Position numbers and translations under genes: made by a program. This document shows, piece after piece, positions 1 to 64,000 of a stretch of 64,000 bases of DNA. The stretch is from assembly GCA_030673845.1 (NCBI GenBank), contig JAUTCQ010000001.1, positions 1 to 64,000 on the forward strand, written 5' to 3'. This DNA comes from Verrucomicrobiota bacterium JB022 (lineage in GTDB: Bacteria > Verrucomicrobiota > Verrucomicrobiia > Opitutales > Oceanipulchritudinaceae). The notes below the pieces were generated by a model that did no database searches, was not told the DNA's origin, and worked only from the letters and a program-made list of their open reading frames with translations. How positions within the stretch are numbered: position 1 is the first letter of the stretch; each line of letters starts with the position of its first letter.

Positions 1-97
1 GATTAAGCCAGGACGCTTCGAGCGATCCCTGCTCGGCGATGAACTTCGCTCCGACATCGGAGCGGTTCCAGACGCAAAATGATCTCTCCCGAAGCTT

Positions 98-127
98 CAG
101 CGGGGCCGGTGGCCACCGGCCCCGCTG
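98..127. repeat. Perfect 30-bp palindrome
   Basis: The half CAGCGGGGCCGGTGG is followed with no spacer by its exact reverse complement, so 15 of 15 positions pair. There is no T-run on either side, so it is not a canonical intrinsic terminator, although it could end transcription of a gene lying before the window. The stretch 1-393 has no convincing gene; apart from this palindrome it holds only the inverted repeat at 231-320. Confidence 0.6.
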
Positions 128-230
128 ATCCCTGGCCCCCCAAGCCTGCCAACAGGCTGAGGCCATCGCCAATCTCTTCTTGAGCAGGCCAGATGGCCAT
201 ACCCGCAGAAGATTCCCGGCAAAATCTGAA

Positions 231-320
231 CACACGGAAACCTACAAGACGCAAAGAAGCCAAATCTTCGATTTCTGGGCATTGTCTTCCGTTCTTTGCG
301 CCTTTGCGGCTTGGCGTGAG
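231..320. repeat. Inverted-repeat element, GACGCAAAG family
   Basis: The left arm near 231-266 contains GACGCAAAGAAG. The right arm near 285-320 contains its partner CTTTGCGCCTTTGCGGCTTG, and the reverse complement aligns over about 33 bases with mismatches. The same GACGCAAAG word forms the inner arms of the elements at 10992-11162 and 12071-12242. It sits in the intergenic region beyond the 3' end of the minus-strand metY-like gene. Confidence 0.6.
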
Positions 321-393
321 GCATTTATTGGTAGCTACACAAAAGGGAGACGTTGCCGCCTCCCTTGCCATAAAACCGTCTGTTACGCGTCCC

Positions 394-1707
394 TTAGACT
401 GCCTTGAGGGCCTGGTCGAGGTCGGCGAGGAGGTCTGCCGGGTCTTCGATGCCGATGCTGAGGCGCACGTAGTCGGGCAGGGTGCCGGTGGTGATCTGCT
501 CCTTTTCGCTCAACTGGCTGTGCGTGGTGCTGGCCGGGTGGATGGCGAGGCTCTTGGCGTCGCCGATGTTGGCGAGGTGGCTGAACACCTTCAGCTGCTC
601 GATGAACTTGCGACCGGCCGTGAGGCCGCCCTTGACGCCGAAGCCGAGCAGCGCGCCGTAGCCGCCCGTCAGGTATTGCTGGGCACGGGTGTGGTGCGGG
701 TGGTCGGGCAGGCCGGGGTAGTTGACCCACGCCACCTTCTCGTGCTTTTGCAGAAACTCGGCCACCTTCTGGGCGTTGCTGCAGTGGCGCTCCATGCGCA
801 GGTGCAGCGTCTCGATGCCTTGGAGGTGCATGAAGCTGTTGAAGGGCGAGGCGCAGTTGCCGGTGTCACGCAGCAACTGGAGGCGCATCTTCATGATGTA
901 GGCGATGTTGGCGCCGCCCGCCGGGGCAAAGCTCTGGAACACGTCGGAGTAGACGAGGCCGTGGTAGGAGTTGTCGGGCGTGGTGAAGCCGGGGAAGCGA
1001 CCGCTGGCCGCCCAGTCGAAATTGCCGCCGTCGACCACGATGCCGCCGATGCTGGTGCCGTGACCGCCAAGGAACTTCGTGAGGCTATGGACGACGACGT
1101 TTGCGCCGTGCTCGATCGGACGGCAGAGCGCGGGGCTGAGGGCGGTGTTGTCGATGATCAGCGGGATGCCGAATTCGCGCCCGATGGCGGCGACTTCCTC
1201 AAACGGGAAGATCGTGAGGCTCGGGTTGCCGATGGACTCGCCGAAGTAGGCCTTGGTGTTGTCCTTGGTCGCCTCGCGGAACGCATCCGGGTCGTTGCCG
1301 TCGACAAACGACACCTCGATGCCGAGCTTGGGCAGCGTGTAGTGGAAGAGGTTGTAGGTGCCGCCGTAGAGCTGCGAGACGGAGACGATGTGGTCGCCCG
1401 CGCCCGCGACGTTGAGGATGGCATTGGTCACCGCCGCGCTGCCCGAAGCGTGGGCGAGGCCGCCCGTGCCGCCTTCGAGGGCCGCAACGCGCTGCTCGAG
1501 CACGTCGCTCGTCGGGTTCATGATGCGGGTGTAAATGTTGCCCAGCTCCTTGAGTGCGAAGAGGTTGGCCGCATGCTCGGTGTCGCGGAACACGTAGCTC
1601 GTCGTCTGGTAGATTGGCACGGCGCGGGAACCGGTGGCAGGGTCGGGCTTTTGACCGGCGTGCAGGGCCTTGGTGCCGAGGCCGGAGGGGATGGGCTTCA
1701 TCGTCAT
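394..1707 (-). CDS. metY: O-acetylhomoserine sulfhydrylase (aminocarboxypropyltransferase)
   Basis: 437 aa, a PLP-dependent Cys/Met metabolism enzyme that joins O-acetylhomoserine with sulfide (or methanethiol) to give homocysteine or methionine in the cytoplasm. The N-terminus carries [12 protein letters not shown], typical of this family. The block [20 protein letters not shown] is the conserved substrate/PLP region, and [15 protein letters not shown] contains the Schiff-base lysine. Length fits the MetY group (about 430 aa) rather than MetB/MetC (about 390). ATG at 1707 was chosen; a second ATG lies two codons later. It stands alone on the minus strand. A sulfur link to the sulfate-uptake locus at 15-23 kb is plausible but inferred. 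Confidence 0.93.
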
Positions 1708-1794
1708 ACGTCCAATAGGGTGGGGTTGTTCGTTTCGGAAAGCGCCGAAGGTAAAGCGCTTGCCGGTGTCTTGGCAATCGGTAAGCGCGTGCCT

Positions 1795-2865
1795 TTACAA
1801 GCGGCAGCCGTCATCGGTGTCGATCGGCACTTCGCAGTTGGGCCGCGCGACAACGCCCGCGTAAGGCTCGCTCGCAAATGGCTCCTGCGCCCGCTCGCCC
1901 GCCAGGTGGGCGTCGCAGATCGCGAAAAAGTCGTCTACCTCCCGCGCACGCCGCATCTCCTTGAGGAACGCGCCGTCGGGGTCCACTCCCGTGCCGACGA
2001 AGTTGAGCAGCTTCTTCATCTTGTTCAGGCGGTTGCGGTCGGGCACGTCCGGCTTGGTTGTGGCGATCCAAAGCCGCTCGATGTAGTCGCGCACGTCGCC
2101 CAGCCGGGGCTCAAAAATCGGCTGCCCGGCAAAATGCTCGCGGATCTGCCGGAAAATCCAGGGGTTGCGGATCGCGCCGCGGCCGATCATCGCGCCTTCG
2201 CAACGCGTCTCGCGCAGTACCTCCTCGCAGTGCGTGGCCGATTGCACGTTGCCGTTGGCAAACATCGGGCAGTCGACGCGCTCGCGGGCGTAGCGGATCC
2301 AGTCGTAGTGCACCTCGCTGCGATAGAGCTCCTTGACCGTGCGCCCGTGCAGGCTCAGCAGGTCGACGCGGTTTTCGTTGACCAGCTCCAGTACGCGGTC
2401 GAGGTGGCGGGTATCTTCAAAGCCGATGCGCGTCTTGACCGTGAAGAGGCCGGGCGAGGCGTCGCGCATCACCGCAAAGATCTCCGCGATGTCGTCGGGG
2501 TTGCGCAACAGGCCGCCGCCCACGTTCTTGCGGTAGACCTTGGGGGCCGGGCAGCCCATGTTGAGGTCGATGCCCGCGATGGGGTGCTTCAGCAGCTCCT
2601 CGATCGTGCGGCGCAGGTGCACCAGGTCGTGCCCGATCAACTGCGCGAAAACCGGTCGCCCCGTCGTCTGTTCGGTGATCGACTCCAGGATGTGCTTGTC
2701 CAGCCGCGACGTTTCGTGCACGCGGAAATACTCGGTAAAGAAGTAGTCGGGCGGGCCATAGTGGCCGATTACCTGCATAAAGGGCAGGTCGGTCACATCT
2801 TGCATCGGCGCCAGGGCGGTCCATGGCTGGCCGGGCACAATCGGGTCTGGAAGCGGTTTCGGCAC
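1795..2865 (-). CDS. tRNA-dihydrouridine synthase
   Basis: 356 aa FMN-dependent Dus family enzyme reducing uridines in tRNA. The N-terminal LAPMQDVTDLPFMQVI is the family's APM motif. DLNMGCPAPKV is the Dus signature NxGCP with the catalytic cysteine. MFANGNVQS and MIGRGAIRNPW are the FMN phosphate-binding strands. Length is typical. It lies 87 nt upstream of the sulfhydrylase on the same strand, possibly co-transcribed. The Dus subgroup (A, B or C) cannot be settled by eye. Confidence 0.92.
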   Translation of the reverse strand: MPKPLPDPIVPGQPWTALAPMQDVTDLPFMQVIGHYGPPDYFFTEYFRVHETSRLDKHILESITEQTTGRPVFAQLIGHDLVHLRRTIEELLKHPIAGIDLNMGCPAPKVYRKNVGGGLLRNPDDIAEIFAVMRDASPGLFTVKTRIGFEDTRHLDRVLELVNENRVDLLSLHGRTVKELYRSEVHYDWIRYARERVDCPMFANGNVQSATHCEEVLRETRCEGAMIGRGAIRNPWIFRQIREHFAGQPIFEPRLGDVRDYIERLWIATTKPDVPDRNRLNKMKKLLNFVGTGVDPDGAFLKEMRRAREVDDFFAICDAHLAGERAQEPFASEPYAGVVARPNCEVPIDTDDGCRL

Positions 2866-2945
2866 GGTTCAGAAAGGAAACGTCGATCTTTCCGCCAAGA
2901 CGCCGGTGACGCCAAGCGAAAAACCCGCCAATCGCTTCGGGCAGG

Positions 2946-3389
2946 CTACTCCTGCTCTTTCAGGATGCGCTCCAGCAGCTCCGTCATGTCTTCCTCGGAG
3001 TCGACGACGCGGCGGGCGGCCAGGATCGGTTTGTTCTCGTGCAGGGCTAGTGCGATGGCGTCGCTCGGGCGCGCGTCGATCTCCACGATCTTGGAGCCCA
3101 GCTCGTTGTCCATCTTCAGGATCATGCGGGCGTAAAAGGTGCGTTCCACCACGTCGTTGATCACCACGCGGGTCAGCTCCACACCGAGGCCGACGAGGAT
3201 GTTGGCCATCAGGTCGTGCGTCATCGGCCGCTCGCGCGAGACCTGGTTGACGATGTCGGAGATGGCGCGCCCGATCATGGTATCGACGTAGATGATAAAC
3301 GTCTTCTCCTCCGGCCCCAGAAAAATGGCACAGCCATTGGAGGTGGGCATAACCCCCTTGATCGAGACACGGACCACATCCTTGTTCAT
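2946..3389 (-). CDS. Bifunctional nuclease family protein (DUF151)
   Basis: 147 aa from the ATG at 3389. The conserved DUF151/BFN features are TSNGCAIFLGPEEKTFIIYVD near the N-terminus, RPMTHDLMANILVGLGVEL in the middle and IDARPSDAIALAL, the family's SDAIALA signature. Members are reported as DNase/RNase or seen as uncharacterised cytoplasmic proteins; the cellular role is unclear. A longer reading frame opens at 3425, but the 3389 ATG is preceded by GTGGGGGT and begins the conserved block MNKDVVRVSI. It precedes dus on the same strand with an 80-nt gap. Confidence 0.88.
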   Translation of the reverse strand: MNKDVVRVSIKGVMPTSNGCAIFLGPEEKTFIIYVDTMIGRAISDIVNQVSRERPMTHDLMANILVGLGVELTRVVINDVVERTFYARMILKMDNELGSKIVEIDARPSDAIALALHENKPILAARRVVDSEEDMTELLERILKEQE

Positions 3390-3503
3390 ACCCCCACTAT
3401 ACGCATTCCTCCGCCCCACGCGCAAGCCCGGCGGGCGGGTTAGGCTGACGGAAGGGCAGGGGTGAGTTAAACTGGTCTGGCGTCCAGGTTCTCAAGGCAA
3501 TTT

Positions 3504-3646
3504 GGCCGCAGATGAACGCGGATTTTCGCTGATAGAAGAATCTTTGAAAGTCGGTGTCTGCCGATGGTGACGTTGCGGCAGCCGACGGGCAAAGAATCAC
3601 CATATTCCTTCTTCATCCGCGTAAATCCGCGTCCATCTGCGGCTGA
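3504..3646. repeat. Inverted-repeat element, GCGGAT family
   Basis: The left arm 3504-3535 (GCCGCAGATGAACGCGGATT...) pairs with the right arm 3612-3646 (...AATCCGCGTCCATCTGCGGC). Each arm holds three GCGGAT/GCAGAT words spaced 10-11 nt apart. The centre is about 76 nt and contains no gene. Related arms recur at 31424, 31514, 34019, 34434, 59328 and 59867. This fills most of the gap 3390-3657. Confidence 0.75.
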
Positions 3647-3657
3647 AAAACCAACTC

Positions 3658-4584
3658 TTACCCCTCCACCTTCGCCCAGAAGTCGCGGAAGACTTGCGGC
3701 ACAGGGTCTTCGAAGGTGACTTTTTGGCCGGTAGCCGGGTCGGTGAAGCTAAGCTCTACCGCGTGGAGGAACATGCGGGGCGGCACGATCTCGCGGGGCA
3801 GGGCCGTCTCGCCATAGACGGGGTCGCCGACAATGCGGGTGCCGGTCTCGGAAAGGTGGATGCGGATCTGGTGGGTGCGGCCCGTTTCGAGGTGGCAGAC
3901 GACCTGGCAGAGGCGCTGGCCGAAGACGGTGGCCTGCACGTGGGTGATGGCGTGCTGCGTGGGCCCCGGGTTCTTGCGGCGGTGGGGGAAGACTTTGTTG
4001 ACGCTGGAGCGCTTGCCGTCGCCCCGGTCGGCCACGAGGTCGGTCTCGATCGTGCCGCTGAGCGCACGGCCTTCGACGATGGCGTGGTAGACGCGCTGGG
4101 CGGCGTGGCTCTGGAACTGTTGCTGCAGCACCTGCTTGCCACGGATGGAGGTGGCGAAGACGCAGAGGCCGCTCGTCTCCTTGTCGAGCCGGTGGACCCA
4201 GCCGAGATAGGGGCGGCCTTGTTGCTGGCGCTTCTTCTCGACCCAGCGACGCACGCGCGATTCCAGCGTGTCGCGTTCGTTCTCGTAGGGCACCGTCATC
4301 AGGCCCTCAGGCTTGCGCACCACCACGTAATCGGAGGTAAAAGCGAGCACGTCGGCATCCGTCAGCACGGCGGTGCGGTCGGCGCGGGGTGTGTTGGGGC
4401 GGTATTCCAGCTGGCCCTCGATCACCATGCGGGCGATGTCGGTCTCTGGCTGGCCGTCGAGCCAGATCTTGCCGGTGGAGATGGCGGCGCGCGTCTGGTT
4501 CCAGCTGCCTTGCAGCCATTCACGAACCAGGGCATCGAGGCGGATCGGTTCCGCCCGCTTGAAGACGTGGCGGTCGTCCGGCAT
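3658..4584 (-). CDS. RluA-family 23S rRNA/tRNA pseudouridine synthase
   Basis: 308 aa. The catalytic motif HRLDKETSG carries the aspartate nucleophile, and ETGRTHQIRIHL is the conserved RluA C-terminal motif. The N-terminus has a short S4-like segment (RLDALVREWLQGSWNQTRAAI) that would bind RNA. The enzyme isomerises uridine in rRNA or tRNA in the cytoplasm; the exact target cannot be read from the sequence. It lies only 6 nt after the Fur-like gene on the same strand, so the two are probably co-transcribed. Confidence 0.92.
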   Translation of the reverse strand: MPDDRHVFKRAEPIRLDALVREWLQGSWNQTRAAISTGKIWLDGQPETDIARMVIEGQLEYRPNTPRADRTAVLTDADVLAFTSDYVVVRKPEGLMTVPYENERDTLESRVRRWVEKKRQQQGRPYLGWVHRLDKETSGLCVFATSIRGKQVLQQQFQSHAAQRVYHAIVEGRALSGTIETDLVADRGDGKRSSVNKVFPHRRKNPGPTQHAITHVQATVFGQRLCQVVCHLETGRTHQIRIHLSETGTRIVGDPVYGETALPREIVPPRMFLHAVELSFTDPATGQKVTFEDPVPQVFRDFWAKVEG

Positions 4585-4590
4585 GGCTGC

Positions 4591-5067
4591 TTACTCCTTG
4601 GGGGCCGGGTTGGGGCGGATCGGGCGGGCCTGCACCTGCAGGCGGGAAGAGACGGCTTCGAGGCCGACCTTTTCGGCGATCGAGCGCGCGTACCATTCGA
4701 GGAAGGGCGCGTCGATCTCGTAAATCTTGTCGTTCTCGAGGTCGACGACCTGGGCGCGCTCCACCTGCTTGCCTTGGCTGGCGAGGTAAAACTTGTAGTC
4801 TTTGCCCACGTCGATTTCGCGCACGAGGTTGCTCTCCGTCAGGATGGGCAGCGTGCGGTAGACGGTGGCGCGGGAGACCGAGCGGTCGATGGCGCGGGCC
4901 TGGTCCAGCAGTTCCTCGGCGGTAAAGTGCTGAGGGTTGCGGTAGGCGGCTTCGAAGATCGCCATGCGCTGGTTGGTGACCCGCAAGCCTTTGCGCCCGA
5001 GAAACTCGCGAAAGGTCTCGCGCGCGGCGTCCATGTCGGTCGGGTTGTGGTCTGCGGGTTGGGCCAT
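4591..5067 (-). CDS. Fur-family winged-helix regulator lacking cysteines
   Basis: 158 aa from the ATG at 5067 (the frame runs further upstream to 5184, but without family similarity). The winged helix is clear: [27 protein letters not shown] and [20 protein letters not shown] match the Fur DNA-binding domain. The dimerisation half keeps its length but shows [17 protein letters not shown] where Fur proteins have HxHLxCxxCG, and the whole protein contains no cysteine. The classic regulatory metal site therefore looks lost. It is divergent from the M16 peptidase gene, which it may regulate (inference). Confidence 0.88.
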
Positions 5068-5213
5068 TCCGTATTTATTGAGACATCTGTAACAAAAACG
5101 TCCAGCCCTTTGACTCGCAAGAACGAAATTTTCCGCCGGGGCCTTGTTTGCAGAAAATCTCGGTGCGGGCTCGCTTGCTGCCACGAGTCCCCTATAGTGG
5201 GGTTACATCCGTT

Positions 5214-8090
5214 ATGCGACGAGCGTCACTTGTGTCTTCTCTTGGCCGCCTCGGGGCCGTGTTTTTGGCCGCCTCCCCGCTGCTGGCGGCTCCTCAGTCT
5301 CCCTACGCCTCCGATGCGGCCGACTGGCCGCAGGAAGCGAGCGACCTGCAACCGGCGGCCGACGTCGTCTATGGCCAGCTCGACAACGGGCTGCGCTACG
5401 CGATCGTGCCGCACCAGGAGCCCCCGGGTCGCCTGAGCCTGCGCTTGCTGGTGGAGTCGGGCAGCCTGATGGAGACCGACGCGCAGCAGGGCATTGCCCA
5501 CTTTCTGGAGCACATGGCCTTCAACGGCTCCAAAAACATCGAGCCGGGCAAGCTGGTCGAGATTTTCCAGCGCCTGGGCATGAGCTTCGGCGCCGATACC
5601 AACGCCCACACCACTTTCGACGAGACGGTCTACAAGTTTGAGCTGCCCGACTTGAAAGAGCAGACCCTCGACACCGCCATGCTCGCCTTGCGCGACTACG
5701 CCGACGGCCTCCTGCTGCTGCAGGAAGAGGTGGACCGCGAGCGCGGCGTCATCCTCAGCGAGATGCGCGACCGCGACAACGCCGACTACCGTGCGTCGAT
5801 CGACGGCTTCCGTTGGACGCTCCCGTATTCGCTGATCCCCAACCGCATGCCCATCGGCCAGACGCAGGAGCTGAAGGCGATGATGGCGGAAGATTTTCGC
5901 GATTATTACGACTCCTGGTATACGCTCGACCGCATGGCCGTGGTCGCAGTGGGCGATGCCGACCCGGAGCAGATCAAGGCGTCCATCGAGCAGCACTTTG
6001 CTTCCATGGAGCCGCTGGAAGAGACGCTGCCCGACCCGGCGCTCGGCGGCATTCTGAGCCGAGGCGAGGCCTTCAGCGTCTACAGCGATCCGGAGTTGAC
6101 CGCGACCGAGGTCTCCATCGCCACCTCGCGCTACCCGATGTATGACCGCGACAGCAAGGAGGCCCGCTTTTACCAGTTGGCCATCGACGCCGCCAACCTG
6201 ATGCTCGACCGCCGCCTCGAAGAGCTGGCCAAGCAGGAAGGCGCCCCCTTTACCTCCGCCCACAGCTACGGCTACACCATGCTCAACTTCGTCGAGTTTG
6301 CCGGCATCTACGCCCGCACCTCGCCTGAGCAGTGGGAGCAGGCCCTGCCGCTGATCGAGCAGGAGCTGCGGCGTTCGCTGGAGCACGGCTTTACCCAGTC
6401 CGAGCTCGAAGTCTTTCTCGCCAATCAGCAAAACATGCTGGAGACGGCGGTTGCGCAGGCCCCTTCCCGCCAATCTCGCTCCTTGGCCGACGAATTCGTT
6501 GCGCTGCTGAGCAAGGGCAAGGTGTATCTCGACGCCGAGCAGCAGTTGGAGCTTTTTGAAGAATACCGCGCGCATCTGACCCCCGAGGTGGTGCTCGATG
6601 CCTGGCGCGCCGCCTGGTCGACCGACGACCGCATGGTGCGGCTCGAAAGCCAGGCGCGCGATGCCGATGCAGCCCTCAAGCTGCGCCGTGGCTATGAGGC
6701 CAGCCGAAAGACGGAGGTGGAACCCTACGAAGACCGCGAGTTGGGCGAGTTTGCCTACGCCGAGTGGGGAGAGCCGGCCAAGGTAGTGAGCCGCGAGCCG
6801 GTGGAAGGCCTCGAAAACACGCTGCGCGTCGAGTTCGACAACCACGTGGTGCTCTACCTCAAGAAGACTGCCTTCGAGCAAAACAATGTGCGCGTGGCCG
6901 CTACGCTGGGCAGTGGCATGCTGACCCTCCAGCCGGATCAGCGCGGCCTGGCCATGTTTACGGAGGCGACCTTTATTTCCGGCGGCCTGGAGGCCCACAG
7001 CGCGGACGACCTCAACCGCCTCTTGGCCGGCCACAACGTGGGTGCCAGCTTCTCGGTGGGTGAGGACGCCTTTACGCTGGCTGGCGTTACCACGATGGAC
7101 GACCTCGACCTGCAGCTCGACTTGATGGTGGCCTACCTCACGCACCCCGGCTATCGCGAAGAGGCCGCCCGCCGCTTCCGCCAGACGCTGCCGCAGATCT
7201 ATCAGTCGATCCTGCACACCGCCGACGGTGTCGCGGCCGACAAGGTGGCCGCCTACCTGAGCGGGGACGATTTTCGGTTCGGCTTTGCGCCCATGGAAAC
7301 CGTCGCGAGCCGTCAACTGGACGAGGTCAAGGCCTGGCTGACGCCTGCCTTGCAAAAGAGCAAGCTGGAGCTGGCCGTCGTCGGCGACATCGACGAGCAG
7401 GCCGTGATCGACGCCGTGGCCGCCACCTTCGGTGCCTTGCCCGACCGCGAGACGAAGCTGCCGGACTACCCGAAGTCACGCAAGCTCGAGCAGCCGACGC
7501 CGCCCGATGCGAAGACCTTCACCTTTGGCAGCGAGTTGCCCAAGGCACGCGTCATCGTGGCGTGGCCCACCGTCGATATGGACGACATCTTCCTCGTCCG
7601 TCGTCTCAGTATGCTGGCCGACATCTTCGACGACCGCATGCGCCTGAAGATCCGCGAAGCCATCGGCCAGGCCTACAGCCCCTACGCCTACAATCTGTCG
7701 AGTCAGGTCTACGAAGGTTATGGCTACCTGCGGGCGGTCGTGGATTGCGACCCCGAGCACGCCGAGGAAATCGCGGGCCTGCTGGTCGAGATCGGCGACA
7801 ACCTCTCGCATGAGGGCTTTGACGAAGACGAGTTCCAACGCCTCCTGCTGCCGCGCATCAAGGCGCTGGAGCAGCAACAGCGTAACAACCCCTACTGGCT
7901 GGGTCGCGTGCTGCTGGGCGCCGATTCGCACCCCGAACAGCTCGAATGGTCGCGCTCGCTTTTCATCGACTACCCGAAGATGACGGCAGCCGAAGTCCTC
8001 CCGCTGGCCGAGCAATACCTCCAGCCCGACCGCGCCCTCCGCATCATCATCCAGCCCGTGCCCCTCGAAGGCGACGCACCAACGGAGTAG
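5214..8090 (+). CDS. Secreted M16-family zinc metallopeptidase (two-domain, pitrilysin/insulinase type)
   Basis: 958 aa from ATG 5214, giving a signal peptide (MRRASLVSSLGRLGAVFLAA...LLAAPQ). The inverted zinc motif HFLEH is at residues 96-100, with the downstream glutamate region VDRERGVILSEMRDRDN. A second M16 domain in the C-terminal half lacks HxxEH, as is normal for the inactive partner half (LRVEFDNHVVLYLKKTAFEQ...). It is predicted periplasmic or cell-envelope associated. An in-frame upstream start at 5148 would spoil the signal peptide. A terminator follows at 8115. It is divergent from the Fur-like gene. Confidence 0.92.
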   Translation: MRRASLVSSLGRLGAVFLAASPLLAAPQSPYASDAADWPQEASDLQPAADVVYGQLDNGLRYAIVPHQEPPGRLSLRLLVESGSLMETDAQQGIAHFLEHMAFNGSKNIEPGKLVEIFQRLGMSFGADTNAHTTFDETVYKFELPDLKEQTLDTAMLALRDYADGLLLLQEEVDRERGVILSEMRDRDNADYRASIDGFRWTLPYSLIPNRMPIGQTQELKAMMAEDFRDYYDSWYTLDRMAVVAVGDADPEQIKASIEQHFASMEPLEETLPDPALGGILSRGEAFSVYSDPELTATEVSIATSRYPMYDRDSKEARFYQLAIDAANLMLDRRLEELAKQEGAPFTSAHSYGYTMLNFVEFAGIYARTSPEQWEQALPLIEQELRRSLEHGFTQSELEVFLANQQNMLETAVAQAPSRQSRSLADEFVALLSKGKVYLDAEQQLELFEEYRAHLTPEVVLDAWRAAWSTDDRMVRLESQARDADAALKLRRGYEASRKTEVEPYEDRELGEFAYAEWGEPAKVVSREPVEGLENTLRVEFDNHVVLYLKKTAFEQNNVRVAATLGSGMLTLQPDQRGLAMFTEATFISGGLEAHSADDLNRLLAGHNVGASFSVGEDAFTLAGVTTMDDLDLQLDLMVAYLTHPGYREEAARRFRQTLPQIYQSILHTADGVAADKVAAYLSGDDFRFGFAPMETVASRQLDEVKAWLTPALQKSKLELAVVGDIDEQAVIDAVAATFGALPDRETKLPDYPKSRKLEQPTPPDAKTFTFGSELPKARVIVAWPTVDMDDIFLVRRLSMLADIFDDRMRLKIREAIGQAYSPYAYNLSSQVYEGYGYLRAVVDCDPEHAEEIAGLLVEIGDNLSHEGFDEDEFQRLLLPRIKALEQQQRNNPYWLGRVLLGADSHPEQLEWSRSLFIDYPKMTAAEVLPLAEQYLQPDRALRIIIQPVPLEGDAPTE

Positions 8091-8114
8091 GACCACAAAA
8101 CAAGGATTCTTTTC

Positions 8115-8150
8115 AGCTCCGGCCTCTTCAGTGAGGTCGGAGCTTTTTTA
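8115..8150 (+). terminator. Intrinsic terminator after M16 peptidase
   Basis: AGCTCCGGCCTC pairs with GAGGTCGGAGCT (12 bp, one G-T wobble) around a short loop and is followed by TTTTTTA. It lies 25 nt after the peptidase stop codon. Confidence 0.85.
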
Positions 8151-8152
8151 TT

Positions 8153-8274
8153 CACCAGAAAAAGCAGAAAAGGCAGAGAAGCGCGGCAATCGATTTTCCT
8201 ATCAAAGATGAGAAATTAAAATGGTAAGGCCATACAGTCGTCTTCCTGATCATTTCTCTGCCTTCTCTGGTAAA
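8153..8274. repeat. Inverted-repeat element, CAGAGAAGGCAGA family
   Basis: The left arm 8153-8180 (CACCAGAAAAAGCAGAAAAG...) and right arm 8243-8274 (TTCCTGA, then TTCTCTGCCTTCTCTGGT) are imperfect reverse complements around an AT-rich centre of about 60 nt. The right-arm wording is nearly the same at 29977-30010 and 57159-57190. All three copies lie between convergent genes. Confidence 0.7.
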
Positions 8275-8302
8275 CCTCTATTTTCAATTCGACCAAAGCA
8301 GA

Positions 8303-8329
8303 AACCCCGGCTCGTGCTGAACCGGGGTC
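8303..8329 (-). terminator. Probable terminator of the SDR gene
   Basis: Read on the minus strand, ACCCCGG and CCGGGGT form a 7-bp GC-rich stem with a 12-nt loop, followed by TTTC. It lies 31 nt past the SDR stop codon. The T-run is short, so efficiency is uncertain. Confidence 0.55.
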
Positions 8330-8359
8330 TACTCGTCGTCAAATCAAGCGGGTGAAGGC

Positions 8360-9133
8360 TTAGCCGTTGAAGCCGCCGTCGACGTTCAACGAAATGCCGG
8401 TAGTGAAGGCTGCGCCCGGGCTGGCGAGGTAGGAGACGGCGGCGGCGATTTCCTCCGCCTTGCCGTGGCGCTTGATCGAAAGCAGCGCACGCTGAGCGTC
8501 GGCTCCGGGACCGTCGGCCGGGTTCATGTCGGTGTCGATCGGGCCGGGCTGGATGTTGTTGACGGTGATGCCGCGCGGGCCGAGGTCGCGGGCAGCCCCA
8601 CGGGTCAGGCCAGCGACGGCAGATTTGGTCGCAGAGTAGACCGACAGGCCGGGCAGGGGTGTGCTGTCGCCCAAGACGCTGCCGATGTTGATGATGCGAC
8701 CGCCTTCCTTGAGGTAGCCGGCTGCCGTCTTGATCGCGACGAAGACCCCGCGCACGTTCACCGCAAACTGGCGGTCGAAGTCTTCGAGCGAGGTCTGGTC
8801 GATAGGCCCACCAGCGGCGACGCCGGCGTTGTTGACGAGGATGTCGAGCCCGCCCAGCTCCTTGGCGGCCTGATGGATGGCGTTTTCGACGGCCTCCGGG
8901 CGGGCGGAATCCGCCTGGATCGCGAGGGCGCGGACGCCGAGGGTCTGGACCTGCTCGGCCAGTGCGTTGGCCTTGTCGGCCGAGCTGACGTAGGTAAAGG
9001 CGACGTGCGCGCCGTCGGCGGCGAGGCGGCGGACGATGGCTGCGCCGAGACCGCGAGAACCGCCCGTGACGAGGGCGATCTTGCCGGCGAGCGGCGCGTG
9101 GGAAGCGGAGGTGGTGGCAGTGGTTTGGCTCAT
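8360..9133 (-). CDS. Short-chain dehydrogenase/reductase (FabG-like)
   Basis: 257 aa classical SDR. The cofactor motif TGGSRGLGAAIV is at about residues 23-34. ILVNNAGVA is the NNAG motif, and the catalytic set is the serine in NIGSVLG with YSATKSAV. The C-terminus GISLNVDGGFNG is typical. It likely oxidises or reduces a small alcohol or ketone with NAD(P); the substrate is unknown. It is divergent from a TetR gene across 128 nt holding a perfect palindrome, the usual layout for a TetR-controlled detoxification reductase. Confidence 0.9.
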   Translation of the reverse strand: MSQTTATTSASHAPLAGKIALVTGGSRGLGAAIVRRLAADGAHVAFTYVSSADKANALAEQVQTLGVRALAIQADSARPEAVENAIHQAAKELGGLDILVNNAGVAAGGPIDQTSLEDFDRQFAVNVRGVFVAIKTAAGYLKEGGRIINIGSVLGDSTPLPGLSVYSATKSAVAGLTRGAARDLGPRGITVNNIQPGPIDTDMNPADGPGADAQRALLSIKRHGKAEEIAAAVSYLASPGAAFTTGISLNVDGGFNG

Positions 9134-9156
9134 GTGCGTGCTGAACTGGTTGTTTG

Positions 9157-9172
9157 TGTAATGATCATTACA
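9157..9172. promoter_or_regulatory. Candidate TetR operator (perfect palindrome)
   Basis: TGTAATGATCATTACA is a perfect 16-bp palindrome in the gap between the divergent SDR and TetR genes, 24 nt from the SDR start. Its position and symmetry fit an operator for the adjacent TetR protein. Binding is inferred, not shown. Confidence 0.7.
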
Positions 9173-9261
9173 GATTCGATTTTTCTGGTGCCGTCAACTC
9201 GTTTTGTAGTTTTCACTATAAAAATATTGCGACCACCCGATTTGTGCCCAGATTTAGAGGC

Positions 9262-9870
9262 ATGGGCACCGTTTCAACATCCTCCCGCAAAGGCCGTCCG
9301 CGCGCCTTCGACCTTGAGCAGGCGCTCGAGCGGGCGATGGAAGTGTTTTGGGTCCACGGCTACGAAGCCGCCTCGATGTCGATGCTGACCAAGGCGATGG
9401 GCATCAACCCTCCGAGCCTCTACGCCGCGTTTGGCAGCAAGGAAGGCCTCTTTCGTCAGGCGCTCGACCATTATCAGGCGCGTGGCAGCGCAGCCACCGC
9501 AGAGGCGCTGAACCGGCCTGATTTGGGCGATGCGCTGCGGGCGTTTTTTGGCTTGGTGGTAGGCCTCCAGTGCTCGGGCCAGGAACCACGCGGCTGTCTC
9601 GTGGTGCAGGGGGTCGGCTCCTGCGGCGAGGCCGAGGCTTCCGTCTTTGAAGAGCTGAAGCGCCGTCGCACCGCCAATGAGACGGCATTGCGCCAACGGC
9701 TGGAGCGGGCGCAGGCGGAAGGTGCGTTGCCTGCCGATGCTTCCCCGGCGGACTTGGCGCGCTTCCTGGCCGTGCAGGTTCGCGGCCTATCCTCGCAAGC
9801 GCGCGACGGGGCCACCCGTGAAGAACTGCAGCCGGTCGTCGAACTGGCGGTGCGTGCGGTGGCGGGTTGA
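9262..9870 (+). CDS. TetR/AcrR-family transcriptional regulator
   Basis: 202 aa from ATG 9262. The N-terminal HTH is clear: KGRPRAFDLEQALERAMEVF, then YEAASMSMLTKAMGINPPSLYAAFGSKEGLF. The C-terminal ligand domain contains EPRGCLVVQ, common in AcrR-type regulators of the 9-helix class. It probably represses itself and the divergent SDR through the palindrome at 9157-9172 (inference). The frame is open upstream to 9154, but that extension would run through the operator. Confidence 0.9.
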   Translation: MGTVSTSSRKGRPRAFDLEQALERAMEVFWVHGYEAASMSMLTKAMGINPPSLYAAFGSKEGLFRQALDHYQARGSAATAEALNRPDLGDALRAFFGLVVGLQCSGQEPRGCLVVQGVGSCGEAEASVFEELKRRRTANETALRQRLERAQAEGALPADASPADLARFLAVQVRGLSSQARDGATREELQPVVELAVRAVAG

Positions 9871-9918
9871 GCGTTTCCGTTCTTGCGCCAGCGAGCGCTT
9901 ACGCCTAAAACGTTGCGC

Positions 9919-10980
9919 GTGAGTATCCTGGTGACTGGCGCAGCCGGCTTTATCGGCACCAACCTCGTTCGCAACTGGCCTTGGGAGCGCTTTGCCGACC
10001 GACGGCTCATCGTGCTCGACGCCTTCACTTACGCGGGGGTGCGCGAAAACCTCGCCGATCTGCAGGCCGACCCGCGCTTCCGCCTCGTCGAGGGCGACAT
10101 TGGAGACCGCGAGCGGGTGGGGCGTCTGTTGCGCGAAGAGAGCGTGCGCCGCGTGATCAACTGCGCCGCGCAAACCCATGTGGACCGTTCCATCGACGAT
10201 CCCGCGCCGTTTTTCGAGAGCAACGTGATGTCGCTGCTCGGCCTCCTGCAGGCTTGCCGCGATTATTGGCGCGAGCTGACCCCGGCCGAGCAAGGCAAGT
10301 TCCGCCTGCTGCAGATTTCGACCGACGAAGTCTACGGCTCGCTCGAGCCCGACGACGCACCTTTCACCGAAGACCACCCCTACGCGCCCAACAGCCCGTA
10401 TGCCGCCTCCAAGGCCGCAGGCGACCAGGCAGTGCGCGCCTTTTTCCACACCTACGGCCTGCCGGTGCTCACCGTGCATTGCGGCAACAATTACGGGCCC
10501 TACCAGTTCCCGGAAAAGCTGATCCCGCTGATGATCCTCAACGCGCTGGATGGCCGCGACCTGCCCGTCTACGGCGACGGCGGCAACGTGCGCGACTGGA
10601 TCTATGTGGAGGACCACGCCCGCGCCATCGTCGATGTGCTGGCAGAAGGCCAACCGGGCGAGCATTACAACGTCGGCGCCCAGAGCGAGCGGACCAACCT
10701 CGACCTCGTGCGCGAGCTTTGCCGCCTGCTCGATACCCGTCGTCCGCGCCCCGATGGCCGCTCCTACGCCGAGCAGATCCGCTTCGTCAAAGACCGCCCC
10801 GGCCACGACCGCCGCTACGCCATCGACCCGGGACGGCTCCACGCCCTCACCGGCTGGCAACCGCAAGTCACCTTCGCCGAAGGCCTCGCAGCCACCGTCG
10901 ACTGGTATCTGGCCAACCGCCCCTGGTGCGACGCCATCACCAACCGCCGCTACCAACGCCAGCGCCTCGGCCTGGGGTAA
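9919..10980 (+). CDS. rmlB: dTDP-glucose 4,6-dehydratase
   Basis: 353 aa from GTG 9919 (MSILVTGAAGFIG); a TTG at 9913 is an alternative and no ATG is available nearby. It converts dTDP-glucose to dTDP-4-keto-6-deoxyglucose for dTDP-rhamnose and related sugars. Visible motifs are the GxxGFIG Rossmann start, STDEVYGSLE, the catalytic YAASKAAGD and GNNYGPYQFPEKLIP. The dehydratase fold is complete and the length normal. rmlA follows after a 172-bp inverted-repeat element. rmlC and rmlD are not in the window. Confidence 0.94.
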   Translation: MSILVTGAAGFIGTNLVRNWPWERFADRRLIVLDAFTYAGVRENLADLQADPRFRLVEGDIGDRERVGRLLREESVRRVINCAAQTHVDRSIDDPAPFFESNVMSLLGLLQACRDYWRELTPAEQGKFRLLQISTDEVYGSLEPDDAPFTEDHPYAPNSPYAASKAAGDQAVRAFFHTYGLPVLTVHCGNNYGPYQFPEKLIPLMILNALDGRDLPVYGDGGNVRDWIYVEDHARAIVDVLAEGQPGEHYNVGAQSERTNLDLVRELCRLLDTRRPRPDGRSYAEQIRFVKDRPGHDRRYAIDPGRLHALTGWQPQVTFAEGLAATVDWYLANRPWCDAITNRRYQRQRLGLG

Positions 10981-10991
10981 GGTGGTCTGGC

Positions 10992-11162
10992 TTGAACAGG
11001 AGTTGAAAGGAGTGAAAAAGAGTAGAGGCAGAATATTTGCTCAACAGAAGGACGCAAAGAACACGAAGCCCCTGAACTTTATTTCTTTAAGATTCCATTC
11101 TTCGTGTCCTTTGCGTCCTTCTGTTTAAAAAACTCTTTTTCACTCCTTTTAACTCCTGTTCC
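10992..11162. repeat. Nested inverted-repeat element (AACAGGAGTT outer, GACGCAAAG inner arms), copy 1
   Basis: The outer left arm GAACAGGAGTTGAAAGGAGT matches the reverse complement of the right end ACTCCTTTTAACTCCTGTTC. The inner left arm AGAAGGACGCAAAGAACACG matches the reverse complement of CGTGTCCTTTGCGTCCTTCT. The arms run almost continuously to a centre near 11085, so the whole element is close to one long imperfect hairpin. It fills the rmlB-rmlA gap. A second copy lies just after rmlA. Confidence 0.85.
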
Positions 11163-11176
11163 AAAATCTCCTTCCC

Positions 11177-12055
11177 ATGGCCCCAAATCGCAAAGGCATC
11201 ATCCTCGCCGGAGGCTCTGGCACGCGTCTCTACCCCCTCACGCTGCCGGTCAGCAAGCAGCTCATGCCGGTCTACGACAAGCCGATGATCTATTACCCGA
11301 TCTCGGTGCTCATGCTGGCGGGGATCCGCGAGATGATGGTCATTTCGACGCCGCAGGACTTGCCGATGTTTCAGCGCCTGTTGGGCGACGGTAGCCAGTT
11401 TGGGGTGCATTTCAGCTATGCCGAGCAGCCCAGCCCCGACGGCATCGCGCAGGCCTTCACCATCGCCGAAAACTGGCTGGCGGGTGCGCCTTCGGCCCTC
11501 GTGCTGGGCGACAACCTCTTTTACGGCACGGGCCTGCCCCAACAGCTCCGGGCCGCCGCCGCCCGCGACGATGGGGCGACGGTGTTCGTGTACCAGGTGG
11601 CCGACCCGCACCGCTACGGCGTGGTGGGCTTTAATGAAGCCGGGCAAGTCGACCAGATCATCGAAAAGCCTGCCGACCCGCCCTCGGACTGGGCCGTGGT
11701 GGGCCTCTACTACTTCAACGCCGACGCCCCCCGCTACGCCCGCGAGCAAAAGCCCAGCGCGCGCGGCGAACTCGAAATCACCGACCTGGCAGCCCGTTAC
11801 CTGCGCGAAGGCCAGATGCACGTGGAAAAGCTCGGGCGCGGCACCGCCTGGCTCGATACCGGCACCCACCAGAGCCTGCTCGACGCTGGCCAGTTCATCG
11901 GCGTGATGCAGGAACGCACGGGGCTCGCCATCGCCTGCCTCGAAGAAATCGCCTGGCGCATGCACTGGATCGACGATGCTGCCCTCACCGAGCAAGCCCG
12001 CCGCATGGGCAAGAGCAGCTACGCCCAATACCTCCACAAATTGCTGAAACAGTGA
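11177..12055 (+). CDS. rmlA: Glucose-1-phosphate thymidylyltransferase
   Basis: 292 aa. It makes dTDP-glucose from dTTP and glucose 1-phosphate, the step before RmlB. The N-terminal [16 protein letters not shown] is the nucleotide-binding signature. [16 protein letters not shown] and [10 protein letters not shown] are conserved RmlA motifs, and [15 protein letters not shown] is the C-terminal block. Length is standard. The gene is bracketed by two copies of the same nested inverted repeat (10992-11162 and 12071-12242). Confidence 0.95.
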
Positions 12056-12070
12056 AGGATGGGTTCTTTT

Positions 12071-12242
12071 TGAACAGGAGTTTGGGGAGTTAAAGGAGTA
12101 TTTTCAAACAGGAGGACGCAAAGCACGCGAAGAAGGAAATCTTCAAGATGTAGAGGATCCTTGGGCCTTTGTGTTCTTCGTGCCCTTCTGTGGATCCAAT
12201 GTTTTGCCTCTACTCTTTTTCACTCCTTTTAACTCCTGTTCC
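12071..12242. repeat. Nested inverted-repeat element, copy 2
   Basis: Same design as the copy before rmlA: outer arms TGAACAGGAGTTTGGGGAGT and ACTCCTTTTAACTCCTGTTC, inner arms GGACGCAAAGCACGCGAAGA and TTCTTCGTGCCCTTCTGTG. The right outer half CTCTTTTTCACTCCTTTTAA is identical to copy 1, while the left half has diverged more. The rest of the gap up to 12388 holds only a weak candidate promoter. Confidence 0.85.
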
Positions 12243-12319
12243 AATTCCCTTTTGCCTTTTTTCCCGATCCCATTCACGCAAATCATGATGCATCTTCATA
12301 CGCGCATGTGTCACTGGCG

Positions 12320-12347
12320 TTGACCTCAAGGCCGAAGGGGCTTTAGT
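12320..12347 (+). promoter_or_regulatory. Candidate promoter for transaldolase
   Basis: TTGACC at 12320 and TTTAGT at 12342 are separated by 16 nt and lie about 40 nt before the transaldolase ATG. The -10 matches the consensus at 4 of 6 positions. This is a visual match only. Confidence 0.35.
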
Positions 12348-12388
12348 TGAGGGGAGTTCATATCCGTAATCTCAGCCCTAACCCTCTC

Positions 12389-13366
12389 ATGAGCACGACT
12401 CAGGTCAAGCGGTCGACCCTCGACCAACTGAAACAATTTACCACCGTGGTGGCCGACACCGGCAACTTCCAGGAACTGAAGGCCTACGAGCCCCAGGACG
12501 CCACGACCAACCCGACGCTGATCCTCAAGGCCGTCAGTGACGACGCCTACCGCCCCCTGATCGGCAAGGCCATCGAAGAAGCCAAGCAAACCGGCGCCAA
12601 GGGCGACGAGCTGGTCGAAGCCGTGATGGATCGTCTCCTGATCCTCTTCGGCATCGAGATCCTCAAGATCGTCCCTGGCCGCGTGTCCACCGAAGTGGAC
12701 GCCAAGCTCTCCTTCGACACCGAAGCCACGATCGCCAAGGCGCGCGAGCTGATCCAGCTCTACGCCGACAAGGGCATCGCCAAGGAGCGCATCCTGATCA
12801 AGATCGCTTCCACCTGGGAAGGCCTGCAAGCCGCCAAGGTGCTGGAAGCCGAAGGCATCCACTGTAACCTGACGCTGCTCTTCAGCCTCGCCCAAGCCAT
12901 CGTGGCGGCCGAAAACGGCATTACGCTCATCAGCCCCTTCGTCGGTCGCATTCTCGACTGGTACAAGAAGGAAACCGGCCGCGACTACCAAGGCGCGGAA
13001 GATCCGGGCGTGCAGTCCGTCACCCAGATCTACTACTACTACAAGAAGTTCGGTTACAAGACCGAGGTCATGGGTGCCAGCTTCCGTAACTCGGGTGAAA
13101 TCGTCGAGCTCGCCGGTTGCGACCTGCTCACCATCTCTCCGAACCTGCTGGAAGAGCTGAGCAAGAGCGACGCCGAACTGGCGGAGAAGCTCAACGAAAG
13201 CGCCGCCAAGGACCTCGACATCGAGCAGATCCACCTCGACGAAAAGGAATTCCGCTGGATGCTGAACGACGACGCCATGGCCACCGAAAAGCTGGCCGAA
13301 GGCATCCGCAAGTTCGGTGCCGACGCCGTCAAGCTGCGCGACATGATCCGCAAGCAGATCGCCTAA
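12389..13366 (+). CDS. tal: Transaldolase
   Basis: 325 aa, a TalB-like transaldolase of the pentose phosphate pathway exchanging a three-carbon unit between sedoheptulose 7-phosphate and glyceraldehyde 3-phosphate. [12 protein letters not shown] is the signature near the N-terminus. The Schiff-base lysine is in [16 protein letters not shown], and [15 protein letters not shown] is the conserved phosphate-binding block. Length is typical. ATG 12389 gives [18 protein letters not shown], the expected start; an earlier in-frame ATG at 12347 overlaps the candidate promoter. Confidence 0.95.
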
Positions 13367-13389
13367 GCAGGCTTACGCCTTTTTTAAGA

Positions 13390-13427
13390 AAACGCACGGT
13401 GGCCCAGCGCTGCCGCGCGTTTTTTTG
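13390..13427 (+). terminator. Intrinsic terminator after transaldolase
   Basis: AACGCACGG and CCGCGCGTT form the stem around a GC-rich loop, followed by a run of seven or more Ts, starting 24 nt after the tal stop codon. Confidence 0.75.
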
Positions 13428-13434
13428 TGCCCCC

Positions 13435-13905
13435 TCAAATCTCCGGGCGGCGGCGGTAGAAGAGCAGGTTGGGCATGGCGATGCCGACGGCCAGGGCGGT
13501 GAGCGTCAGGAATGCCGTCAGGCCCAGCTGGAGATCGGCCCCCAGCGCCTGATAGTCGATTGGCAACTCAGGGTTGGTGTGGCGCAGGAAGCCCACCATG
13601 GTGCGAAACATGAGGCTGCCGGGCACCATCGGGATCACCCCGGGTACGGTGAATACGGCGGGCGGCGCGTTGAGCAGGCGCGAAAAGAACTCGCCCAACA
13701 GCGACACCCCGCCAGCGGCGATCAAGGTAGCGGCCGCGAGGTGCATGTGGTGTTCGCTCCAGTGGAGCAGGCCCAGCCGGAGGGAGACGCCAAAGGCACC
13801 GCAGAGCGCGCAGGCCACCAGCGTTCGCTTGGGCACATTGAAGAGCACGGCAAACCCGAGGGCGGCCAGGGCGGCGGAGCAGGCTTTGTACAGGATTACA
13901 AACAT
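13435..13905 (-). CDS. Threonine/serine exporter, C-terminal half (ThrE_2 type)
   Basis: 156 aa from ATG 13905. It is very hydrophobic, with about four membrane segments; VFTVPGVIPMVPGSLMFRTM is the proline/glycine-rich motif of the DUF3815/ThrE_2 family. Together with the gene immediately upstream (ThrP/DUF1212 type) it would form a two-subunit amino-acid exporter in the inner membrane. The 10-nt gap indicates one operon. The substrate (threonine, serine or another) is inferred from family only. Confidence 0.85.
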   Translation of the reverse strand: MFVILYKACSAALAALGFAVLFNVPKRTLVACALCGAFGVSLRLGLLHWSEHHMHLAAATLIAAGGVSLLGEFFSRLLNAPPAVFTVPGVIPMVPGSLMFRTMVGFLRHTNPELPIDYQALGADLQLGLTAFLTLTALAVGIAMPNLLFYRRRPEI

Positions 13906-13915
13906 CGCAGCACCC

Positions 13916-14716
13916 TCAGTATTTGGTGAAGCCTCCGAGATACATCGAGGCGAGCAGCCCGAGCGCGACCGCAAAGGTGATCAGCACGACGGTCGTGGCG
14001 CGGGCGATCCCCGTCAGCAGGTGGCCTTTCACGAGGTCGGCCACGCTGTTGATCATCGGGACGCCGGGCACGAGCATCAGCACGGAGGCGACGAGTGCGG
14101 CGTTGGGGTTACTGCTGTCGAGCAGGCGCGCCAACAGGTTGGCCACAAAGCTGGAAACGAGCGCGGTGGCAAAAAAGTAGAGCAGCGGCTGGAAGGCACG
14201 GTGGTGCAGCTCTTGCCGCACGAAGAGGCCGAGCGATGCCGCCACCACACACGCGACGAAGGCCTGCCAGTCGCCCTCGAAGAGCAGCGAAAAGCCCCCG
14301 CAGGCCAGCCCCACCATCGTGATCACGAGCCAGCGCGGGTAGTGCGGCGGCATGGCGGTCAGGCGCTGCAGCTCGCTCTCGACCTTGGCCAGGCTCAGCT
14401 CGCCCCGCTGGTAGCGCTTGAGCAGGCGGCTGATGCCGGAGACCATGGTGAAGTTCACGCTCAACGTATTGACGCGGATGATACGGGTGATGTGCTCTTC
14501 GCCGCGGGTGCCCGTCATCATGACGGAGCGGTGGGTGACGAGCACGTGCAGCTCTTCCACGCCGAGCGACCGGCCCATTTGCTGGACCGTCTCGAAAGTG
14601 CGGCGGGTTTCGGCGCCGTTTTCCAGCAACAGGCGCGCGATACGCAAGAGCAGGCCCACGAGTTGGCTCAAGGGGGCCAGGCCGGGGGCGGCAGGCAGGG
14701 AGGCAGAGGCTTCCAT
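13916..14716 (-). CDS. Threonine/serine exporter, N-terminal half (DUF1212/ThrE type)
   Basis: 266 aa. The soluble N-terminal part (LLLRIARLLLENGAETRRTF...MMTG) matches the DUF1212 domain. It is followed by about five transmembrane segments including the motif ASVLMLVPGVPMINSVAD, the counterpart of the P-G motif in the partner gene. In many bacteria ThrE is one chain; here, as in other lineages, it is split into two adjacent genes. A small unknown gene lies upstream on the same strand. Confidence 0.87.
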   Translation of the reverse strand: MEASASLPAAPGLAPLSQLVGLLLRIARLLLENGAETRRTFETVQQMGRSLGVEELHVLVTHRSVMMTGTRGEEHITRIIRVNTLSVNFTMVSGISRLLKRYQRGELSLAKVESELQRLTAMPPHYPRWLVITMVGLACGGFSLLFEGDWQAFVACVVAASLGLFVRQELHHRAFQPLLYFFATALVSSFVANLLARLLDSSNPNAALVASVLMLVPGVPMINSVADLVKGHLLTGIARATTVVLITFAVALGLLASMYLGGFTKY

Positions 14717-14735
14717 GGGGGGAGAGTAGGGAGGC

Positions 14736-15080
14736 CTAGTCTGGCTTGACCGCCAGCGGGGTCAGCGTCACCTCGTCGGTCCCGCTACGCTCGTAGCGAA
14801 ACACCGTCGTGCCCTGCGCGTCGGCGAGGGCGAAGAGGGGGGCGAGGTCTTCCTCTTCCACGCCGTTGAGCACAAACACGGCTCGCTTGCGCTCCAGCAC
14901 TTCGATCCGGCAATCGAGCGCATGCAGGCCAAACCGGCTCCCCAGAAACAGCTGCAGCTGCTCCGCCAGTTGCGGCAACTGTGGGCTGTCGAGGTTTACC
15001 TTGTGCTGGTCCACCAACGAAAAGAGGGGCAGCGCGTAATTTTTCACATCGCGCAGGCTAAGCGCCCGGCCCCAAGACAC
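14736..15080 (-). CDS. Hypothetical protein, 114 aa
   Basis: No family recognised. The protein has no internal methionine and seems to begin with GTG at 15080 (MSWGRALSLRDVKNYALPLF). It is predicted soluble, acidic-hydrophobic and without a signal peptide, with LEERKR-like charged stretches and LNGVEEEDLAPLFALADAQG. It lies 19 nt upstream of the DUF1212 gene, so it is probably in the exporter operon. The coding frame is supported by third-position GC and the operon spacing only. Confidence 0.55.
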   Translation of the reverse strand: MSWGRALSLRDVKNYALPLFSLVDQHKVNLDSPQLPQLAEQLQLFLGSRFGLHALDCRIEVLERKRAVFVLNGVEEEDLAPLFALADAQGTTVFRYERSGTDEVTLTPLAVKPD

Positions 15081-15152
15081 AAGCGAAAGCTCACGCCATT
15101 CCCGTGCCCACCAGAAAAGTTATTCCCATGCAGAAAAAACCAGACATCTATG

Positions 15153-15182
15153 TTGACTTCTTAAAGACTACTGAAATAGTAG
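15153..15182 (+). promoter_or_regulatory. Promoter/operator region of the Rrf2-led sulfate locus
   Basis: TTGACT at 15153 is a good -35 hexamer, and AATAGT at 15175 is a weak -10 with 16-nt spacing. CTACTGAAATAGTAG at 15168-15182 is a perfect 5+5 inverted repeat overlapping the -10, a fitting site for autorepression by the Rrf2 protein encoded 8 nt downstream. Both assignments are visual. Confidence 0.5.
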
Positions 15183-15189
15183 GGAAATT

Positions 15190-15744
15190 ATGAAGCTTTC
15201 CAAAAAGGCCGAATATGGCTTGCGAGCCCTCATCAACCTGGGAATCGCCCAGGAGGTGGGGCACGACCGGGTGCCAGCCGCTACCCTTGCCACGGCCGAC
15301 AACTTGCCGCTCAAGTTCCTCGAACAGATCCTCCTGCAGCTGCGGGCGGCTGGTTATGTGGACACGGTGCGCGGCAAGAGCGGGGGCTACTTCGCGGCCA
15401 AGCCGACCCGCGAGATCAAGATCGGCGAAATCGTGCGCCTCCTCGACGGGCCGCTGGCCCCCATCGGTTGTGCGAGCAAGACGGCCTACGAGCGCTGCTC
15501 CTGTCCCGACGAAACGCACTGCGGCCTGCGCATGCTCATGATCGACGTTCGCAACGCCGTCTCGAACATCCTCGACCGCTACTCGTTGCACGACGTGGTC
15601 GAGATCACCCTGCGCAAGCTGCGCCGCGACGGGGTAGACCACTACTTTTTGACACCGCAGGACAGCCTGCCGCTGCCGGTTGACCAGGAACGGGCCAACC
15701 CGGCGGACGGCTTCCTCGCCGAACTCACTCGCCCACATGAATGA
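15190..15744 (+). CDS. Rrf2-family transcriptional regulator (CymR/IscR-like)
   Basis: 184 aa. The N-terminus MKLSKKAEYGLRALINLG and KFLEQILLQLRAAGYVDTVRGKSGGY are the Rrf2 winged helix. Cysteines appear as GCASKTAYERCSCPDETHCG, spaced roughly like an Fe-S or thiol-sensing site (C-x7-C-x-C-x5-C) though not exactly IscR's. It leads the sulfate-uptake locus and its stop overlaps the next ORF by 8 nt. By analogy with CymR it probably controls sulfur uptake in response to cysteine or sulfide status; this is inferred from neighbours. Confidence 0.9.
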   Translation: MKLSKKAEYGLRALINLGIAQEVGHDRVPAATLATADNLPLKFLEQILLQLRAAGYVDTVRGKSGGYFAAKPTREIKIGEIVRLLDGPLAPIGCASKTAYERCSCPDETHCGLRMLMIDVRNAVSNILDRYSLHDVVEITLRKLRRDGVDHYFLTPQDSLPLPVDQERANPADGFLAELTRPHE

Positions 15745-15934
15745 TCCATCGCTTTCCTCTCCGGCGGTTTCCGCTCCCGAGCCAGGAACACCGCTGCCCG
15801 ACTGGTTGGAGCTGACCGCCCGCTACGTCGGTGAATTGAGCTACGGACAAGTCACCCTCACGATCCATCAAGGATCGGTGATCGAAGTCCAGAAGACGGA
15901 ACGCACCCGGCTCTCGCCTACCCGGCGCAAGTAG
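15737..15934 (+). CDS. YezD-like small protein (DUF2292)
   Basis: 65 aa from ATG 15737, overlapping the end of the Rrf2 gene and so probably translationally coupled. The core YVGELSYGQVTLTIHQGSVI followed by EVQKTER is the DUF2292/YezD pattern; such peptides are often next to sulfur-assimilation genes. No signal peptide or cysteine is present. The function is unknown. The longer frame starting at 15680 lies inside the Rrf2 gene and is not favoured. Confidence 0.8.
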   Translation: MNDPSLSSPAVSAPEPGTPLPDWLELTARYVGELSYGQVTLTIHQGSVIEVQKTERTRLSPTRRK

Positions 15935-16073
15935 CCCCGCGTCCCTGTATTTTTCCGGCCGACCGGCACCAGACCGGAGGCATCTATCCCGCATCACTCA
16001 CGAAATCCGCCATGGGATTTCGCTTTGCCGCTGACCGGACCACCGGAAGCTGGTTCTCGCAGAGACCAGCTAT
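15935..16073 (+). other. Structured leader between yezD-like gene and porin
   Basis: The 139-nt gap holds two strong hairpins: CGAAATCC-GCCATG-GGATTTCG (16001-16022, perfect 8 bp) and AGCTGGTTCTC-GCA-GAGACCAGCT (16048-16071, one bulge) ending 2 nt before the porin ATG. The repeated words CCGGCCGACCGG, AGACCGGAGG and GACCGGACCACCGG could pair further. No Shine-Dalgarno is visible. No known riboswitch class was recognised. Confidence 0.45.
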
Positions 16074-17453
16074 ATGCCACACTACCTTGGGCCGCTTTCG
16101 CGCCCATTCTTCCGTAAGCAACTGCTTTTGGCCGCCAGCAGCTTTGCCGCCGTCACTCTAGGCGCACAGCAAAGCCCTGCGCAGGAGGTCGAAGCCCTCA
16201 AAGCCCAGCTCGCGGCGATCCAGAACCGGCTCGCCGCCCTCGAAAGCCAACCGCCACCGGCCCCTGCCGCCCCGAGCAGCAACGTCTCGGTGCAAGTCAA
16301 CCGCCGCGGGCTCGTGGTCGAAGCGACCGACAAGTCGTTCAACATCCGGATCCGCCCCCGCATCCAGGTCGACGGTAACTTCTTCCCGGATGACGACGAC
16401 GGCACCAACGGCTTCACGCTCCGCCGCGTCCGCCCAGTCATCCAAGGCGTCGCCGGCCCCGTCTCCTGGCGCTTCATGCCAGAGCTGGCGGGCACCGTGC
16501 GCATTATCGATGCCTGGGGTGAGTTGGAGCTGACCGATGGCCTCTCGCTGCAGGCGGGCAAGTTCAAGGGCCCCGTCGGCTACGAGCGCCTCCAGTCGTT
16601 CAGCAAGACGCTCTTCATCGAGCGCGGCCTGCCGAGCGTGCTCACGGCCACTCGCGAGATCGGCCTGCAGCTCAACGGCGCGGCGTTCGACGACGTGGTC
16701 TCCTGGAACCTGGGGGTCTATAACGGCACGCTCGACGATACCGACCAGTCCAACAACGCCAACCTGAGCGATGGGTTCGACGTGGCTGCGGGGCTGAGCC
16801 TGCGCCCCTTCGCCCACGCCGAAGACAGCGTATTCCAAGGGCTGACGGTGGGCGTGGCCGGGTCGATCGGCGACGAAAACGTCACCATTGCCGATAGCGA
16901 CCGCGATGCCCGCATCCGCTACCGCACCTCAGGCCGTAACACCTTCTTCCGTTACGCCGACGGGGCGTTGATCGACGGCGATCATACCCGCCTCAACGCC
17001 TACGCCTCCTGGTACTACGGCCCGGTGGGTGTGCTGACCGAGTGGGTCCGCTCGTCCTACGACCTGACGCGGGGGGGAGTGGGCCAATCGGTCGATAGCG
17101 ACGGCTTTACCTTCCAGGTCGGCTGGGTCGTGACGGGCGAAAAGGCCTCTTACGAGGGCGTGCGCCCGAAGAACCCCTTCAACCCGGCCGACGGCCACTG
17201 GGGCGCCTTCGAGCTCGGCCTGCGCTATCACACGCTCGAGGTGGGCGACGAAGCCTTCTCCGGCGATGCCACGACCCGCCTCGCCCGCAACGGCTCGGCC
17301 CAAAAAGCCGAAGGCTACGGCGCAGTCCTCAACTGGACCCTCACCGACAACACCCTGATCGCCCTCGCCTACGAGGTGACGGACTTCTCCGGCCAAGGCG
17401 CCGACCGCTCGACCGAACAAGTCATCCAGACCCGCTTCCAACTCGATTTCTAA
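16074..17453 (+). CDS. O/P-type outer-membrane porin
   Basis: 459 aa. The signal peptide is followed by a short coiled-coil ([20 protein letters not shown]) as in OprP/OprO-type porins. The remainder is alternating beta-strand with [20 protein letters not shown] and [20 protein letters not shown], hallmark blocks of the phosphate-selective porin O/P family, ending in the aromatic QTRFQLDF. It would be a trimeric anion-selective channel. In this operon it most likely passes sulfate or organosulfur anions (inference). ATG 16074 has no SD and abuts a hairpin, so the start is uncertain. Confidence 0.88.
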
Positions 17454-17476
17454 CCTCTCCCAAACGTTTTTTTGTC

Positions 17477-18487
17477 ATGAACTTTCGCAAATTGATCTTC
17501 ATGGGCCTCATTTCGGCCCTTACCGCCACCAGCGCCTTCGCGGCCAACCGCACGCTGCTCAATGTGTCTTACGACCCGACCCGGGAGCTCTACGAAGAGT
17601 ACAACCCGTGGTTCCAGAAGCAGTGGAAGGAAAAGACGGGCGACAACCTCACCGTCCGCCAGTCCCACGGCGGGGCGGGCAAGCAGGCCCGTGCCGTGAT
17701 CGACGGCCTCAAGGCCGACGTGGTGACGCTGGCCCTAGCCTACGACATCGACGCCATCGGCGAGCACACCGGCAAGATCCCGGACAACTGGCAGGAGCGT
17801 TTGCCCAACGGCAGCGCCCCCTATACCTCGACCATCGTCTTCCTCGTGCGCAAGGGTAACCCGAAGGGCATCCACGACTGGCCCGACCTCGTGCGCAAGG
17901 GCGTGGAAGTGATCACGCCCAACCCGAAGACCTCCGGCGGCGCACGCTGGAACTATCTCGCCGCCTGGGCCTGGGCCCGCGAAGAATACAAGGGCGACGA
18001 AGCCAAGACGCAGGCTTATGTGACGGAGCTGTTTCGCCACGTGCCGGTGCTCGACTCCGGGGCCCGCGGCTCCACCACCACCTTTGTCCAGCGCGGCATC
18101 GGCGACGTGCTCCTGGCCTGGGAAAACGAAGCCTTCCTGGCCCTTAACGAGCTGGGGCCCGACAAGTTCGAGATCGTGGTGCCTTCGCTCAGCATCCTTG
18201 CCCAGCCGCCGGTGACGGTCGTCGACGGCAATGCCAAGCCCGCCGGTAACCTCGACTTGGCGCAGGCCTACCTCGAAGGGCTCTACTCGCCCGAAGGTCA
18301 ACGCATCGCGGCCAAGAACTACTACCGGCCCTTCAAGCCCGAGTATGCGGACAAGGAAGACCTCGCGCGCTTCCCCGACCTCAAGCTCGTGACCATCGAC
18401 GAGGCCTTCGGTGGCTGGCAGGCCGCCCAAAAGCGCCACTTCAACGACGGCGGCGTCTTCGACCAGATCTACCTGTCCAAGCGCTGA
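17477..18487 (+). CDS. sbp: Sulfate ABC transporter periplasmic binding protein
   Basis: 336 aa with a clear signal peptide ([22 protein letters not shown]). The mature start [18 protein letters not shown], then [22 protein letters not shown] and [19 protein letters not shown], are conserved in Sbp/CysP and carry the sulfate-contacting residues. It delivers sulfate (or thiosulfate) to CysT-CysW-CysA encoded 1.6 kb downstream. It lies 23 nt after the porin and clearly belongs to the same operon. Confidence 0.94.
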
Positions 18488-18558
18488 CCTTCGCCCCCGT
18501 GGCGGGAGCGCTCCACGGCTCTCCCGCCACATCTCACCCTCCACCCCCCGCCTTCATC

Positions 18559-19299
18559 ATGACGCCCTCCACATCGATCACGCCACAAGTCCAGGCCTTG
18601 TTCCAGCTGCTCGTGCAGCGTAGTGAGCGCTCGGACTTCCTCTTCGCCTCCCCGGTGCCCACCCACGCCCTTACTCGCGAAGCCAAGGTGTGCATGTCGC
18701 GGTTCCTTGTTTTTGGGGCCGGGCGGCGTCAGCACCAGGCCCTCGTGGCCCTGTTGGCGGGGGCGGGCAATCAGGACGTGCTGGCCAGCGATTTCATCCT
18801 CCAGTTTGTCGAGCGCCTCTCCCGCCGGCGCGACGATTCCTTCCCGGATCTGGTGGCCTACCCCGGCCTCGACCTCAATACCCGCGAGAATCGGACCGAG
18901 GTGGCGCTCCACGCGCTCGATGTCGACTGGCTGGACCGGGCCGATCCGCTGACCACGGCCCTGATGGCCGATTTTCAACACTTTGTCTACGACGGTTTTG
19001 TAACCGTCCGCTCCAACGCGGGAGTGGTGCACCCTACGGTGCAGTTCCTCGGCTTGCCCGAGAAGCTGGCGCGCTCCTTCGATTCGCAAGGCTGGTTCCA
19101 CTGGTCGTTGCTGTTCGAGAAGCGGCTGCCGGAAAACGGGCCCCTTTCGCTGGGGCCCCTTCTGCCGCGGCGGGCCTTCGAGCTCCGGCTCCACCTGCCG
19201 CTCGTCTTGAGCGATCCCGATTTCGAGGCGTCGCTCGCTGCCCTGCAAACGATCCTCTACCGCTTCGCGGCCCACGCCTCCGAAGCCTACGGCATCTGA
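18559..19299 (+). CDS. Unknown protein with a degenerate M14 carboxypeptidase-like fold, copy A
   Basis: 246 aa from ATG 18559; no signal peptide, predicted cytoplasmic. SRFLVFGAGRRQHQALVALL followed by AGAGNQDVLASDFILQFVER aligns by eye with copy B ([40 protein letters not shown]), and ALMADFQHFVYDGFVTVRSN with the equivalent block of B. The order resembles the M14/succinylglutamate-desuccinylase fold, but the first zinc motif HxxE is absent. It lies between the sulfate-binding protein and its permeases, so a role in sulfate uptake or its control is likely but unproven. Confidence 0.75.
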   Translation: MTPSTSITPQVQALFQLLVQRSERSDFLFASPVPTHALTREAKVCMSRFLVFGAGRRQHQALVALLAGAGNQDVLASDFILQFVERLSRRRDDSFPDLVAYPGLDLNTRENRTEVALHALDVDWLDRADPLTTALMADFQHFVYDGFVTVRSNAGVVHPTVQFLGLPEKLARSFDSQGWFHWSLLFEKRLPENGPLSLGPLLPRRAFELRLHLPLVLSDPDFEASLAALQTILYRFAAHASEAYGI

Positions 19300-19320
19300 A
19301 CCCACTCACCCTTCGATACC

Positions 19321-20058
19321 ATGAAGCACATCGAACATTTGCATCCCGAGTTTCGCGAACAAGCCCGTGCGCTCCTCAGCGGCTTTGTCGAGCACTGCGA
19401 GTTTTCCCGCACGCTCGTCGGCGACATCCGCCACTTCATCCACTTTGGCGGGCGCAAATACGGCCTGCCCATCTTCACGGTCTTCGGCCCGCCACACCCC
19501 GATCTGGAGACCCACTTTATCGGGCTGGTGGGGCACAACCAAGGCCGCGACACCACGCTGCCGGAGATCCTCATGCAGCTGATCGAGCGGCTCGCGCTGC
19601 AGCCCCGCGTGGCGACCGGCACCGTGCTGCGCGTGTTGCCCGTGGCCGACCCGGTGGGCTTCGAAGGCGATGCTGCCGCGAGCCCGGAGCTGGCCGCGTT
19701 GCTCGACCGCCAGATCGACGCCTTCCACACCTCGGCCCTCGACGGCGTAGTGAGCATCCGGACTTCGACCGACGATGCGCTGCATGTGAAAGTGGCCGGC
19801 CCTTCGCCCGTCCGCCAGGCCGTGCGTCGCTCCTGGGACGCCCTCGATCGCCTCCTGTCGGAAGACACCATCGTCGCGGAGGGCGCGAGCCTGCGGCTGT
19901 TGGAAGCCCCCGCCGAAGGCCCCTGGGAAGTGGAAATCGCCGTGCCCCGTAGTTGGGCCTCCAACCTCGCGGTCCACTGGATCAGCCAACTGCTGGTCGT
20001 TTTCCTGCGGGCGCATGCGGAGGCACAACTCCATGCCCTGCCCGAGCTCGCCGAATAA
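19321..20058 (+). CDS. Unknown protein with a degenerate M14 carboxypeptidase-like fold, copy B
   Basis: 245 aa, no signal peptide. [20 protein letters not shown] sits where M14 enzymes have GxHGxE, and [17 protein letters not shown] sits where they have the PxxNPDGxE-type loop. The histidine of GHN remains, but the glutamate ligand is replaced and the later histidine ligand is not evident. It is a paralogue of the preceding gene, 21 nt away, and is followed after 20 nt by cysT. Most likely a non-catalytic binding or regulatory protein; this is inference from lost residues and context. Confidence 0.75.
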
Positions 20059-20078
20059 CGCGCGTTAAACCCGATCCC

Positions 20079-20927
20079 ATGTCATCGACCCCCTCCAACT
20101 ACCCTCGCCGGGCGCGCCTGCCCGGCTTTGGGCTCACGCTGGGGCTCACCCTCAGCTACCTCGGGCTGGTGGTGCTCATCCCGCTTTCCGCCCTGTTTCT
20201 CAAAGCCTCCGGGCTTGGGCTGGGCGGCCTGTGGGCCGAGCTATCGCAGCCTCGGGTGCTGGCCGCGCTCCGGCTTTCGTTCCTCACCGCCTTCATCGCC
20301 GGCCTCGTCAACGTGGTCGGCGGCACGGCGGTGGCCTGGGTGCTCACGCGCTACCAGTTCCCGGGGCGACGCCTGGTGGACGCGGCGATCGACTTGCCGT
20401 TTGCGCTGCCGACTGCCGTCGCGGGCATCTCGCTCACCGCGCTCTACGCCCGCAACGGCTGGTTCGGCTCGGTGCTGGAGCCGCTGGGCCTCAAGGTGGC
20501 GTTTGCGCCCGCCGGTATTGTGATCGCGCTGATCTTCATCGGCCTGCCGTTTGCGGTGCGCACCGTGCAGCCTGTGCTCGAGAATTTCGAGGCTGAGCTG
20601 GAGGAAGCCTCCGCCACGCTGGGCGCGAGCCGCAGCCAGACGATCCGCCGCGTGATCCTGCCGGCCCTGTTGCCCGCGATTCTCACGGGTTTTGCGCTCT
20701 CGTTTGCCCGTGGGGTGGGGGAATACGGCTCGGTCGTCTTTATCTCCGGCAACATGCCGATGCGCACCGAAATCGCGCCCCTGCTCATCATCACCCAGCT
20801 CGAGCAATACAGCTACGAGGGGGCGACGGCCATCGCGGTGGCGATGCTCGTCGTTTCCTTCCTCTGCCTCTTCGTGATCAACCTCCTGCAACGCTGGGCC
20901 AGCCGCCGCCTCGGCCATAGCGCCTAA
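20079..20927 (+). CDS. cysT: Sulfate ABC transporter permease CysT (CysU)
   Basis: 282 aa from ATG 20079, inner-membrane protein with about six transmembrane helices. [20 protein letters not shown] is conserved in CysT. The EAA loop reads [20 protein letters not shown] and contacts Cys[20 protein letters not shown] is a further family motif. The frame is open upstream to 19953, but that part overlaps copy B and lacks similarity. Confidence 0.95.
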
Positions 20928-20949
20928 GCCCTTCAATTTTCTTCATCCC

Positions 20950-21870
20950 ATGGCAGGTTCCCTACCATCCTTTAGCCGCCGCAGCGGCCCCGCCCGGGCG
21001 GTCGACGACCCCCGCTGGCTACGCTGGTCGCTGTTCGGCTTCGTTTTCACCTTTCTGGTGCTCGTGCTCGTGGCTCCCTTGGGCGCCGTATTTGCCGAGG
21101 CCTTTCGCAAGGGCGTCGAGCTGTTTTGCGCGACCTTTCAGGATCCCGACGCGCAACATGCGATTTACCTGACGCTGCTCGTGGCGGTGATCAGTGTGCC
21201 GCTCAACCTCGTGTTCGGCCTGGTGGCCAGCTGGCTGATCGCCAAGCACGACTTTGCGGGCAAGAGCTTCCTGCTCACGCTGATCGACTTGCCCTTCTCG
21301 GTCTCGCCGGTGATCGCGGGCCTGATCTTCGTGCTGCTCTTTGGCGCGCACGGTTTTCTGGGCCCCTGGCTCGATTCGATGGGCGTGCAGATCGTTTTTG
21401 CGGTGCCGGGCATCGTGCTGGCGACCGTCTTCATCACCTTCCCCTTTGTCGCGCGTGAGCTGATCCCAGCGATGCAGGCCACCGGGCGCGAGGAAGAGCA
21501 GGCCGCCTACCTCCTGGGCGCGAGCGGCTGGCAGATCTTCTGGCGCGTCACCCTGCCCAACGTGCGCTGGGCATTGCTCTACGGCGTGCTGCTCTGCAAT
21601 GCGCGGGCCATGGGCGAGTTCGGTGCCGTCTCGGTCGTCTCCGGCCACATCCGGGGCATGACCAACACCGTGCCGCTGCACGTCGAGATTCTTTACAACG
21701 AATACAATTTCGTGGCCGCCTTCGCCATGGCGACATCTCTGGCGCTGCTGGCCCTCCTCACCCTCGCGGGCAAGTCGCTGATCGAATGGCGCCTCGCCCG
21801 CAACGCCGAGCTGCGCGAGAAGATGCGCCGGCCCGACAACACGCCCCTCCATCAGCTTTCCGTATCATGA
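20950..21870 (+). CDS. cysW: Sulfate ABC transporter permease CysW
   Basis: 306 aa, six or so membrane helices. [20 protein letters not shown], the EAA-type loop [20 protein letters not shown] and [19 protein letters not shown] identify CysW, the partner of CysT. It begins 22 nt after cysT, and its stop codon overlaps the cysA start (ATGA), indicating translational coupling. Confidence 0.95.
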
Positions 21871-22922
21871 GCATCGAAGCCCTCAACATCTCCAAGACCT
21901 TCGGCACGACCAAGGCGCTCAACGACGTGTCTCTGCACGTGAAGAAGGGCAACCTTGTGGCGCTCGTCGGCCCCTCCGGCTCGGGCAAGACAACCCTGCT
22001 CCGCATCCTGGCGGGCCTCGAAACGCCCGACCGCGGCAGCGGTGCCCTGCGCTTCCACGGCGAAGACGTCAGCCACACCACGGCGCGCGAACGCCGCGTG
22101 GGCATGGTCTTCCAGCACTACGCGCTCTTTCGCCACATGACGGTGGCCGACAACATCGCCTTCGGCCTCACCGTGCGCAAGGCCAAGGAGCGACCGGCGC
22201 GCGACGAGATCCGGGACCGCGTGCAGGAGCTGCTGCGCCTCGTGCAGCTCGCCGATTATGGCAACCGCCTGCCGCACCAGCTCTCGGGCGGTCAACGGCA
22301 ACGGGTCGCGCTGGCCCGCGCGCTGGCGATCCGCCCCGGCATCCTGTTGCTCGACGAGCCCTTCGGCGCGCTCGACGCCAAGGTGCGCAAGGACTTGCGC
22401 CGCTGGCTGCGCCAGTTCCACGAAGAGATTCAGTTGACGACCGTCTTCGTCACCCACGACCAGGAGGAAGCGCTGGAGCTGGCCGACGAGGTGGTGGTGA
22501 TGAACCAGGCGAAGATCGAGCAGGTCGGCCCGCCGCAGGAAGTCTTCGACCATCCCGAGTCGCCCTTCGTGATCGAGTTCATGGGCAACGTCAATCGCGT
22601 CACCGCCGGGCTCGGCCACGTGCGGATCGACTCCAAGGAGAGCCTCTACGTGCGCCCGCACGACATCGAGCTGCTGGAGCAGCCCGGCAAGACGGGCGTC
22701 GACGCGCGCGTGCTCCATATCTTCTCCGCCGGCAGCGTCGGGCGAGTGACGCTGGAACGCGTGGGTGCGGGCGAGATCCTCGAAGCCGAAGTGCCGCGGG
22801 CGGAGCTCGACCACCTCAAGCTCAAGACCGGGCAAGTGGTGGGCCTGCGCTTCCGCCACATTCGGCTTTTTGCCACCGGCGCGGAGGGTCGCCGCCAGTT
22901 GGTGGAGCAGGAGGTCGGCTGA
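21867..22922 (+). CDS. cysA: Sulfate ABC transporter ATP-binding protein
   Basis: 351 aa from ATG 21867, overlapping the cysW stop by 4 nt. Walker A is [12 protein letters not shown], the Q-loop lies in [10 protein letters not shown], the ABC signature is [15 protein letters not shown], and Walker B is [12 protein letters not shown]. The H-loop is [17 protein letters not shown]-terminal TOBE-like region (from about residue 255) follows. It powers sulfate/thiosulfate import and is the last gene of the operon; a strong hairpin follows. Confidence 0.95.
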
Positions 22923-22936
22923 TACAAATCAACGCG

Positions 22937-22964
22937 CGGTCGCCGATTCCAGAATCGGCGACCG
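22937..22964 (+). terminator. Perfect hairpin after cysA
   Basis: CGGTCGCCGATTC and GAATCGGCGACCG pair perfectly (13 bp) around a CA centre, 14 nt past the cysA stop. There is no U-run after it, so it may act as a 3'-end stabiliser or a factor-assisted terminator rather than a classic intrinsic one. Confidence 0.6.
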
Positions 22965-22971
22965 TAAATAC

Positions 22972-23009
22972 TGGGTAAAAATACTCATATAGATTGAGTA
23001 AAAATACTC
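22972..23009. promoter_or_regulatory. Tandem operator-like repeats upstream of PEP-CTERM gene
   Basis: TGGGTAAAAATACTC (22972-22986) and TGAGTAAAAATACTC (22995-23009) are near-identical direct repeats 23 bp apart. The second contains the perfect inverted repeat GAGTA-AAAA-TACTC. They sit 23 nt before the ATG of the PEP-CTERM gene and look like binding sites for a dimeric regulator, or overlap its promoter. Confidence 0.5.
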
Positions 23010-23031
23010 TAATTGCTATGATCTAGGCCCT

Positions 23032-23673
23032 ATGTCTAAGATTATCATGATTATCGGCGCCGCTTTGCTCGGCGCCATTTCGTCTCATTCCGTCTCCGCC
23101 TCCGTAAACATCCTCGGGAATTACCCGCCGGCCAACGACTACTTCAGCAGCACGATTTCCGCTGGGGTTGGCCAGAAAGGAGTGCTCTTTACCATGCCGG
23201 AGCTCAGCTACACCGTCGATGCCGTTACGCTGCAGTTGGGCGGCTACAACTCATCCTTCGATACGGCAGCCATTGGCTTTTATGCCGATAGCGAGGGCAT
23301 GCCTGACGCCTTGGTGGGCATGTTGCAGGCTCCTTCCTCCGATTCCGATACGATCGCAGACTTCACCTTCACGCCCACCTCGACCCTGACGCTCTCCGCC
23401 AACACGACCTACTGGCTCATGATCGACACCACCGCAGGCGGTTTTGACTGGATGGCGGCGCATATTGAAAGTACGCCGGGTGGTGAGGCTACCTACCTGG
23501 GCCACTACTTCTCCAACACCAATGGCGCGACTTACGGTGGCTCGAGCACGTTGAACACCTTCCAGATACTGGGCACGGAAGTCGCAGCCGTCCCGGAACC
23601 GGCGGAATACGCGGCCCTGCTTGGCCTCGGCACGCTCGGCTTTGTCGCCTGGCGCCGCCGTCGCAACGCATAG
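23032..23673 (+). CDS. PEP-CTERM sorting-domain protein (choice-of-anchor type)
   Basis: 213 aa. A signal peptide (MSKIIMIIGAALLGAISSHSVSA) precedes a beta-rich extracellular domain with YTVDAVTLQLGGYN and TTYWLMIDTTAGGFDWM, a pattern seen in choice-of-anchor exported domains. The C-terminus VPEPAEYAALLGLGTLGFVA then RRRRNA is the PEP-CTERM signal: VPEP, hydrophobic span, arginine cluster. It would be processed by an exosortase (none in the window) and displayed on the surface or in the matrix. Upstream tandem repeats and a downstream terminator make it a single-gene unit. Confidence 0.88.
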   Translation: MSKIIMIIGAALLGAISSHSVSASVNILGNYPPANDYFSSTISAGVGQKGVLFTMPELSYTVDAVTLQLGGYNSSFDTAAIGFYADSEGMPDALVGMLQAPSSDSDTIADFTFTPTSTLTLSANTTYWLMIDTTAGGFDWMAAHIESTPGGEATYLGHYFSNTNGATYGGSSTLNTFQILGTEVAAVPEPAEYAALLGLGTLGFVAWRRRRNA

Positions 23674-23706
23674 CCCCTCCCGAGCAACGCTTTGCTCTTA
23701 TCAAAA

Positions 23707-23734
23707 AAGCCTCCCGGCGATCCGGGAGGCTTTT
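23707..23734. terminator. Bidirectional-type terminator
   Basis: AAGCCTCCCGG and CCGGGAGGCTT form a perfect 11-bp stem with a 4-nt CGAT loop. It is followed by TT on the plus strand and preceded by AAAAAA, so it would give a U-run on the minus strand too. It lies between the convergent PEP-CTERM and YceI genes and could serve both. Confidence 0.85.
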
Positions 23735-23769
23735 CAAATTTTACGGGCTGAATAGAGCAGGCGGGCAGT

Positions 23770-24357
23770 TTACTTTTCGCCGCCGCGCTTGGCCTGGATG
23801 TTGAGTTCGATTTCGACTTCGTCGCCCACCATACCGGAGCCGTAGGTGATGCCCCAGTCGGAGCGCTTGATCTTGGTTTCGGCTTCCCAGCCGGAGACCA
23901 TCTGGCCGTTGCGGCCTTCCATTTCGCCGAGGTATTCGAGGTCGAGCGTCACCTGCTTGGTCACGCCGGCCATGGTGAGGTTGCCCGTCACCTTGAACTC
24001 GTCCTTGTCATCATCGTCTTGCTCCCACTTGGTGGATTCGAAGGTGATGGTGGGGTTCTTGGGGGCGTTGAAGAAATCTTCGTTTTGGAGGTGCGCATCG
24101 CGGTCGGAGTTGCGGGTGTCGACCGAGGCGACCTGGATTTCGCCCACCACCTTGCTCTTCTCCGGGTGATCCTTGTCGAAGTGGATCTCACCGGTGAAGT
24201 TCTGGAAGGCTCCAGGGACTTGGTTGAGGAAGTGGCGCACCTTGAAGTTCACGCCCGAGTGAACCGGGTCTACCTTGTAAACAAGGACTTCGGCCTGGGC
24301 CCAGGAGGCCGCGGCGAGGAGGGACATGCTGACGAGAGACGTTAATTTTGTCTTCAT
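23770..24357 (-). CDS. YceI-family periplasmic protein
   Basis: 195 aa from ATG 24357 with signal peptide (MKTKLTSLVSMSLLAAASWAQA). YKVDPVHSGVNFKVRHFLNQ is the YceI opening, and FKVTGNLTMAGVTKQVTLDL is the lipocalin-like middle strand pair. The family binds isoprenoid-type lipids in the periplasm; the ligand here is unknown. It lies at the end of a queA-sigma-anti-sigma-yceI series on one strand, 26 nt after the anti-sigma gene, suggesting it is a target or co-regulated member of that ECF system. Confidence 0.92.
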   Translation of the reverse strand: MKTKLTSLVSMSLLAAASWAQAEVLVYKVDPVHSGVNFKVRHFLNQVPGAFQNFTGEIHFDKDHPEKSKVVGEIQVASVDTRNSDRDAHLQNEDFFNAPKNPTITFESTKWEQDDDDKDEFKVTGNLTMAGVTKQVTLDLEYLGEMEGRNGQMVSGWEAETKIKRSDWGITYGSGMVGDEVEIELNIQAKRGGEK

Positions 24358-24383
24358 ACCAAGATATTTATAGCCGGATTCGA

Positions 24384-25172
24384 TTAAATGGAAAGTATCT
24401 TTCTCACATTTTTCTCCGGCGCCTTGGTCGTCATGATGTAGACCTGGTCGGGCGTGGTCCAGATGACGCAGCAATGGTCGTTGATCTTGGCCAGGCGAGG
24501 CTGCGGCAGGTCTTCGAGCCAAGGCATGTCGGCTCGGTTCATGGTAAAGAGGTGGTAGAGGTCTTCGTCTTTCTTGAAGCAGACGAGGCCGGTGCCGACG
24601 CCTTTGATCTTGAAGCTTTCGCAGGCCACGCTCGACTTTTTGTCCAGCTCGCCCGGCAAGGCGGCAGGGGTGGGGCTGTGGTGGGCCTGGAGGAAGGAGA
24701 CGAGGCGCTCGTAATTGTTGTCGATCACGCGCGTATCGCCCGGCTCACTATACTCTTCGGCGGCGGCGAGGAGGGCGTAGACGTCGGGCGGCAACTGCTC
24801 CCGGCCCTGGTTGGGCGGGAAAAAGAAGGTGTAGCCGAGCGCGAAGAACATCACGACGGCGGCCGCCGCGCCGAGCAGCACCGGGTGGATCCACCAGAAA
24901 GGCGTGCGGGGTGGGTAGGCGTTGGCTGGCGCCGCTGCGGGCTTCTCGCGGGCTTCCAGCTGGGCGAGGATCGAATCGGCCAGCCCGGCGGGGACGGGGG
25001 AGGAGCGGAGCGCCTGGCCGATGGCATCGTCAAACGCCTGCTCGGCCTCGACCTCGGCTTGCAGTTCCGGGTCGCGGGTCAGGCGTGCACGCAGGGGCTC
25101 CAGTTCGGGCGCTTTGTCGTCGCGGCCGGGCTGATACACATGCTTCCAGTTGAGGCTGTCTTCCTGATCCAT
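24384..25172 (-). CDS. Probable anti-sigma factor (single-pass membrane protein)
   Basis: 262 aa. The N-terminal cytosolic part (about 1-90) is charged and contains EVEAEQAFDDAIGQALRSSP, as in zinc-less anti-sigma domains; no HxxxCxxC motif is seen. One transmembrane segment (HPVLLGAAAAVVMFFALGYT) is at about residues 95-115. The C-terminal about 150 residues would be periplasmic, with ACESFKIKGVGTGLVCFKKD carrying two cysteines. It lies 45 nt after the ECF sigma gene. The function is inferred mainly from context. Confidence 0.75.
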   Translation of the reverse strand: MDQEDSLNWKHVYQPGRDDKAPELEPLRARLTRDPELQAEVEAEQAFDDAIGQALRSSPVPAGLADSILAQLEAREKPAAAPANAYPPRTPFWWIHPVLLGAAAAVVMFFALGYTFFFPPNQGREQLPPDVYALLAAAEEYSEPGDTRVIDNNYERLVSFLQAHHSPTPAALPGELDKKSSVACESFKIKGVGTGLVCFKKDEDLYHLFTMNRADMPWLEDLPQPRLAKINDHCCVIWTTPDQVYIMTTKAPEKNVRKILSI

Positions 25173-25217
25173 GGCTTATTCCCAGAGGGTCATTCGTAGG
25201 AGCGGCTAGGCGGCTAC

Positions 25218-25724
25218 TTATTTCTCCCGTTCGGTCAAAATCTTCTTCAATTGAGCTTTACCGCGCGACAAGCGGGACATGACGGTGCCCATCGGGATGT
25301 CGAGGATGTCGGCTATCTCCTTGTAGGCCAGGTCTTCCAGGTAAAAGAGCGAGAGCGGCGCGCGGTAAATTTCGTCGACCGCTTCGAGCGCTTCGACTGC
25401 GGCTTTGGAATCGTAGCGGCGGGCGACTTGGGGGGCTTCGGGCGGTGTTTCCAGCTCCAGCAGCTCGGGCTCGAGCGCGGTCGTCTGCTTGTTCTTGCGG
25501 TGCACGCGCAAAAACTCGCGGTAGAGGGTGGTGAAGAGCCACGACTTTACCTTGTCGAGCTCGCGCAAGGTATGGCCCTTTTCCGCCCAGCGCAGGAAAG
25601 TCTGCTGCACGAGATCGGAGGCATCGTCCTGATTGCGCGTCAGGCTCACGGCAAAGCGGAAGAGATTCTGGTAGTGATTCTCGACCAGTTGCCGGAAGTC
25701 GGGCGATGTGGTGGCAGCGGGCAT
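25218..25724 (-). CDS. ECF RNA polymerase sigma factor
   Basis: 168 aa. Region 2: YQNLFRFAVSLTRNQDDASD followed by LVQQTFLRWAEKG. Region 4: VDEIYRAPLSLFYLEDLAYK and IPMGTVMSRLSRGKAQL, the typical HTH that reads the -35 box. It would direct transcription of an envelope-related regulon and be held by the membrane anti-sigma encoded next. The start codon is 3 nt after the queA stop, so it shares a transcript with queA. Confidence 0.93.
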   Translation of the reverse strand: MPAATTSPDFRQLVENHYQNLFRFAVSLTRNQDDASDLVQQTFLRWAEKGHTLRELDKVKSWLFTTLYREFLRVHRKNKQTTALEPELLELETPPEAPQVARRYDSKAAVEALEAVDEIYRAPLSLFYLEDLAYKEIADILDIPMGTVMSRLSRGKAQLKKILTEREK

Positions 25725-25727
25725 GGC

Positions 25728-26798
25728 TTAGAGGATCAGCATGGCGTCACCATAGCTGTAAAAGCGATACTTCATTTCCAGCGCGTCGCGGTAGAGCGCC
25801 TTCAGCCACTCGATGCCGTCCATCGACCCCGGGGTGAGGATGCCGGCGATGAGGCACATCAGCGTTGAGCGCGGCAGGTGAAAGTTGGTGATCATCGCAT
25901 CGACGTGGAAGGCCGGGGCGGGCGGATAGATGAAGATGTTCGCCTCCCCGGTGTAGGGCCCCGTCTCGCCGCTGCGGCTGGCGGGCTGGCGGAAGTAGTC
26001 TTCGATCGCGCGAAGGGTTGTCGTGCCCACCGCGAGCTTGCGTGCGCCATCCTGTGCATGCAGGGCCGCACGGGTCTCGGCCGAGAGGTGATAGGCCTCG
26101 CTGTGCATCGGGTGGTCTTCGATCCGCTCGGTCTTCACCGGGCGGAAGGTGCCGAGGCCCACCTCCAGGCGCAGGTCGTGGAAGGCGTGCCCCTGGGCGG
26201 CCAACTGGTCGAGCAGGGTGGGGGTAAAGTGCAGGCCTGCGGTCGGGGCGGCCACGGCGTTGGGGTGCGTCGGGTCGGCAAACACCGTCTGGTAGCGCTG
26301 GAGGTCTTCCGGGCGGTTGCCTTGCGGGCGCTCGATGTAATGAGGCAGAGGCAGCTCGCCGATCGCGTGCGCCAGGTCTACCACCGATTCCGCACCTTGC
26401 AGGTCGAAGCGGACCCGGGCGCGGCCCTCGTCGTCTTTGGCCCGGACTTCGGCCTCGAAGGCCCCGGGCAAGCCGAAGGTCGCGCCGATGGGCAGTCGCC
26501 GGCCCGGCTTGACCAGGCACCACCACTCACCGGCCTCGGCCGCAGGGCGCAACAACAGGCACTCGACCGCGCCGCCACTGGGCCGCCGGGCCTGGAGACG
26601 GGCCGGAAGCACGCTGACGTTGTTGCGGAAAAAGCGCGTTTTGCCCGGCAACAGCTCGGCGAGTTCGTAAAAGAAGCGATGCTCATGCGTCCGCCGGGCA
26701 CGGTCGACCACGAGCAGCCGCGACGCATCGCGCTGCTGGGCCGGGCTCTGCGCAATAGCCTCCGGCGGTAGTTCATAATCGAAAAGGGAGGTGTCCAA
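25728..26798 (-). CDS. queA: S-adenosylmethionine:tRNA ribosyltransferase-isomerase
   Basis: 356 aa with a TTG start at 26798, giving DTSLFDYELPPEAIAQSPAQ, the family's exact N-terminus; a longer ATG frame from 26876 adds an unrelated arginine-rich tail. QueA transfers the ribosyl part of SAM to preQ1 in tRNA during queuosine synthesis. Conserved blocks are PLPHYIERP, YQTVFADPTHPNAVAAPTAG, EVGLGTFRPV, DHPMHSE and ITNFHLPRSTLMCLIA, ending in FYSYGDAML. It heads an operon with an ECF sigma factor, an anti-sigma and YceI, an unusual partnership. Confidence 0.93.
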   Translation of the reverse strand: MDTSLFDYELPPEAIAQSPAQQRDASRLLVVDRARRTHEHRFFYELAELLPGKTRFFRNNVSVLPARLQARRPSGGAVECLLLRPAAEAGEWWCLVKPGRRLPIGATFGLPGAFEAEVRAKDDEGRARVRFDLQGAESVVDLAHAIGELPLPHYIERPQGNRPEDLQRYQTVFADPTHPNAVAAPTAGLHFTPTLLDQLAAQGHAFHDLRLEVGLGTFRPVKTERIEDHPMHSEAYHLSAETRAALHAQDGARKLAVGTTTLRAIEDYFRQPASRSGETGPYTGEANIFIYPPAPAFHVDAMITNFHLPRSTLMCLIAGILTPGSMDGIEWLKALYRDALEMKYRFYSYGDAMLIL

Positions 26799-26997
26799 CG
26801 CGGCGGGAGTATCGTGGCGGAGCCGCTGCGATGGCAAGCCTCTTGCTAAGCAGGAGCGATGAGAATGGCTTCGCATTTGTTGAATTACCCGCTTTGCTAA
26901 CGCCCCACGCCGTTTTTTCGTTCGACCTGCCCAAAGGCACTACCTTAGATCGTCTCTGCGCGCGTGGATCAGCTCCTTGACCGCCCAACTTCCCCAC

Positions 26998-29856
<2,859 letters not shown>

Positions 29857-29886
29857 TGCACAGCGTCAAAAGGCCTTGGATTGATC

Positions 29887-30010
29887 ACCAAAAGCGCAGA
29901 GCCCGCGAAAGCTCCGCGCCTCTCCTGAAGATTCTCAAACTCGAATAGAAAACTGCGTCGAGGCGTCTATCTACCGCTTTCCTGACCCCTTTTTCTGCCT
30001 TTTCTGGTTA
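29887..30010. repeat. Inverted-repeat element, CAGAGAAGGCAGA family, degenerate copy
   Basis: The right arm 29977-30010 (TTCCTGACCCC, then TTTTTCTGCCTTTTCTGGTT) is nearly the same as at 8243 and 57159. The left arm 29887-29910 (ACCAAAAGCGCAGAGCCCGC) is a decayed complement. It fills the gap between the convergent kinase and dGTPase-like genes. Confidence 0.55.
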
Positions 30011-30020
30011 AAAGAAAATT

Positions 30021-31319
30021 CTACACCAGATCCGCCAGCGAACCGAAGTCCGCGTCGTAAAGCCGCTTGTAGAGCCGCACGGCGCTGGCATCGGTCAAGC
30101 CGCTGAGGTAGTCGCAGATCAGGCGACGCCGTGCCTTGGGGGCTTTCGGTTGCAGCACCCACGAGTGCATCGGCTCGGGCAGGATCTTCAACGTGCGCTG
30201 CCCCGCATCTTCCAGATAATGCCGCTCCACGGCCTGGAAAAGCTGAGTCAGCACGCGGCCGCCCTTGAATTCGATCTGCTGGATGGGCGCGCTCTGGAAA
30301 ATCAGCTCGAACGCCAGCCGCTTGTAGAGCTTCGATTCGCGGGTGTATTTTTCGTCCACCTCCAGCGCAAACTGGTGCCGCGCCGTCTCGGCCTTCAGGA
30401 ACGAATCCGGGGCCTCGACGAGCTGACAGGCGTGGATAAACCGGCCCAGCCGCGATTCGAAATACGGCTCGTAACGCTCCTTCTGGATCAGCTCCTGCAG
30501 ACGTTCCAGCAGCTCCTTTTCGCGGTCGCCCAAGGTCGCCGCGTTGGCCTCGCCCCAGCGGTGCAGGTTTTCCAGCGTGATGAAGCGCGCACGGATGCCG
30601 TCGACGATGTCGTGCAGCGAATAGGCCGCGTCGTCCGCCCAATCCATGATCTGGCACTCGATGGACTTGCCGGGGCGGGGCTCCTTTTCGCCCAGCGTGC
30701 GCCCCCAGATAAACGCCCGCGTCTCTGCCTGCTCGTCGTAGAGGAAGTGGTTGTCCGGCGTGTGGCCGTCGTGCATGCAGGCTTCGGCATGCAGCGGTTG
30801 GTATTTCAGCACCCCGTCGAGCAAGGCGCGGGTGGGGGCCATGCCCTTGCGCTCCTTGCCGCTGGTGTAAAAAGTATCGGTGAGGATACGCAGGCTCTGG
30901 GCGTTGCCCTCAAAGCCCCCGTGCGAGCGCATCAGGTCGTTGAGCGTGCGCTCGCCGATGTGGCCAAAGGGCGGGTGCCCCAGGTCGTGCGCCAGCCCAA
31001 CTGCCTCGACGAGGTCCGGGTCGATAAAGAAATCCGCCCCGAGCTCTGGGCTCTGCACGTTGAGGTGTTCCGCGATCGAGCGCGCGATCCGCGATACCTC
31101 AATGCTGTGCGTCAGCCGCGTGCGGTAAAAGTCGTATTTGCCGCTCTGAAAGACCTGCGTCTTCGACTGGAGCTGCCGAAATGGGGTCGAAAACACGATG
31201 CGGTCGCGGTCCACCTGGAAGGGGCGACGCGTATCCGGGCCCCTCTGCGGGCGGTCGCCAAAGGTGGCGAAGTCAAACTCTCCGTAAAAACGATTGGCGG
31301 CAACGGCGGAAGCACTCAC
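30021..31319 (-). CDS. dgt: dGTP triphosphohydrolase-like HD-domain protein
   Basis: 432 aa starting at GTG 31319. It hydrolyses dGTP (or other dNTPs) to the nucleoside and triphosphate. The N-terminal STPFRQLQSKTQVF and RTRLTHSIEVSRIARSIAEH are conserved dNTPase blocks with the first HD histidine. VGLAHDLGHPPFGHIGERTL supplies the HD pair. LDGVLKYQPLHAEA is a further family block. Length fits the short bacterial dGTPase-like group. No neighbour suggests a special role. Confidence 0.92.
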   Translation of the reverse strand: MSASAVAANRFYGEFDFATFGDRPQRGPDTRRPFQVDRDRIVFSTPFRQLQSKTQVFQSGKYDFYRTRLTHSIEVSRIARSIAEHLNVQSPELGADFFIDPDLVEAVGLAHDLGHPPFGHIGERTLNDLMRSHGGFEGNAQSLRILTDTFYTSGKERKGMAPTRALLDGVLKYQPLHAEACMHDGHTPDNHFLYDEQAETRAFIWGRTLGEKEPRPGKSIECQIMDWADDAAYSLHDIVDGIRARFITLENLHRWGEANAATLGDREKELLERLQELIQKERYEPYFESRLGRFIHACQLVEAPDSFLKAETARHQFALEVDEKYTRESKLYKRLAFELIFQSAPIQQIEFKGGRVLTQLFQAVERHYLEDAGQRTLKILPEPMHSWVLQPKAPKARRRLICDYLSGLTDASAVRLYKRLYDADFGSLADLV

Positions 31320-31384
31320 AACCGCGCACCTTAGCCAGAGACCGACTCCAGCGGAAGCCTGAAAATGGGGAGCTTAATTCTTCC

Positions 31385-31549
31385 GGCCACGGATGAACAC
31401 GGATTGGCACGGATAAGTTTTTAAGCCGCAGATGAAACGCGGATTTACGCGGATGATTTTCAGCAATCCATCTCCCCCTTTCTCCGGCTTCAAAAGAAGG
31501 CCCATTCGAATTCTGAATCCGCGAAAATCCGCGTTTCATCCGCGGCTAA
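31385..31549. repeat. Composite inverted-repeat element (ACGGAT arm plus GCGGAT pair)
   Basis: 31385-31416 is an ACGGAT-family arm (CCACGGATGAACACGGATTG). It is followed by a GCGGAT-family left arm, 31424-31456 (AGCCGCAGATGAAACGCGGA), whose partner lies at 31514-31549 (AAATCCGCGTTTCATCCGCG). The ACGGAT arm has no partner here, so two elements may have been joined or one half lost. It occupies the gap between dgt and the hypothetical gene at 31595. Confidence 0.7.
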
Positions 31550-31594
31550 AGAAAGGCATTGCCCGGATCGTGTCGACAGCTACGAACTTGCTGC

Positions 31595-32122
31595 ATGGCT
31601 CGCGTTTACCAAAAATGCCTGGCGAACCGCCTGAAGATGTGGGAGCTGGCGTTTGTCTACTGCTGCATCTACAGTCTGGCTCTCGTCTATATTGATTGGC
31701 GCTTTGGCCACTGGCTTGAAGCCTTGTGGTTTCTAGGGCCTCTATGGGGAGGGCAGACTGTTCTACATCTGATTTTGTATCTGCGATACGAAATCAGCAG
31801 CAGAGACCTGATTGTATACGTGGATCAGGATAGCCGACGTTTCGACGTTGAGCAAAATCAACAACGCGTGACCTTTGATAAAGATGACATTCTGGAACTG
31901 AAGCTCACGATGGGGCGGCCCGTGTATCGGATCGCCATCTTCTGGGAGTATTTTGGCTACCTTTCAATCACGCTTCGGAGCGGCACGGTTATCCATGTGA
32001 CGACGTTAGTCGCCCCCAAGCTCTACGAACTTATTCCCGACAGCTTGTTTGAAGAGGTCCACAGAACCACTAGTCTCTATCCGACTCCACCCAAGCGTGC
32101 TATCGTGTTGCCCGAAAGTTGA
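31595..32122 (+). CDS. Hypothetical membrane protein, 175 aa
   Basis: No family recognised with confidence. From ATG 31595 there are two hydrophobic segments (LAFVYCCIYSLALVYIDWRF and LEALWFLGPLWGGQTVLHLI), then a soluble domain with beta pattern LIVYVDQDSRRFDVEQ and GYLSITLRSGTVIHVTTLV that recalls bacterial PH-like (YcxB-type) domains. Its base composition looks less GC-rich than its neighbours, and it follows directly on inverted-repeat sequence, so it may be acquired. A later ATG at 31637 is possible. Confidence 0.6.
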   Translation: MARVYQKCLANRLKMWELAFVYCCIYSLALVYIDWRFGHWLEALWFLGPLWGGQTVLHLILYLRYEISSRDLIVYVDQDSRRFDVEQNQQRVTFDKDDILELKLTMGRPVYRIAIFWEYFGYLSITLRSGTVIHVTTLVAPKLYELIPDSLFEEVHRTTSLYPTPPKRAIVLPES

Positions 32123-32128
32123 GCCCCT

Positions 32129-33130
32129 CTATCGGTTCAGCTCTTTCATCGACGTTTCGGGGTAGCGGGTGCCGGCGGTGGCGTCGAGGGGGAGGATGGC
32201 GTTGAGACGGGCGACTTCTTCGTCGGTGATGGTGACGTCGAGCGCGGCAATGTTTTGCTCCAGATACTTCAGGCGCTTGGTGCCGGGGATGGGTACGATG
32301 TCTTGACCTTGGGCGAGCAGCCAGGCCAGTGCGAGTTGGGACGCCGCAACGCCCTTCTGCTCCGCCAGGTGCTCCACCTGTTTCACCAGCTCCAGATTCT
32401 GGTAAAAGTTCTCGCCCTGGAAGCGCGGGTGCAGGCGGCGGTAATCGCCTTCGGGGATATCCTCCGGCTTAGCAAAGGCCCCTGTGAGGAAGCCCCGGCC
32501 CAGCGGGCTGTAGGCGACAAACGTGATGCCCAGCTCGCGACAGGTTGGGATCAACTCGCGCTCCGGGTCGCGGCTCCAGAGGGAGTATTCCGTCTGCAGC
32601 GCCGCCAGCGGGTGGACGGCATGGGCGCGGCGGAGGGTTTCCGGGCTGGCCTCGCTCAGGCCGACGGCGATCACCTTGCCCTCCTGCACGAGTTCCTTCA
32701 TCGCACCGATGGTATCCTCAATGGGCACCTCCGGGTCTTTGCGGTGCTGGTAATACAAGTCGATATGGTCGAGGCCCAGCCGTTGCAGCGATGCCTCGCA
32801 GGCCTGCTTCACGTATTCCGGGCGGCCATTGACGCCTCGGATCCACGGGCTGTCGCCCCGCGTGATGCCAAACTTCGTGGCCACGACCACGCGCTCGCGT
32901 CGACCGTCGTGCAGGGCCTTGCCGAGCAGCTTTTCGTTTTCGCCCCGCCCATACATGTCGGCAGTGTCGAAAAACGTCACCCCGAGGTCGACCGCGCGCT
33001 GGATGACGGCGATCGACTCTTTTTCGGCGGCTGCGGTGGCATATTCGCCGTAGAATTCGCTCATACCCATGCAGCCCAGCCCAAGGCGGGACACGCGGAG
33101 GGGCGCATTGCCCAGATCGGTGAAGTCCAT
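32129..33130 (-). CDS. Aldo/keto reductase
   Basis: 333 aa from ATG 33130 ([20 protein letters not shown]). The AKR tetrad is visible: aspartate and tyrosine in [20 protein letters not shown], lysine in VVATKFG, histidine in [14 protein letters not shown]-binding features [11 protein letters not shown] and [17 protein letters not shown] place it with AKR13-type reductases. The substrate is unknown; it acts in the cytoplasm. Its stop is 7 nt from the convergent hypothetical gene's end. Confidence 0.92.
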
Positions 33131-33256
33131 GCCGCTACTATAAGCCACGGGGGCAAAGACACGAGCCCTTTGCCACAATATCAGACTAGATGGTCTGGTG
33201 ATGCGTTTCGTGGGTTGCGCCAGGCCCCACTTTGTTTAGAATTTTACCATCCCATC

Positions 33257-33964
33257 ATGACGAAAACCTCCCCAGACTCTCCAATCGTCGTTGTCACCGG
33301 CGGAAATCGCGGAATCGGCCTCGAAATCTGCCGCCAACTCGTCCAGCGCGGCGCCCAAGTCATCCTCACCGCTCGCCGCCCCGAAGCCGGCGAAAAAGCC
33401 CTGCGCGAGCTGAAGAGCGACCGCGCCTCGTTTCACGTGCTCGACGTGACCGACAGCCAGAGCATCGCCGACCTGCGCGACCACCTGCAGGGCCAATACG
33501 GTCGCCTAGACGTGCTGATCAACAATGCCGGGATCATGGACGATGAAGACAACTCCGGCCTCGACGTGGGCACCGACGTGGTGCGCGAGACCTTCGCGAC
33601 CAACACGCTCGCGCCGCTCGAGCTTTCGCAGGCCCTTATGCCCCTCCTGCGCAAGGCCTCGCCCGGGCGCATCGTCAACCTCTCCAGCGGGCTCGGCGCC
33701 ATCTCGTCGATGGGCGCAGGGCATCCGGCCTACCGCATTTCCAAGGCGGCCCTCAACGCCGTCACCCGTATCCTCGCGGCCGAGCTGGACGGCGCGGTGG
33801 TGGTCAACTCCATGTGCCCCGGCTGGGTCCGCACCGACATGGGCGGGGAAAACGCCGAACGCGACGTCTCCCAAGGCGCCGACACGGCCGTCTGGCTCGC
33901 CCTCGAAGCCCCCACCGACCTCACCGGCCGCTTCCTCCGCGACCGTCAGATCATCGCCTGGTAG
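33257..33964 (+). CDS. SDR-family oxidoreductase (carbonyl-reductase type)
   Basis: 235 aa from ATG 33257. VVTGGNRGIGLEICRQL is the cofactor motif, VLINNAGIMDDEDN the NNAG block, serine is in NLSSGLGAI and the catalytic pair in YRISKAALN. MCPGWVRTDMGG and GADTAVWLALE match human-CBR/plant-type carbonyl reductases. It is a soluble NADPH-dependent enzyme of unknown substrate. It is divergent from the aldo/keto reductase, so the two may share control. Confidence 0.92.
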   Translation: MTKTSPDSPIVVVTGGNRGIGLEICRQLVQRGAQVILTARRPEAGEKALRELKSDRASFHVLDVTDSQSIADLRDHLQGQYGRLDVLINNAGIMDDEDNSGLDVGTDVVRETFATNTLAPLELSQALMPLLRKASPGRIVNLSSGLGAISSMGAGHPAYRISKAALNAVTRILAAELDGAVVVNSMCPGWVRTDMGGENAERDVSQGADTAVWLALEAPTDLTGRFLRDRQIIAW

Positions 33965-33974
33965 GGGAGGGCTT

Positions 33975-34054
33975 TAGCCACGGATGAAACACGGACAGGC
34001 ACGGATGAAATTGGATTCTTATCCGCGTAAATCTGCGTTCATCAGTGGCTGAAA
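33975..34054. repeat. Inverted-repeat element, ACGGAT family
   Basis: The left arm 33975-34008 (TAGCCACGGATGAAACACGG) pairs with the right arm 34019-34054 (ATCTGCGTTCATCAGTGGCT) across only 10 nt, so it is close to a simple long hairpin. It lies just before the HigA operator and just after the SDR stop. Confidence 0.75.
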
Positions 34055-34065
34055 AACTTATCTTT

Positions 34066-34082
34066 GTAAAGTGATACTTTAC
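34066..34082. promoter_or_regulatory. Candidate HigA autoregulatory operator
   Basis: GTAAAGT-GAT-ACTTTAC is a perfect 7+7 inverted repeat 25 nt before the higA ATG. Antitoxins of the HigA family normally repress their own promoter through such palindromes. It also overlaps AT-rich sequence suitable for a -10 box. Confidence 0.65.
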
Positions 34083-34107
34083 GTTCATGCTAGGTGAGGA
34101 GGCTACC

Positions 34108-34362
34108 ATGACCGAATTACACTTTCCCCATCCCGGTGAGATTCTGCGCACCGAATTCCTCGAAGAGCTGGATTTGACACAATATCGTCTTGCGGTGGCG
34201 ACGGGGCTCCCGCACAGCCGTGTGACCGCCATCATCAAGGGGCGCCGCGCGGTGACCCCCGATACGGCACTACGCCTCGCACGTTTTTTCGGCAACTCAG
34301 CTGAGTTCTGGTTGGGCCTACAACAGGAATTCGACCTGCGACAGGGGCTCGTGCTACCCTAG
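34108..34362 (+). CDS. higA: HigA-family antitoxin (XRE HTH), orphan
   Basis: 84 aa from ATG 34108, preceded by a strong ribosome site (GAGGAGG); the earlier ATG at 34087 has none. HPGEILRTEFLEELDLTQYR, then GLPHSRVTAIIKGRRAVTPD and LARFFGNSAEFWLGLQQEFD, are the HigA/VapI addiction-module antidote signature. HigB normally precedes HigA, but the 140 nt upstream hold only a repeat hairpin and the operator, and no RelE-like ORF is seen downstream. It may be a relict or a stand-alone regulator. Confidence 0.88.
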   Translation: MTELHFPHPGEILRTEFLEELDLTQYRLAVATGLPHSRVTAIIKGRRAVTPDTALRLARFFGNSAEFWLGLQQEFDLRQGLVLP

Positions 34363-34433
34363 GGCCTGAGATCGAGCGGGAAGTCGTCCCGCTGGGCAGG
34401 GAGTAGAATCCGAGGTTGGATGAGCATACACTT

Positions 34434-34466
34434 TTATCCGCGTAAATCCGCGTTCATCTGCGGCTA
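34434..34466. repeat. Solitary GCGGAT-family right arm
   Basis: TTATCCGCGTAAATCCGCGT and the following TCATCTGCGGCT match the right arm of other elements (for example 34019 and 59867). No left partner is seen between here and higA, so the nearest possible partner arm is before higA at 33975. The gap 34363-34573 holds nothing else notable. Confidence 0.6.
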
Positions 34467-34573
34467 AAAAAAACCTTCTTGAGCTGCGTTGTCCTTTTGC
34501 GGCGGGTTCGTGCGTCATGAGGTAGGGCCGGAGCGAAAGAGCTTCGTGCCCGCTCACCTCAAACCTATCCGCT

Positions 34574-35320
34574 ATGACCGTTTCGACTTCGAACGCTCCT
34601 CACCCGGTGGTGGACCGCGCCGCCTGGTTGGAAACCCGCCGCGCCTTACTCCAGCAGGAAAAGGCTTTCATGCAACAGAAGGACGCCCTTAACGCCGAGC
34701 GCCTGCGCCTGCCTTGGGTGCGCCTGGAAAAGGACTACCTCTTCGACTCCCCGGAAGGCCCGCGCCGCTTGTCCGAACTGTTTGCCGGACGCAGCCAGTT
34801 GTATCTCTACCACTTCATGTTTGGTCCGGAATGGGAGCAGGGCTGCGTGGGCTGCTCATTCATGGCCGACCACTTCGACGGTGCGCTGCCGCACCTCAAT
34901 TACCACGATGTGACGCTGGTGGCAGTCTCGCGCGCGCCTTTGGATAAGATCCAGGCTTTCAAGCGCCGGATGGGCTGGCACTTCCCATGGGTTTCCTCCG
35001 CCTCCAGCGACTTCAATTTCGACTTTCAGGCCTCCTTTACGCCGGAGCAACTGGCGAGCGGCAAGGCGTTCTACAACTTTGAGGAGCGGGAGGTCGATTG
35101 CGAAGAATTGCCCGGCAGCAGCGCTTTTTACCGCGACGCCGACGGCACCGTCTACCACACCTATTCGTCCTACAGCCGAGGTGGCGAGACGGTGATGAGC
35201 ACCTATGGCATCCTCGATATGATGCCGCTGGGCCGCAACGAGGAGGGAGACCTGAGCACCTGGGTGCGCCACCACGACCGTTACGAAGCAGCGCCCACGC
35301 CCTGCGGCTGCGGTCACTGA
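34574..35320 (+). CDS. DUF899 family (thioredoxin-like) protein
   Basis: 248 aa. Typical DUF899 features: RRALLQQEKAFMQQKDALNA with a basic pair near the N-terminus, LPWVRLEKDYLFDSPEGPRR, YHFMFGPEWEQGCVGCSFMA with the CxGC site, and HYDRYEAA-like C-terminal aromatic residues. The family has a thioredoxin fold and a probable but uncharacterised redox role. A CGCGH C-terminal end is present. It stands alone; a terminator follows. Confidence 0.87.
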   Translation: MTVSTSNAPHPVVDRAAWLETRRALLQQEKAFMQQKDALNAERLRLPWVRLEKDYLFDSPEGPRRLSELFAGRSQLYLYHFMFGPEWEQGCVGCSFMADHFDGALPHLNYHDVTLVAVSRAPLDKIQAFKRRMGWHFPWVSSASSDFNFDFQASFTPEQLASGKAFYNFEEREVDCEELPGSSAFYRDADGTVYHTYSSYSRGGETVMSTYGILDMMPLGRNEEGDLSTWVRHHDRYEAAPTPCGCGH

Positions 35321-35336
35321 GCGCCGTCGGAAACAG

Positions 35337-35365
35337 AACAGCCCCGCCGGGGTGGCGAGGCTGTT
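35337..35365 (+). terminator. Hairpin after DUF899 gene
   Basis: AACAGCC-C-CGCC pairs with GGCG-A-GGCTGTT (11 bp plus one mismatch) with a 5-nt loop. Only TTCCTGT follows, so the U-run is weak. It lies 17 nt after the stop. Confidence 0.55.
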
Positions 35366-35424
35366 CCTGTCTGTATCTGTGGTCTCGGTCTGTTGGCTAC
35401 TAAACTCAAGATAGCCGCACCGGT

Positions 35425-35495
35425 CCCCACACCCGCGCGCAGCAGGCCACATTCCCCCAAACGATTCGCTTGCTGCACATCCTTCGGGTGTGGGG
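35425..35495. other. Extended hairpin in convergent intergenic region
   Basis: CCCCACACCCG (35425-35435) pairs perfectly with CGGGTGTGGGG (35485-35495), and inside it GCAGCA (35439) pairs with TGCTGC (35471). It could be a terminator for the minus-strand PEP-CTERM gene or a small structured RNA; neither is supported by more than pairing. Confidence 0.45.
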
Positions 35496-35530
35496 ATGGT
35501 GCGCTTCCGTTGAGGAAAGGGAAGGGGAGG

Positions 35531-36424
35531 CTAGGCCCGACGGCGGCGACAGGCGACGAAGCCCAGCGCTACGAGTGCGGTCAGTGCGGCATAGGTGGAA
35601 GGCTCGGGCACGACGGCACCCGGCACGTAGGTCACCATCACGTTGGTAAAGTCGAGACCGTTATCGGCTTCGCCCGCCGCGTTGCTGGTGCCGAAGGTGG
35701 CGGAATTGACGTGCAGGCCGAACATATCGAAGGCCATCGTGGTGGCCGCATCGTCTTCTACGCTGAAGGAGGTGATTTCGCCGCCGCCCAGAATGCTCAG
35801 GACCGCCGTGAACTGGAGCGTGGTGGCGTCGAGCCGCGTGATCGAAAACGTGCCGGTATAGGTAGCGTTGTCGACCATCGAAAAGTCGCTGCCGCCTGTG
35901 CCGAGGGTGTCGTAAAAGCTGGTGGTGCCGAGCAGGCGGTTATTTGCCCCCGTGCCGGAGGGGTCCTGGCGCTTGAAGATTCCGGTGTCGGAGCCGTCAA
36001 GCACGTTGACGTCCATGGCGGCCATATAGCCCCGGACGGGATCCCAGGCGGCGTCAGTCGACGAGGTGTAATCCTGCGCTGCGCTCATGCCATTGGAGTT
36101 GAAGAAGCCGAAGCGAAAGGAGCCCGTGCGGTCGGTGCCGACGGTGTCGGGCGTATTGAAGGTAAACGAGGCGCGAAGGGAGTCCCCGACGTTGAGCGAC
36201 TGGCTGCCGAAGACGGTATGGATGCCACGCCCGGAGCTGCCGGAGACGAGCCCGAGGTAGCCGGTAGCCTCTTCGTACGACTGGCTGCTGGTGCTCTTGT
36301 ACCAGTTCGTATCGCTGGGCCCGGTGGCGGCGGCAAGGCCGTCGGAGAAGCTGTCGTCGAAGATCGTCGAGCCGAAGAGCCCGACGGGGAGAGACGCTAA
36401 CAGGAGGAGGGAGTATTTTGTCAT
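35531..36424 (-). CDS. PEP-CTERM sorting-domain protein
   Basis: 297 aa. Signal peptide MTKYSLLLLASLPVGLFGS. The exported domain (FDDSFSDGL..., SLRASFTFNTPDTVG, DFSMVDNATYTGTFSITRLD) looks like a concanavalin/laminin-G-like beta sandwich. The C-terminal PEP-CTERM signal reads VPEPSTYAALTALVALGFVA then RRRRA. It lies 37 nt after the TIM-barrel gene and ends the minus-strand run that begins with the giant PL6 lyase, so it may be a surface protein co-expressed with polysaccharide use. Confidence 0.86.
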   Translation of the reverse strand: MTKYSLLLLASLPVGLFGSTIFDDSFSDGLAAATGPSDTNWYKSTSSQSYEEATGYLGLVSGSSGRGIHTVFGSQSLNVGDSLRASFTFNTPDTVGTDRTGSFRFGFFNSNGMSAAQDYTSSTDAAWDPVRGYMAAMDVNVLDGSDTGIFKRQDPSGTGANNRLLGTTSFYDTLGTGGSDFSMVDNATYTGTFSITRLDATTLQFTAVLSILGGGEITSFSVEDDAATTMAFDMFGLHVNSATFGTSNAAGEADNGLDFTNVMVTYVPGAVVPEPSTYAALTALVALGFVACRRRRA

Positions 36425-36461
36425 GAGGAGTGTGAGGTACTGCTGTTGTGTTGGGGGAAGA

Positions 36462-37283
36462 TCAGGCGGGGGCGCGCATGGCGTCGAAGACGGTGAGGGC
36501 GGCGTCGAGGTCGGGCAGGTAGGGGTGCCACTTCTTTTCCCATTCGAGGCTCACCGGCCCGGCAAAACGGTCGCGCTCCAGCATTTCAAGGAAGGGCTGC
36601 AGCGGGAACTCGCCCTCGCCGAGGTGCACGTAGGTAAAGGGGTGGCGCGCGGAGGGCTTGCCGATGCTGTCCTTGAAGTGGATGTGCACCACCTGGTCTT
36701 TGATGCGCGGCCACATGCGCAGCGGGTCTTCGCGCTGCTTGCGCCAGGTGTGGTGAGCATCCCAGAGGATGTTGGCGGGGTGGGGCAGGGCGGCCTGCAG
36801 GCGCTCGATCGCTGCCAGCGAGCACAGGCAATCGTGCGTCTCCAGCATCAGCTCGACCTTCCAGCCGTGCTGCTGTTGCTGGGCGCGCCACCAGTCCAGG
36901 GCATCGCGGGCCGCAGCGAGGTCTTCGTCGCTCAGCTCCGGCGCCGGGGCTCCGCCGTCGAACACGCGCAGGTAGCGCACACCCAGTTGATCGGCCCAGG
37001 GCGCAATGGCCGCAAGCTCTTCGCGGTGTGCCTGCGTCAGCCCCACCAGCTTGGCGGAGGGGTCGAGCGCGACGATGCGGCAGCCGTGTCGCTGGGCCAC
37101 CGCCGTCACCGCCTGTGCCGAGCCAAAGCGTTCGGCGAAGTAGGCGGGCAGGTCGACGCGGTCTTCCAGCGTGCGCAACTCCAGGTTGCGGATGCCGTGG
37201 CGCTCGGCCAGTTGCGCGGCGTCTTCAAGCGTGGCCTCGGGACAGCCGAGGGTGGAAATGCACCAGTTGAGGGAAAAAGACAT
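36462..37283 (-). CDS. Sugar phosphate isomerase/epimerase-like TIM barrel
   Basis: 273 aa of the AP-endonuclease-2-type (xylose isomerase-like) family. NLELRTLEDRVDLPAYFAER follows the first strand; VELMLETHDCLCS, ILWDAHHTWR, VVHIHFKDS and GPVSLEWEKKWHPYL supply the metal-binding E, D/H, H and E. It is cytoplasmic, with no signal peptide. It starts 6 nt after the PL6 lyase stop, so it is in the same transcript and probably handles a sugar acid from the polymer. The exact substrate is unknown. Confidence 0.85.
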   Translation of the reverse strand: MSFSLNWCISTLGCPEATLEDAAQLAERHGIRNLELRTLEDRVDLPAYFAERFGSAQAVTAVAQRHGCRIVALDPSAKLVGLTQAHREELAAIAPWADQLGVRYLRVFDGGAPAPELSDEDLAAARDALDWWRAQQQQHGWKVELMLETHDCLCSLAAIERLQAALPHPANILWDAHHTWRKQREDPLRMWPRIKDQVVHIHFKDSIGKPSARHPFTYVHLGEGEFPLQPFLEMLERDRFAGPVSLEWEKKWHPYLPDLDAALTVFDAMRAPA

Positions 37284-37289
37284 GATGTG

Positions 37290-40200
37290 TTATTGGTCGA
37301 CGTAGATGCGGCGGTTGTCTGCCGTGCTGTTTTCGAAGACGAAGACCCAACCGGCCTCGTCTCCGAAACGGTAAAACCAGGGCGTGACTTCGCCGGAGGT
37401 CCACCACCATTCAGAGGTTTCGAAATCGTAAATATACAGGCTGTCTCCGCTTTCGGAAGGGACGGGCCAGAGCCAGCCCAGTTGCGGATACCAGAGGTGG
37501 CCGCTCGCCACACGGTAATAGGTGCCGAGGGCGGGGGAAGTGAACCACATGGGGTAGCCGCGGATGCCGGTGCCACCGATGCGGTCGCGCAGGGGGGCGA
37601 GAGCAGCCTCGAAGTTGTTCTGCACCTGCAAGTGGTCGATCGTGACCTCTGCGATAGCGGCGGCACTCTGGTGGATAAAGACGCTGCTCAGGCCGCTGTC
37701 GCCGGTCGAGCTGTTGGTCGCATGCGGGTCGTCGAGCGTCACCGGGTCGACATACAGCGTGGAGATCGACTCGCTACTGTTATACTCGTGCTCGATCAAC
37801 ACCTGATAGGTCTGGCCGACCTCGAGCGCCTCCGGGTAGTCTGCTAGCTGGAAGGACGAGCCGCTCTTGGCCGTCACGCCGAGCCGGTAGGTGCCGGAGT
37901 CTGCATCTTGCTGGTGCAGCCAGAGGCGGGCGCGGTTTTTCGCCCCAGTGGAGTCGCTGAAACCGATGAGGTAGCCAGCCGCCGCGCCGTCGGTCGGCAG
38001 GGCGTTTACCGTGAAATAAAAGCTGAGAAACTGGTGCCCGGCGGTGACGCTCTCGTCTTCGAAGATCTGGGCCACCACGGTGCCCGGCATGGCTGCGGGG
38101 TTGTTGTAGAGCTTCAAGGCCAACTCGCTCACCACCATGGCGTCGCTCGATTCGCTGTCGCGCGTGGCCGTGGTGACGGCTTCGATCCAGCGCCCGTTGC
38201 CGTTGAGCGGGCCGTCGTTGTAGCTGAAGGGCTCGTTGAAGCCCTCGTCGCCCACGCCGCCGGGGTCGTCCGGGATCACGATTTGCCAGCTCGGACCCAC
38301 GTCGCCCGGCTCCAGCGGGCCTTGCTTGATTGCGCCCGGCAGCACCTCGTCGGCTCCGATGTCGCGGCCGGTGGCGGGGCGGGTTTGGCCGTCCATATCG
38401 AGTGTGGCAGCGGCAACGGAGTCCACGGCGGCGTCGATCAACGCGCTGCCCGGCTGGGGGCGTTGCAGGCCATCGGCGGCCTCGGCAAACATCGGGTTCG
38501 CGAAGGTGAAGCCGCTGGGCAGGTTCGGTACGTTGGTCGAGGAAACGTTGGCGGCGTAGGTGTGGCCGATGGGGGCCGTCACCTCCACATACGGGTTGTT
38601 GGAGCCGGCGACGACGTTGTTGACGATCGTGTTGTTCTGCGGCGGCAGGGTCGTGTCGCCCTCGCTGGAAGTGGTGCCGATCACGATGCCCCGGGCGCTG
38701 TTGACGACCGTGTTATGGGCGATGGTGACGTTTTCGGCTTGCAGGTAGCGGTTGAGCGGCGAATTGGGCACGCCGTTCATCAGCACGATGGCGCCGCGCA
38801 ACTCCGACGAGCTGCTGAGGCCGCTGAAGTAGTTGTTGATCACCACATGGTCGGGCCCGACTACGCGCACGCCGCCAGAGTCGTTGTAACCGTTGCCGAT
38901 GAAGAAGTTGCCGTCGACAGTGCAGGCCGAGCCGTGGCGCAGGGTCAGTTGGCCAGCCGATTCGAGGAAGGTGTTGCCGCGGTAGACGTTACCGACCGAT
39001 TTGTTGGAAATCGTTTCGATCTCGCCGTCGGTGTGGTGAAACAGGTTGTGCTCCACCAGCGCATTGGCGTTGAGCATCGAGCGGTCGCTGGTGCCAATGC
39101 GGATCGTTTCGTAGCCGTTACCGGTGCCTGGAGCGCGGTCGGCGAAGTAGTTGCGGGCGATATGGGTGCCGTTGGGCTCCAGGCTCTCGTCGAGGATCAC
39201 GACCAGTTGCACGCCCTTATGGGTCATGCCGCTCAGCTGATTATCCGTGATCGCGTTGAACTGGCCGCGCACGGAGATCCAGTCGTAATCGGTCGAGCTA
39301 CTATCGGGGTTGTAATCGACGATGGCGGAGTTGCGAAACGCGCAATGGCGGCTGCCGCTGGCAAACGATACGACCGCGCCGTTGGCCGTGCCCTTGGTAA
39401 AGAGCAGGCCCTCGACCTCCATGTAGGCGCCGTCGATCTCCAGGGAAGATTGGCCGATGAAGGCGACCCCACCCGGCGTCTCGGCGCGCAGGCGGATGGG
39501 GTGGGTGGCGGTGCCTCCCGTGCCGTTGGCGCTGTCCTTGCCGTCAAACGACCAGTTCTGGTTCACGTAGACGCCGTCGGCGATGACGATCGTCGTGCCG
39601 GGGGTCGCCTGTTCCAGCCCGTCTTCCAGTTGGGACTGGTTGGAGATGCGCACGACAGTTTCGGCGGGCTGGGCCTCCCACTGGGTCCATTCGGCGGCCC
39701 AGGTGCTCATGAAAGAAGGCACGCTGCCTTGACGGTCGGTCAGTTGGGCCTCGAAGAGCGATTCCGGCTCGACGGGCGTGCCCAGCGATTCGAGCACCTG
39801 CAGGTCGTCGGTCTCAAAAGTAGTGGCCGCGCCGTGGAAGCCCGCGATGATCGGGAAGAGGAAGCGGTCGCGCGTGTTGGCGTTGTTCTCGTCCCAGAAA
39901 TAGTAATTGGACTGCGCGTTGTTGGTCTGCTCAAAGTTCCAGAGCGTGAGCCAGCGCAGGTGATTGGGCTGTCCGGCCTGCGTGCCTCCGGTGCGCCCGC
40001 GCAGCAGCCCGCCTTCGTTGGCGTCGAGCAGGGTCGCGTAGGGGCCCGAGCCATGGGCGTCGAACGACGAATTGCTGCCGTAGGTGTAGCGGTGGAAAAC
40101 GGCGCCCGCGCTCTGGTAGCCGACCGACGGGCCGTGCCACTGGTTGGCAGTGTCGGCTCCGTAGGTCGCAAGAATGCCATTGCCGCGCCGCGTGTGGATG

Positions 40201-41255
40201 CCGAAGTGCCCGCCGTTGCCCTCGATCCGGGTCAGGGCGAGGGTGAAGAAGCTCGTGTCGTGCAGGTTCACCGCCTCGTTCCAGTTGATGAAACGGCAGC
40301 GCGTGATCCAGCCGTTGACGACGTTGTTGATCTGCAGCGCGCTCCAGGCACTGTCGTCGCGGGCGCTGCGGTGGTGCACGAAGTCGCTGACCCAGTTGCC
40401 GCGGAAGACGATATTCTCGAACCCAACCTCCTCAATGTGCGGGTAGGTGCGCAGGCTCCAGTCGTAGGTCGGGTCGATCTCCATGTGGATCGGCTCGGCG
40501 AAGGTCACGACATTGCCGTCGATCGCCACGATCTGGTGCTTTTCTTCAACCTTCAAGCCCTCATCGGTCAACTGGGTCCACTCGGGTTCCAGTTCCTTGG
40601 GGGCGAGAAAAGGCGCGGCGGCATCAGGGTCGCGCAGGTAGAGGCAGACCCACTGGCCGACTTGCAAAGCAGCCGGGTTCACCACCTCCACGCTAAAGCT
40701 CTCGCGCTCGGCCGGGGCGTTGATCGTCGCCAGGGTGGAGCTGGAGGTGCTGCCGCTGGGCTGCACGAGGAACATCTCCGGCGTCGAATACATCTGGTCG
40801 GGATTCTCCGGCTCGAAGGGGGCCTCCATGTAGAGCTCGGTGGGGTCTTCCCACACGCCCGCGCCGCGCAGCACGATATTGCTCCGACGGATGCGGATGG
40901 GCGAGCCGACCTCGCTCAGCGTGTTGAGATGAAAGCGGCCGCTGGGAAAGTAAACGACGCCGCCGCCCGCGTTTTCCGCCGCCACAATCGCCGCCTGGAT
41001 GGCGTCGCGGTCGCTGCGGTTGTCGTCTGGCACCGCACCGTAGGCCGTTACGTCAAAGATCGGGCCGCTGACGGTAGGCAAAGGGGCCTGGCTGCGGTGG
41101 TAGCCGGCATAAGAAAAATCGGGCAGCGTGGGCTCGGTGCCGTTGGCGCGGGCGTCGACATAGTCCGTCCACAGGGCGGAGGGTACGGCGCTGGCGGAAG
41201 CAGCCAACAGACAGCCGAGCGACCCGCAAAGCGTAGTAAAGCGCATCAGAGTCAT
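37290..41255 (-). CDS. Giant secreted PL6-type lyase with two beta-helix domains and C-terminal lectin-like modules
   Basis: 1321 aa from ATG 41255 (signal peptide ends near SASA). Residues about 60-500 are a pectate-lyase-3-like right-handed helix (DVTAYGAVPDDNRSDRDAIQ). About 530-970 form a chondroitinase-B/PL6 domain with GEIETISNKSVGNVYRGNTF and AGQLTLRHGSACTVDGNFF, carrying the lysine and arginine expected of PL6. About 1000-1190 is a concanavalin-like domain, and about 1230-1321 is tryptophan-rich (GHLWYPQLGWLW, ETSEWWWTSG). It probably cleaves alginate or a similar uronan outside the cell. It is divergent from the SDR-kinase pair. Confidence 0.88.
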   Translation of the reverse strand: MTLMRFTTLCGSLGCLLAASASAVPSALWTDYVDARANGTEPTLPDFSYAGYHRSQAPLPTVSGPIFDVTAYGAVPDDNRSDRDAIQAAIVAAENAGGGVVYFPSGRFHLNTLSEVGSPIRIRRSNIVLRGAGVWEDPTELYMEAPFEPENPDQMYSTPEMFLVQPSGSTSSSTLATINAPAERESFSVEVVNPAALQVGQWVCLYLRDPDAAAPFLAPKELEPEWTQLTDEGLKVEEKHQIVAIDGNVVTFAEPIHMEIDPTYDWSLRTYPHIEEVGFENIVFRGNWVSDFVHHRSARDDSAWSALQINNVVNGWITRCRFINWNEAVNLHDTSFFTLALTRIEGNGGHFGIHTRRGNGILATYGADTANQWHGPSVGYQSAGAVFHRYTYGSNSSFDAHGSGPYATLLDANEGGLLRGRTGGTQAGQPNHLRWLTLWNFEQTNNAQSNYYFWDENNANTRDRFLFPIIAGFHGAATTFETDDLQVLESLGTPVEPESLFEAQLTDRQGSVPSFMSTWAAEWTQWEAQPAETVVRISNQSQLEDGLEQATPGTTIVIADGVYVNQNWSFDGKDSANGTGGTATHPIRLRAETPGGVAFIGQSSLEIDGAYMEVEGLLFTKGTANGAVVSFASGSRHCAFRNSAIVDYNPDSSSTDYDWISVRGQFNAITDNQLSGMTHKGVQLVVILDESLEPNGTHIARNYFADRAPGTGNGYETIRIGTSDRSMLNANALVEHNLFHHTDGEIETISNKSVGNVYRGNTFLESAGQLTLRHGSACTVDGNFFIGNGYNDSGGVRVVGPDHVVINNYFSGLSSSSELRGAIVLMNGVPNSPLNRYLQAENVTIAHNTVVNSARGIVIGTTSSEGDTTLPPQNNTIVNNVVAGSNNPYVEVTAPIGHTYAANVSSTNVPNLPSGFTFANPMFAEAADGLQRPQPGSALIDAAVDSVAAATLDMDGQTRPATGRDIGADEVLPGAIKQGPLEPGDVGPSWQIVIPDDPGGVGDEGFNEPFSYNDGPLNGNGRWIEAVTTATRDSESSDAMVVSELALKLYNNPAAMPGTVVAQIFEDESVTAGHQFLSFYFTVNALPTDGAAAGYLIGFSDSTGAKNRARLWLHQQDADSGTYRLGVTAKSGSSFQLADYPEALEVGQTYQVLIEHEYNSSESISTLYVDPVTLDDPHATNSSTGDSGLSSVFIHQSAAAIAEVTIDHLQVQNNFEAALAPLRDRIGGTGIRGYPMWFTSPALGTYYRVASGHLWYPQLGWLWPVPSESGDSLYIYDFETSEWWWTSGEVTPWFYRFGDEAGWVFVFENSTADNRRIYVDQ

Positions 41256-41388
41256 GGGGAATCTCGGGGTTGGGTAAGGGAGCTGTGCCCTGATAATCAA
41301 AAATTCTTGCCCGTCGGTCAACTAATAAATATAAGACATTTTCGCAACCCCTCTTGCATCTCCTCCAAACTACCTGACTGATATTACC
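41256..41388. promoter_or_regulatory. Divergent control region between PL6 lyase and SDR
   Basis: The 133-nt region is AT-rich around GTCAACTAATAAATATAAG (from 41317). GTCAACTAAT has a one-base variant, GTCGACTAAT, at 45708-45717 in front of the symporter operon. TTGCGAAAATG on the minus strand here resembles the half-site of the operator-like palindrome before the LacI gene. These may be sites for the LacI regulator; the match is short. Confidence 0.3.
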
Positions 41389-42153
41389 ATGGGAAAACTT
41401 GCTGGCAAAAAAGCGCTCGTCACGGCGGGCGGACAAGGCATCGGCCTCGCCATCACGCGCCAACTGCTCGCCGAAGGCTGCGACGTGGCGGTCCATTATT
41501 TTTCCAGCGCAGTCGATACGGCCGCGCTGCGCAGCGTCTGCTCGCGCGAAAACGCCAAAGTCTGCGGCCTTCAGGCCGATTTGCGCCAGCGCGACCAGGC
41601 GTCGGCGTGCGTCGAACAGGCGGTGGACGCGCTGGGCGGCCTCGACATCCTGATCAACAACGCGGGTTCGCTCATTGGCCGCCGTCGCCTGAACGAGCTC
41701 GACCCGGACTTTTGGCAAGACTCGTTCGACCTCAACGTGTCGTCGATGAACTGGATCACACAAGCGGCTCTCCCGGCCCTGCGGGAAGCCCAGGACGGCG
41801 CGAGCATCGTCAACCTCGCCTCGTTGGCAGGCCGCAAGGGCGGGCATCCCGGCTCGTTGGCCTACTCGACAATGAAGGGCGCGATCCTTACCTACACCCG
41901 CGCGCTTGCCCAGGAGCTGGGGCCGGAGGGCATCCGGGTCAACGCCGTCGCGCCGGGCCTGATCCTCGGCACGAGTTTCCACAACACCCACACGACGGAG
42001 GAATCGGCCCGTGCCACCATCGCGGGCATCCCGCTGGGGCGCGGCGGCAAGCCCGAAGACGTGGCGCGGGCGGTCTGCTTCCTCGCCAGCGAATTCGACG
42101 GTTTTATTGCGGGAGCGACGATTGACATCAATGGTGGTGTGTATGCCTGTTGA
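41389..42153 (+). CDS. SDR oxidoreductase, probable uronate-pathway (DEH-type) reductase
   Basis: 254 aa classical SDR. Cofactor motif VTAGGQGIGLAITRQL, DILINNAGSL, serine in NLASLAGRKG, and YSTMKGAI with the catalytic Y and K. The C-terminus FIAGATIDINGGVYAC is typical. In alginate pathways an SDR reduces 4-deoxy-5-hexoseulose uronate to 2-keto-3-deoxygluconate, and its position between the lyase and a kinase supports that role, by inference. Its last 11 nt overlap the kinase start. Confidence 0.9.
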   Translation: MGKLAGKKALVTAGGQGIGLAITRQLLAEGCDVAVHYFSSAVDTAALRSVCSRENAKVCGLQADLRQRDQASACVEQAVDALGGLDILINNAGSLIGRRRLNELDPDFWQDSFDLNVSSMNWITQAALPALREAQDGASIVNLASLAGRKGGHPGSLAYSTMKGAILTYTRALAQELGPEGIRVNAVAPGLILGTSFHNTHTTEESARATIAGIPLGRGGKPEDVARAVCFLASEFDGFIAGATIDINGGVYAC

Positions 42154-42667
42154 CGCACCTTGCCCGACGCCCCTGACCTTGCTCGTGATGGGGGTCTCCG
42201 GTTCCGGTAAAAGCACCATTGCCCGCCTGCTCGCCGAGCGCCTGGGCGGCTGTTACCTGGATGCCGACGACTTCCACCCGCAAAACAACATCGACAAGAT
42301 GCGCGATGGCGTGGCCTTGACCGACGAAGACCGTTGGCCGTGGCTGCGTACCTTGCATGAAGAGCTGCAGCGCCGCGAAGCGGAGGAGGAGATCGTCTGC
42401 CTCGCCTGCAGCGCGCTCAAGCAGCGCTACCGCGAAGTCTTGCTCGATGGCCTACGCCATAAGGCGGTCGTCATGCTCACGGGGACGTATGACTTGCTGC
42501 TGGAGCGCATGACCAGCCGCCAAGGGCACTTCATGCCCGCCCGCCTGCTGACGAGCCAGCTCGCCACGCTCGAAAAACCCGAAGACGCCCTCAATGTCTC
42601 CATCGCCGGCACGCCGGAGGAAATTGTGGAGGACATCATGCGCCAGCTCCCGCAACACGTGGGGTGA
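42143..42667 (+). CDS. Gluconokinase-family sugar-acid kinase
   Basis: 174 aa from ATG 42143 (an in-frame ATG at 42131 is possible), overlapping the SDR gene and therefore translationally coupled. Walker A is GVSGSGKST; the substrate block DADDFHPQNNIDKMRDGVAL and CLACSALKQRYREVL are GntK hallmarks. The family phosphorylates D-gluconate at C6. In this locus the natural substrate could instead be a deoxy-ketogluconate produced by the reductase; this is inference. A repeat containing a terminator hairpin follows. Confidence 0.92.
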   Translation: MPVDAPCPTPLTLLVMGVSGSGKSTIARLLAERLGGCYLDADDFHPQNNIDKMRDGVALTDEDRWPWLRTLHEELQRREAEEEIVCLACSALKQRYREVLLDGLRHKAVVMLTGTYDLLLERMTSRQGHFMPARLLTSQLATLEKPEDALNVSIAGTPEEIVEDIMRQLPQHVG

Positions 42668-42684
42668 ACATTAGCCAAAATTCA

Positions 42685-42798
42685 GGCCACGGATGAACAC
42701 GGATTTGCACAGATAGAGAATTCAAAAGAAAAACCCGCTCCTCTTACAGGTGCGGGTTCTTATTTATCCGTACAATCCGTGTTTCATCCGTGGCTGAA
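42685..42798. repeat. ACGGAT-family inverted repeat enclosing a terminator hairpin
   Basis: The left arm 42685-42714 (GGCCACGGATGAACACGGAT) pairs with the right arm 42763-42798 (ATCCGTGTTTCATCCGTGGC). In the centre AACCCGC (42732) and GCGGGTT (42752) form a 7-bp stem followed by TCTTATTT, a probable bidirectional terminator between the convergent kinase and cupin genes. Confidence 0.8.
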
Positions 42799-42800
42799 GA

Positions 42801-43877
42801 TCAGGCCTCAGGCGGGAGGCATTCCAGCAGCTTCAGCGGCTCTGATCCGACGGGGCGGATGTCCAGCCCGCCGCTGCTGGCCGGCACGAAGAACCGGTCG
42901 AAAGGCTCGACGGTCCATTCCCTGCGGCCGGCCTGAATCGTGCCGCGCCCGCCGGTAACGATGCCGATAAAGGCTTGGTCGACCGGTCGTCGGGAAGGGC
43001 CGTCGAACACACTGAGGTCGACACGGAAGCAGGGGGTCGTTTCTGGCCCGATCAGGTGGTAGTGCTTGCCCGAACCTTCCCACTTGCGCACTTCGTGCGG
43101 GCGAAAGGCATAGAGCTGGCGCATCGTCTCGACCGAAACCGCATCGTAGTTGAAGACGTCGAGGCAGAAGTCGAGCCCGCGACCCATGAAGCGGGCCGAT
43201 TCGGGCAAGACGTAGCCCGCCTTCTCGAACTCGAAGCGTACCGCGAGGTCGGAGGGCTCCATGATCTCGACCATCATGATGCCTTCGCCGATCGCGTGTG
43301 GGAAGCCGCCGGGGATGAAGAAGGTGTCGCCCGGTTGCACGGGTATACGCTCAAAGCACGCCTCCAGCGCGGCCAGGTCCTGTTGCTCGATCATGCGTTT
43401 CAGCTCCGCCCGGGTGGGCGGATGCTGGAAGCCGAGGTAGATATACGGCTCCGCCACTTCCGGGCGGATGGATAGGATGTGGTAGGCCTCTGCCTTGCCC
43501 GACGGGCCGAGCCCGTGCTGCTGGGCAAAGGCCGCCGTTGGGTGCGCCTGGAAGTGCAGGCGCACGGCGGCATCGAGCAGCTTGACCAGCACGCGCGGCT
43601 CCGGACCGTGGCGGGCCACATGAGCCGCGCCCAGCCAGTCTTGCGCGTGGGCCTGCAGCAGGTCGCGGAAGTAGCGCCGCTCGCCGGCCAGCTCTACCTG
43701 CGCCAGCCCCTCGTCGTCCCGGGTGGGGTGGGGATTGATGGCGCGGGTGGTGGAGGCCAGCCAGTCTTCCGGCCAGTGGTCGTCGCGGGGAACAGGCTTG
43801 CCTTCCAGGCGGTCGAGTTCGCGACCGCCCGGGTAGGTGCGCCAGACGCGGTTGGGGAGGAGTGGCAGAAGGTCCAT
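42801..43877 (-). CDS. Type I phosphomannose isomerase-like cupin enzyme
   Basis: 358 aa. It resembles class I mannose-6-phosphate isomerases: PRVLVKLLDAAVRLHFQAHP, then GKAEAYHILSIRP, GDTFFIPGGFPHAIGEGIMM and VEIMEPSDLAVRFEF, which carry the zinc ligands (Q, H, E, H region). The C-terminal cupin ends GLDIRPVGSEPLKLLECLPP. It interconverts aldose/ketose phosphates; in this locus it may act on a related uronate or mannose derivative. It lies 7 nt after the symporter gene on the same strand. Confidence 0.85.
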   Translation of the reverse strand: MDLLPLLPNRVWRTYPGGRELDRLEGKPVPRDDHWPEDWLASTTRAINPHPTRDDEGLAQVELAGERRYFRDLLQAHAQDWLGAAHVARHGPEPRVLVKLLDAAVRLHFQAHPTAAFAQQHGLGPSGKAEAYHILSIRPEVAEPYIYLGFQHPPTRAELKRMIEQQDLAALEACFERIPVQPGDTFFIPGGFPHAIGEGIMMVEIMEPSDLAVRFEFEKAGYVLPESARFMGRGLDFCLDVFNYDAVSVETMRQLYAFRPHEVRKWEGSGKHYHLIGPETTPCFRVDLSVFDGPSRRPVDQAFIGIVTGGRGTIQAGRREWTVEPFDRFFVPASSGGLDIRPVGSEPLKLLECLPPEA

Positions 43878-43884
43878 GACAGGC

Positions 43885-45663
43885 TCAGGCTCGGTTGGCG
43901 CGGGCGGCGCGGCGCGCCTTGATGGCTTCCTTGTTGTAGCCCCAGTAGAGCAGGTAGCCGAGGCCCATCATGAAGCCGCCGCAGAGGATAAACGTGATCC
44001 GCCCGCCGATGGGGTTGGGGATGAGGAAGAGCAGTGCCACGAAGAGCCCGTAGCCGCCCGCGAGCGTGCCCAGCGTTTTGCCCTGCCGGCCATCGAGGCT
44101 CACCTTGTGCTCGGTCTCCAGCACGGGCGTATTGATGTTGTCCCAATACATGCGGGTCTCATCGGCGCGCGCACCCTTAGGCTCGCGGTAGAAGAGTTTG
44201 GTGAAGAGGAACCAGGTGGGCAGGATGGTGCTGCTCAGGAGGATGCCCTGCATGGCATCGAGGTCGTTGATCTCGCGCTGCGAGAGGCCGAGGCTGAAGG
44301 TGGTGTCCCAGAAGGTGGCGTTGAAGTGGTCGCGGGCGAAGTAGCTGATGGTGAGGCCCAGCACCACGGTCGACCAGCCCGACCAGTCGGGCGTCTTGCG
44401 CACGACCATCATCATGATCAGCGGGATCGTCACCGGCATCGCCACGAGCGACCCAAACTGCAGCATGATGTCGAACAGGCCGAGCGTCTTCAGGCTGCTG
44501 AAAAACAGGCCGGCACCGATTACGCACAGGCCGAGAATGACGGTGACGCTCTTGCTGACGAGCATCTGCTCCTTTTCCGAAGCGGCGGGGCGGACCACGG
44601 CAAGGTAGAAATTCTTCACAAAGATGCCGGCGTTGCGGTTGAGGCCGCTGTCCATCGAGGAGATGGTGGCGGCAAACATGCCCGCGATCAGCAGGCCGAT
44701 CATGCCCGCCGGGAGGGTGTCGATGGCCATCTTGACATAAGACGCTTCCGATGCACGCGCGCCGAGCTGCGGGAACACGGTCGAAAGGTCCGGGTAATAG
44801 ACGGCGCAAACCATCGGCGGGATGAACCACAGGATGGGCCCGAAGACAAAAAGCATCGACGCCATCAGGCCGGCGTAGCGTGCGTTCTTGGAATCCTTGG
44901 CATTCAGATAGCGCGAGGCCTCCATGATGTTGTTGGTCGAGGCGAACTGCTTCACGAAGATCAGCACCATCCAGCTGATGATCAGCAGGGGGTAGTTCAC
45001 GTCGTTGCCGAGGAAGATGTTTTCGGCCGGGAACTGCTCAAACAGCTCGACCGGGCCGCCGATCTTGGCCAGCGAAAAAATCGCGGTGGTGACGGCGATC
45101 ATCATCAGAATCAGCGTCTGCATGAAGTCCGACGACACCACGGCCCACGCGCCGCCGATGGTGGAGTTGAACAGCACGATCAACCCGGTGACGATGATCG
45201 TCGTTTGCAGGTCGAAGCCGAACACCGTCGCGAGAAACACGGCGAGGCCGTTGAGCCAGATGCCGGCGTAAGCGATGTTGGTGGGGAGAAAGATCCAGGT
45301 AAAGAACTGCTCGTTGGCCCGGCCCAGGCGTTGCCGCACGGCCTGAATCGGGGTGATCACCCGCAGCTGGCGGAATTTCGGCGCGAAATACGCGTAGTTG
45401 ATGAAGAAGCCGAGCGCGTTGGCGAAAAAGATCGTGAGGATGATCGGGCCGTTGCTGTAGGCGTGGCTCGCCGCGCCCGTGAAGCTCCAGGCGCTGAATT
45501 GGGTCATGAAGGCGGTGGCGCCAGTCATCCACCACAGCATCTGTCCGCCGCCGCGAAAGTAGTCGCTGGTGTCGGACACGAATTTGCGGGTCAGCAGGCC
45601 GATGGAGGCCAGGAACCCAAAGTAGAAGATGACCACGAACAAGTCGTAGGGGCTGATTCTCAT
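43885..45663 (-). CDS. Sodium/solute symporter (SSS family)
   Basis: 592 aa with about 13-14 transmembrane helices. YFRGGGQMLWWMTGATAFMT and QFSAWSFTGAASHAYSNG are the SSS N-terminal motif. GAWAVVSSDFMQTLILMMIA and GMFAATISSMDSGLNRNAGI are further conserved Na+-site segments. It imports a monomer, by context probably an unsaturated uronate or keto-deoxy sugar, using the sodium gradient. It is first gene of a two-gene minus-strand operon with the PMI-like enzyme, and divergent from the LacI gene. Confidence 0.92.
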   Translation of the reverse strand: MRISPYDLFVVIFYFGFLASIGLLTRKFVSDTSDYFRGGGQMLWWMTGATAFMTQFSAWSFTGAASHAYSNGPIILTIFFANALGFFINYAYFAPKFRQLRVITPIQAVRQRLGRANEQFFTWIFLPTNIAYAGIWLNGLAVFLATVFGFDLQTTIIVTGLIVLFNSTIGGAWAVVSSDFMQTLILMMIAVTTAIFSLAKIGGPVELFEQFPAENIFLGNDVNYPLLIISWMVLIFVKQFASTNNIMEASRYLNAKDSKNARYAGLMASMLFVFGPILWFIPPMVCAVYYPDLSTVFPQLGARASEASYVKMAIDTLPAGMIGLLIAGMFAATISSMDSGLNRNAGIFVKNFYLAVVRPAASEKEQMLVSKSVTVILGLCVIGAGLFFSSLKTLGLFDIMLQFGSLVAMPVTIPLIMMMVVRKTPDWSGWSTVVLGLTISYFARDHFNATFWDTTFSLGLSQREINDLDAMQGILLSSTILPTWFLFTKLFYREPKGARADETRMYWDNINTPVLETEHKVSLDGRQGKTLGTLAGGYGLFVALLFLIPNPIGGRITFILCGGFMMGLGYLLYWGYNKEAIKARRAARANRA

Positions 45664-45844
45664 GGTGGGGTGGGGGTAAGGAGCGGGGAATTTGGGCTTG
45701 AACCAATGTCGACTAATTTTTATTGGATTGGGCGATCCACAATCAATGAAAATCGGAACCCGGTTGGAAAAAATCGTCTCGTTTCCCCTTCAGGCCGCTG
45801 ATTCAGGGTCTATCGGGTAAAAACTAATGATCTAATAAACTTGT

Positions 45845-45864
45845 GTTGCGATTTTAATCACAAC
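45845..45864. promoter_or_regulatory. Candidate LacI-family operator
   Basis: GTTGCGATT-TT-AATCACAAC is an inverted repeat with one mismatch, 23 nt before the LacI-type gene and in the gap shared with the divergent symporter operon. Position and near symmetry suit an autoregulatory operator. Confidence 0.5.
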
Positions 45865-45887
45865 GTGTCTTTCTTGGAGAATAAAGG

Positions 45888-46955
45888 ATGTCGAAGAAGC
45901 GCATCAGTCAGACCGAGATCGCCCAGCAGCTTGGCGTCTCGCAAACCCTGGTTTCCATGGCCCTAAATGGGCGCACGAGCGAAGTGGCCAAAGCGACGTA
46001 TGATCGCATCTGGGCCTTTGCGATGGAGCACGGATACTCCCCGCGCGGGATGAAGATCAAACCGCTGGGAGAAGTTCAGCCCCAACCGTTTACGATGGGT
46101 TACGTGTTGCGCAGCCCCATCCGTATGGCCACGAAGAGCAACTTCTTCAGTCACGTGACGCAGGGGATGCACGAGTATCTCAGCGACAAGGGGCTGAAGA
46201 TGACGTTCCTCGGCTCCGAGAGCGATTTCTCCACCGATAATCCGCCATCGTTAGAAGGCTTCGCCCGCTACCTGCAAGGTATTGCGGTGATGGGGCAGGT
46301 GCAGCCGGAGTTCCTCGATCTCATCTGCCAGTTGAAGCGCCCCATTGCGATGGTCAGCGCCCGCGCCCCCGGCATCTGCCACAGCGTCAATTCCAACGAG
46401 CGCCAGGCGGCAGACCTGTTGGTCGGCCACCTGTATAACCTGGGGCACCGCGAATTCGCTTTCTTTTCCTCCCGCGCTACGCCCGGGCGGCACTTGGAGC
46501 GGTACGAGGCCCTCCTTTCAGCCCTGCGCGCGCGTGGGATCAACCTCAAGCCTGAGAATCTGTTGCTCGAAGACGAGGCGGAGCGCCGCTTCGGCTATCA
46601 GGCGGCGGAAAAAGTCCTCGCTCGCGAGCCCTCCCAAGTCCCCACCGCATGGGTGTTCCAGAACGGGCTCATGGCACGCGGCGCAGTCAATCGGCTCTTC
46701 CAGGCGCAGATCCGCCTCGGGGCCGAGGTCAGCGTGGCCGCCTTCGACCGCACGCGCGTGATGGAAGAGGAGATCCCCGGTATCACCGGTGCCGCCGCCC
46801 GCCCGGAAGATCTGGGCCGCGAAGTCGCTCGCATCCTCCTCGAATCGGCGCAGGACGAAGACAGCGCCCATGCCTATACCGACCTCGTGCTGCCGGCCGA
46901 ATTGACGGTGCGCGAGACGACGGGGGCGCCAGTGGGCCTGCGCGCCCGCGCCTGA
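45888..46955 (+). CDS. LacI-family transcriptional regulator
   Basis: 355 aa. HTH: KKRISQTEIAQQLGVSQTLV followed by SMALNGRTSEVAKATYDRI, the LacI DNA-reading helix. The periplasmic-binding-protein-like ligand core follows, with FTMGYVLRSPIRMATKSNFF, VNSNERQAADLLVGHLYNLG and AWVFQNGLMARGAVNRLFQA. It probably senses a sugar acid and controls the flanking transporter, lyase and TonB genes. An SD-like GGAG precedes ATG 45888. Confidence 0.92.
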   Translation: MSKKRISQTEIAQQLGVSQTLVSMALNGRTSEVAKATYDRIWAFAMEHGYSPRGMKIKPLGEVQPQPFTMGYVLRSPIRMATKSNFFSHVTQGMHEYLSDKGLKMTFLGSESDFSTDNPPSLEGFARYLQGIAVMGQVQPEFLDLICQLKRPIAMVSARAPGICHSVNSNERQAADLLVGHLYNLGHREFAFFSSRATPGRHLERYEALLSALRARGINLKPENLLLEDEAERRFGYQAAEKVLAREPSQVPTAWVFQNGLMARGAVNRLFQAQIRLGAEVSVAAFDRTRVMEEEIPGITGAAARPEDLGREVARILLESAQDEDSAHAYTDLVLPAELTVRETTGAPVGLRARA

Positions 46956-47110
46956 TAATTACTTTTAGTTCTTCTACTCCACCCCTGCGTCTGTTTTCCT
47001 GCATCCCGCACCCCCGGGAAGGCAGGTAAAGACTGCGTATCCCCTGTTTCCGCCGCTTCACGGCGTGTTTTGCTGCCATTGCCCTGCTGATTTCATCGTC
47101 CCAAAGATTT

Positions 47111-47171
47111 CCTGCTAATTATCATTGACTGGCGCGTGCGGTTTCCAATAAATATTAGCAGCTTCCTGCTA
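47111..47171 (+). promoter_or_regulatory. Control region upstream of the TonB receptor
   Basis: TTGACT at 47125 with the AT-rich ATAAAT at 47148 (17-nt spacing) is a plausible promoter. TAGCAG-CTTC-CTGCTA (47156-47171) is a perfect 6+6 inverted repeat, and its half CCTGCTA recurs at 47111 in front of the -35. The rest of the 286-nt gap 46956-47241 has no gene or other clear feature. Confidence 0.4.
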
Positions 47172-47241
47172 GAAGGGCTTTCACTACCCCCGTGACGAAA
47201 GGGCCCTTCCGAGTTCCCCCAACCCCCGCTCACTACTCTAC

Positions 47242-50200
47242 ATGAACATTCGTGTTGTCCCCTCCCTGCGACAGCTTCGGCTTTTGGCCACAACCGGATG
47301 GGTGGCCGCCAGCCTTCTGCCCGCGACCACCTGGGCCCAAGATGAGGCCGACGAAACCGAGGTCTTCGAGCTGTCCCCCTTTGTGATCCAATCCACGGAT
47401 GACGACGGCTACCGCGCCGCGACCAGTGTCTCGGGCACCAGCCTGAACACGCGGCTGCAAGACCTGCCGATGAGCATCCAGCCGATCACCGCCGACTTTA
47501 TCAACGATACCGGCGCCACCGATTTCGACTCTGCGCTCGCCTATTCCTCCGGCGTCTTTACCGACAGCCGCGAGGCCTCCCGCGGCACCAGCGGCCCCAA
47601 CGCCAACCGTAGCTCGTCCTCTTCGGAGCGCTCGGCCTCGGCCAGTGCTCGCGGCGCCCGCTTTGCCAACATCGTCAACATTCGCGGCTTCGACGTTCCT
47701 TTCCAGAATCGCTACGGCTTCCGCTCCGGCGGCCTCGTGATCGACCCGGGTGGCGACGCCACCGCGTTAGGCGGCCTGCTCGACTCCGTCAACATCGAGC
47801 GGATGGAAGTGGTCAAGGGCCCGAACTCGCTGCTCTACGGGGTAGGGGTGCTCTCGGGTATCGTCAACGTCATCCCCAAGCGCCCGATGCTGGAGGAAGC
47901 CTACGAGTTTTCCCTCGGCGTGGGCTCCTACGACTACTTCCGCACCACGGGCGACGTTACCGGCCCGATCTTCCAGAACGACGACCACTCGCTGGCCTAC
48001 CGCATCCTCGGCGCCTACCAGAGCAACGCAACTTGGACGGACTGGCGTCAGGACGAAGACGAATACCTCGCCGGCCAGCTGGAATACCGCTGGAAGAACA
48101 AGCTGACCGTCTTTGGCGAAGTCCAGTACGGCAAAACCCGGCAGGAGGGCATCGGCAGCCAATGGATCTACGACGACCTGAGCGACTCCAACGACGACCT
48201 CTGGCGCAACTACTACGACGAGCAACACAACTACGCCCGCGAGACCGGCACGATCGGCGAGCTGGCCCCGATCGACTACTCCAGCGGCAATCCGCTGCAC
48301 AGCACCCTCGACCAGAATGCGCGCGGCATCCAGGGCGGCGGTCTTGACTCCAGCACCCGCCTCACTGGGCCCGACACCTGGGCCGAGCGTGAGGAGATGA
48401 ATTACCTGCTCGACGTGACGCTGACGCCCTTCGAGGGCTTCACCTTCTCCGTCGGCACCTACTATACCGAGACGGATACCGAGGAATTCACGGTCGATGC
48501 GCGGATCGAGAACAACCAGATTTCGAGCATCAACATCAACCAGATCCTTGACCGCGATGTGCCCGGTGTCTCCGATCTGGTTTACAGCCGCCTCAACCCC
48601 GCCGCTGGCAACCGGACCAATCGCAACCTTTCCTCGAACTACGACGACCTGAAGCTGGGTGCCTACTACTGGACTTACGAGCCGACGCATTCCGAGTCGT
48701 TTCAATGGCGCGCCCGCACGGTTTATGATTTCGACACGCCGTTCCTCTTTGATACCGAGGCTCGCCACACCTTCCTCCTCGGCTACCACTACATCAAGGA
48801 CAAGGTCGACTACGTAGAAGGCAACGAAGAGGCTTTCATTGCCTGGAATCCTGAAGACCCGGCCAATGACGCGCTCCACTTCTTCGCACCCGACGACTAT
48901 TCGGTGCTCCGCTACAACGGCGAACAGGTGGCCTTGGCGGGCGACTCCTACAACAACACCGAGATCTTTTTCCACGGCTTTTACGGTATCTACCACGGTC
49001 GCTTCTTTGACGACCGCGTGGGCCTGATCGCCGGGGTCCGCCACGACATCTACAACGCCAAGACCGCCCAATATGCCCGCGTGCCGATCTGGGACGGCGC
49101 CGGCAACCCCCCGGAAGGCTCAGACTACGTGACGCGCGAGCAATTGGCCACCGGCCGCTGGAGCGAAGCAGGCTTTCGCTACATCGACAATCCGACCAAC
49201 AAGACCTACGGCCTCGGTTCCTACATCGACAGCTTCGACGAGGACGTCGAGGAAACGACCAAAACTTTTGCCGCCAACTACCGCCTGTTGACCGGCCTGA
49301 CCGTGTATGCCCTCTACTCCGAAGGCATCGCGCCCAACACGGGCCTGATCGACGGCAACAGCAAGACCATCCCGGCCGAAAGCACCGAATCGCGCGAAAT
49401 CGGCATCAAGTGGGAGATCCTGGAAAACAAGCTCACCGGCAGCCTCGCGGTCTACAACATCAAGCGTGAGAACGCCATCTGGTACTTTACCCACGCCCCG
49501 GCTCCCAACCGCTGGGAGGGCGTACCCGATGAGCTGCGCCCGCCGGGCTTTGGCGGCAATAGCGGCACCGAGTTCGATCCCACGCCCAATGATGACTATG
49601 TGCTGAATTACGGGGTCGACTCCTTCTTCATCACGGAAGAAGACCGCGAGCGTATTACCTGGATGCAAGACGGCGTCCGACTGCTGAGCAACACCCGCCC
49701 TGACGTCAGCGGGGTACCGGCTTCGACCCCCTACGTTTACCAGAATCCCGATAACCCGCGCGAATTTCTGCCTGCGACCGGCCTCTACCGGATCGAGGAC
49801 CAGAGCGGCGGCAGCGCTTCCGACCGGCGGACCGTCTACTTCTTCAAATACGACGATCTCGATGCGGGCGGCCTCCGACCCATCATGGAGCGCGCCTTCA
49901 ACGCCACCCAATACTCGTCGGACATCCCAGGCTCCTTCGACCCGATCCGCTATGTGCGCACACCGGCTGGTACCAGCAACAACAACACTGCTGGTAACAA
50001 CCCCTCCGCCTCCCGCTCGACCGGTGCCAACGTGACGTTCGAGGACGAGGCTACCGGTTGGGACCTGTCCCTGATCTACACTCCGCTCGACAACTGGGAG
50101 ATCGTCTTCAACTTCGCCCACACCGAGCGCGAAGCCCAGGGTGCCTTCAACATGTCTGACTTTACGGACCTGACGACCGGCATCTCCTATGCAGGCACGG

Positions 50201-50766
50201 AGTACGACCAGATCGTGCGCATCTTCGGACGCGAAGCTTTCGGCATCACCTCCAACGACACCGATGGCGATGGCGTGCCCGACCAGTTCCTCGACCAGAA
50301 TGGCAACGAGATCAGCCAGAGCAACCCGCTGCGCCCGAGTGAGGCCACTGGCGGCATCGACGGGCTGAGCCTCTTTTTCCAATCCGAAGATACCGCGCGC
50401 CTCTGGACCAAATACACCTTTACCGAAGGTCCTCTGCAGCGCCTCGGCATCGGCTTTGGTGCCAAGTGGAACGGCCCGGCGCAAACTTCCATCCCCATCG
50501 GCGGCAACTCGCTAGGCGCCAACCGCTTTGCCACGCCCGAAGCCCCGGAGCGCTGGGAATTCGAAATGGGCGTCTACTACGGTTTCACCTGGAACGACAC
50601 CAAATGGAACCTGCGCCTCAACGTCTTCAACCTGCTCGACGACACGTATGACTCCGCCCAGGTGCGCTATATCGACGACCTGACGGGCCGCGGCGAAGTC
50701 AACAAGCGCTACGAGCAGTATTACGCTCCGCGGACTTTCCGCCTCACGGCGTCCGTCAGTTTCTGA
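47242..50766 (+). CDS. TonB-dependent outer-membrane receptor
   Basis: 1174 aa with signal peptide ending near TTWAQ. The N-terminal ELSPFVIQSTDDDGYRAATS and the plug (VNIRGFDVPFQNRYGFRSGG, IERMEVVKGPNSLLYGVG, SGIVNVIPKRP) are standard. The remainder is a 22-strand barrel with TonB-receptor blocks WEILENKLTGSLAVYNIKRE and LRLNVFNLLDDTYDSAQVRY, ending in phenylalanine (FRLTASVSF). A serine-rich insert (SSSSSERSASASA) lies within the plug. It likely imports oligo-uronides released by the lyase, judged by neighbours. It heads a plus-strand run of five genes. Confidence 0.93.
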   Translation: MNIRVVPSLRQLRLLATTGWVAASLLPATTWAQDEADETEVFELSPFVIQSTDDDGYRAATSVSGTSLNTRLQDLPMSIQPITADFINDTGATDFDSALAYSSGVFTDSREASRGTSGPNANRSSSSSERSASASARGARFANIVNIRGFDVPFQNRYGFRSGGLVIDPGGDATALGGLLDSVNIERMEVVKGPNSLLYGVGVLSGIVNVIPKRPMLEEAYEFSLGVGSYDYFRTTGDVTGPIFQNDDHSLAYRILGAYQSNATWTDWRQDEDEYLAGQLEYRWKNKLTVFGEVQYGKTRQEGIGSQWIYDDLSDSNDDLWRNYYDEQHNYARETGTIGELAPIDYSSGNPLHSTLDQNARGIQGGGLDSSTRLTGPDTWAEREEMNYLLDVTLTPFEGFTFSVGTYYTETDTEEFTVDARIENNQISSININQILDRDVPGVSDLVYSRLNPAAGNRTNRNLSSNYDDLKLGAYYWTYEPTHSESFQWRARTVYDFDTPFLFDTEARHTFLLGYHYIKDKVDYVEGNEEAFIAWNPEDPANDALHFFAPDDYSVLRYNGEQVALAGDSYNNTEIFFHGFYGIYHGRFFDDRVGLIAGVRHDIYNAKTAQYARVPIWDGAGNPPEGSDYVTREQLATGRWSEAGFRYIDNPTNKTYGLGSYIDSFDEDVEETTKTFAANYRLLTGLTVYALYSEGIAPNTGLIDGNSKTIPAESTESREIGIKWEILENKLTGSLAVYNIKRENAIWYFTHAPAPNRWEGVPDELRPPGFGGNSGTEFDPTPNDDYVLNYGVDSFFITEEDRERITWMQDGVRLLSNTRPDVSGVPASTPYVYQNPDNPREFLPATGLYRIEDQSGGSASDRRTVYFFKYDDLDAGGLRPIMERAFNATQYSSDIPGSFDPIRYVRTPAGTSNNNTAGNNPSASRSTGANVTFEDEATGWDLSLIYTPLDNWEIVFNFAHTEREAQGAFNMSDFTDLTTGISYAGTEYDQIVRIFGREAFGITSNDTDGDGVPDQFLDQNGNEISQSNPLRPSEATGGIDGLSLFFQSEDTARLWTKYTFTEGPLQRLGIGFGAKWNGPAQTSIPIGGNSLGANRFATPEAPERWEFEMGVYYGFTWNDTKWNLRLNVFNLLDDTYDSAQVRYIDDLTGRGEVNKRYEQYYAPRTFRLTASVSF

Positions 50767-50797
50767 TCACTACCACCCAAACATCCTCCACAAAGAC

Positions 50798-51811
50798 ATG
50801 AACTACCCGAAACTCCTCCCCCTCGCTCTGTGCACCACGCTCGCCGCCACGGCCTCCGCCGCCTGGCAACTGGTGGACGATTTTTCGACCGACACCGTCG
50901 CTTCCGGTGCCTGGACCTACGACATCAACCCTGTTGAAAACACCTCGCCCTCCATCGCGGTGGAAGACGGCAAGCTCGCCATTCACCCGGGCGTGGCCGA
51001 CGAAAATACGCTCAACCTGGGCGCTTACCGTCAAATCCCCGACATCGACATTTTTGGCGCCGGCACCGTCTTCCTGCAGGTCCAGCAGCCAATCGTCAAC
51101 GGCACCAAAGGCCAGATCGACACCGTCTGGGGCGTATCCGACCTTCAGGTCAATCAGGACCGCTACAACGATTTCATGGCGCTGATGCGCATCGAATACG
51201 ATGAGTCGTTTGATGTCTACGACGGCACCACGATCGGCAGCAACCGCGTCGGCTACCAGACGGTGCTGGCCAACGGCGTGGGCGTCACCGGAGGCGTGTG
51301 GTACAATGTCTGGATCGTCCTCAATGCGGCCGAAAACGGCTACAAGGTCTACGTGCAGGGCGGGCCGGAATATCCGGAGCAGACCCTTGTCTACCCCGAT
51401 CCGGCACTCCCTAACAACGACCCGGATTCCGATGGTTATGCTGGTTTCCGTAAGGTGGGCGGTTTCGACAATATCAATAACTTCCGCATCCTCTCCTCCG
51501 CTGGCCGCACGACCGACGTGATCAAGGGCATCGACCCGACCTACTTCGACAACCTCTACGTCGACACCAGCGGCGAAAACCTCGCCAACCCGCTCGGCGG
51601 CACCGCGATGGGCCCCGGCATCTTCGGCGGCTTTGCCCTGGAAGACGGCTCGGTGCACACCGGCCAATGGATGGGCCCGCTGTGGGTGGAAGACTACCCC
51701 TGGGTCTACTCCTACAATCTGAGCAAGTGGCTCTATGTGCCCGATGCCGACGGCTCGCTCGAAGCCGATGCCGGCGTCTGGCTCTGGGCTGGCCGCCCCG
51801 CCGCTGAATAA
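50798..51811 (+). CDS. Secreted concanavalin-like protein with tryptophan-rich C-terminus
   Basis: 337 aa. Signal peptide MNYPKLLPLALCTTLAATASA. The central domain (WQLVDDFSTDTVASGAWTYD, VFLQVQQPIVNGTKGQIDT) resembles lectin/laminin-G-like sandwiches. The last 50 residues (MGPLWVEDYPWVYSYNLSKW, then LYVPDADGSL, AGVWLWAG) resemble the tryptophan-rich tail of the PL6 lyase, suggesting a shared envelope or carbohydrate module. It lies 31 nt after the TonB receptor; it is probably a surface glycan-binding partner. No enzyme activity recognised. Confidence 0.75.
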   Translation: MNYPKLLPLALCTTLAATASAAWQLVDDFSTDTVASGAWTYDINPVENTSPSIAVEDGKLAIHPGVADENTLNLGAYRQIPDIDIFGAGTVFLQVQQPIVNGTKGQIDTVWGVSDLQVNQDRYNDFMALMRIEYDESFDVYDGTTIGSNRVGYQTVLANGVGVTGGVWYNVWIVLNAAENGYKVYVQGGPEYPEQTLVYPDPALPNNDPDSDGYAGFRKVGGFDNINNFRILSSAGRTTDVIKGIDPTYFDNLYVDTSGENLANPLGGTAMGPGIFGGFALEDGSVHTGQWMGPLWVEDYPWVYSYNLSKWLYVPDADGSLEADAGVWLWAGRPAAE

Positions 51812-51946
51812 GCCTCCGGGCTTTGCTTTGGAGAACACACGACGGGTCCGACCCCCGCCCGTGTTCCCGCTCCCCCTTATCCGTTAATTCCGGGCCGTTC
51901 TGGCCTGGAGGGCGGGCGCTTGTGCCTGCCGCATGTCCCGAACTTT

Positions 51947-52957
51947 ATGTCCAAAACCATCTTATTTGCCCTGACCGACTGGGAATGGCAGACGTTTTTC
52001 CCCGGCAAGATGCGCGCCGATGTGCTGTCGCTCGCGGGTAAAGCCGTCGTCGTCGATCCGCTCTCCTTCGATGAAGCGGGTTGGGCCCAGCAACTGCAGG
52101 ATACGCAGCCCGACATCCTCGTCGCCGCATGGAAAACGCCGACGCTGCCCGACAACTGGGCCACGTTGACGGGAGGGCGCCTCAAATACCTCTGCTACCT
52201 GGCTGGGTCGGTGCGCAAGCTCGTCAACCCCCGCCAACTGGAGGACGGCCTCATCGTCACCAACTGGGGCAACACCATTTCCCGCGTCGTGGCGGAGTGC
52301 GCGCTGATGCTCGCCATCGCCTGCATGCGCCGCGCCAGCTACTGGACCATCTCCATGCACCGCGAGGGCACCTGGAAGACTCCCGACACCATCACCGGCT
52401 CGGTCTTCGAGCGCCGCATCGGCATCCACGGCTTTGGCGCGATCTCGCGCGAGCTGGTCAAGCTGCTCCAGCCCTTCGACACCACCATTTCGACCTACTC
52501 GCCGCGTGTGCCCGACCAGTTGCTGGCCGAATACAATGTGCACCGCGCCGACACCCTCGAAGACCTCTTTGCCGACAACGACATCGTCTTCGAACTGGCC
52601 GCGTTGACGCCCGAGAACACGGGAGTCGTGACGGAAGAGCTGTTGCGCCGGATCCCCGAGGGCGGGGCGTTCGTCAACATCGGGCGTGGGGCCGTGGTCG
52701 ATGAGGCCGCACTGGCCCGCGTCGCTGCCGACGGCAAGATCCAGGTGGGCCTCGACGTCTACGGGCAGGAGCCGCTGCCTGCCGACTCGCCTTTCCGCCA
52801 CAACGACGCCATCCTCACGCTGCCCCACCTCGGCGGCCCCACCACCGACCGCCGTCAGGATTCCGGTCGCCTCGCGATCCAGAACCTCAAGGCCTTCCTG
52901 CAAGGCGGCGATCTCGAATCCGTCGTCAACGTCGACGTCTACCAACGCGCTTCATAA
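51947..52957 (+). CDS. D-2-hydroxyacid dehydrogenase family protein
   Basis: 336 aa from ATG 51947 (a TTG 9 codons upstream is also in frame). NAD-binding core: RRIGIHGFGAISRELVKLL, TPENTGVVTEELLRRIPEGG, FVNIGRGAVVDEAALARVA with the catalytic arginine nearby, and LTLPHLGGPTTD with the histidine. It would reduce or oxidise a 2-keto/2-hydroxy acid, perhaps a breakdown product of the polysaccharide. It sits 135 nt after the lectin-like gene and 3 nt before the DUF2264 gene. Confidence 0.9.
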   Translation: MSKTILFALTDWEWQTFFPGKMRADVLSLAGKAVVVDPLSFDEAGWAQQLQDTQPDILVAAWKTPTLPDNWATLTGGRLKYLCYLAGSVRKLVNPRQLEDGLIVTNWGNTISRVVAECALMLAIACMRRASYWTISMHREGTWKTPDTITGSVFERRIGIHGFGAISRELVKLLQPFDTTISTYSPRVPDQLLAEYNVHRADTLEDLFADNDIVFELAALTPENTGVVTEELLRRIPEGGAFVNIGRGAVVDEAALARVAADGKIQVGLDVYGQEPLPADSPFRHNDAILTLPHLGGPTTDRRQDSGRLAIQNLKAFLQGGDLESVVNVDVYQRAS

Positions 52958-52960
52958 CCC

Positions 52961-54826
52961 ATGACCACCCCCGCAGCATACCGAGAATGGCAACAAGCGG
53001 CCTGGGAGCTCCTGCAGCCCCTGACCGAGCTCATGCGCCCCGGCCTCTCCGAGCTGCCGCTGGAAGGGCAGGCGAGCGATCACGATGCCAATGCCGACCG
53101 TCTGGAAGCCTTTGCGCGCCCCTGCCTGCTGGCCGCCTTCTGGCTCGCCAGCAGCCCGGAGGAGCAGGACGAGGCGGAGAAGATCGCCAGGTGGTTCCGC
53201 GAAGCCCTCGCGCTGGGCACCGACCCGTCCAAACCTGAGCACTATTGGGGGCCGAACGCGAATTACCACCAGAACGGCGTCGAGATGGGGCTTTTCGCCA
53301 TTGCGCTGGAAGTCGCCAAGCCCTTTCTTTGGGAGCCGCTGGACGAAGAGGCAAAGCAGCGCGTGATCCGCTGGATGGCCTCCAATCGCGGCACGGGGCA
53401 CCACTGGAACAACCACTTTTACTTCGGCGTCTTCGCGCTGGAGTTTCTGGAAAGCGTTGGGGCGGGGCGCGCTTCCGACCGGCAGGCGATCGATCACTGG
53501 TTCCAGGAGATGGAGCTGATGTATCGCGGGCGCGGCTGGTTCATGGACGGCATGAACCAGAGCTACGACCACTACAACGCCTACGCCTTCCACTTTTACG
53601 GGCCCATGTGGGCCCACCTCTACGGGCACCGCAACCCCGTCCGCGCCAAGCGTTGGTGCGACTGGTCCCGCGAATTCCTGACCTCGTATCAGCACGTCTT
53701 CGCGGCCTCGGGCGAGCACCCGGCTTTCGGGCGCTCGATCACCTACCGCTTCAACGCCTCCGCTGCCTTCGCTGCCGCGCAGCTGGTCGACGCCACCGAG
53801 CTGTCGCCCGGGCGCTGCCGCCGCCTCTGCACGCGCAACCTCCGCTTTTTCCTCGACCGCGAGACGCGGCAAGGGCAGGGCGCGCTCTCCATCGGCTGGC
53901 ACGATACCTTTCCGGGCGTGTCCGAGCCCTATTCCTGCGCGGGCTCCGTCTATTGGGCGGCCAAGGCTTTTGTGGCTCTGCTCGTGCCGCGCGAACACGC
54001 CTTTTGGCAAGAGCCGGAGCAGCCCCTCGTGGCTGAGCTGGAAGACGCCGTGCACGTGGTCGACCCCGCCGGGCTGATCTTCCGCACCCACGAAGGCGCG
54101 GCGGAGATCCTGAACGCCGGTTCCGAAATCTGCGCGGGCAATCGCGACAAGTTCGGCCCCTATAAGTGGGGGAAGCTCGCCTATCGCACCGACTTCGGCT
54201 TTTGCGTGGCCGAGCGAGGCGGTTATTCGCCCGACCTCGGCCTGACGGGCGTCGATCCGCGCGATGGTCGCCGCTTTGGCCGCCACTATACCGTGCCGCT
54301 CGAAATGGGCCGCTCGCACTATCTCAGCAGCTACAACCTGGGCGACCGCGAGCTGCAGGCCAACGTGTCGGTCGAAACCTTTGTCGCCTGGAAGGGCGGC
54401 TGGCTGTTGCAGGTGCACCGCTACACTGCCTACCAGCCGATGGAATTTACGCTGGGCGGCTATGCCCTACCATTGAAACAGCCCCAAGCCGCGCAATCGC
54501 TGAAGCAGCCCTTCCTGCAGGCCAGCGGAGAGGGCAGGGTGGTGGCGCTGCAGCCGCTGCAAGCCCACCTGCAGGCCGCGAGCAATTCCCGGCTGGAAGA
54601 CGCCGCCCCGCGCCGTCACCTGCAGGCCCCGTATCATATCACGCCTTTGCTCACCGCTCCCGCCGAAGCCGATGAAGGTTGGCTCGCCGCCCTCTGCTTC
54701 GCCGGCTACGGTGACTCCGTGCAACCCTGGGAGGTTGTTTCGCTTGCCGCTGGCGAGTGGACCCTCCAGCACCCGCAGCTCGGCCCGTGGACCTTGCGCC
54801 ACGCCTGGCTGCCCGCCCTCGACTAG
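52961..54826 (+). CDS. DUF2264 family protein
   Basis: 621 aa, no obvious signal peptide. Family features: RPCLLAAFWLASSPEEQDEA, HYWGPNANYHQNGVEMGLFA, NRGTGHHWNNHFYFGVFALE, GWFMDGMNQSYDHYNAYAFH. The alpha/alpha-barrel style with many H, W and Y residues resembles glycoside hydrolase or polysaccharide lyase barrels, but the activity is not known. It lies within the polysaccharide locus, 3 nt after the dehydrogenase and 5 nt before the heparinase-like gene, so it is likely a glycan-acting enzyme or helper. Confidence 0.85.
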   Translation: MTTPAAYREWQQAAWELLQPLTELMRPGLSELPLEGQASDHDANADRLEAFARPCLLAAFWLASSPEEQDEAEKIARWFREALALGTDPSKPEHYWGPNANYHQNGVEMGLFAIALEVAKPFLWEPLDEEAKQRVIRWMASNRGTGHHWNNHFYFGVFALEFLESVGAGRASDRQAIDHWFQEMELMYRGRGWFMDGMNQSYDHYNAYAFHFYGPMWAHLYGHRNPVRAKRWCDWSREFLTSYQHVFAASGEHPAFGRSITYRFNASAAFAAAQLVDATELSPGRCRRLCTRNLRFFLDRETRQGQGALSIGWHDTFPGVSEPYSCAGSVYWAAKAFVALLVPREHAFWQEPEQPLVAELEDAVHVVDPAGLIFRTHEGAAEILNAGSEICAGNRDKFGPYKWGKLAYRTDFGFCVAERGGYSPDLGLTGVDPRDGRRFGRHYTVPLEMGRSHYLSSYNLGDRELQANVSVETFVAWKGGWLLQVHRYTAYQPMEFTLGGYALPLKQPQAAQSLKQPFLQASGEGRVVALQPLQAHLQAASNSRLEDAAPRRHLQAPYHITPLLTAPAEADEGWLAALCFAGYGDSVQPWEVVSLAAGEWTLQHPQLGPWTLRHAWLPALD

Positions 54827-54831
54827 ACCCC

Positions 54832-56922
54832 ATGCTGATCCGCCCCCTTACGCTCCTCCTGACCTTCGGGCTTTGCCTCGCCCTCCACGCTGCCCCTGCC
54901 GACCACGTGCCGGCGGAGGCCCCGCGCACCTGGGTGCCGGCGGGCGAGCTGCAAGGCTTCCGCGCCTTCATTGAGACGCCCGAAGGCCAGCAGTATTACG
55001 CCACGATCAAGCGCGACTTCGACGCCTACTGGATGGACTTCGCCTTCCCGGAAGAGCCCGGCACCTACGGCGATCCCGACCCCAAGAAGCGCACCGCCGA
55101 CAAGGTGATCCTCTGGCGCGAAGCCCAGGACGTGAGCAACCAGATTGCGACCGTGGCCGAGGCTGCGACCATGATCTGGCTCGTCGAAGGCGATACGCGC
55201 TACCTCGACAAGGCCAAGAGCTTTCTGTTGCAGGTCTGCGAGTGGGACCCGCGCGGCGTGACGGATATTTATTACAACGACGAGGCTCACTTCCGCCTCT
55301 GGCGCAAGCTGCCCGAGGTGTTCGACCAGATCCGCGACGAGCTGACGCCTGCCGAGCGCGAGAAGGTGATCGCGGCCTTCCGCGAGCGCGGCAACCGTTC
55401 GGTGGAGTGGATCAAGCGCTCGGGCATTGAGCAGGTGAAGCGCAACTCCGTCGAGCACAAGCCGAGCAGCCACCCGGTCCGCTTCATGGCCATGACGGGC
55501 GCCTCCGGCCTCGCGCTTTGGGACGACATCCCCGAGGCCAAGGAGTGGTATGCCTTCGCCTACGACTTTTACCGCGACATCTTCACGCCCTTTGGCGGCG
55601 ACGATGGCGGTTGGGCGGAGGGCACAGCCTACTGGCGCGGCGTTTATGAGCACGCGGTGTTTCAAGACGCCCTGTTGCTGATCGACGACCCGCTGGCCTA
55701 CAACCAGCCGTTCTGGCAAAACACCGGCTACTTTCAGGTCTACTTCACGCAGCCCTACTTCGCGACCGGCTTTGGCGACCTGTCCAATTCCGGCAAGTTC
55801 GACATCGAGCCGGGCGTCTACCACTTCGTGCGTCACCTTTCCAAGGTGCTGCAAGACGGCTACCTGCGCGCCTGGACGGACCTCTATGACGACCCGCGCC
55901 CCCTGCCGAGCGAGTACGACCTCAAGGAAATCTACCGCGTCTACCCCAACCTGACCGAATACGTGTGGCGCGACTACGCGGTGGCCGGGCGCAAGCTGCC
56001 CGCTGCGAAGGACTTGCGCGAATTGCCCAGCAGCCGCTACTTTGCCGACGTGGGTTGGGTTGCCTTTCACTCCGCGCTGGGCCAGCCCGACGAGGATATC
56101 CACCTGTCATTCAAGAGCAGCCCCTACGGCTCGTTCAGTCACAGCCATGGCGACCAGAATGCCTTTATCCTCAATGCCTTTGGCGAAAACCTCGCCATCA
56201 ATAGCGGCTACCGCGAATACCACCGCTCCAAGCACCACAAGTATTACACCCGCGAGACCCGCTCCAAGAACGCCCTGCTGATCGACATGCGCGGGCAGGA
56301 CACCCAAAACCTAGCCGCGAAGGGCGAAATCACGCACTACGAGACGGGCGAGCGTTACGCCTGGGCGCGGGGCGAGGCCAAGCAGGCCTACCAGATCCTG
56401 CAACCGCAGATCGAGTTGGAGCAGGTGACGCGCGACATCGTCTTCATCGACGACCGTTACTTCGTGGTGCGCGACGTGGTGAAGGCCGACGACCCGGTGA
56501 TGGTCAGCTACCTCCTGCACGCCGAAAAGCCCATCGCCAACAGCGATGCGGTCAACGCCGTGCACATCGTCAACGGGCAGGTGCATCTGGGCGTGCGTCT
56601 GGAGGCGTGGCAGAACGACTTCGAGTTCAACACCTGGCGCGGCTTCGATGTGGCGGTCGATCAGGACTATGTCGACCCCGAAGAAGTGGCCAAACGTGGG
56701 TGGCTGACGGCCCCGAACGTCGATCAGGAGCACTTCCGCGCCGACACCGCCGAATATTCGGGCGACGTCGTCATCTACTCGCTGCTTTGGCCTACCGAAA
56801 AGGCCAGCGACCTCGCCGATCTCACGCTGAAGGTGGTCGACCGCGATACGGTGGAGGTCCAGCGCCCTGGCGGCTCAACCGACCGCCTGCAATTTGGAGA
56901 AAACGAGATTCATCTGAAGTAA
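54832..56922 (+). CDS. Heparinase II/III-type exo-lyase (PL15/PL17-like)
   Basis: 696 aa from ATG 54832, with signal peptide MLIRPLTLLLTFGLCLALHA. The N-terminal half is an alpha-toroid (KVILWREAQDVSNQIATVAE, GWAEGTAYWRGVYEHAVFQD), and the C-terminal beta domain contains GSFSHSHGDQNAFILNAFGE followed by INSGYREYHRSKHHKYYTRE, the catalytic H/Y region shared with PL15 and PL17 exo-oligoalginate lyases. It probably cuts oligo-uronides to monomers in the periplasm. Last gene of the TonB-led run; a terminator follows. Confidence 0.85.
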   Translation: MLIRPLTLLLTFGLCLALHAAPADHVPAEAPRTWVPAGELQGFRAFIETPEGQQYYATIKRDFDAYWMDFAFPEEPGTYGDPDPKKRTADKVILWREAQDVSNQIATVAEAATMIWLVEGDTRYLDKAKSFLLQVCEWDPRGVTDIYYNDEAHFRLWRKLPEVFDQIRDELTPAEREKVIAAFRERGNRSVEWIKRSGIEQVKRNSVEHKPSSHPVRFMAMTGASGLALWDDIPEAKEWYAFAYDFYRDIFTPFGGDDGGWAEGTAYWRGVYEHAVFQDALLLIDDPLAYNQPFWQNTGYFQVYFTQPYFATGFGDLSNSGKFDIEPGVYHFVRHLSKVLQDGYLRAWTDLYDDPRPLPSEYDLKEIYRVYPNLTEYVWRDYAVAGRKLPAAKDLRELPSSRYFADVGWVAFHSALGQPDEDIHLSFKSSPYGSFSHSHGDQNAFILNAFGENLAINSGYREYHRSKHHKYYTRETRSKNALLIDMRGQDTQNLAAKGEITHYETGERYAWARGEAKQAYQILQPQIELEQVTRDIVFIDDRYFVVRDVVKADDPVMVSYLLHAEKPIANSDAVNAVHIVNGQVHLGVRLEAWQNDFEFNTWRGFDVAVDQDYVDPEEVAKRGWLTAPNVDQEHFRADTAEYSGDVVIYSLLWPTEKASDLADLTLKVVDRDTVEVQRPGGSTDRLQFGENEIHLK

Positions 56923-57000
56923 CGTTAGGGTAAAACGTCCGGGGGAAGACCAGATCCCCCTTTCCTTAGTACGGCTGAGGAAATTAGAAGGTAGGATGAG

Positions 57001-57036
57001 ACCGGCTGGCCAAAAGGGGGCCAGCCGGTTCTCGTT
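57001..57036 (+). terminator. Terminator after the exo-lyase gene
   Basis: ACCGGCTGGCC and GGCCAGCCGGT form a perfect 11-bp stem with a 7-nt loop, followed by TCTCGTTT. It lies 78 nt after the stop codon and closes the polysaccharide operon. Confidence 0.75.
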
Positions 57037-57053
57037 TAAGAGGGAGATGAATT

Positions 57054-57190
57054 TAACCATAAAAAGCAGAGAAGTCAGAAAAGGCTCCTCCTGTTCGGTT
57101 CCTTAAACAATTCTTCAATAAATAGGAGAAATCCGAATCAGGTCGTCCTTCTGCTGCCTTCCTGACCCGTTTTCTGCCTTCTCTGGTTAA
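57054..57190. repeat. Inverted-repeat element, CAGAGAAGGCAGA family
   Basis: The left arm 57054-57085 (AACCATAAAAAGCAGAGAAG) pairs imperfectly with the right arm 57159-57190 (TTCCTGACCCG, then TTTTCTGCCTTCTCTGGTTA). It is nearly identical on the right to the copies at 8243 and 29977, and again lies between convergent genes. Confidence 0.7.
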
Positions 57191-57207
57191 ACCCGAAGCC
57201 ACACCCA

Positions 57208-57810
57208 TCACGCCTCCGCCCGCTCGTCGTGGAGCAGCCAGGTGGCTTCCTTGATGTAGACGCGGTGGTGGTCCTGGAGTTCGCTGCGGTAGAGGTGGAA
57301 GGCCTCCACGCGGAAGGGCGGGGCGCTGAATTCGCGCTGCGCCTTCACAAACTGCCGCACGCTCTCCGGGCTGGCCTGGCTGACCCGCGCCAGCGTGAGG
57401 TGGGGGCTGTAGCGCCGCTTCTCCGGTTGGATGCCGAGGGCAAAGCAGGCGTCTTCGATCCGCTTCTGCAAGCCGAACAGCTCGGGATGGCCGCCGCCCA
57501 GCCCCGCCCAGACCACCTGCGGCCGCTGCACGCTCGGGAACACGCCGACCTCCTCGACCGGCAACATGAACGCACGACCGGCGACGCCTGCCATGCGCTC
57601 GATCACCTCTTCGGCCAGTTCGCCCGGCGTTGCGCCAAGGAATTTGAGCGTGAGGTGCATATTTTCGGGGCGCACCCACTGCCAGTTCTTCTGGTCGATG
57701 TAGAGGCGCAGCAAGGCCTCCTGCACGTATTCCGGCACGTCGATGGCGAAGAACAACCGGCGGTGGGGCAAGCGGGGCATCGGGCGCGCCGCATCCCTCC
57801 GGTCCATCAT
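57208..57810 (-). CDS. thpR: RNA 2',3'-cyclic phosphodiesterase
   Basis: 200 aa of the 2H phosphoesterase superfamily. The two HxT motifs are HLTLKF and HLTLAR, about 85 residues apart. RRLFFAIDVPEYVQEAL and VGVFPSVQRPQVVWAGL are LigT/ThpR hallmarks. It hydrolyses 2',3'-cyclic ends of RNA to 2'-phosphates. The ATG overlaps the stop of waaA (ATGA), so it is co-translated with it. Confidence 0.92.
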   Translation of the reverse strand: MMDRRDAARPMPRLPHRRLFFAIDVPEYVQEALLRLYIDQKNWQWVRPENMHLTLKFLGATPGELAEEVIERMAGVAGRAFMLPVEEVGVFPSVQRPQVVWAGLGGGHPELFGLQKRIEDACFALGIQPEKRRYSPHLTLARVSQASPESVRQFVKAQREFSAPPFRVEAFHLYRSELQDHHRVYIKEATWLLHDERAEA

Positions 57811-59231
57811 AGCCGCGTCAAATTGGGCGGGTCAGCCTGTTCGCCCGGGGTAGCCTTGGGAGCCTGCAGGCCCAGCAGTTCGCGGATGGCATCCAGCGTG
57901 CGGCGGGTCGCGCCTTCCTGCTCGCCAAACCAACTCCGCGCCTTGATCGACAGCTCCTGCCGCGTGTCGCCGTTTTCCAGCAGCTCCAGCACGACGGCCT
58001 GCAGCTCGGCCTCGTCGGCTGCGCGACGCGCACCGCCCGCACTCGTCATCGAGTGGGCGATCTCGCGAAAGTTGCTCATTTCAGGCCCCATGATCAGGGG
58101 ACGCCCAAAGCCAGCGGCCTCGATTGGGGTCTGCCCCTGCGTATGCGGCGGCATGGATTTACCGATCAGCACCACGTCGGCCAACTGGACCAGTTGACGC
58201 AGCTCGCCCGTGGTGTCCGCCAAATAAGCCTGCACCGGCTCGGGCGCCTGATGGCCCTTCGAACGCTGGTGGAAAGTCAGCCCCGCCTCGCGCAGCTCCT
58301 GCACCACGTCGCTGGCGCGCTCGGCATGGCGCGGCACCAGCAGCAGGCGCACATTCAGGCCCCGCTCCAGAGCCACCTTGGTGATGCGCATCAGCATGGC
58401 CTCTTCGCCTGGCCAGGTCGACGAGCCGAGCAAGACAAGCGGCAGGGGAGCTTTTTCCAGTTGCCCCTGTGCGCCCCAGGCGGCGGAACGATCCTGTGGA
58501 CCGGAGACCTCTGTCGAGCCGATAAAGCCCAGTTCGCGCAGCCATAGGCGACGCTGCATCTCGTTGAGCACCGGCTTCAGCTCCACATCGCACTTGATGT
58601 TGCCCACATAGTCGACCCGCGTCCTGTCGCCCAGCAATTGGCGGAAGCGCTCGCCGTCTTGTTGACTCGAAGCCAGCACGCGCGTCAGCCCGTCGAGCAA
58701 AAGGGGCCGGGCGAGCTTTTCCAGCGACTGGTAGCGGCGGAACGAGCGGTCGGAAAGGCGGGCGTTCATCAGCAGCACGGGCACGCTATCGCGCCGCGCC
58801 TGATGCAGCAGCTCGGGCCAGATCTCGCCCTCGGTCAGGATCACGATGTCGGGCTGCCAACGCTTCCACGCGAGCCGCCGGCACGGGTAAAAGTCGATCG
58901 GGAAAATCGCGACCAGCTCCACCTGGCGCTTGTAGCGCTGCCGGGCCAGCTTGTAGCCCGTGCTGGTGGTGGTGGTCAGGATCACCTCCAGATTCGGGTC
59001 GAGGCTCAGCTCCTTCAGCAGCGGGTCGAGCGCCAGAATCTCGCCCACACTCACGGCGTGCAGCCAGATGCGCTTGCTGCCGGGCAGCTTGTCCGGCTGG
59101 CGCGGCACAAAGCCGAAGCGGTGCCCGAAGTCGCGCGCGTAACCGCCACGGCGCACCATCCGCCACAGGTAATACGGCAGGCCGATGAGCAAGAGGGGCA
59201 AAAACAAGACCCGGTAACCCCAGATCAACAT
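57807..59231 (-). CDS. waaA: 3-deoxy-D-manno-octulosonic acid (Kdo) transferase
   Basis: 474 aa from ATG 59231. A frame running to GTG 59342 would start inside a repeat arm and is rejected. The N-terminal membrane anchor MLIWGYRVLFLPLLLIGLPY is typical. IWLHAVSVGEILALDPLLKE is the glycosyltransferase-30 opening with the catalytic glutamate, VILTEGEIWPELLHQARR is the second block, and PHTQGQTPIEAAGFGRPLIM the C-terminal nucleotide-sugar site. It adds Kdo to lipid A at the inner membrane, evidence for lipopolysaccharide. Confidence 0.93.
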   Translation of the reverse strand: MLIWGYRVLFLPLLLIGLPYYLWRMVRRGGYARDFGHRFGFVPRQPDKLPGSKRIWLHAVSVGEILALDPLLKELSLDPNLEVILTTTTSTGYKLARQRYKRQVELVAIFPIDFYPCRRLAWKRWQPDIVILTEGEIWPELLHQARRDSVPVLLMNARLSDRSFRRYQSLEKLARPLLLDGLTRVLASSQQDGERFRQLLGDRTRVDYVGNIKCDVELKPVLNEMQRRLWLRELGFIGSTEVSGPQDRSAAWGAQGQLEKAPLPLVLLGSSTWPGEEAMLMRITKVALERGLNVRLLLVPRHAERASDVVQELREAGLTFHQRSKGHQAPEPVQAYLADTTGELRQLVQLADVVLIGKSMPPHTQGQTPIEAAGFGRPLIMGPEMSNFREIAHSMTSAGGARRAADEAELQAVVLELLENGDTRQELSIKARSWFGEQEGATRRTLDAIRELLGLQAPKATPGEQADPPNLTRL

Positions 59232-59428
59232 GCCCTTCAACACATGCAAGCCGCGCGCCGCCCTCAAGCCGAAACCGGCCCGGCTCAGGATTTTGTGCGT
59301 TGGGCGGTAGGGTGAAGAATGGGAAGTCAGCCGCAGATTCACGCAGATGGGCGCAGATAGGAAGAAGATGCTGCTACGCCGTAACTTCGCCCATGCAGGC
59401 CGGTTTGGGTTAGGCAGGTGCTGCTGTT

Positions 59429-59557
59429 ATGACCAAGACGCAAAGTAAGAAACGGTTTGTTGGAGGATGTACCTTCTGGGCGGTGGCGGCTTGCTGCTCG
59501 GCCATCGGAGTTTTTATGTGGTTAGGACTATTCCAGATGCATGTGTCCTCAGAGTAA
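59429..59557 (+). CDS. Small membrane peptide, possible N-terminal piece of the pseudopilin
   Basis: 42 aa from ATG 59429 with one hydrophobic segment (CTFWAVAACCSAIGVFMWLG) after a basic start (MTKTQSKKRF). It overlaps the next ORF by 17 nt in another frame. The arrangement suggests one protein (membrane anchor plus GspG-like domain) split by a frameshift, or two coupled small genes. No pilin methylation motif is present. Confidence 0.4.
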   Translation: MTKTQSKKRFVGGCTFWAVAACCSAIGVFMWLGLFQMHVSSE

Positions 59558-59864
59558 CGAAAGCACCGCCAGCATATTTACCAACGCCAGCATTCAGGCT
59601 CCACTAACTCAATACCGTATCGACACCGGTTCTTACCCGACGACCGCTCAAGGCTTGGCGGCGCTTTGGGAAGCTCCGGCCGAGCATGCTGATAGCTGGA
59701 ATGGTCCCTACATCGACGCCCCGGACGATGTGATCGACCTTTGGAGCCGCCCGTACCAATATCGCTTTCCGGGAGAACGTAACGAATACGGCGCACGGAA
59801 ATACGACATCTGGTCCCTCGGCCCAGACTCTGACGATCCCGCCGACGACATCGGCAACTGGTAA
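59541..59864 (+). CDS. GspG-like pseudopilin domain protein lacking its own membrane helix
   Basis: 107 aa. QYRIDTGSYPTTAQGLAALW, WNGPYIDAPDD, YQYRFPGERN and YDIWSLGPDSDD match the C-terminal domain of the type II secretion major pseudopilin GspG, including the acidic calcium-site tail. The N-terminal helix is missing but lies in another frame at 59429. The gene is bracketed by inverted-repeat arms and no other secretion gene is near, so it may be a stray or mobilised fragment. Confidence 0.65.
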   Translation: MCPQSNESTASIFTNASIQAPLTQYRIDTGSYPTTAQGLAALWEAPAEHADSWNGPYIDAPDDVIDLWSRPYQYRFPGERNEYGARKYDIWSLGPDSDDPADDIGNW

Positions 59865-59925
59865 TCCCCATCCGCGCAAATCTGCGTCCATCTGCGGCTC
59901 AATTCCTGCCTTTCTTACTGCTCCC

Positions 59926-59962
59926 TAATCCGTGCCCATCCGTGTCGCATCCGTGGCCGGAA
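59926..59962. repeat. ACGGAT-family right arm
   Basis: AATCCGTGCCCATCCGTGTC with the following GCATCCGTGGCC is the right arm of the ACGGAT family (compare 42763). No matching ACGGAT left arm is seen on this side of waaA, so it is solitary or belongs to a decayed element. Confidence 0.6.
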
Positions 59963-60018
59963 TCCGCCGCGCCCACCTCCTCCCTTGACGCCCGGCGCGC
60001 ACGCGCTTGTCTGTGGGG

Positions 60019-62289
60019 ATGCCTGAAGATGCCGCCCAAGCGACGATCAGCGTGCGTCTGCTCACCCGGCTCGACCGGGAGCTGGGCTACCGCCTGCCGG
60101 AGGCGCTCGTCGGGCAGGTGGAGGTCGGGTCGCTCGTCAAGGTGCCCGTGGTGCGCCGCGTCGAGCTGGCGGTGGTGACGGCCCTCGCGTCGGATCCCAA
60201 TTTCCCGCTGGAGAAGCTCAAATACGTGCACAGCCTGGAGCAGCCGTTCCCGGTGCTGACGCTCGACTTGCTGAAGCTCGCCCAGTGGATGGAGCGCTAC
60301 TATGCGGCCGACCTCAACAGCATCTTCGAGACGATGATCCCCGCTTCCGTGCGGCGTGGGATGAAGGTGCAGCAGCGCGCGTTTGTCTCCATCGCCCGCA
60401 CGCTGGACGCCGCAGAACTGGCGCAGCTCGAAAAGCGGGCCAAGAAGCAGGCCGAGCTTTATACGTTCCTGCGCGACCAGATCGACCCGCGCCCGTTGCC
60501 CAAGGCCTTGATCGTCAAGCGCCTCAAGACCAGCACCGCCGTCGTCGATGGCCTCGTGGCCAAGGGCATCCTGAGCGAAGGCCAGCAAGTCGTGCAGCGC
60601 GAGGCCTATGCCGACGATTTGGCCGGGGCCGAACGGGTCCGCGTGGCCAACCTCGTGCTCAACGAAGAGCAGCAGACCGCCGGTGAGGCCCTCGTGGCGA
60701 GCATCGACAAGCGCCAATTTGTGACCCACCTGCTGCACGGCGTTACCGGCAGCGGCAAGACAGAGGTGTATCTCCATGCGCTGCGGCACGTGCTGGAGCA
60801 GGGTGGGGGTGTGATCTTTCTCGTGCCCGAGGTGGCGCTGACCCCGCAGACGGTCGGCCGCCTGCGGGCGCGACTGGAGGCGGCGAGCGGCGAACAGGCC
60901 GTCGTGTGGCACAGCCTGCTGAGCGACGGCGAACGCTACGACGCCTGGCACGCGCTCTCGACCGGCGAAGCTCGGGTGGTGGTGGGCGCACGATCCGCCG
61001 TGTTCGCGCCGATCAAGGACTTGCGGCTGATCATCGTCGATGAAGAGCACGAGCCCGCCTACAAGCAGGAGGAGACGCCCCGCTATCATGGGCGCGATGT
61101 GGCGGTCTATCGCGGCTTCATCAACCAGGCCACCGTCGTGCTCGGCTCGGCGACCCCTGCGTTGGAGAGCCTGCACAACGCCTCGCAGGGCAAATACCAG
61201 ATCAACCACCTTCGCCAGCGGGTCGACAACCGCCAGTTGCCGCTCGTGCACGTGGTCGACATGAAGCGCGAGCAATACAAGAGCAAGGGGCCGCCGCTCT
61301 TCAGCCGTCTGCTGGCCGACAAACTCTATGACCGTCTCGAAAAGGGCGAGCAGTCGATCCTCTTTATCAACCGCCGGGGCTACGATTCCAGCGTGCGCTG
61401 CCCGGACTGCGGCTGGGTGGCCTACTGCGACCATTGCGCGATCACCCTCACGCACCACCGGCACGACAACCACTTGCGCTGCCACCTGTGCGGGGCCGAG
61501 CATCCGGTGCCGAACGTTTGCCCCGAGTGCAAGAGCCCGAAGATCCACTATCGTGGCTCCGGCACGCAGAAGATCGAGGACTTTGCGCGTCGCCTGCTAC
61601 CGAGCGCCCGCGTGCTGCGGATCGACGCCGACACGATGCAGCAGAAGCACAAATTCCGCGAAGTGCTGGCCGACTTCCGCGCGGGCAAGGTCGACATCCT
61701 TGTCGGCACCCAAATGATCGCCAAGGGTCTCGATTTCCCCAACGTGACCCTCGTCGGCCTGCTCGATGCCGACCTGACGATGCACTTGCCCGACTTCCGC
61801 TCGATGGAGCGCACCTTCCAGCTACTCGTGCAGGTAGCCGGGCGGGCAGGGCGAGGCGAACGCGCCGGGGAGGTGGTCGTACAGACTTATCTGCCGCACT
61901 CCGAGCCCATCCAGTTCGGACGCCAACAGGACTTCGACGGTTTTGCGAAGGACGAGCTGGAGCGGCGCCGCGAGTTCGAATACCCGCCCTACCGCCACCT
62001 CGTCCACCACCTCCTGCGCGGCCCCAATCCCGACAAGGTGGCCTTTTACGCCAAGGAATGGGTCAAGCACATCGAGCAAGAGCTGCTGCCGCACGACCCA
62101 ACGCTGGAGATCCGCGGGCCCGCGCCCTGCCCGGTGGAGAAGATCAAGGACCACTACCGCTTCCAGATCTGGTATTTCACCCCCAGCGCCGCCCGCCTCG
62201 TGCCCAAGCTCAACGCCCTGCGCCAGTCCTTCAAGTGGGACTCCGAGGTGATCGAGATCCTCGACGTGGACGCGGTGAACCTGATTTAG
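60019..62289 (+). CDS. priA: Primosomal protein N' (replication restart helicase PriA)
   Basis: 756 aa from ATG 60019 (a TTG at 60007 is also in frame). Walker A is GVTGSGKTEVYL, Walker B DEEH lies in LIIVDEEHEPAYKQEE, and the helicase continues with LGSATPALES and VAGRAGRGERAGEVVVQTY. The zinc-binding cysteines are in VRCPDCGWVAYCDHC and RCHLCGAE with PNVCPECKS. It reloads the replicative helicase at stalled forks. The N-terminal 3'-binding domain (ISVRLLTRLDRELGYRLPEA) is present and length is normal. Confidence 0.95.
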   Translation: MPEDAAQATISVRLLTRLDRELGYRLPEALVGQVEVGSLVKVPVVRRVELAVVTALASDPNFPLEKLKYVHSLEQPFPVLTLDLLKLAQWMERYYAADLNSIFETMIPASVRRGMKVQQRAFVSIARTLDAAELAQLEKRAKKQAELYTFLRDQIDPRPLPKALIVKRLKTSTAVVDGLVAKGILSEGQQVVQREAYADDLAGAERVRVANLVLNEEQQTAGEALVASIDKRQFVTHLLHGVTGSGKTEVYLHALRHVLEQGGGVIFLVPEVALTPQTVGRLRARLEAASGEQAVVWHSLLSDGERYDAWHALSTGEARVVVGARSAVFAPIKDLRLIIVDEEHEPAYKQEETPRYHGRDVAVYRGFINQATVVLGSATPALESLHNASQGKYQINHLRQRVDNRQLPLVHVVDMKREQYKSKGPPLFSRLLADKLYDRLEKGEQSILFINRRGYDSSVRCPDCGWVAYCDHCAITLTHHRHDNHLRCHLCGAEHPVPNVCPECKSPKIHYRGSGTQKIEDFARRLLPSARVLRIDADTMQQKHKFREVLADFRAGKVDILVGTQMIAKGLDFPNVTLVGLLDADLTMHLPDFRSMERTFQLLVQVAGRAGRGERAGEVVVQTYLPHSEPIQFGRQQDFDGFAKDELERRREFEYPPYRHLVHHLLRGPNPDKVAFYAKEWVKHIEQELLPHDPTLEIRGPAPCPVEKIKDHYRFQIWYFTPSAARLVPKLNALRQSFKWDSEVIEILDVDAVNLI

Positions 62290-62317
62290 TATCCAGTTGA
62301 TTGGACCTTTTCCCAGT

Positions 62318-62533
62318 GGCACCCCTCCAGGGTGCAGACTCTAGCTCGGTCCTATCCGGTGGTGTCGGACGCCAAGCGTCCTCGACCACCGGCTATGTCG
62401 TTGGCATCCCGCCGGGATGCTGCATCATCCAGCAAGCCAGAGGCTTGCTAGCTCGTAGCCTGGGGTTGAGGTCCGCATCAGCGGACCGACACCCCAGGTT
62501 ATCAAGGTCAAGAAAGCACCCTGGAGGGGTACC
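62318..62533. repeat. Multi-hairpin 216-bp element with outer inverted repeat
   Basis: The outer arms GGCACCCCTCCAGGGTGC (62318) and GCACCCTGGAGGGGTACC (62516) are reverse complements with one mismatch. Inside are five stems: GCACCC/GGGTGC at 62319-62335, CCGGTGGT/ACCACCGG enclosing GGACGC/GCGTCC at 62356-62392, GCATCCC/GGGATGC at 62404-62420, AGCAAGCC/GGCTTGCT at 62431-62449, and CCTGGGGT/ACCCCAGG enclosing GGTCCGC/GCGGACC at 62459-62498. No ORF is inside. It occupies most of the 380-nt gap after priA. Confidence 0.8.
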
Positions 62534-62610
62534 ACCAAAGAATTGGCAAACGGTCAGATGGGTAAGACCTGTTTCCGTCTTTATCCACTCAACGAGACAC
62601 GAGCGGACAC

Positions 62611-62642
62611 AAAAAAGCCGCTCCCGAAGCACGGAAGCGGCC
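62611..62642 (-). terminator. Terminator of the PEP-CTERM gene at 62670
   Basis: On the minus strand GGCCGCTTCCG and CGGGAGCGGC form the stem (one mismatch), followed by TTTTTT. It lies 27 nt past the gene's stop. A near copy lies at 63516-63548. Confidence 0.85.
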
Positions 62643-62669
62643 GATCTTGAAAATCGAATCGTCGAGCTT

Positions 62670-63296
62670 TTACGCCTTGCGACGACGCCAGAAGGCGAAG
62701 CCGAGCGTGGCGAGGCCGGCGAGCGCGGCATAGGTGCTGGGCTCGGGCACGACAGGGGTGGGTTCGGGTGCCCCGTTGGCGCTGATATTGCCGCTCATGC
62801 GGGATGCAAACATGCTGGCCAGAAAAACATCACCCGTAAACTCACCGATGCCGGCGGGATTGAACTCGGGTTCAGGATCAAATTCAATGCTGGTGGCGAA
62901 GAAGGTGAGGGTGTCGCCGACGCTGACAAAAATGCTGTCGATCGCAAGAATGCCGTCGTATGCGCTCAGGTCGTTCCAATCGCTGTACACGCTGTCATAG
63001 AGATAGTAGGCGCCGGCTGAGAGGACGGGTCCGTCGTTGATCTGATAGGAGATCGAACCGGAGGAGTAAGCCAACCTCTGGGTGGTATAGCTTGCTGACC
63101 ATTCATCGAAAGCGATGTAATCGACCGTGCCATCGGTCGAGATGGTGAAAGTCAGGTCGTTGGTGAACTCGAGCGTGCCTCCGGTGGTGAGAATCTCGGG
63201 GCTGAGGTTGATGGCGCCATAGGCAGTCGAAGCCGCGACAGCGGCGAGTGAGACAGCGGCAACGACCGCGATGCGTGTTTGGAGCGACATGGACAT
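62670..63296 (-). CDS. PEP-CTERM sorting-domain protein
   Basis: 208 aa. Signal peptide MSMSLQTRIAVVAAVSLAAV and further to TAYGA. The exported domain (LTFTISTDGTVDYIAFDEWS, LSAGAYYLYDSVYSDWNDLS) is beta-rich and unassigned. The PEP-CTERM signal VPEPSTYAALAGLATLGFAF then WRRRKA is almost identical to that of the next gene at 63576, so the two are tandem relatives at least at their 3' ends. No exosortase is in the window. Confidence 0.86.
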   Translation of the reverse strand: MSMSLQTRIAVVAAVSLAAVAASTAYGAINLSPEILTTGGTLEFTNDLTFTISTDGTVDYIAFDEWSASYTTQRLAYSSGSISYQINDGPVLSAGAYYLYDSVYSDWNDLSAYDGILAIDSIFVSVGDTLTFFATSIEFDPEPEFNPAGIGEFTGDVFLASMFASRMSGNISANGAPEPTPVVPEPSTYAALAGLATLGFAFWRRRKA

Positions 63297-63515
63297 ATTG
63301 GTTTATGAGATGCGGGCTCTCGCCAAGACAACGGCTAATTGTCTTGATGCCCTTGGAGCTAGATCGGTCAATGTCCCTTACGCCTCGGCAGACTTATTGT
63401 TATTTACAATTTTTTGCTTCTATTTACCACGTAAGGGCGGATGTCCGCTGCGTCGTGAAGCCGACGTGGGTCTTTTCCGGATTATCGTTCTCCCTTGCAG
63501 GCCTTAGGTGGAGCG

Positions 63516-63548
63516 CAAAAAAGCCGCTCCCGAATTACGGAAGCGGCT
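63516..63548 (-). terminator. Terminator of the PEP-CTERM gene at 63576
   Basis: Minus-strand stem from AGCCGCTTCCG and CGGGAGCGGCT with loop TAATT, then TTTTTT. The sequence is nearly the same as the terminator at 62611, showing that the duplicated unit includes the terminator. The gap 63297-63515 between the two genes holds nothing else clear. Confidence 0.85.
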
Positions 63549-63575
63549 GTTCTTGAAAATCGAATCGCCGACCTT

Positions 63576-64000
63576 TTACGCCTTGCGACGACGCCAGAAG
63601 ACGAGGCCAAGGGTGGCGAGGCCGGCGAGAGCAGCGTAGGTGCTGGGCTCGGGCACGGCGACGGTCGCAACTTCCCAGGTGCCGATGATTTCGCTGCCAG
63701 CATTGTCGGTCGTGATGTTGCCGCTGTCACCCCAGGTCGGCAGGAATGACTCGATGGAGGACAGGTCGAAAATGGCGTAGCCGGTGAAGGCGGTGCTGGT
63801 CGTGCTGAAGGTTTCGACCTTGCCGGAACCGGTACGCAGGATCGCGGTGGTCTGCGACGGGCCGGAACGGCCGCCCAGGATGCTGTCGAGGATATCGCCG
63901 GAGGAGGGGCCTTGCAGCGTGGTTTCGAGCGCGCTGTAGGTCGTCGTGCCGGGGTCGACCGTGAAGAAGCCCTTCAATTGGACGGGGAAGTTGGCGGCAT
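63576..64000 (-). CDS. PEP-CTERM sorting-domain protein, 5' end beyond the window
   Basis: At least 141 residues are visible, and the frame stays open to the window edge (AANFPVQLKGFFTVDPGTTT at the upstream side), so the start and signal peptide lie outside. The visible exported part contains YSALETTLQGPSSGDILDSI and AILRTGSGKVETFSTTSTAF. The C-terminus is VPEPSTYAALAGLATLGLVF then WRRRKA. The internal TTG at 63977 should not be taken as the start. Confidence 0.85.
   Translation of the reverse strand, partial: AANFPVQLKGFFTVDPGTTTYSALETTLQGPSSGDILDSILGGRSGPSQTTAILRTGSGKVETFSTTSTAFTGYAIFDLSSIESFLPTWGDSGNITTDNAGSEIIGTWEVATVAVPEPSTYAALAGLATLGLVFWRRRKA

Follow-up and report, generated by a model that had tools for sequence, protein, structure and literature searches.

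The closest described relatives of the genes considered here are the Shewanella M14-type N-acetyl-ornithine deacetylase (model NF052223) and the AstE/aspartoacylase catalytic domain (PF24827). Loss of the metal site is known in the M14 group from animals, where CPX-1, CPX-2 and AEBP1 have kept the fold and are presumed to have lost catalysis. On the regulatory side, CymR, the cysteine repressor of Bacillus subtilis, is a member of the Rrf2 family. A metabolic enzyme, CysK, serves as its protein co-regulator (accessible part of PMC11487621). N-acetylserine, which arises spontaneously from the substrate of CysK, O-acetylserine, is the inducer of CysB in enteric bacteria (according to the available portion of PMC11329422), and a Bacillus N-acetylcysteine deacetylase shows 2.8% activity on N-acetylserine (from the part of PMC12757645 that was accessible). 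We analysed two adjoining genes, A and B, of Verrucomicrobiota bacterium JB022, which lie inside a sulfate-uptake operon in the window (the whole 64,000-nucleotide stretch of DNA under study) and whose products very probably belong to the AstE/aspartoacylase-like M14 family, as members that have lost the zinc site.

The transporter genes sbp, cysT, cysW and cysA were named by NCBIfam, each scoring above the cut-off of at least one model (Table 1), and the small DUF2292 protein encoded upstream is presumably the one called OscA. A and B stand between sbp and cysT on the same strand, with gaps of 71 nt (sbp–A), 21 nt (A–B) and 20 nt (B–cysT, counted to the ATG at 20079 as the cysT start), in agreement with the sequence-only reading, which had assigned both to the operon by their tight spacing. 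Third-position G+C is 0.837 in A and in B, slightly below the 0.856–0.909 of the neighbouring genes; since these values are coding-like, both were read as coding. No long hydrophobic stretch occurs in either protein, the 19-residue hydropathy maxima being 1.18 for A and 1.28 for B versus 2.85 for CysT, which fits the cytoplasmic location also proposed for them from sequence. Between positions 17400 and 20200, no promoter-like site was found, and the three terminator-like matches, compared to 2.1 expected from shuffles, included two on the + strand, one inside A and one inside B. Just 3′ of the operon, positions 23032–23673 encode a protein with a PEP-CTERM sorting tail (PF07589, 8.5e-05).

Table 1. 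Features of the JB022 sulfate-uptake operon (positions in the window).
Feature	Position	Strand	Length	Match
Rrf2-family regulator	15190..15744	+		PF02082 3.5e-32
OscA-like small protein, start codon unsure	15680..15934	+		DUF2292 match inside ORF, PF10055 3e-09
Porin O/P-like outer-membrane protein	16074..17453	+		PF07396 1.5e-33
sbp, sulfate-binding protein	17477..18487	+		NF008022 503.8 bits, above cut-off
Copy A, zinc-less AstE/AspA-like (M14-fold), A-like branch	18559..19299	+	246 aa	
Copy B, zinc-less AstE/AspA-like (M14-fold), B-like branch	19321..20058	+	245 aa	
cysT, sulfate permease	20079..20927	+		TIGR02139 403.8 bits, above cut-off
cysW, sulfate permease	20950..21870	+		TIGR02140 399.7 bits, above cut-off
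cysA, sulfate transporter ATPase	21867..22922	+		TIGR00968 377.8 bits, above cut-off

Taken singly, the A and B sequences matched no family in Pfam and NCBIfam scans, AstE and M14 Pfam families included, and a hit of A to DUF6621 (E 0.099) was set aside as fortuitous; phmmer of A or B alone against the PDB gave no usable match, and a direct BLAST of A against B found no significant similarity (best E 2.3). Kinship emerged from comparison of families. In two relatives, the equivalent place holds a B orthologue (39% identity in G003, 36% in G054) and, as second protein, an M14 hydrolase of the AstE/aspartoacylase type in which the HGNE or HGDE motif is intact, hereafter the intact sibling. The intact siblings of two relatives scored 32.5 and 26.1 bits against PF24827, where the cut-off is 25, and the best PDB sequence matches of the intact sibling family are 2qvp, 3b2y and 3ieh (3.8e-16 to 2.4e-13). 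With profiles of the three families (10 A-like, 11 B-like and 21 intact proteins), hhalign, whose E-values here are each for one comparison, matched the A-family to the B-family at 9.8e-18 over 232 columns, the A-family to the intact family at 7.9e-31 and the B-family to the intact family at 3.4e-13, and the matches cover most of the length. The A-family/B-family alignment pairs FGAG with FGPP and GAGNQD with GHNQGRD, in accord with the earlier alignment by eye. The paralogy of A and B suggested earlier from a by-eye alignment is thus upheld by the family profiles, but not by BLAST of the two sequences.

The predicted model of A (pLDDT 82.6, pTM 0.84) had 3ieh as its best Foldseek match (E 3.2e-10) and, in a structural alignment (VIA) run for A alone, gave Z 17.4 to 4b6z_D with an rmsd of 3.5 over 232 aligned residues. 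That of B (pLDDT 79.4, pTM 0.80) had 3b2y as its best match (E 4.8e-10), with a looser overlay (TM 0.54, rmsd 7.5). M14 structures ranked first for each protein, as the sequence-only reading had anticipated in calling both M14-like, and both are predicted to share the M14 (AstE/aspartoacylase-type) alpha/beta fold; because intact siblings were included in the folding alignments, the models support the M14 assignment but are not independent proof of it.

We compared the aligned positions that we take, from M14 enzymes, to provide the zinc ligands and the catalytic Glu. In these alignment columns, the His, Glu and third His of the zinc site are replaced by G70, D73 and R151 in A and by Q74, D77 and R147 in B, so that the lost HxxE site reported before is confirmed and extends to all three ligands in both copies. 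Neither A nor B keeps the Asn or the Arg of the presumed carboxylate clamp, a role that we carry over from carboxypeptidases. After removal of repeats and of fragments shorter than 215 aa, which also preceded the tree, the zinc-less clade comprised 41 distinct copies, with the triad kept in none, the clamp Asn in none and the following Arg in five; in the intact group (122 distinct copies, defined by possession of the zinc triad), the Asn is present in 122 copies, the Arg after it in 120 and a further Arg in 121. The commonest swap of the triad in the clade is Asp-Asp-Glu (16/41), found in A-like copies such as L130:7170-7991; Asp or Glu occupies the second triad position in 34 of the 41, and the catalytic Glu position is still Glu in 28. 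With zinc ligands and clamp residues absent, A and B still appear, judged by their sequences, to be non-catalytic. Three further copies, L089:8287-9030, L203:8700-9536 and L082:8988-9794, with triads HEF, NER and RDL, lost zinc ligands independently of the main clade.

In a maximum-likelihood tree of 83 rows (quick search, intact group thinned to 37, the independent losses L082, L203 and L089 not counted among the 41), the 41 zinc-less rows, A and B among them, formed one branch, separate from the intact siblings, with SH-aLRT support of 100. The longest end branch (2.29) leads to A, for which no sequence in the tree exceeds 28% identity, leaving its exact place unsure. Across 24 close zinc-less pairs from relatives, A and B themselves not being among them, dN/dS was 0.106–0.312, where pairs share members and dS is often about 1 or above. 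Intact copies from the same genomes gave similar values: for zinc-less versus intact, dN/dS was 0.129 versus 0.172 (L154/L087) and 0.109 versus 0.157 (L138/L141), but 0.120 versus 0.074 (L145/L148). The zinc-less copies are one old lineage, and the codon comparisons suggest purifying selection on it in relatives.

A scan of one genome per species (84,980 species) yielded 331 relatives of the intact sibling, the best 80 of which were taken as named loci; by their titles, 78 of these 80 come from Verrucomicrobiota groups, and two are a 'Proteobacteria bacterium' and an 'uncultured bacterium'. In 68 of the best 80 loci, an sbp, cysT, cysW or cysA gene is found on the same strand no more than 5 kb away, and in 76 the neighbours include sbp/cysTWA or cysK/oscA. 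The view that standard sulfate operons lack such genes consequently fails in this class, where a triad-intact sibling is a frequent neighbour of sbp/cysTWA. A copy without the triad accompanies the intact one in 25 of the 80 (23 of the main clade, one broken into two frames at L172 and the separate loss at L203). In a second set of 56 loci, reduced to 54 because L089 and L097 hold no full-triad copy, 40 have sbp/cysTWA, 44 when cysK/oscA are included, and 10 a copy without the triad (nine plus the separate loss L082); the two sets overlap (L130, for instance, is the G278 contig), are non-random, having been chosen by similarity or by hand, and include many loci cut by contig ends.

Counts were also made by genome. 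Among 384 genomes of the class, CysT scored above cut-off in 95 of the 118 with the intact sibling versus 64 of the 266 without (Fisher p 1e-25, ignoring shared ancestry), the 118 being delimited at E 3.4e-28, above a gap to 4.5e-22. Seen from the transporter, 95 of 159 CysT-bearing genomes carry the intact sibling and 64 do not, and 23 of the 118 sibling-bearing genomes have no CysT above cut-off. Across 288 genomes of the phylum, all 18 matches at 1e-30 fall in the class of JB022. For 17 of 21 zinc-less copies, cysT is no more than 5 kb away (9/10 A-like, 8/11 B-like), in a tally whose list is incomplete and most of whose members were themselves in the profiles. The exceptions are G029, G237, G320 and G159: for three of the 11 B-like copies, cysT is on a different contig or over 5 kb away, and the single unlinked A-like copy of the 10 (L010:6126-6941, G029) lies apart from any cys gene. 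Two family members outside the tally were found, one adjoining cysA in G265 (1.2e-15) and a weak one beyond cysA in G101 (3.2e-5). The expectation that homologues neighbour sulfate genes is hence borne out as a linkage, for zinc-less and intact copies alike, but not as a constant one, given the unlinked copies and the other cys neighbours described below.

Natural losses bear on what the genes may do. The congener G001 has the Rrf2–oscA–porin–sbp–cysTWA operon with no trace of A or B, and we therefore rejected the idea that these are subunits of the standard CysTWA–Sbp transporter, since they are not present wherever the transporter is. Among 20 cysT loci hand-picked from the 64 genomes with CysT but without the intact sibling, 18, G001 included, lacked any family member at E 1e-2 within the stretch covered; in three of these 18 genomes, a zinc-less gene lies elsewhere (about 11 kb away in G237, about 27 kb away in G320, on another contig in G029). 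Of the intact hydrolase that lies between B and cysT, G005 retains only a stub of the C-terminal 32 residues (L008:4224-4331), next to a whole B with dN/dS of 0.21 against that of G003. Zinc-less copies also occur without an intact sibling in JB022, G230, G029 and six genomes of family f30. A sibling-profile search of the JB022 genome (97% complete) found no displaced intact sibling of this type. It returned two other M14-like genes, at 1.6e-24 and 2.2e-16 compared to 8.5e-45 or better for the 18 phylum matches, which were rejected as displaced siblings for their far lower scores and their position apart in the tree; they lie together beyond a branch of support 99 that was also used as the root, so that their outside standing is partly a choice. 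On JB022 contig C16, an M14-like hydrolase gene with an HGDE motif (L210:1447-2286) directly adjoins an NAD kinase gene (Pfam NAD_kinase).

Several loci place the family with cysteine genes away from the transporter. At L144, L127, L175 (where the left flank spans only 1.3 kb), L199 and L206, the intact sibling has as neighbours cysK, or Rrf2 and Cys/Met PLP genes, with no sbp/cysTWA seen in the stretch covered. At L138, a dead-plus-intact pair lies between a DUF2292 (OscA-like) gene and a Cys/Met PLP gene, with cysK following after 2 kb and the contig ending at 2.7 kb, and at L149 such a pair adjoins a DUF2292 gene; no sbp/cysTWA were seen around either pair in the stretch covered. These settings connect the family with cysteine synthesis no less than with import. 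In NCBIfam, the G054 sibling matches the N-acetyl-ornithine deacetylase model best (1.8e-9, 37.2 bits with a cut-off of 400), and the G003 sibling matches MpaA, a murein peptide amidase, best (2.9e-5), with the deacetylase model second (7.1e-5). With curated models this far under cut-off, and with the neighbourhood, a deacylase activity of the intact sibling is putative.

On these grounds, we favour the explanation that A and B, as cytoplasmic pseudoenzymes, descend from an M14 hydrolase of the AstE/aspartoacylase type that is common in the sulfate-uptake and cysteine-synthesis operons of this verrucomicrobial class, and that they act as regulators; for this explanation as a whole, we put the chances at about even. 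The intact sibling would deacylate a small N-acyl amino acid that forms as O-acetylserine accumulates, which might salvage serine or clear a sulfur-starvation signal. N-acetylserine is the first candidate substrate, proposed from neighbourhood and analogy, although we consider this particular assignment improbable. In the zinc-less copies, the old mode of substrate binding would be gone and action would be through protein contacts, making them a possible sulfur-status regulator of the cys operon with the Rrf2 regulator, CysK or CysA as potential partners; in JB022, A and B would do so alone, probably as a pair. As metal and clamp are both lost, it is unlikely that the same ligand is read in the same way, and a protein-level regulator is our best guess, while a regulatory role of A and B through protein contacts is itself a tentative proposal, somewhat doubtful in our estimate. 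The involvement of Rrf2 is likewise put forward by analogy and from the neighbourhood. A broader version, in which a cysteine-regulon module of many Verrucomicrobiota couples an AstE-like deacylase acting on an acyl-amino-acid signal, N-acetylserine for example, to a zinc-less twin as reader or Rrf2 co-regulator, and in which the JB022 lineage lost the enzyme and two twins took over, seems to us unlikely as a complete scheme.

The sequence-only reading had instead suggested that the pair gates the transporter or senses its substrate. This is weakly supported, given the G001 operon without both genes and the L138 and L149 pairs without sbp/cysTWA in view; moreover, the residues that would hold the carboxylate of a substrate have gone along with the zinc, and metabolite sensing would need a new site because the clamp is lost throughout the clade. 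A specific form of gating, in which A and B bind the transporter, for instance at CysA, and adjust sulfate import to sulfur status, would account for their position between sbp and cysT with short gaps, for the proximity of cysT (within 5 kb) to 17 of the 21 zinc-less copies tallied, and for a B-like gene directly 3′ of cysA in G338 and a family member at the cysA 3′ end in G265. However, no family member was seen in the stretch covered at G001 and 17 of the 19 other sampled cysT loci lacking the intact sibling, dead-plus-intact pairs occur with no sbp/cysTWA seen, and an enzyme-like intact sibling occupies the same niche, so we rate this form as quite unlikely. An association with the enzyme rather than the transporter, the zinc-less protein serving the intact hydrolase next to it as activator or non-catalytic subunit and the JB022 copies being a remnant after enzyme loss, is a little less unlikely: the two occur together in the 25 of 80 and 10 of 54 intact-copy loci given above, and the zinc-less gene is often directly upstream. 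Nonetheless, the persistence of zinc-less copies without an intact sibling (JB022, G230, G029 and the six f30 genomes) argues against a role only as its subunit, as does G005, where B is whole, at a dN/dS of 0.21, beside a stub of the enzyme.

The residues left at the old active site might be read differently, as those of neofunctionalised enzymes with a new active site, for the Asp, Asp and Glu of most Opitutia A-like copies could bind another metal. The Asp-Asp-Glu swap in 16/41, the acidic second position in 34/41 and the Glu retained at the catalytic position in 28/41 speak for such a site, but the triad reads G-D-R in A and Q-D-R in B, and B-like copies vary at these positions, leaving new catalysis about as improbable as gating through CysA. 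A might alternatively be a decaying gene, only B being functional, and its longest end branch together with the lack of relatives above 28% identity would suit decay. Yet its open frame is full-length (weak evidence alone in such GC-rich DNA), its third-position G+C is coding-like, and it has a near full-length profile match (A being itself in the profile) and a confident predicted fold, making decay the least probable of these readings.

Searches of the literature on AstE/aspartoacylase or pseudoenzymes with sulfate transport, Verrucomicrobia or Shewanella, most subscription papers lying outside them, found no description of such genes. They amount to a component of sulfur assimilation that is widespread in a large bacterial class and for which the literature searched held no description, and they include an old pseudoenzyme lineage often kept beside its active sibling: a pseudoenzyme lineage of known fold in an unexpected, conserved place. 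With the natural losses (G001 with neither gene, G005 with B and a stub, JB022 with two dead copies), experiments could tell what the enzyme does from what the pseudoenzyme does. The genes also raise the testable question of how Rrf2-linked cys operons read an acetyl-serine signal, a task performed in enteric bacteria by CysB with N-acetylserine, and point to an overlooked step or control point in the cysteine synthesis of these bacteria.

Compared to the described systems, A and B resemble each in part. The structures 2qvp, 3b2y and 3ieh, probably what NF052223 names, recur among the top fold matches of A and B, which differ from the Shewanella deacetylase in having neither metal ligands nor clamp; the two intact siblings scanned score 37.2 and 22.1 of the 400 bits set for that model, and siblings sit in cys operons. 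Intact siblings pass the cut-off for PF24827, whereas A and B have no match to it and no zinc site. CPX-1, CPX-2 and AEBP1 differ in their animal hosts and are not known to have an operon link. As a precedent for a metabolic enzyme turned co-regulator, CymR–CysK differs in that CysK is active and of another fold, while contact of A or B with an Rrf2 regulator is a proposal only.
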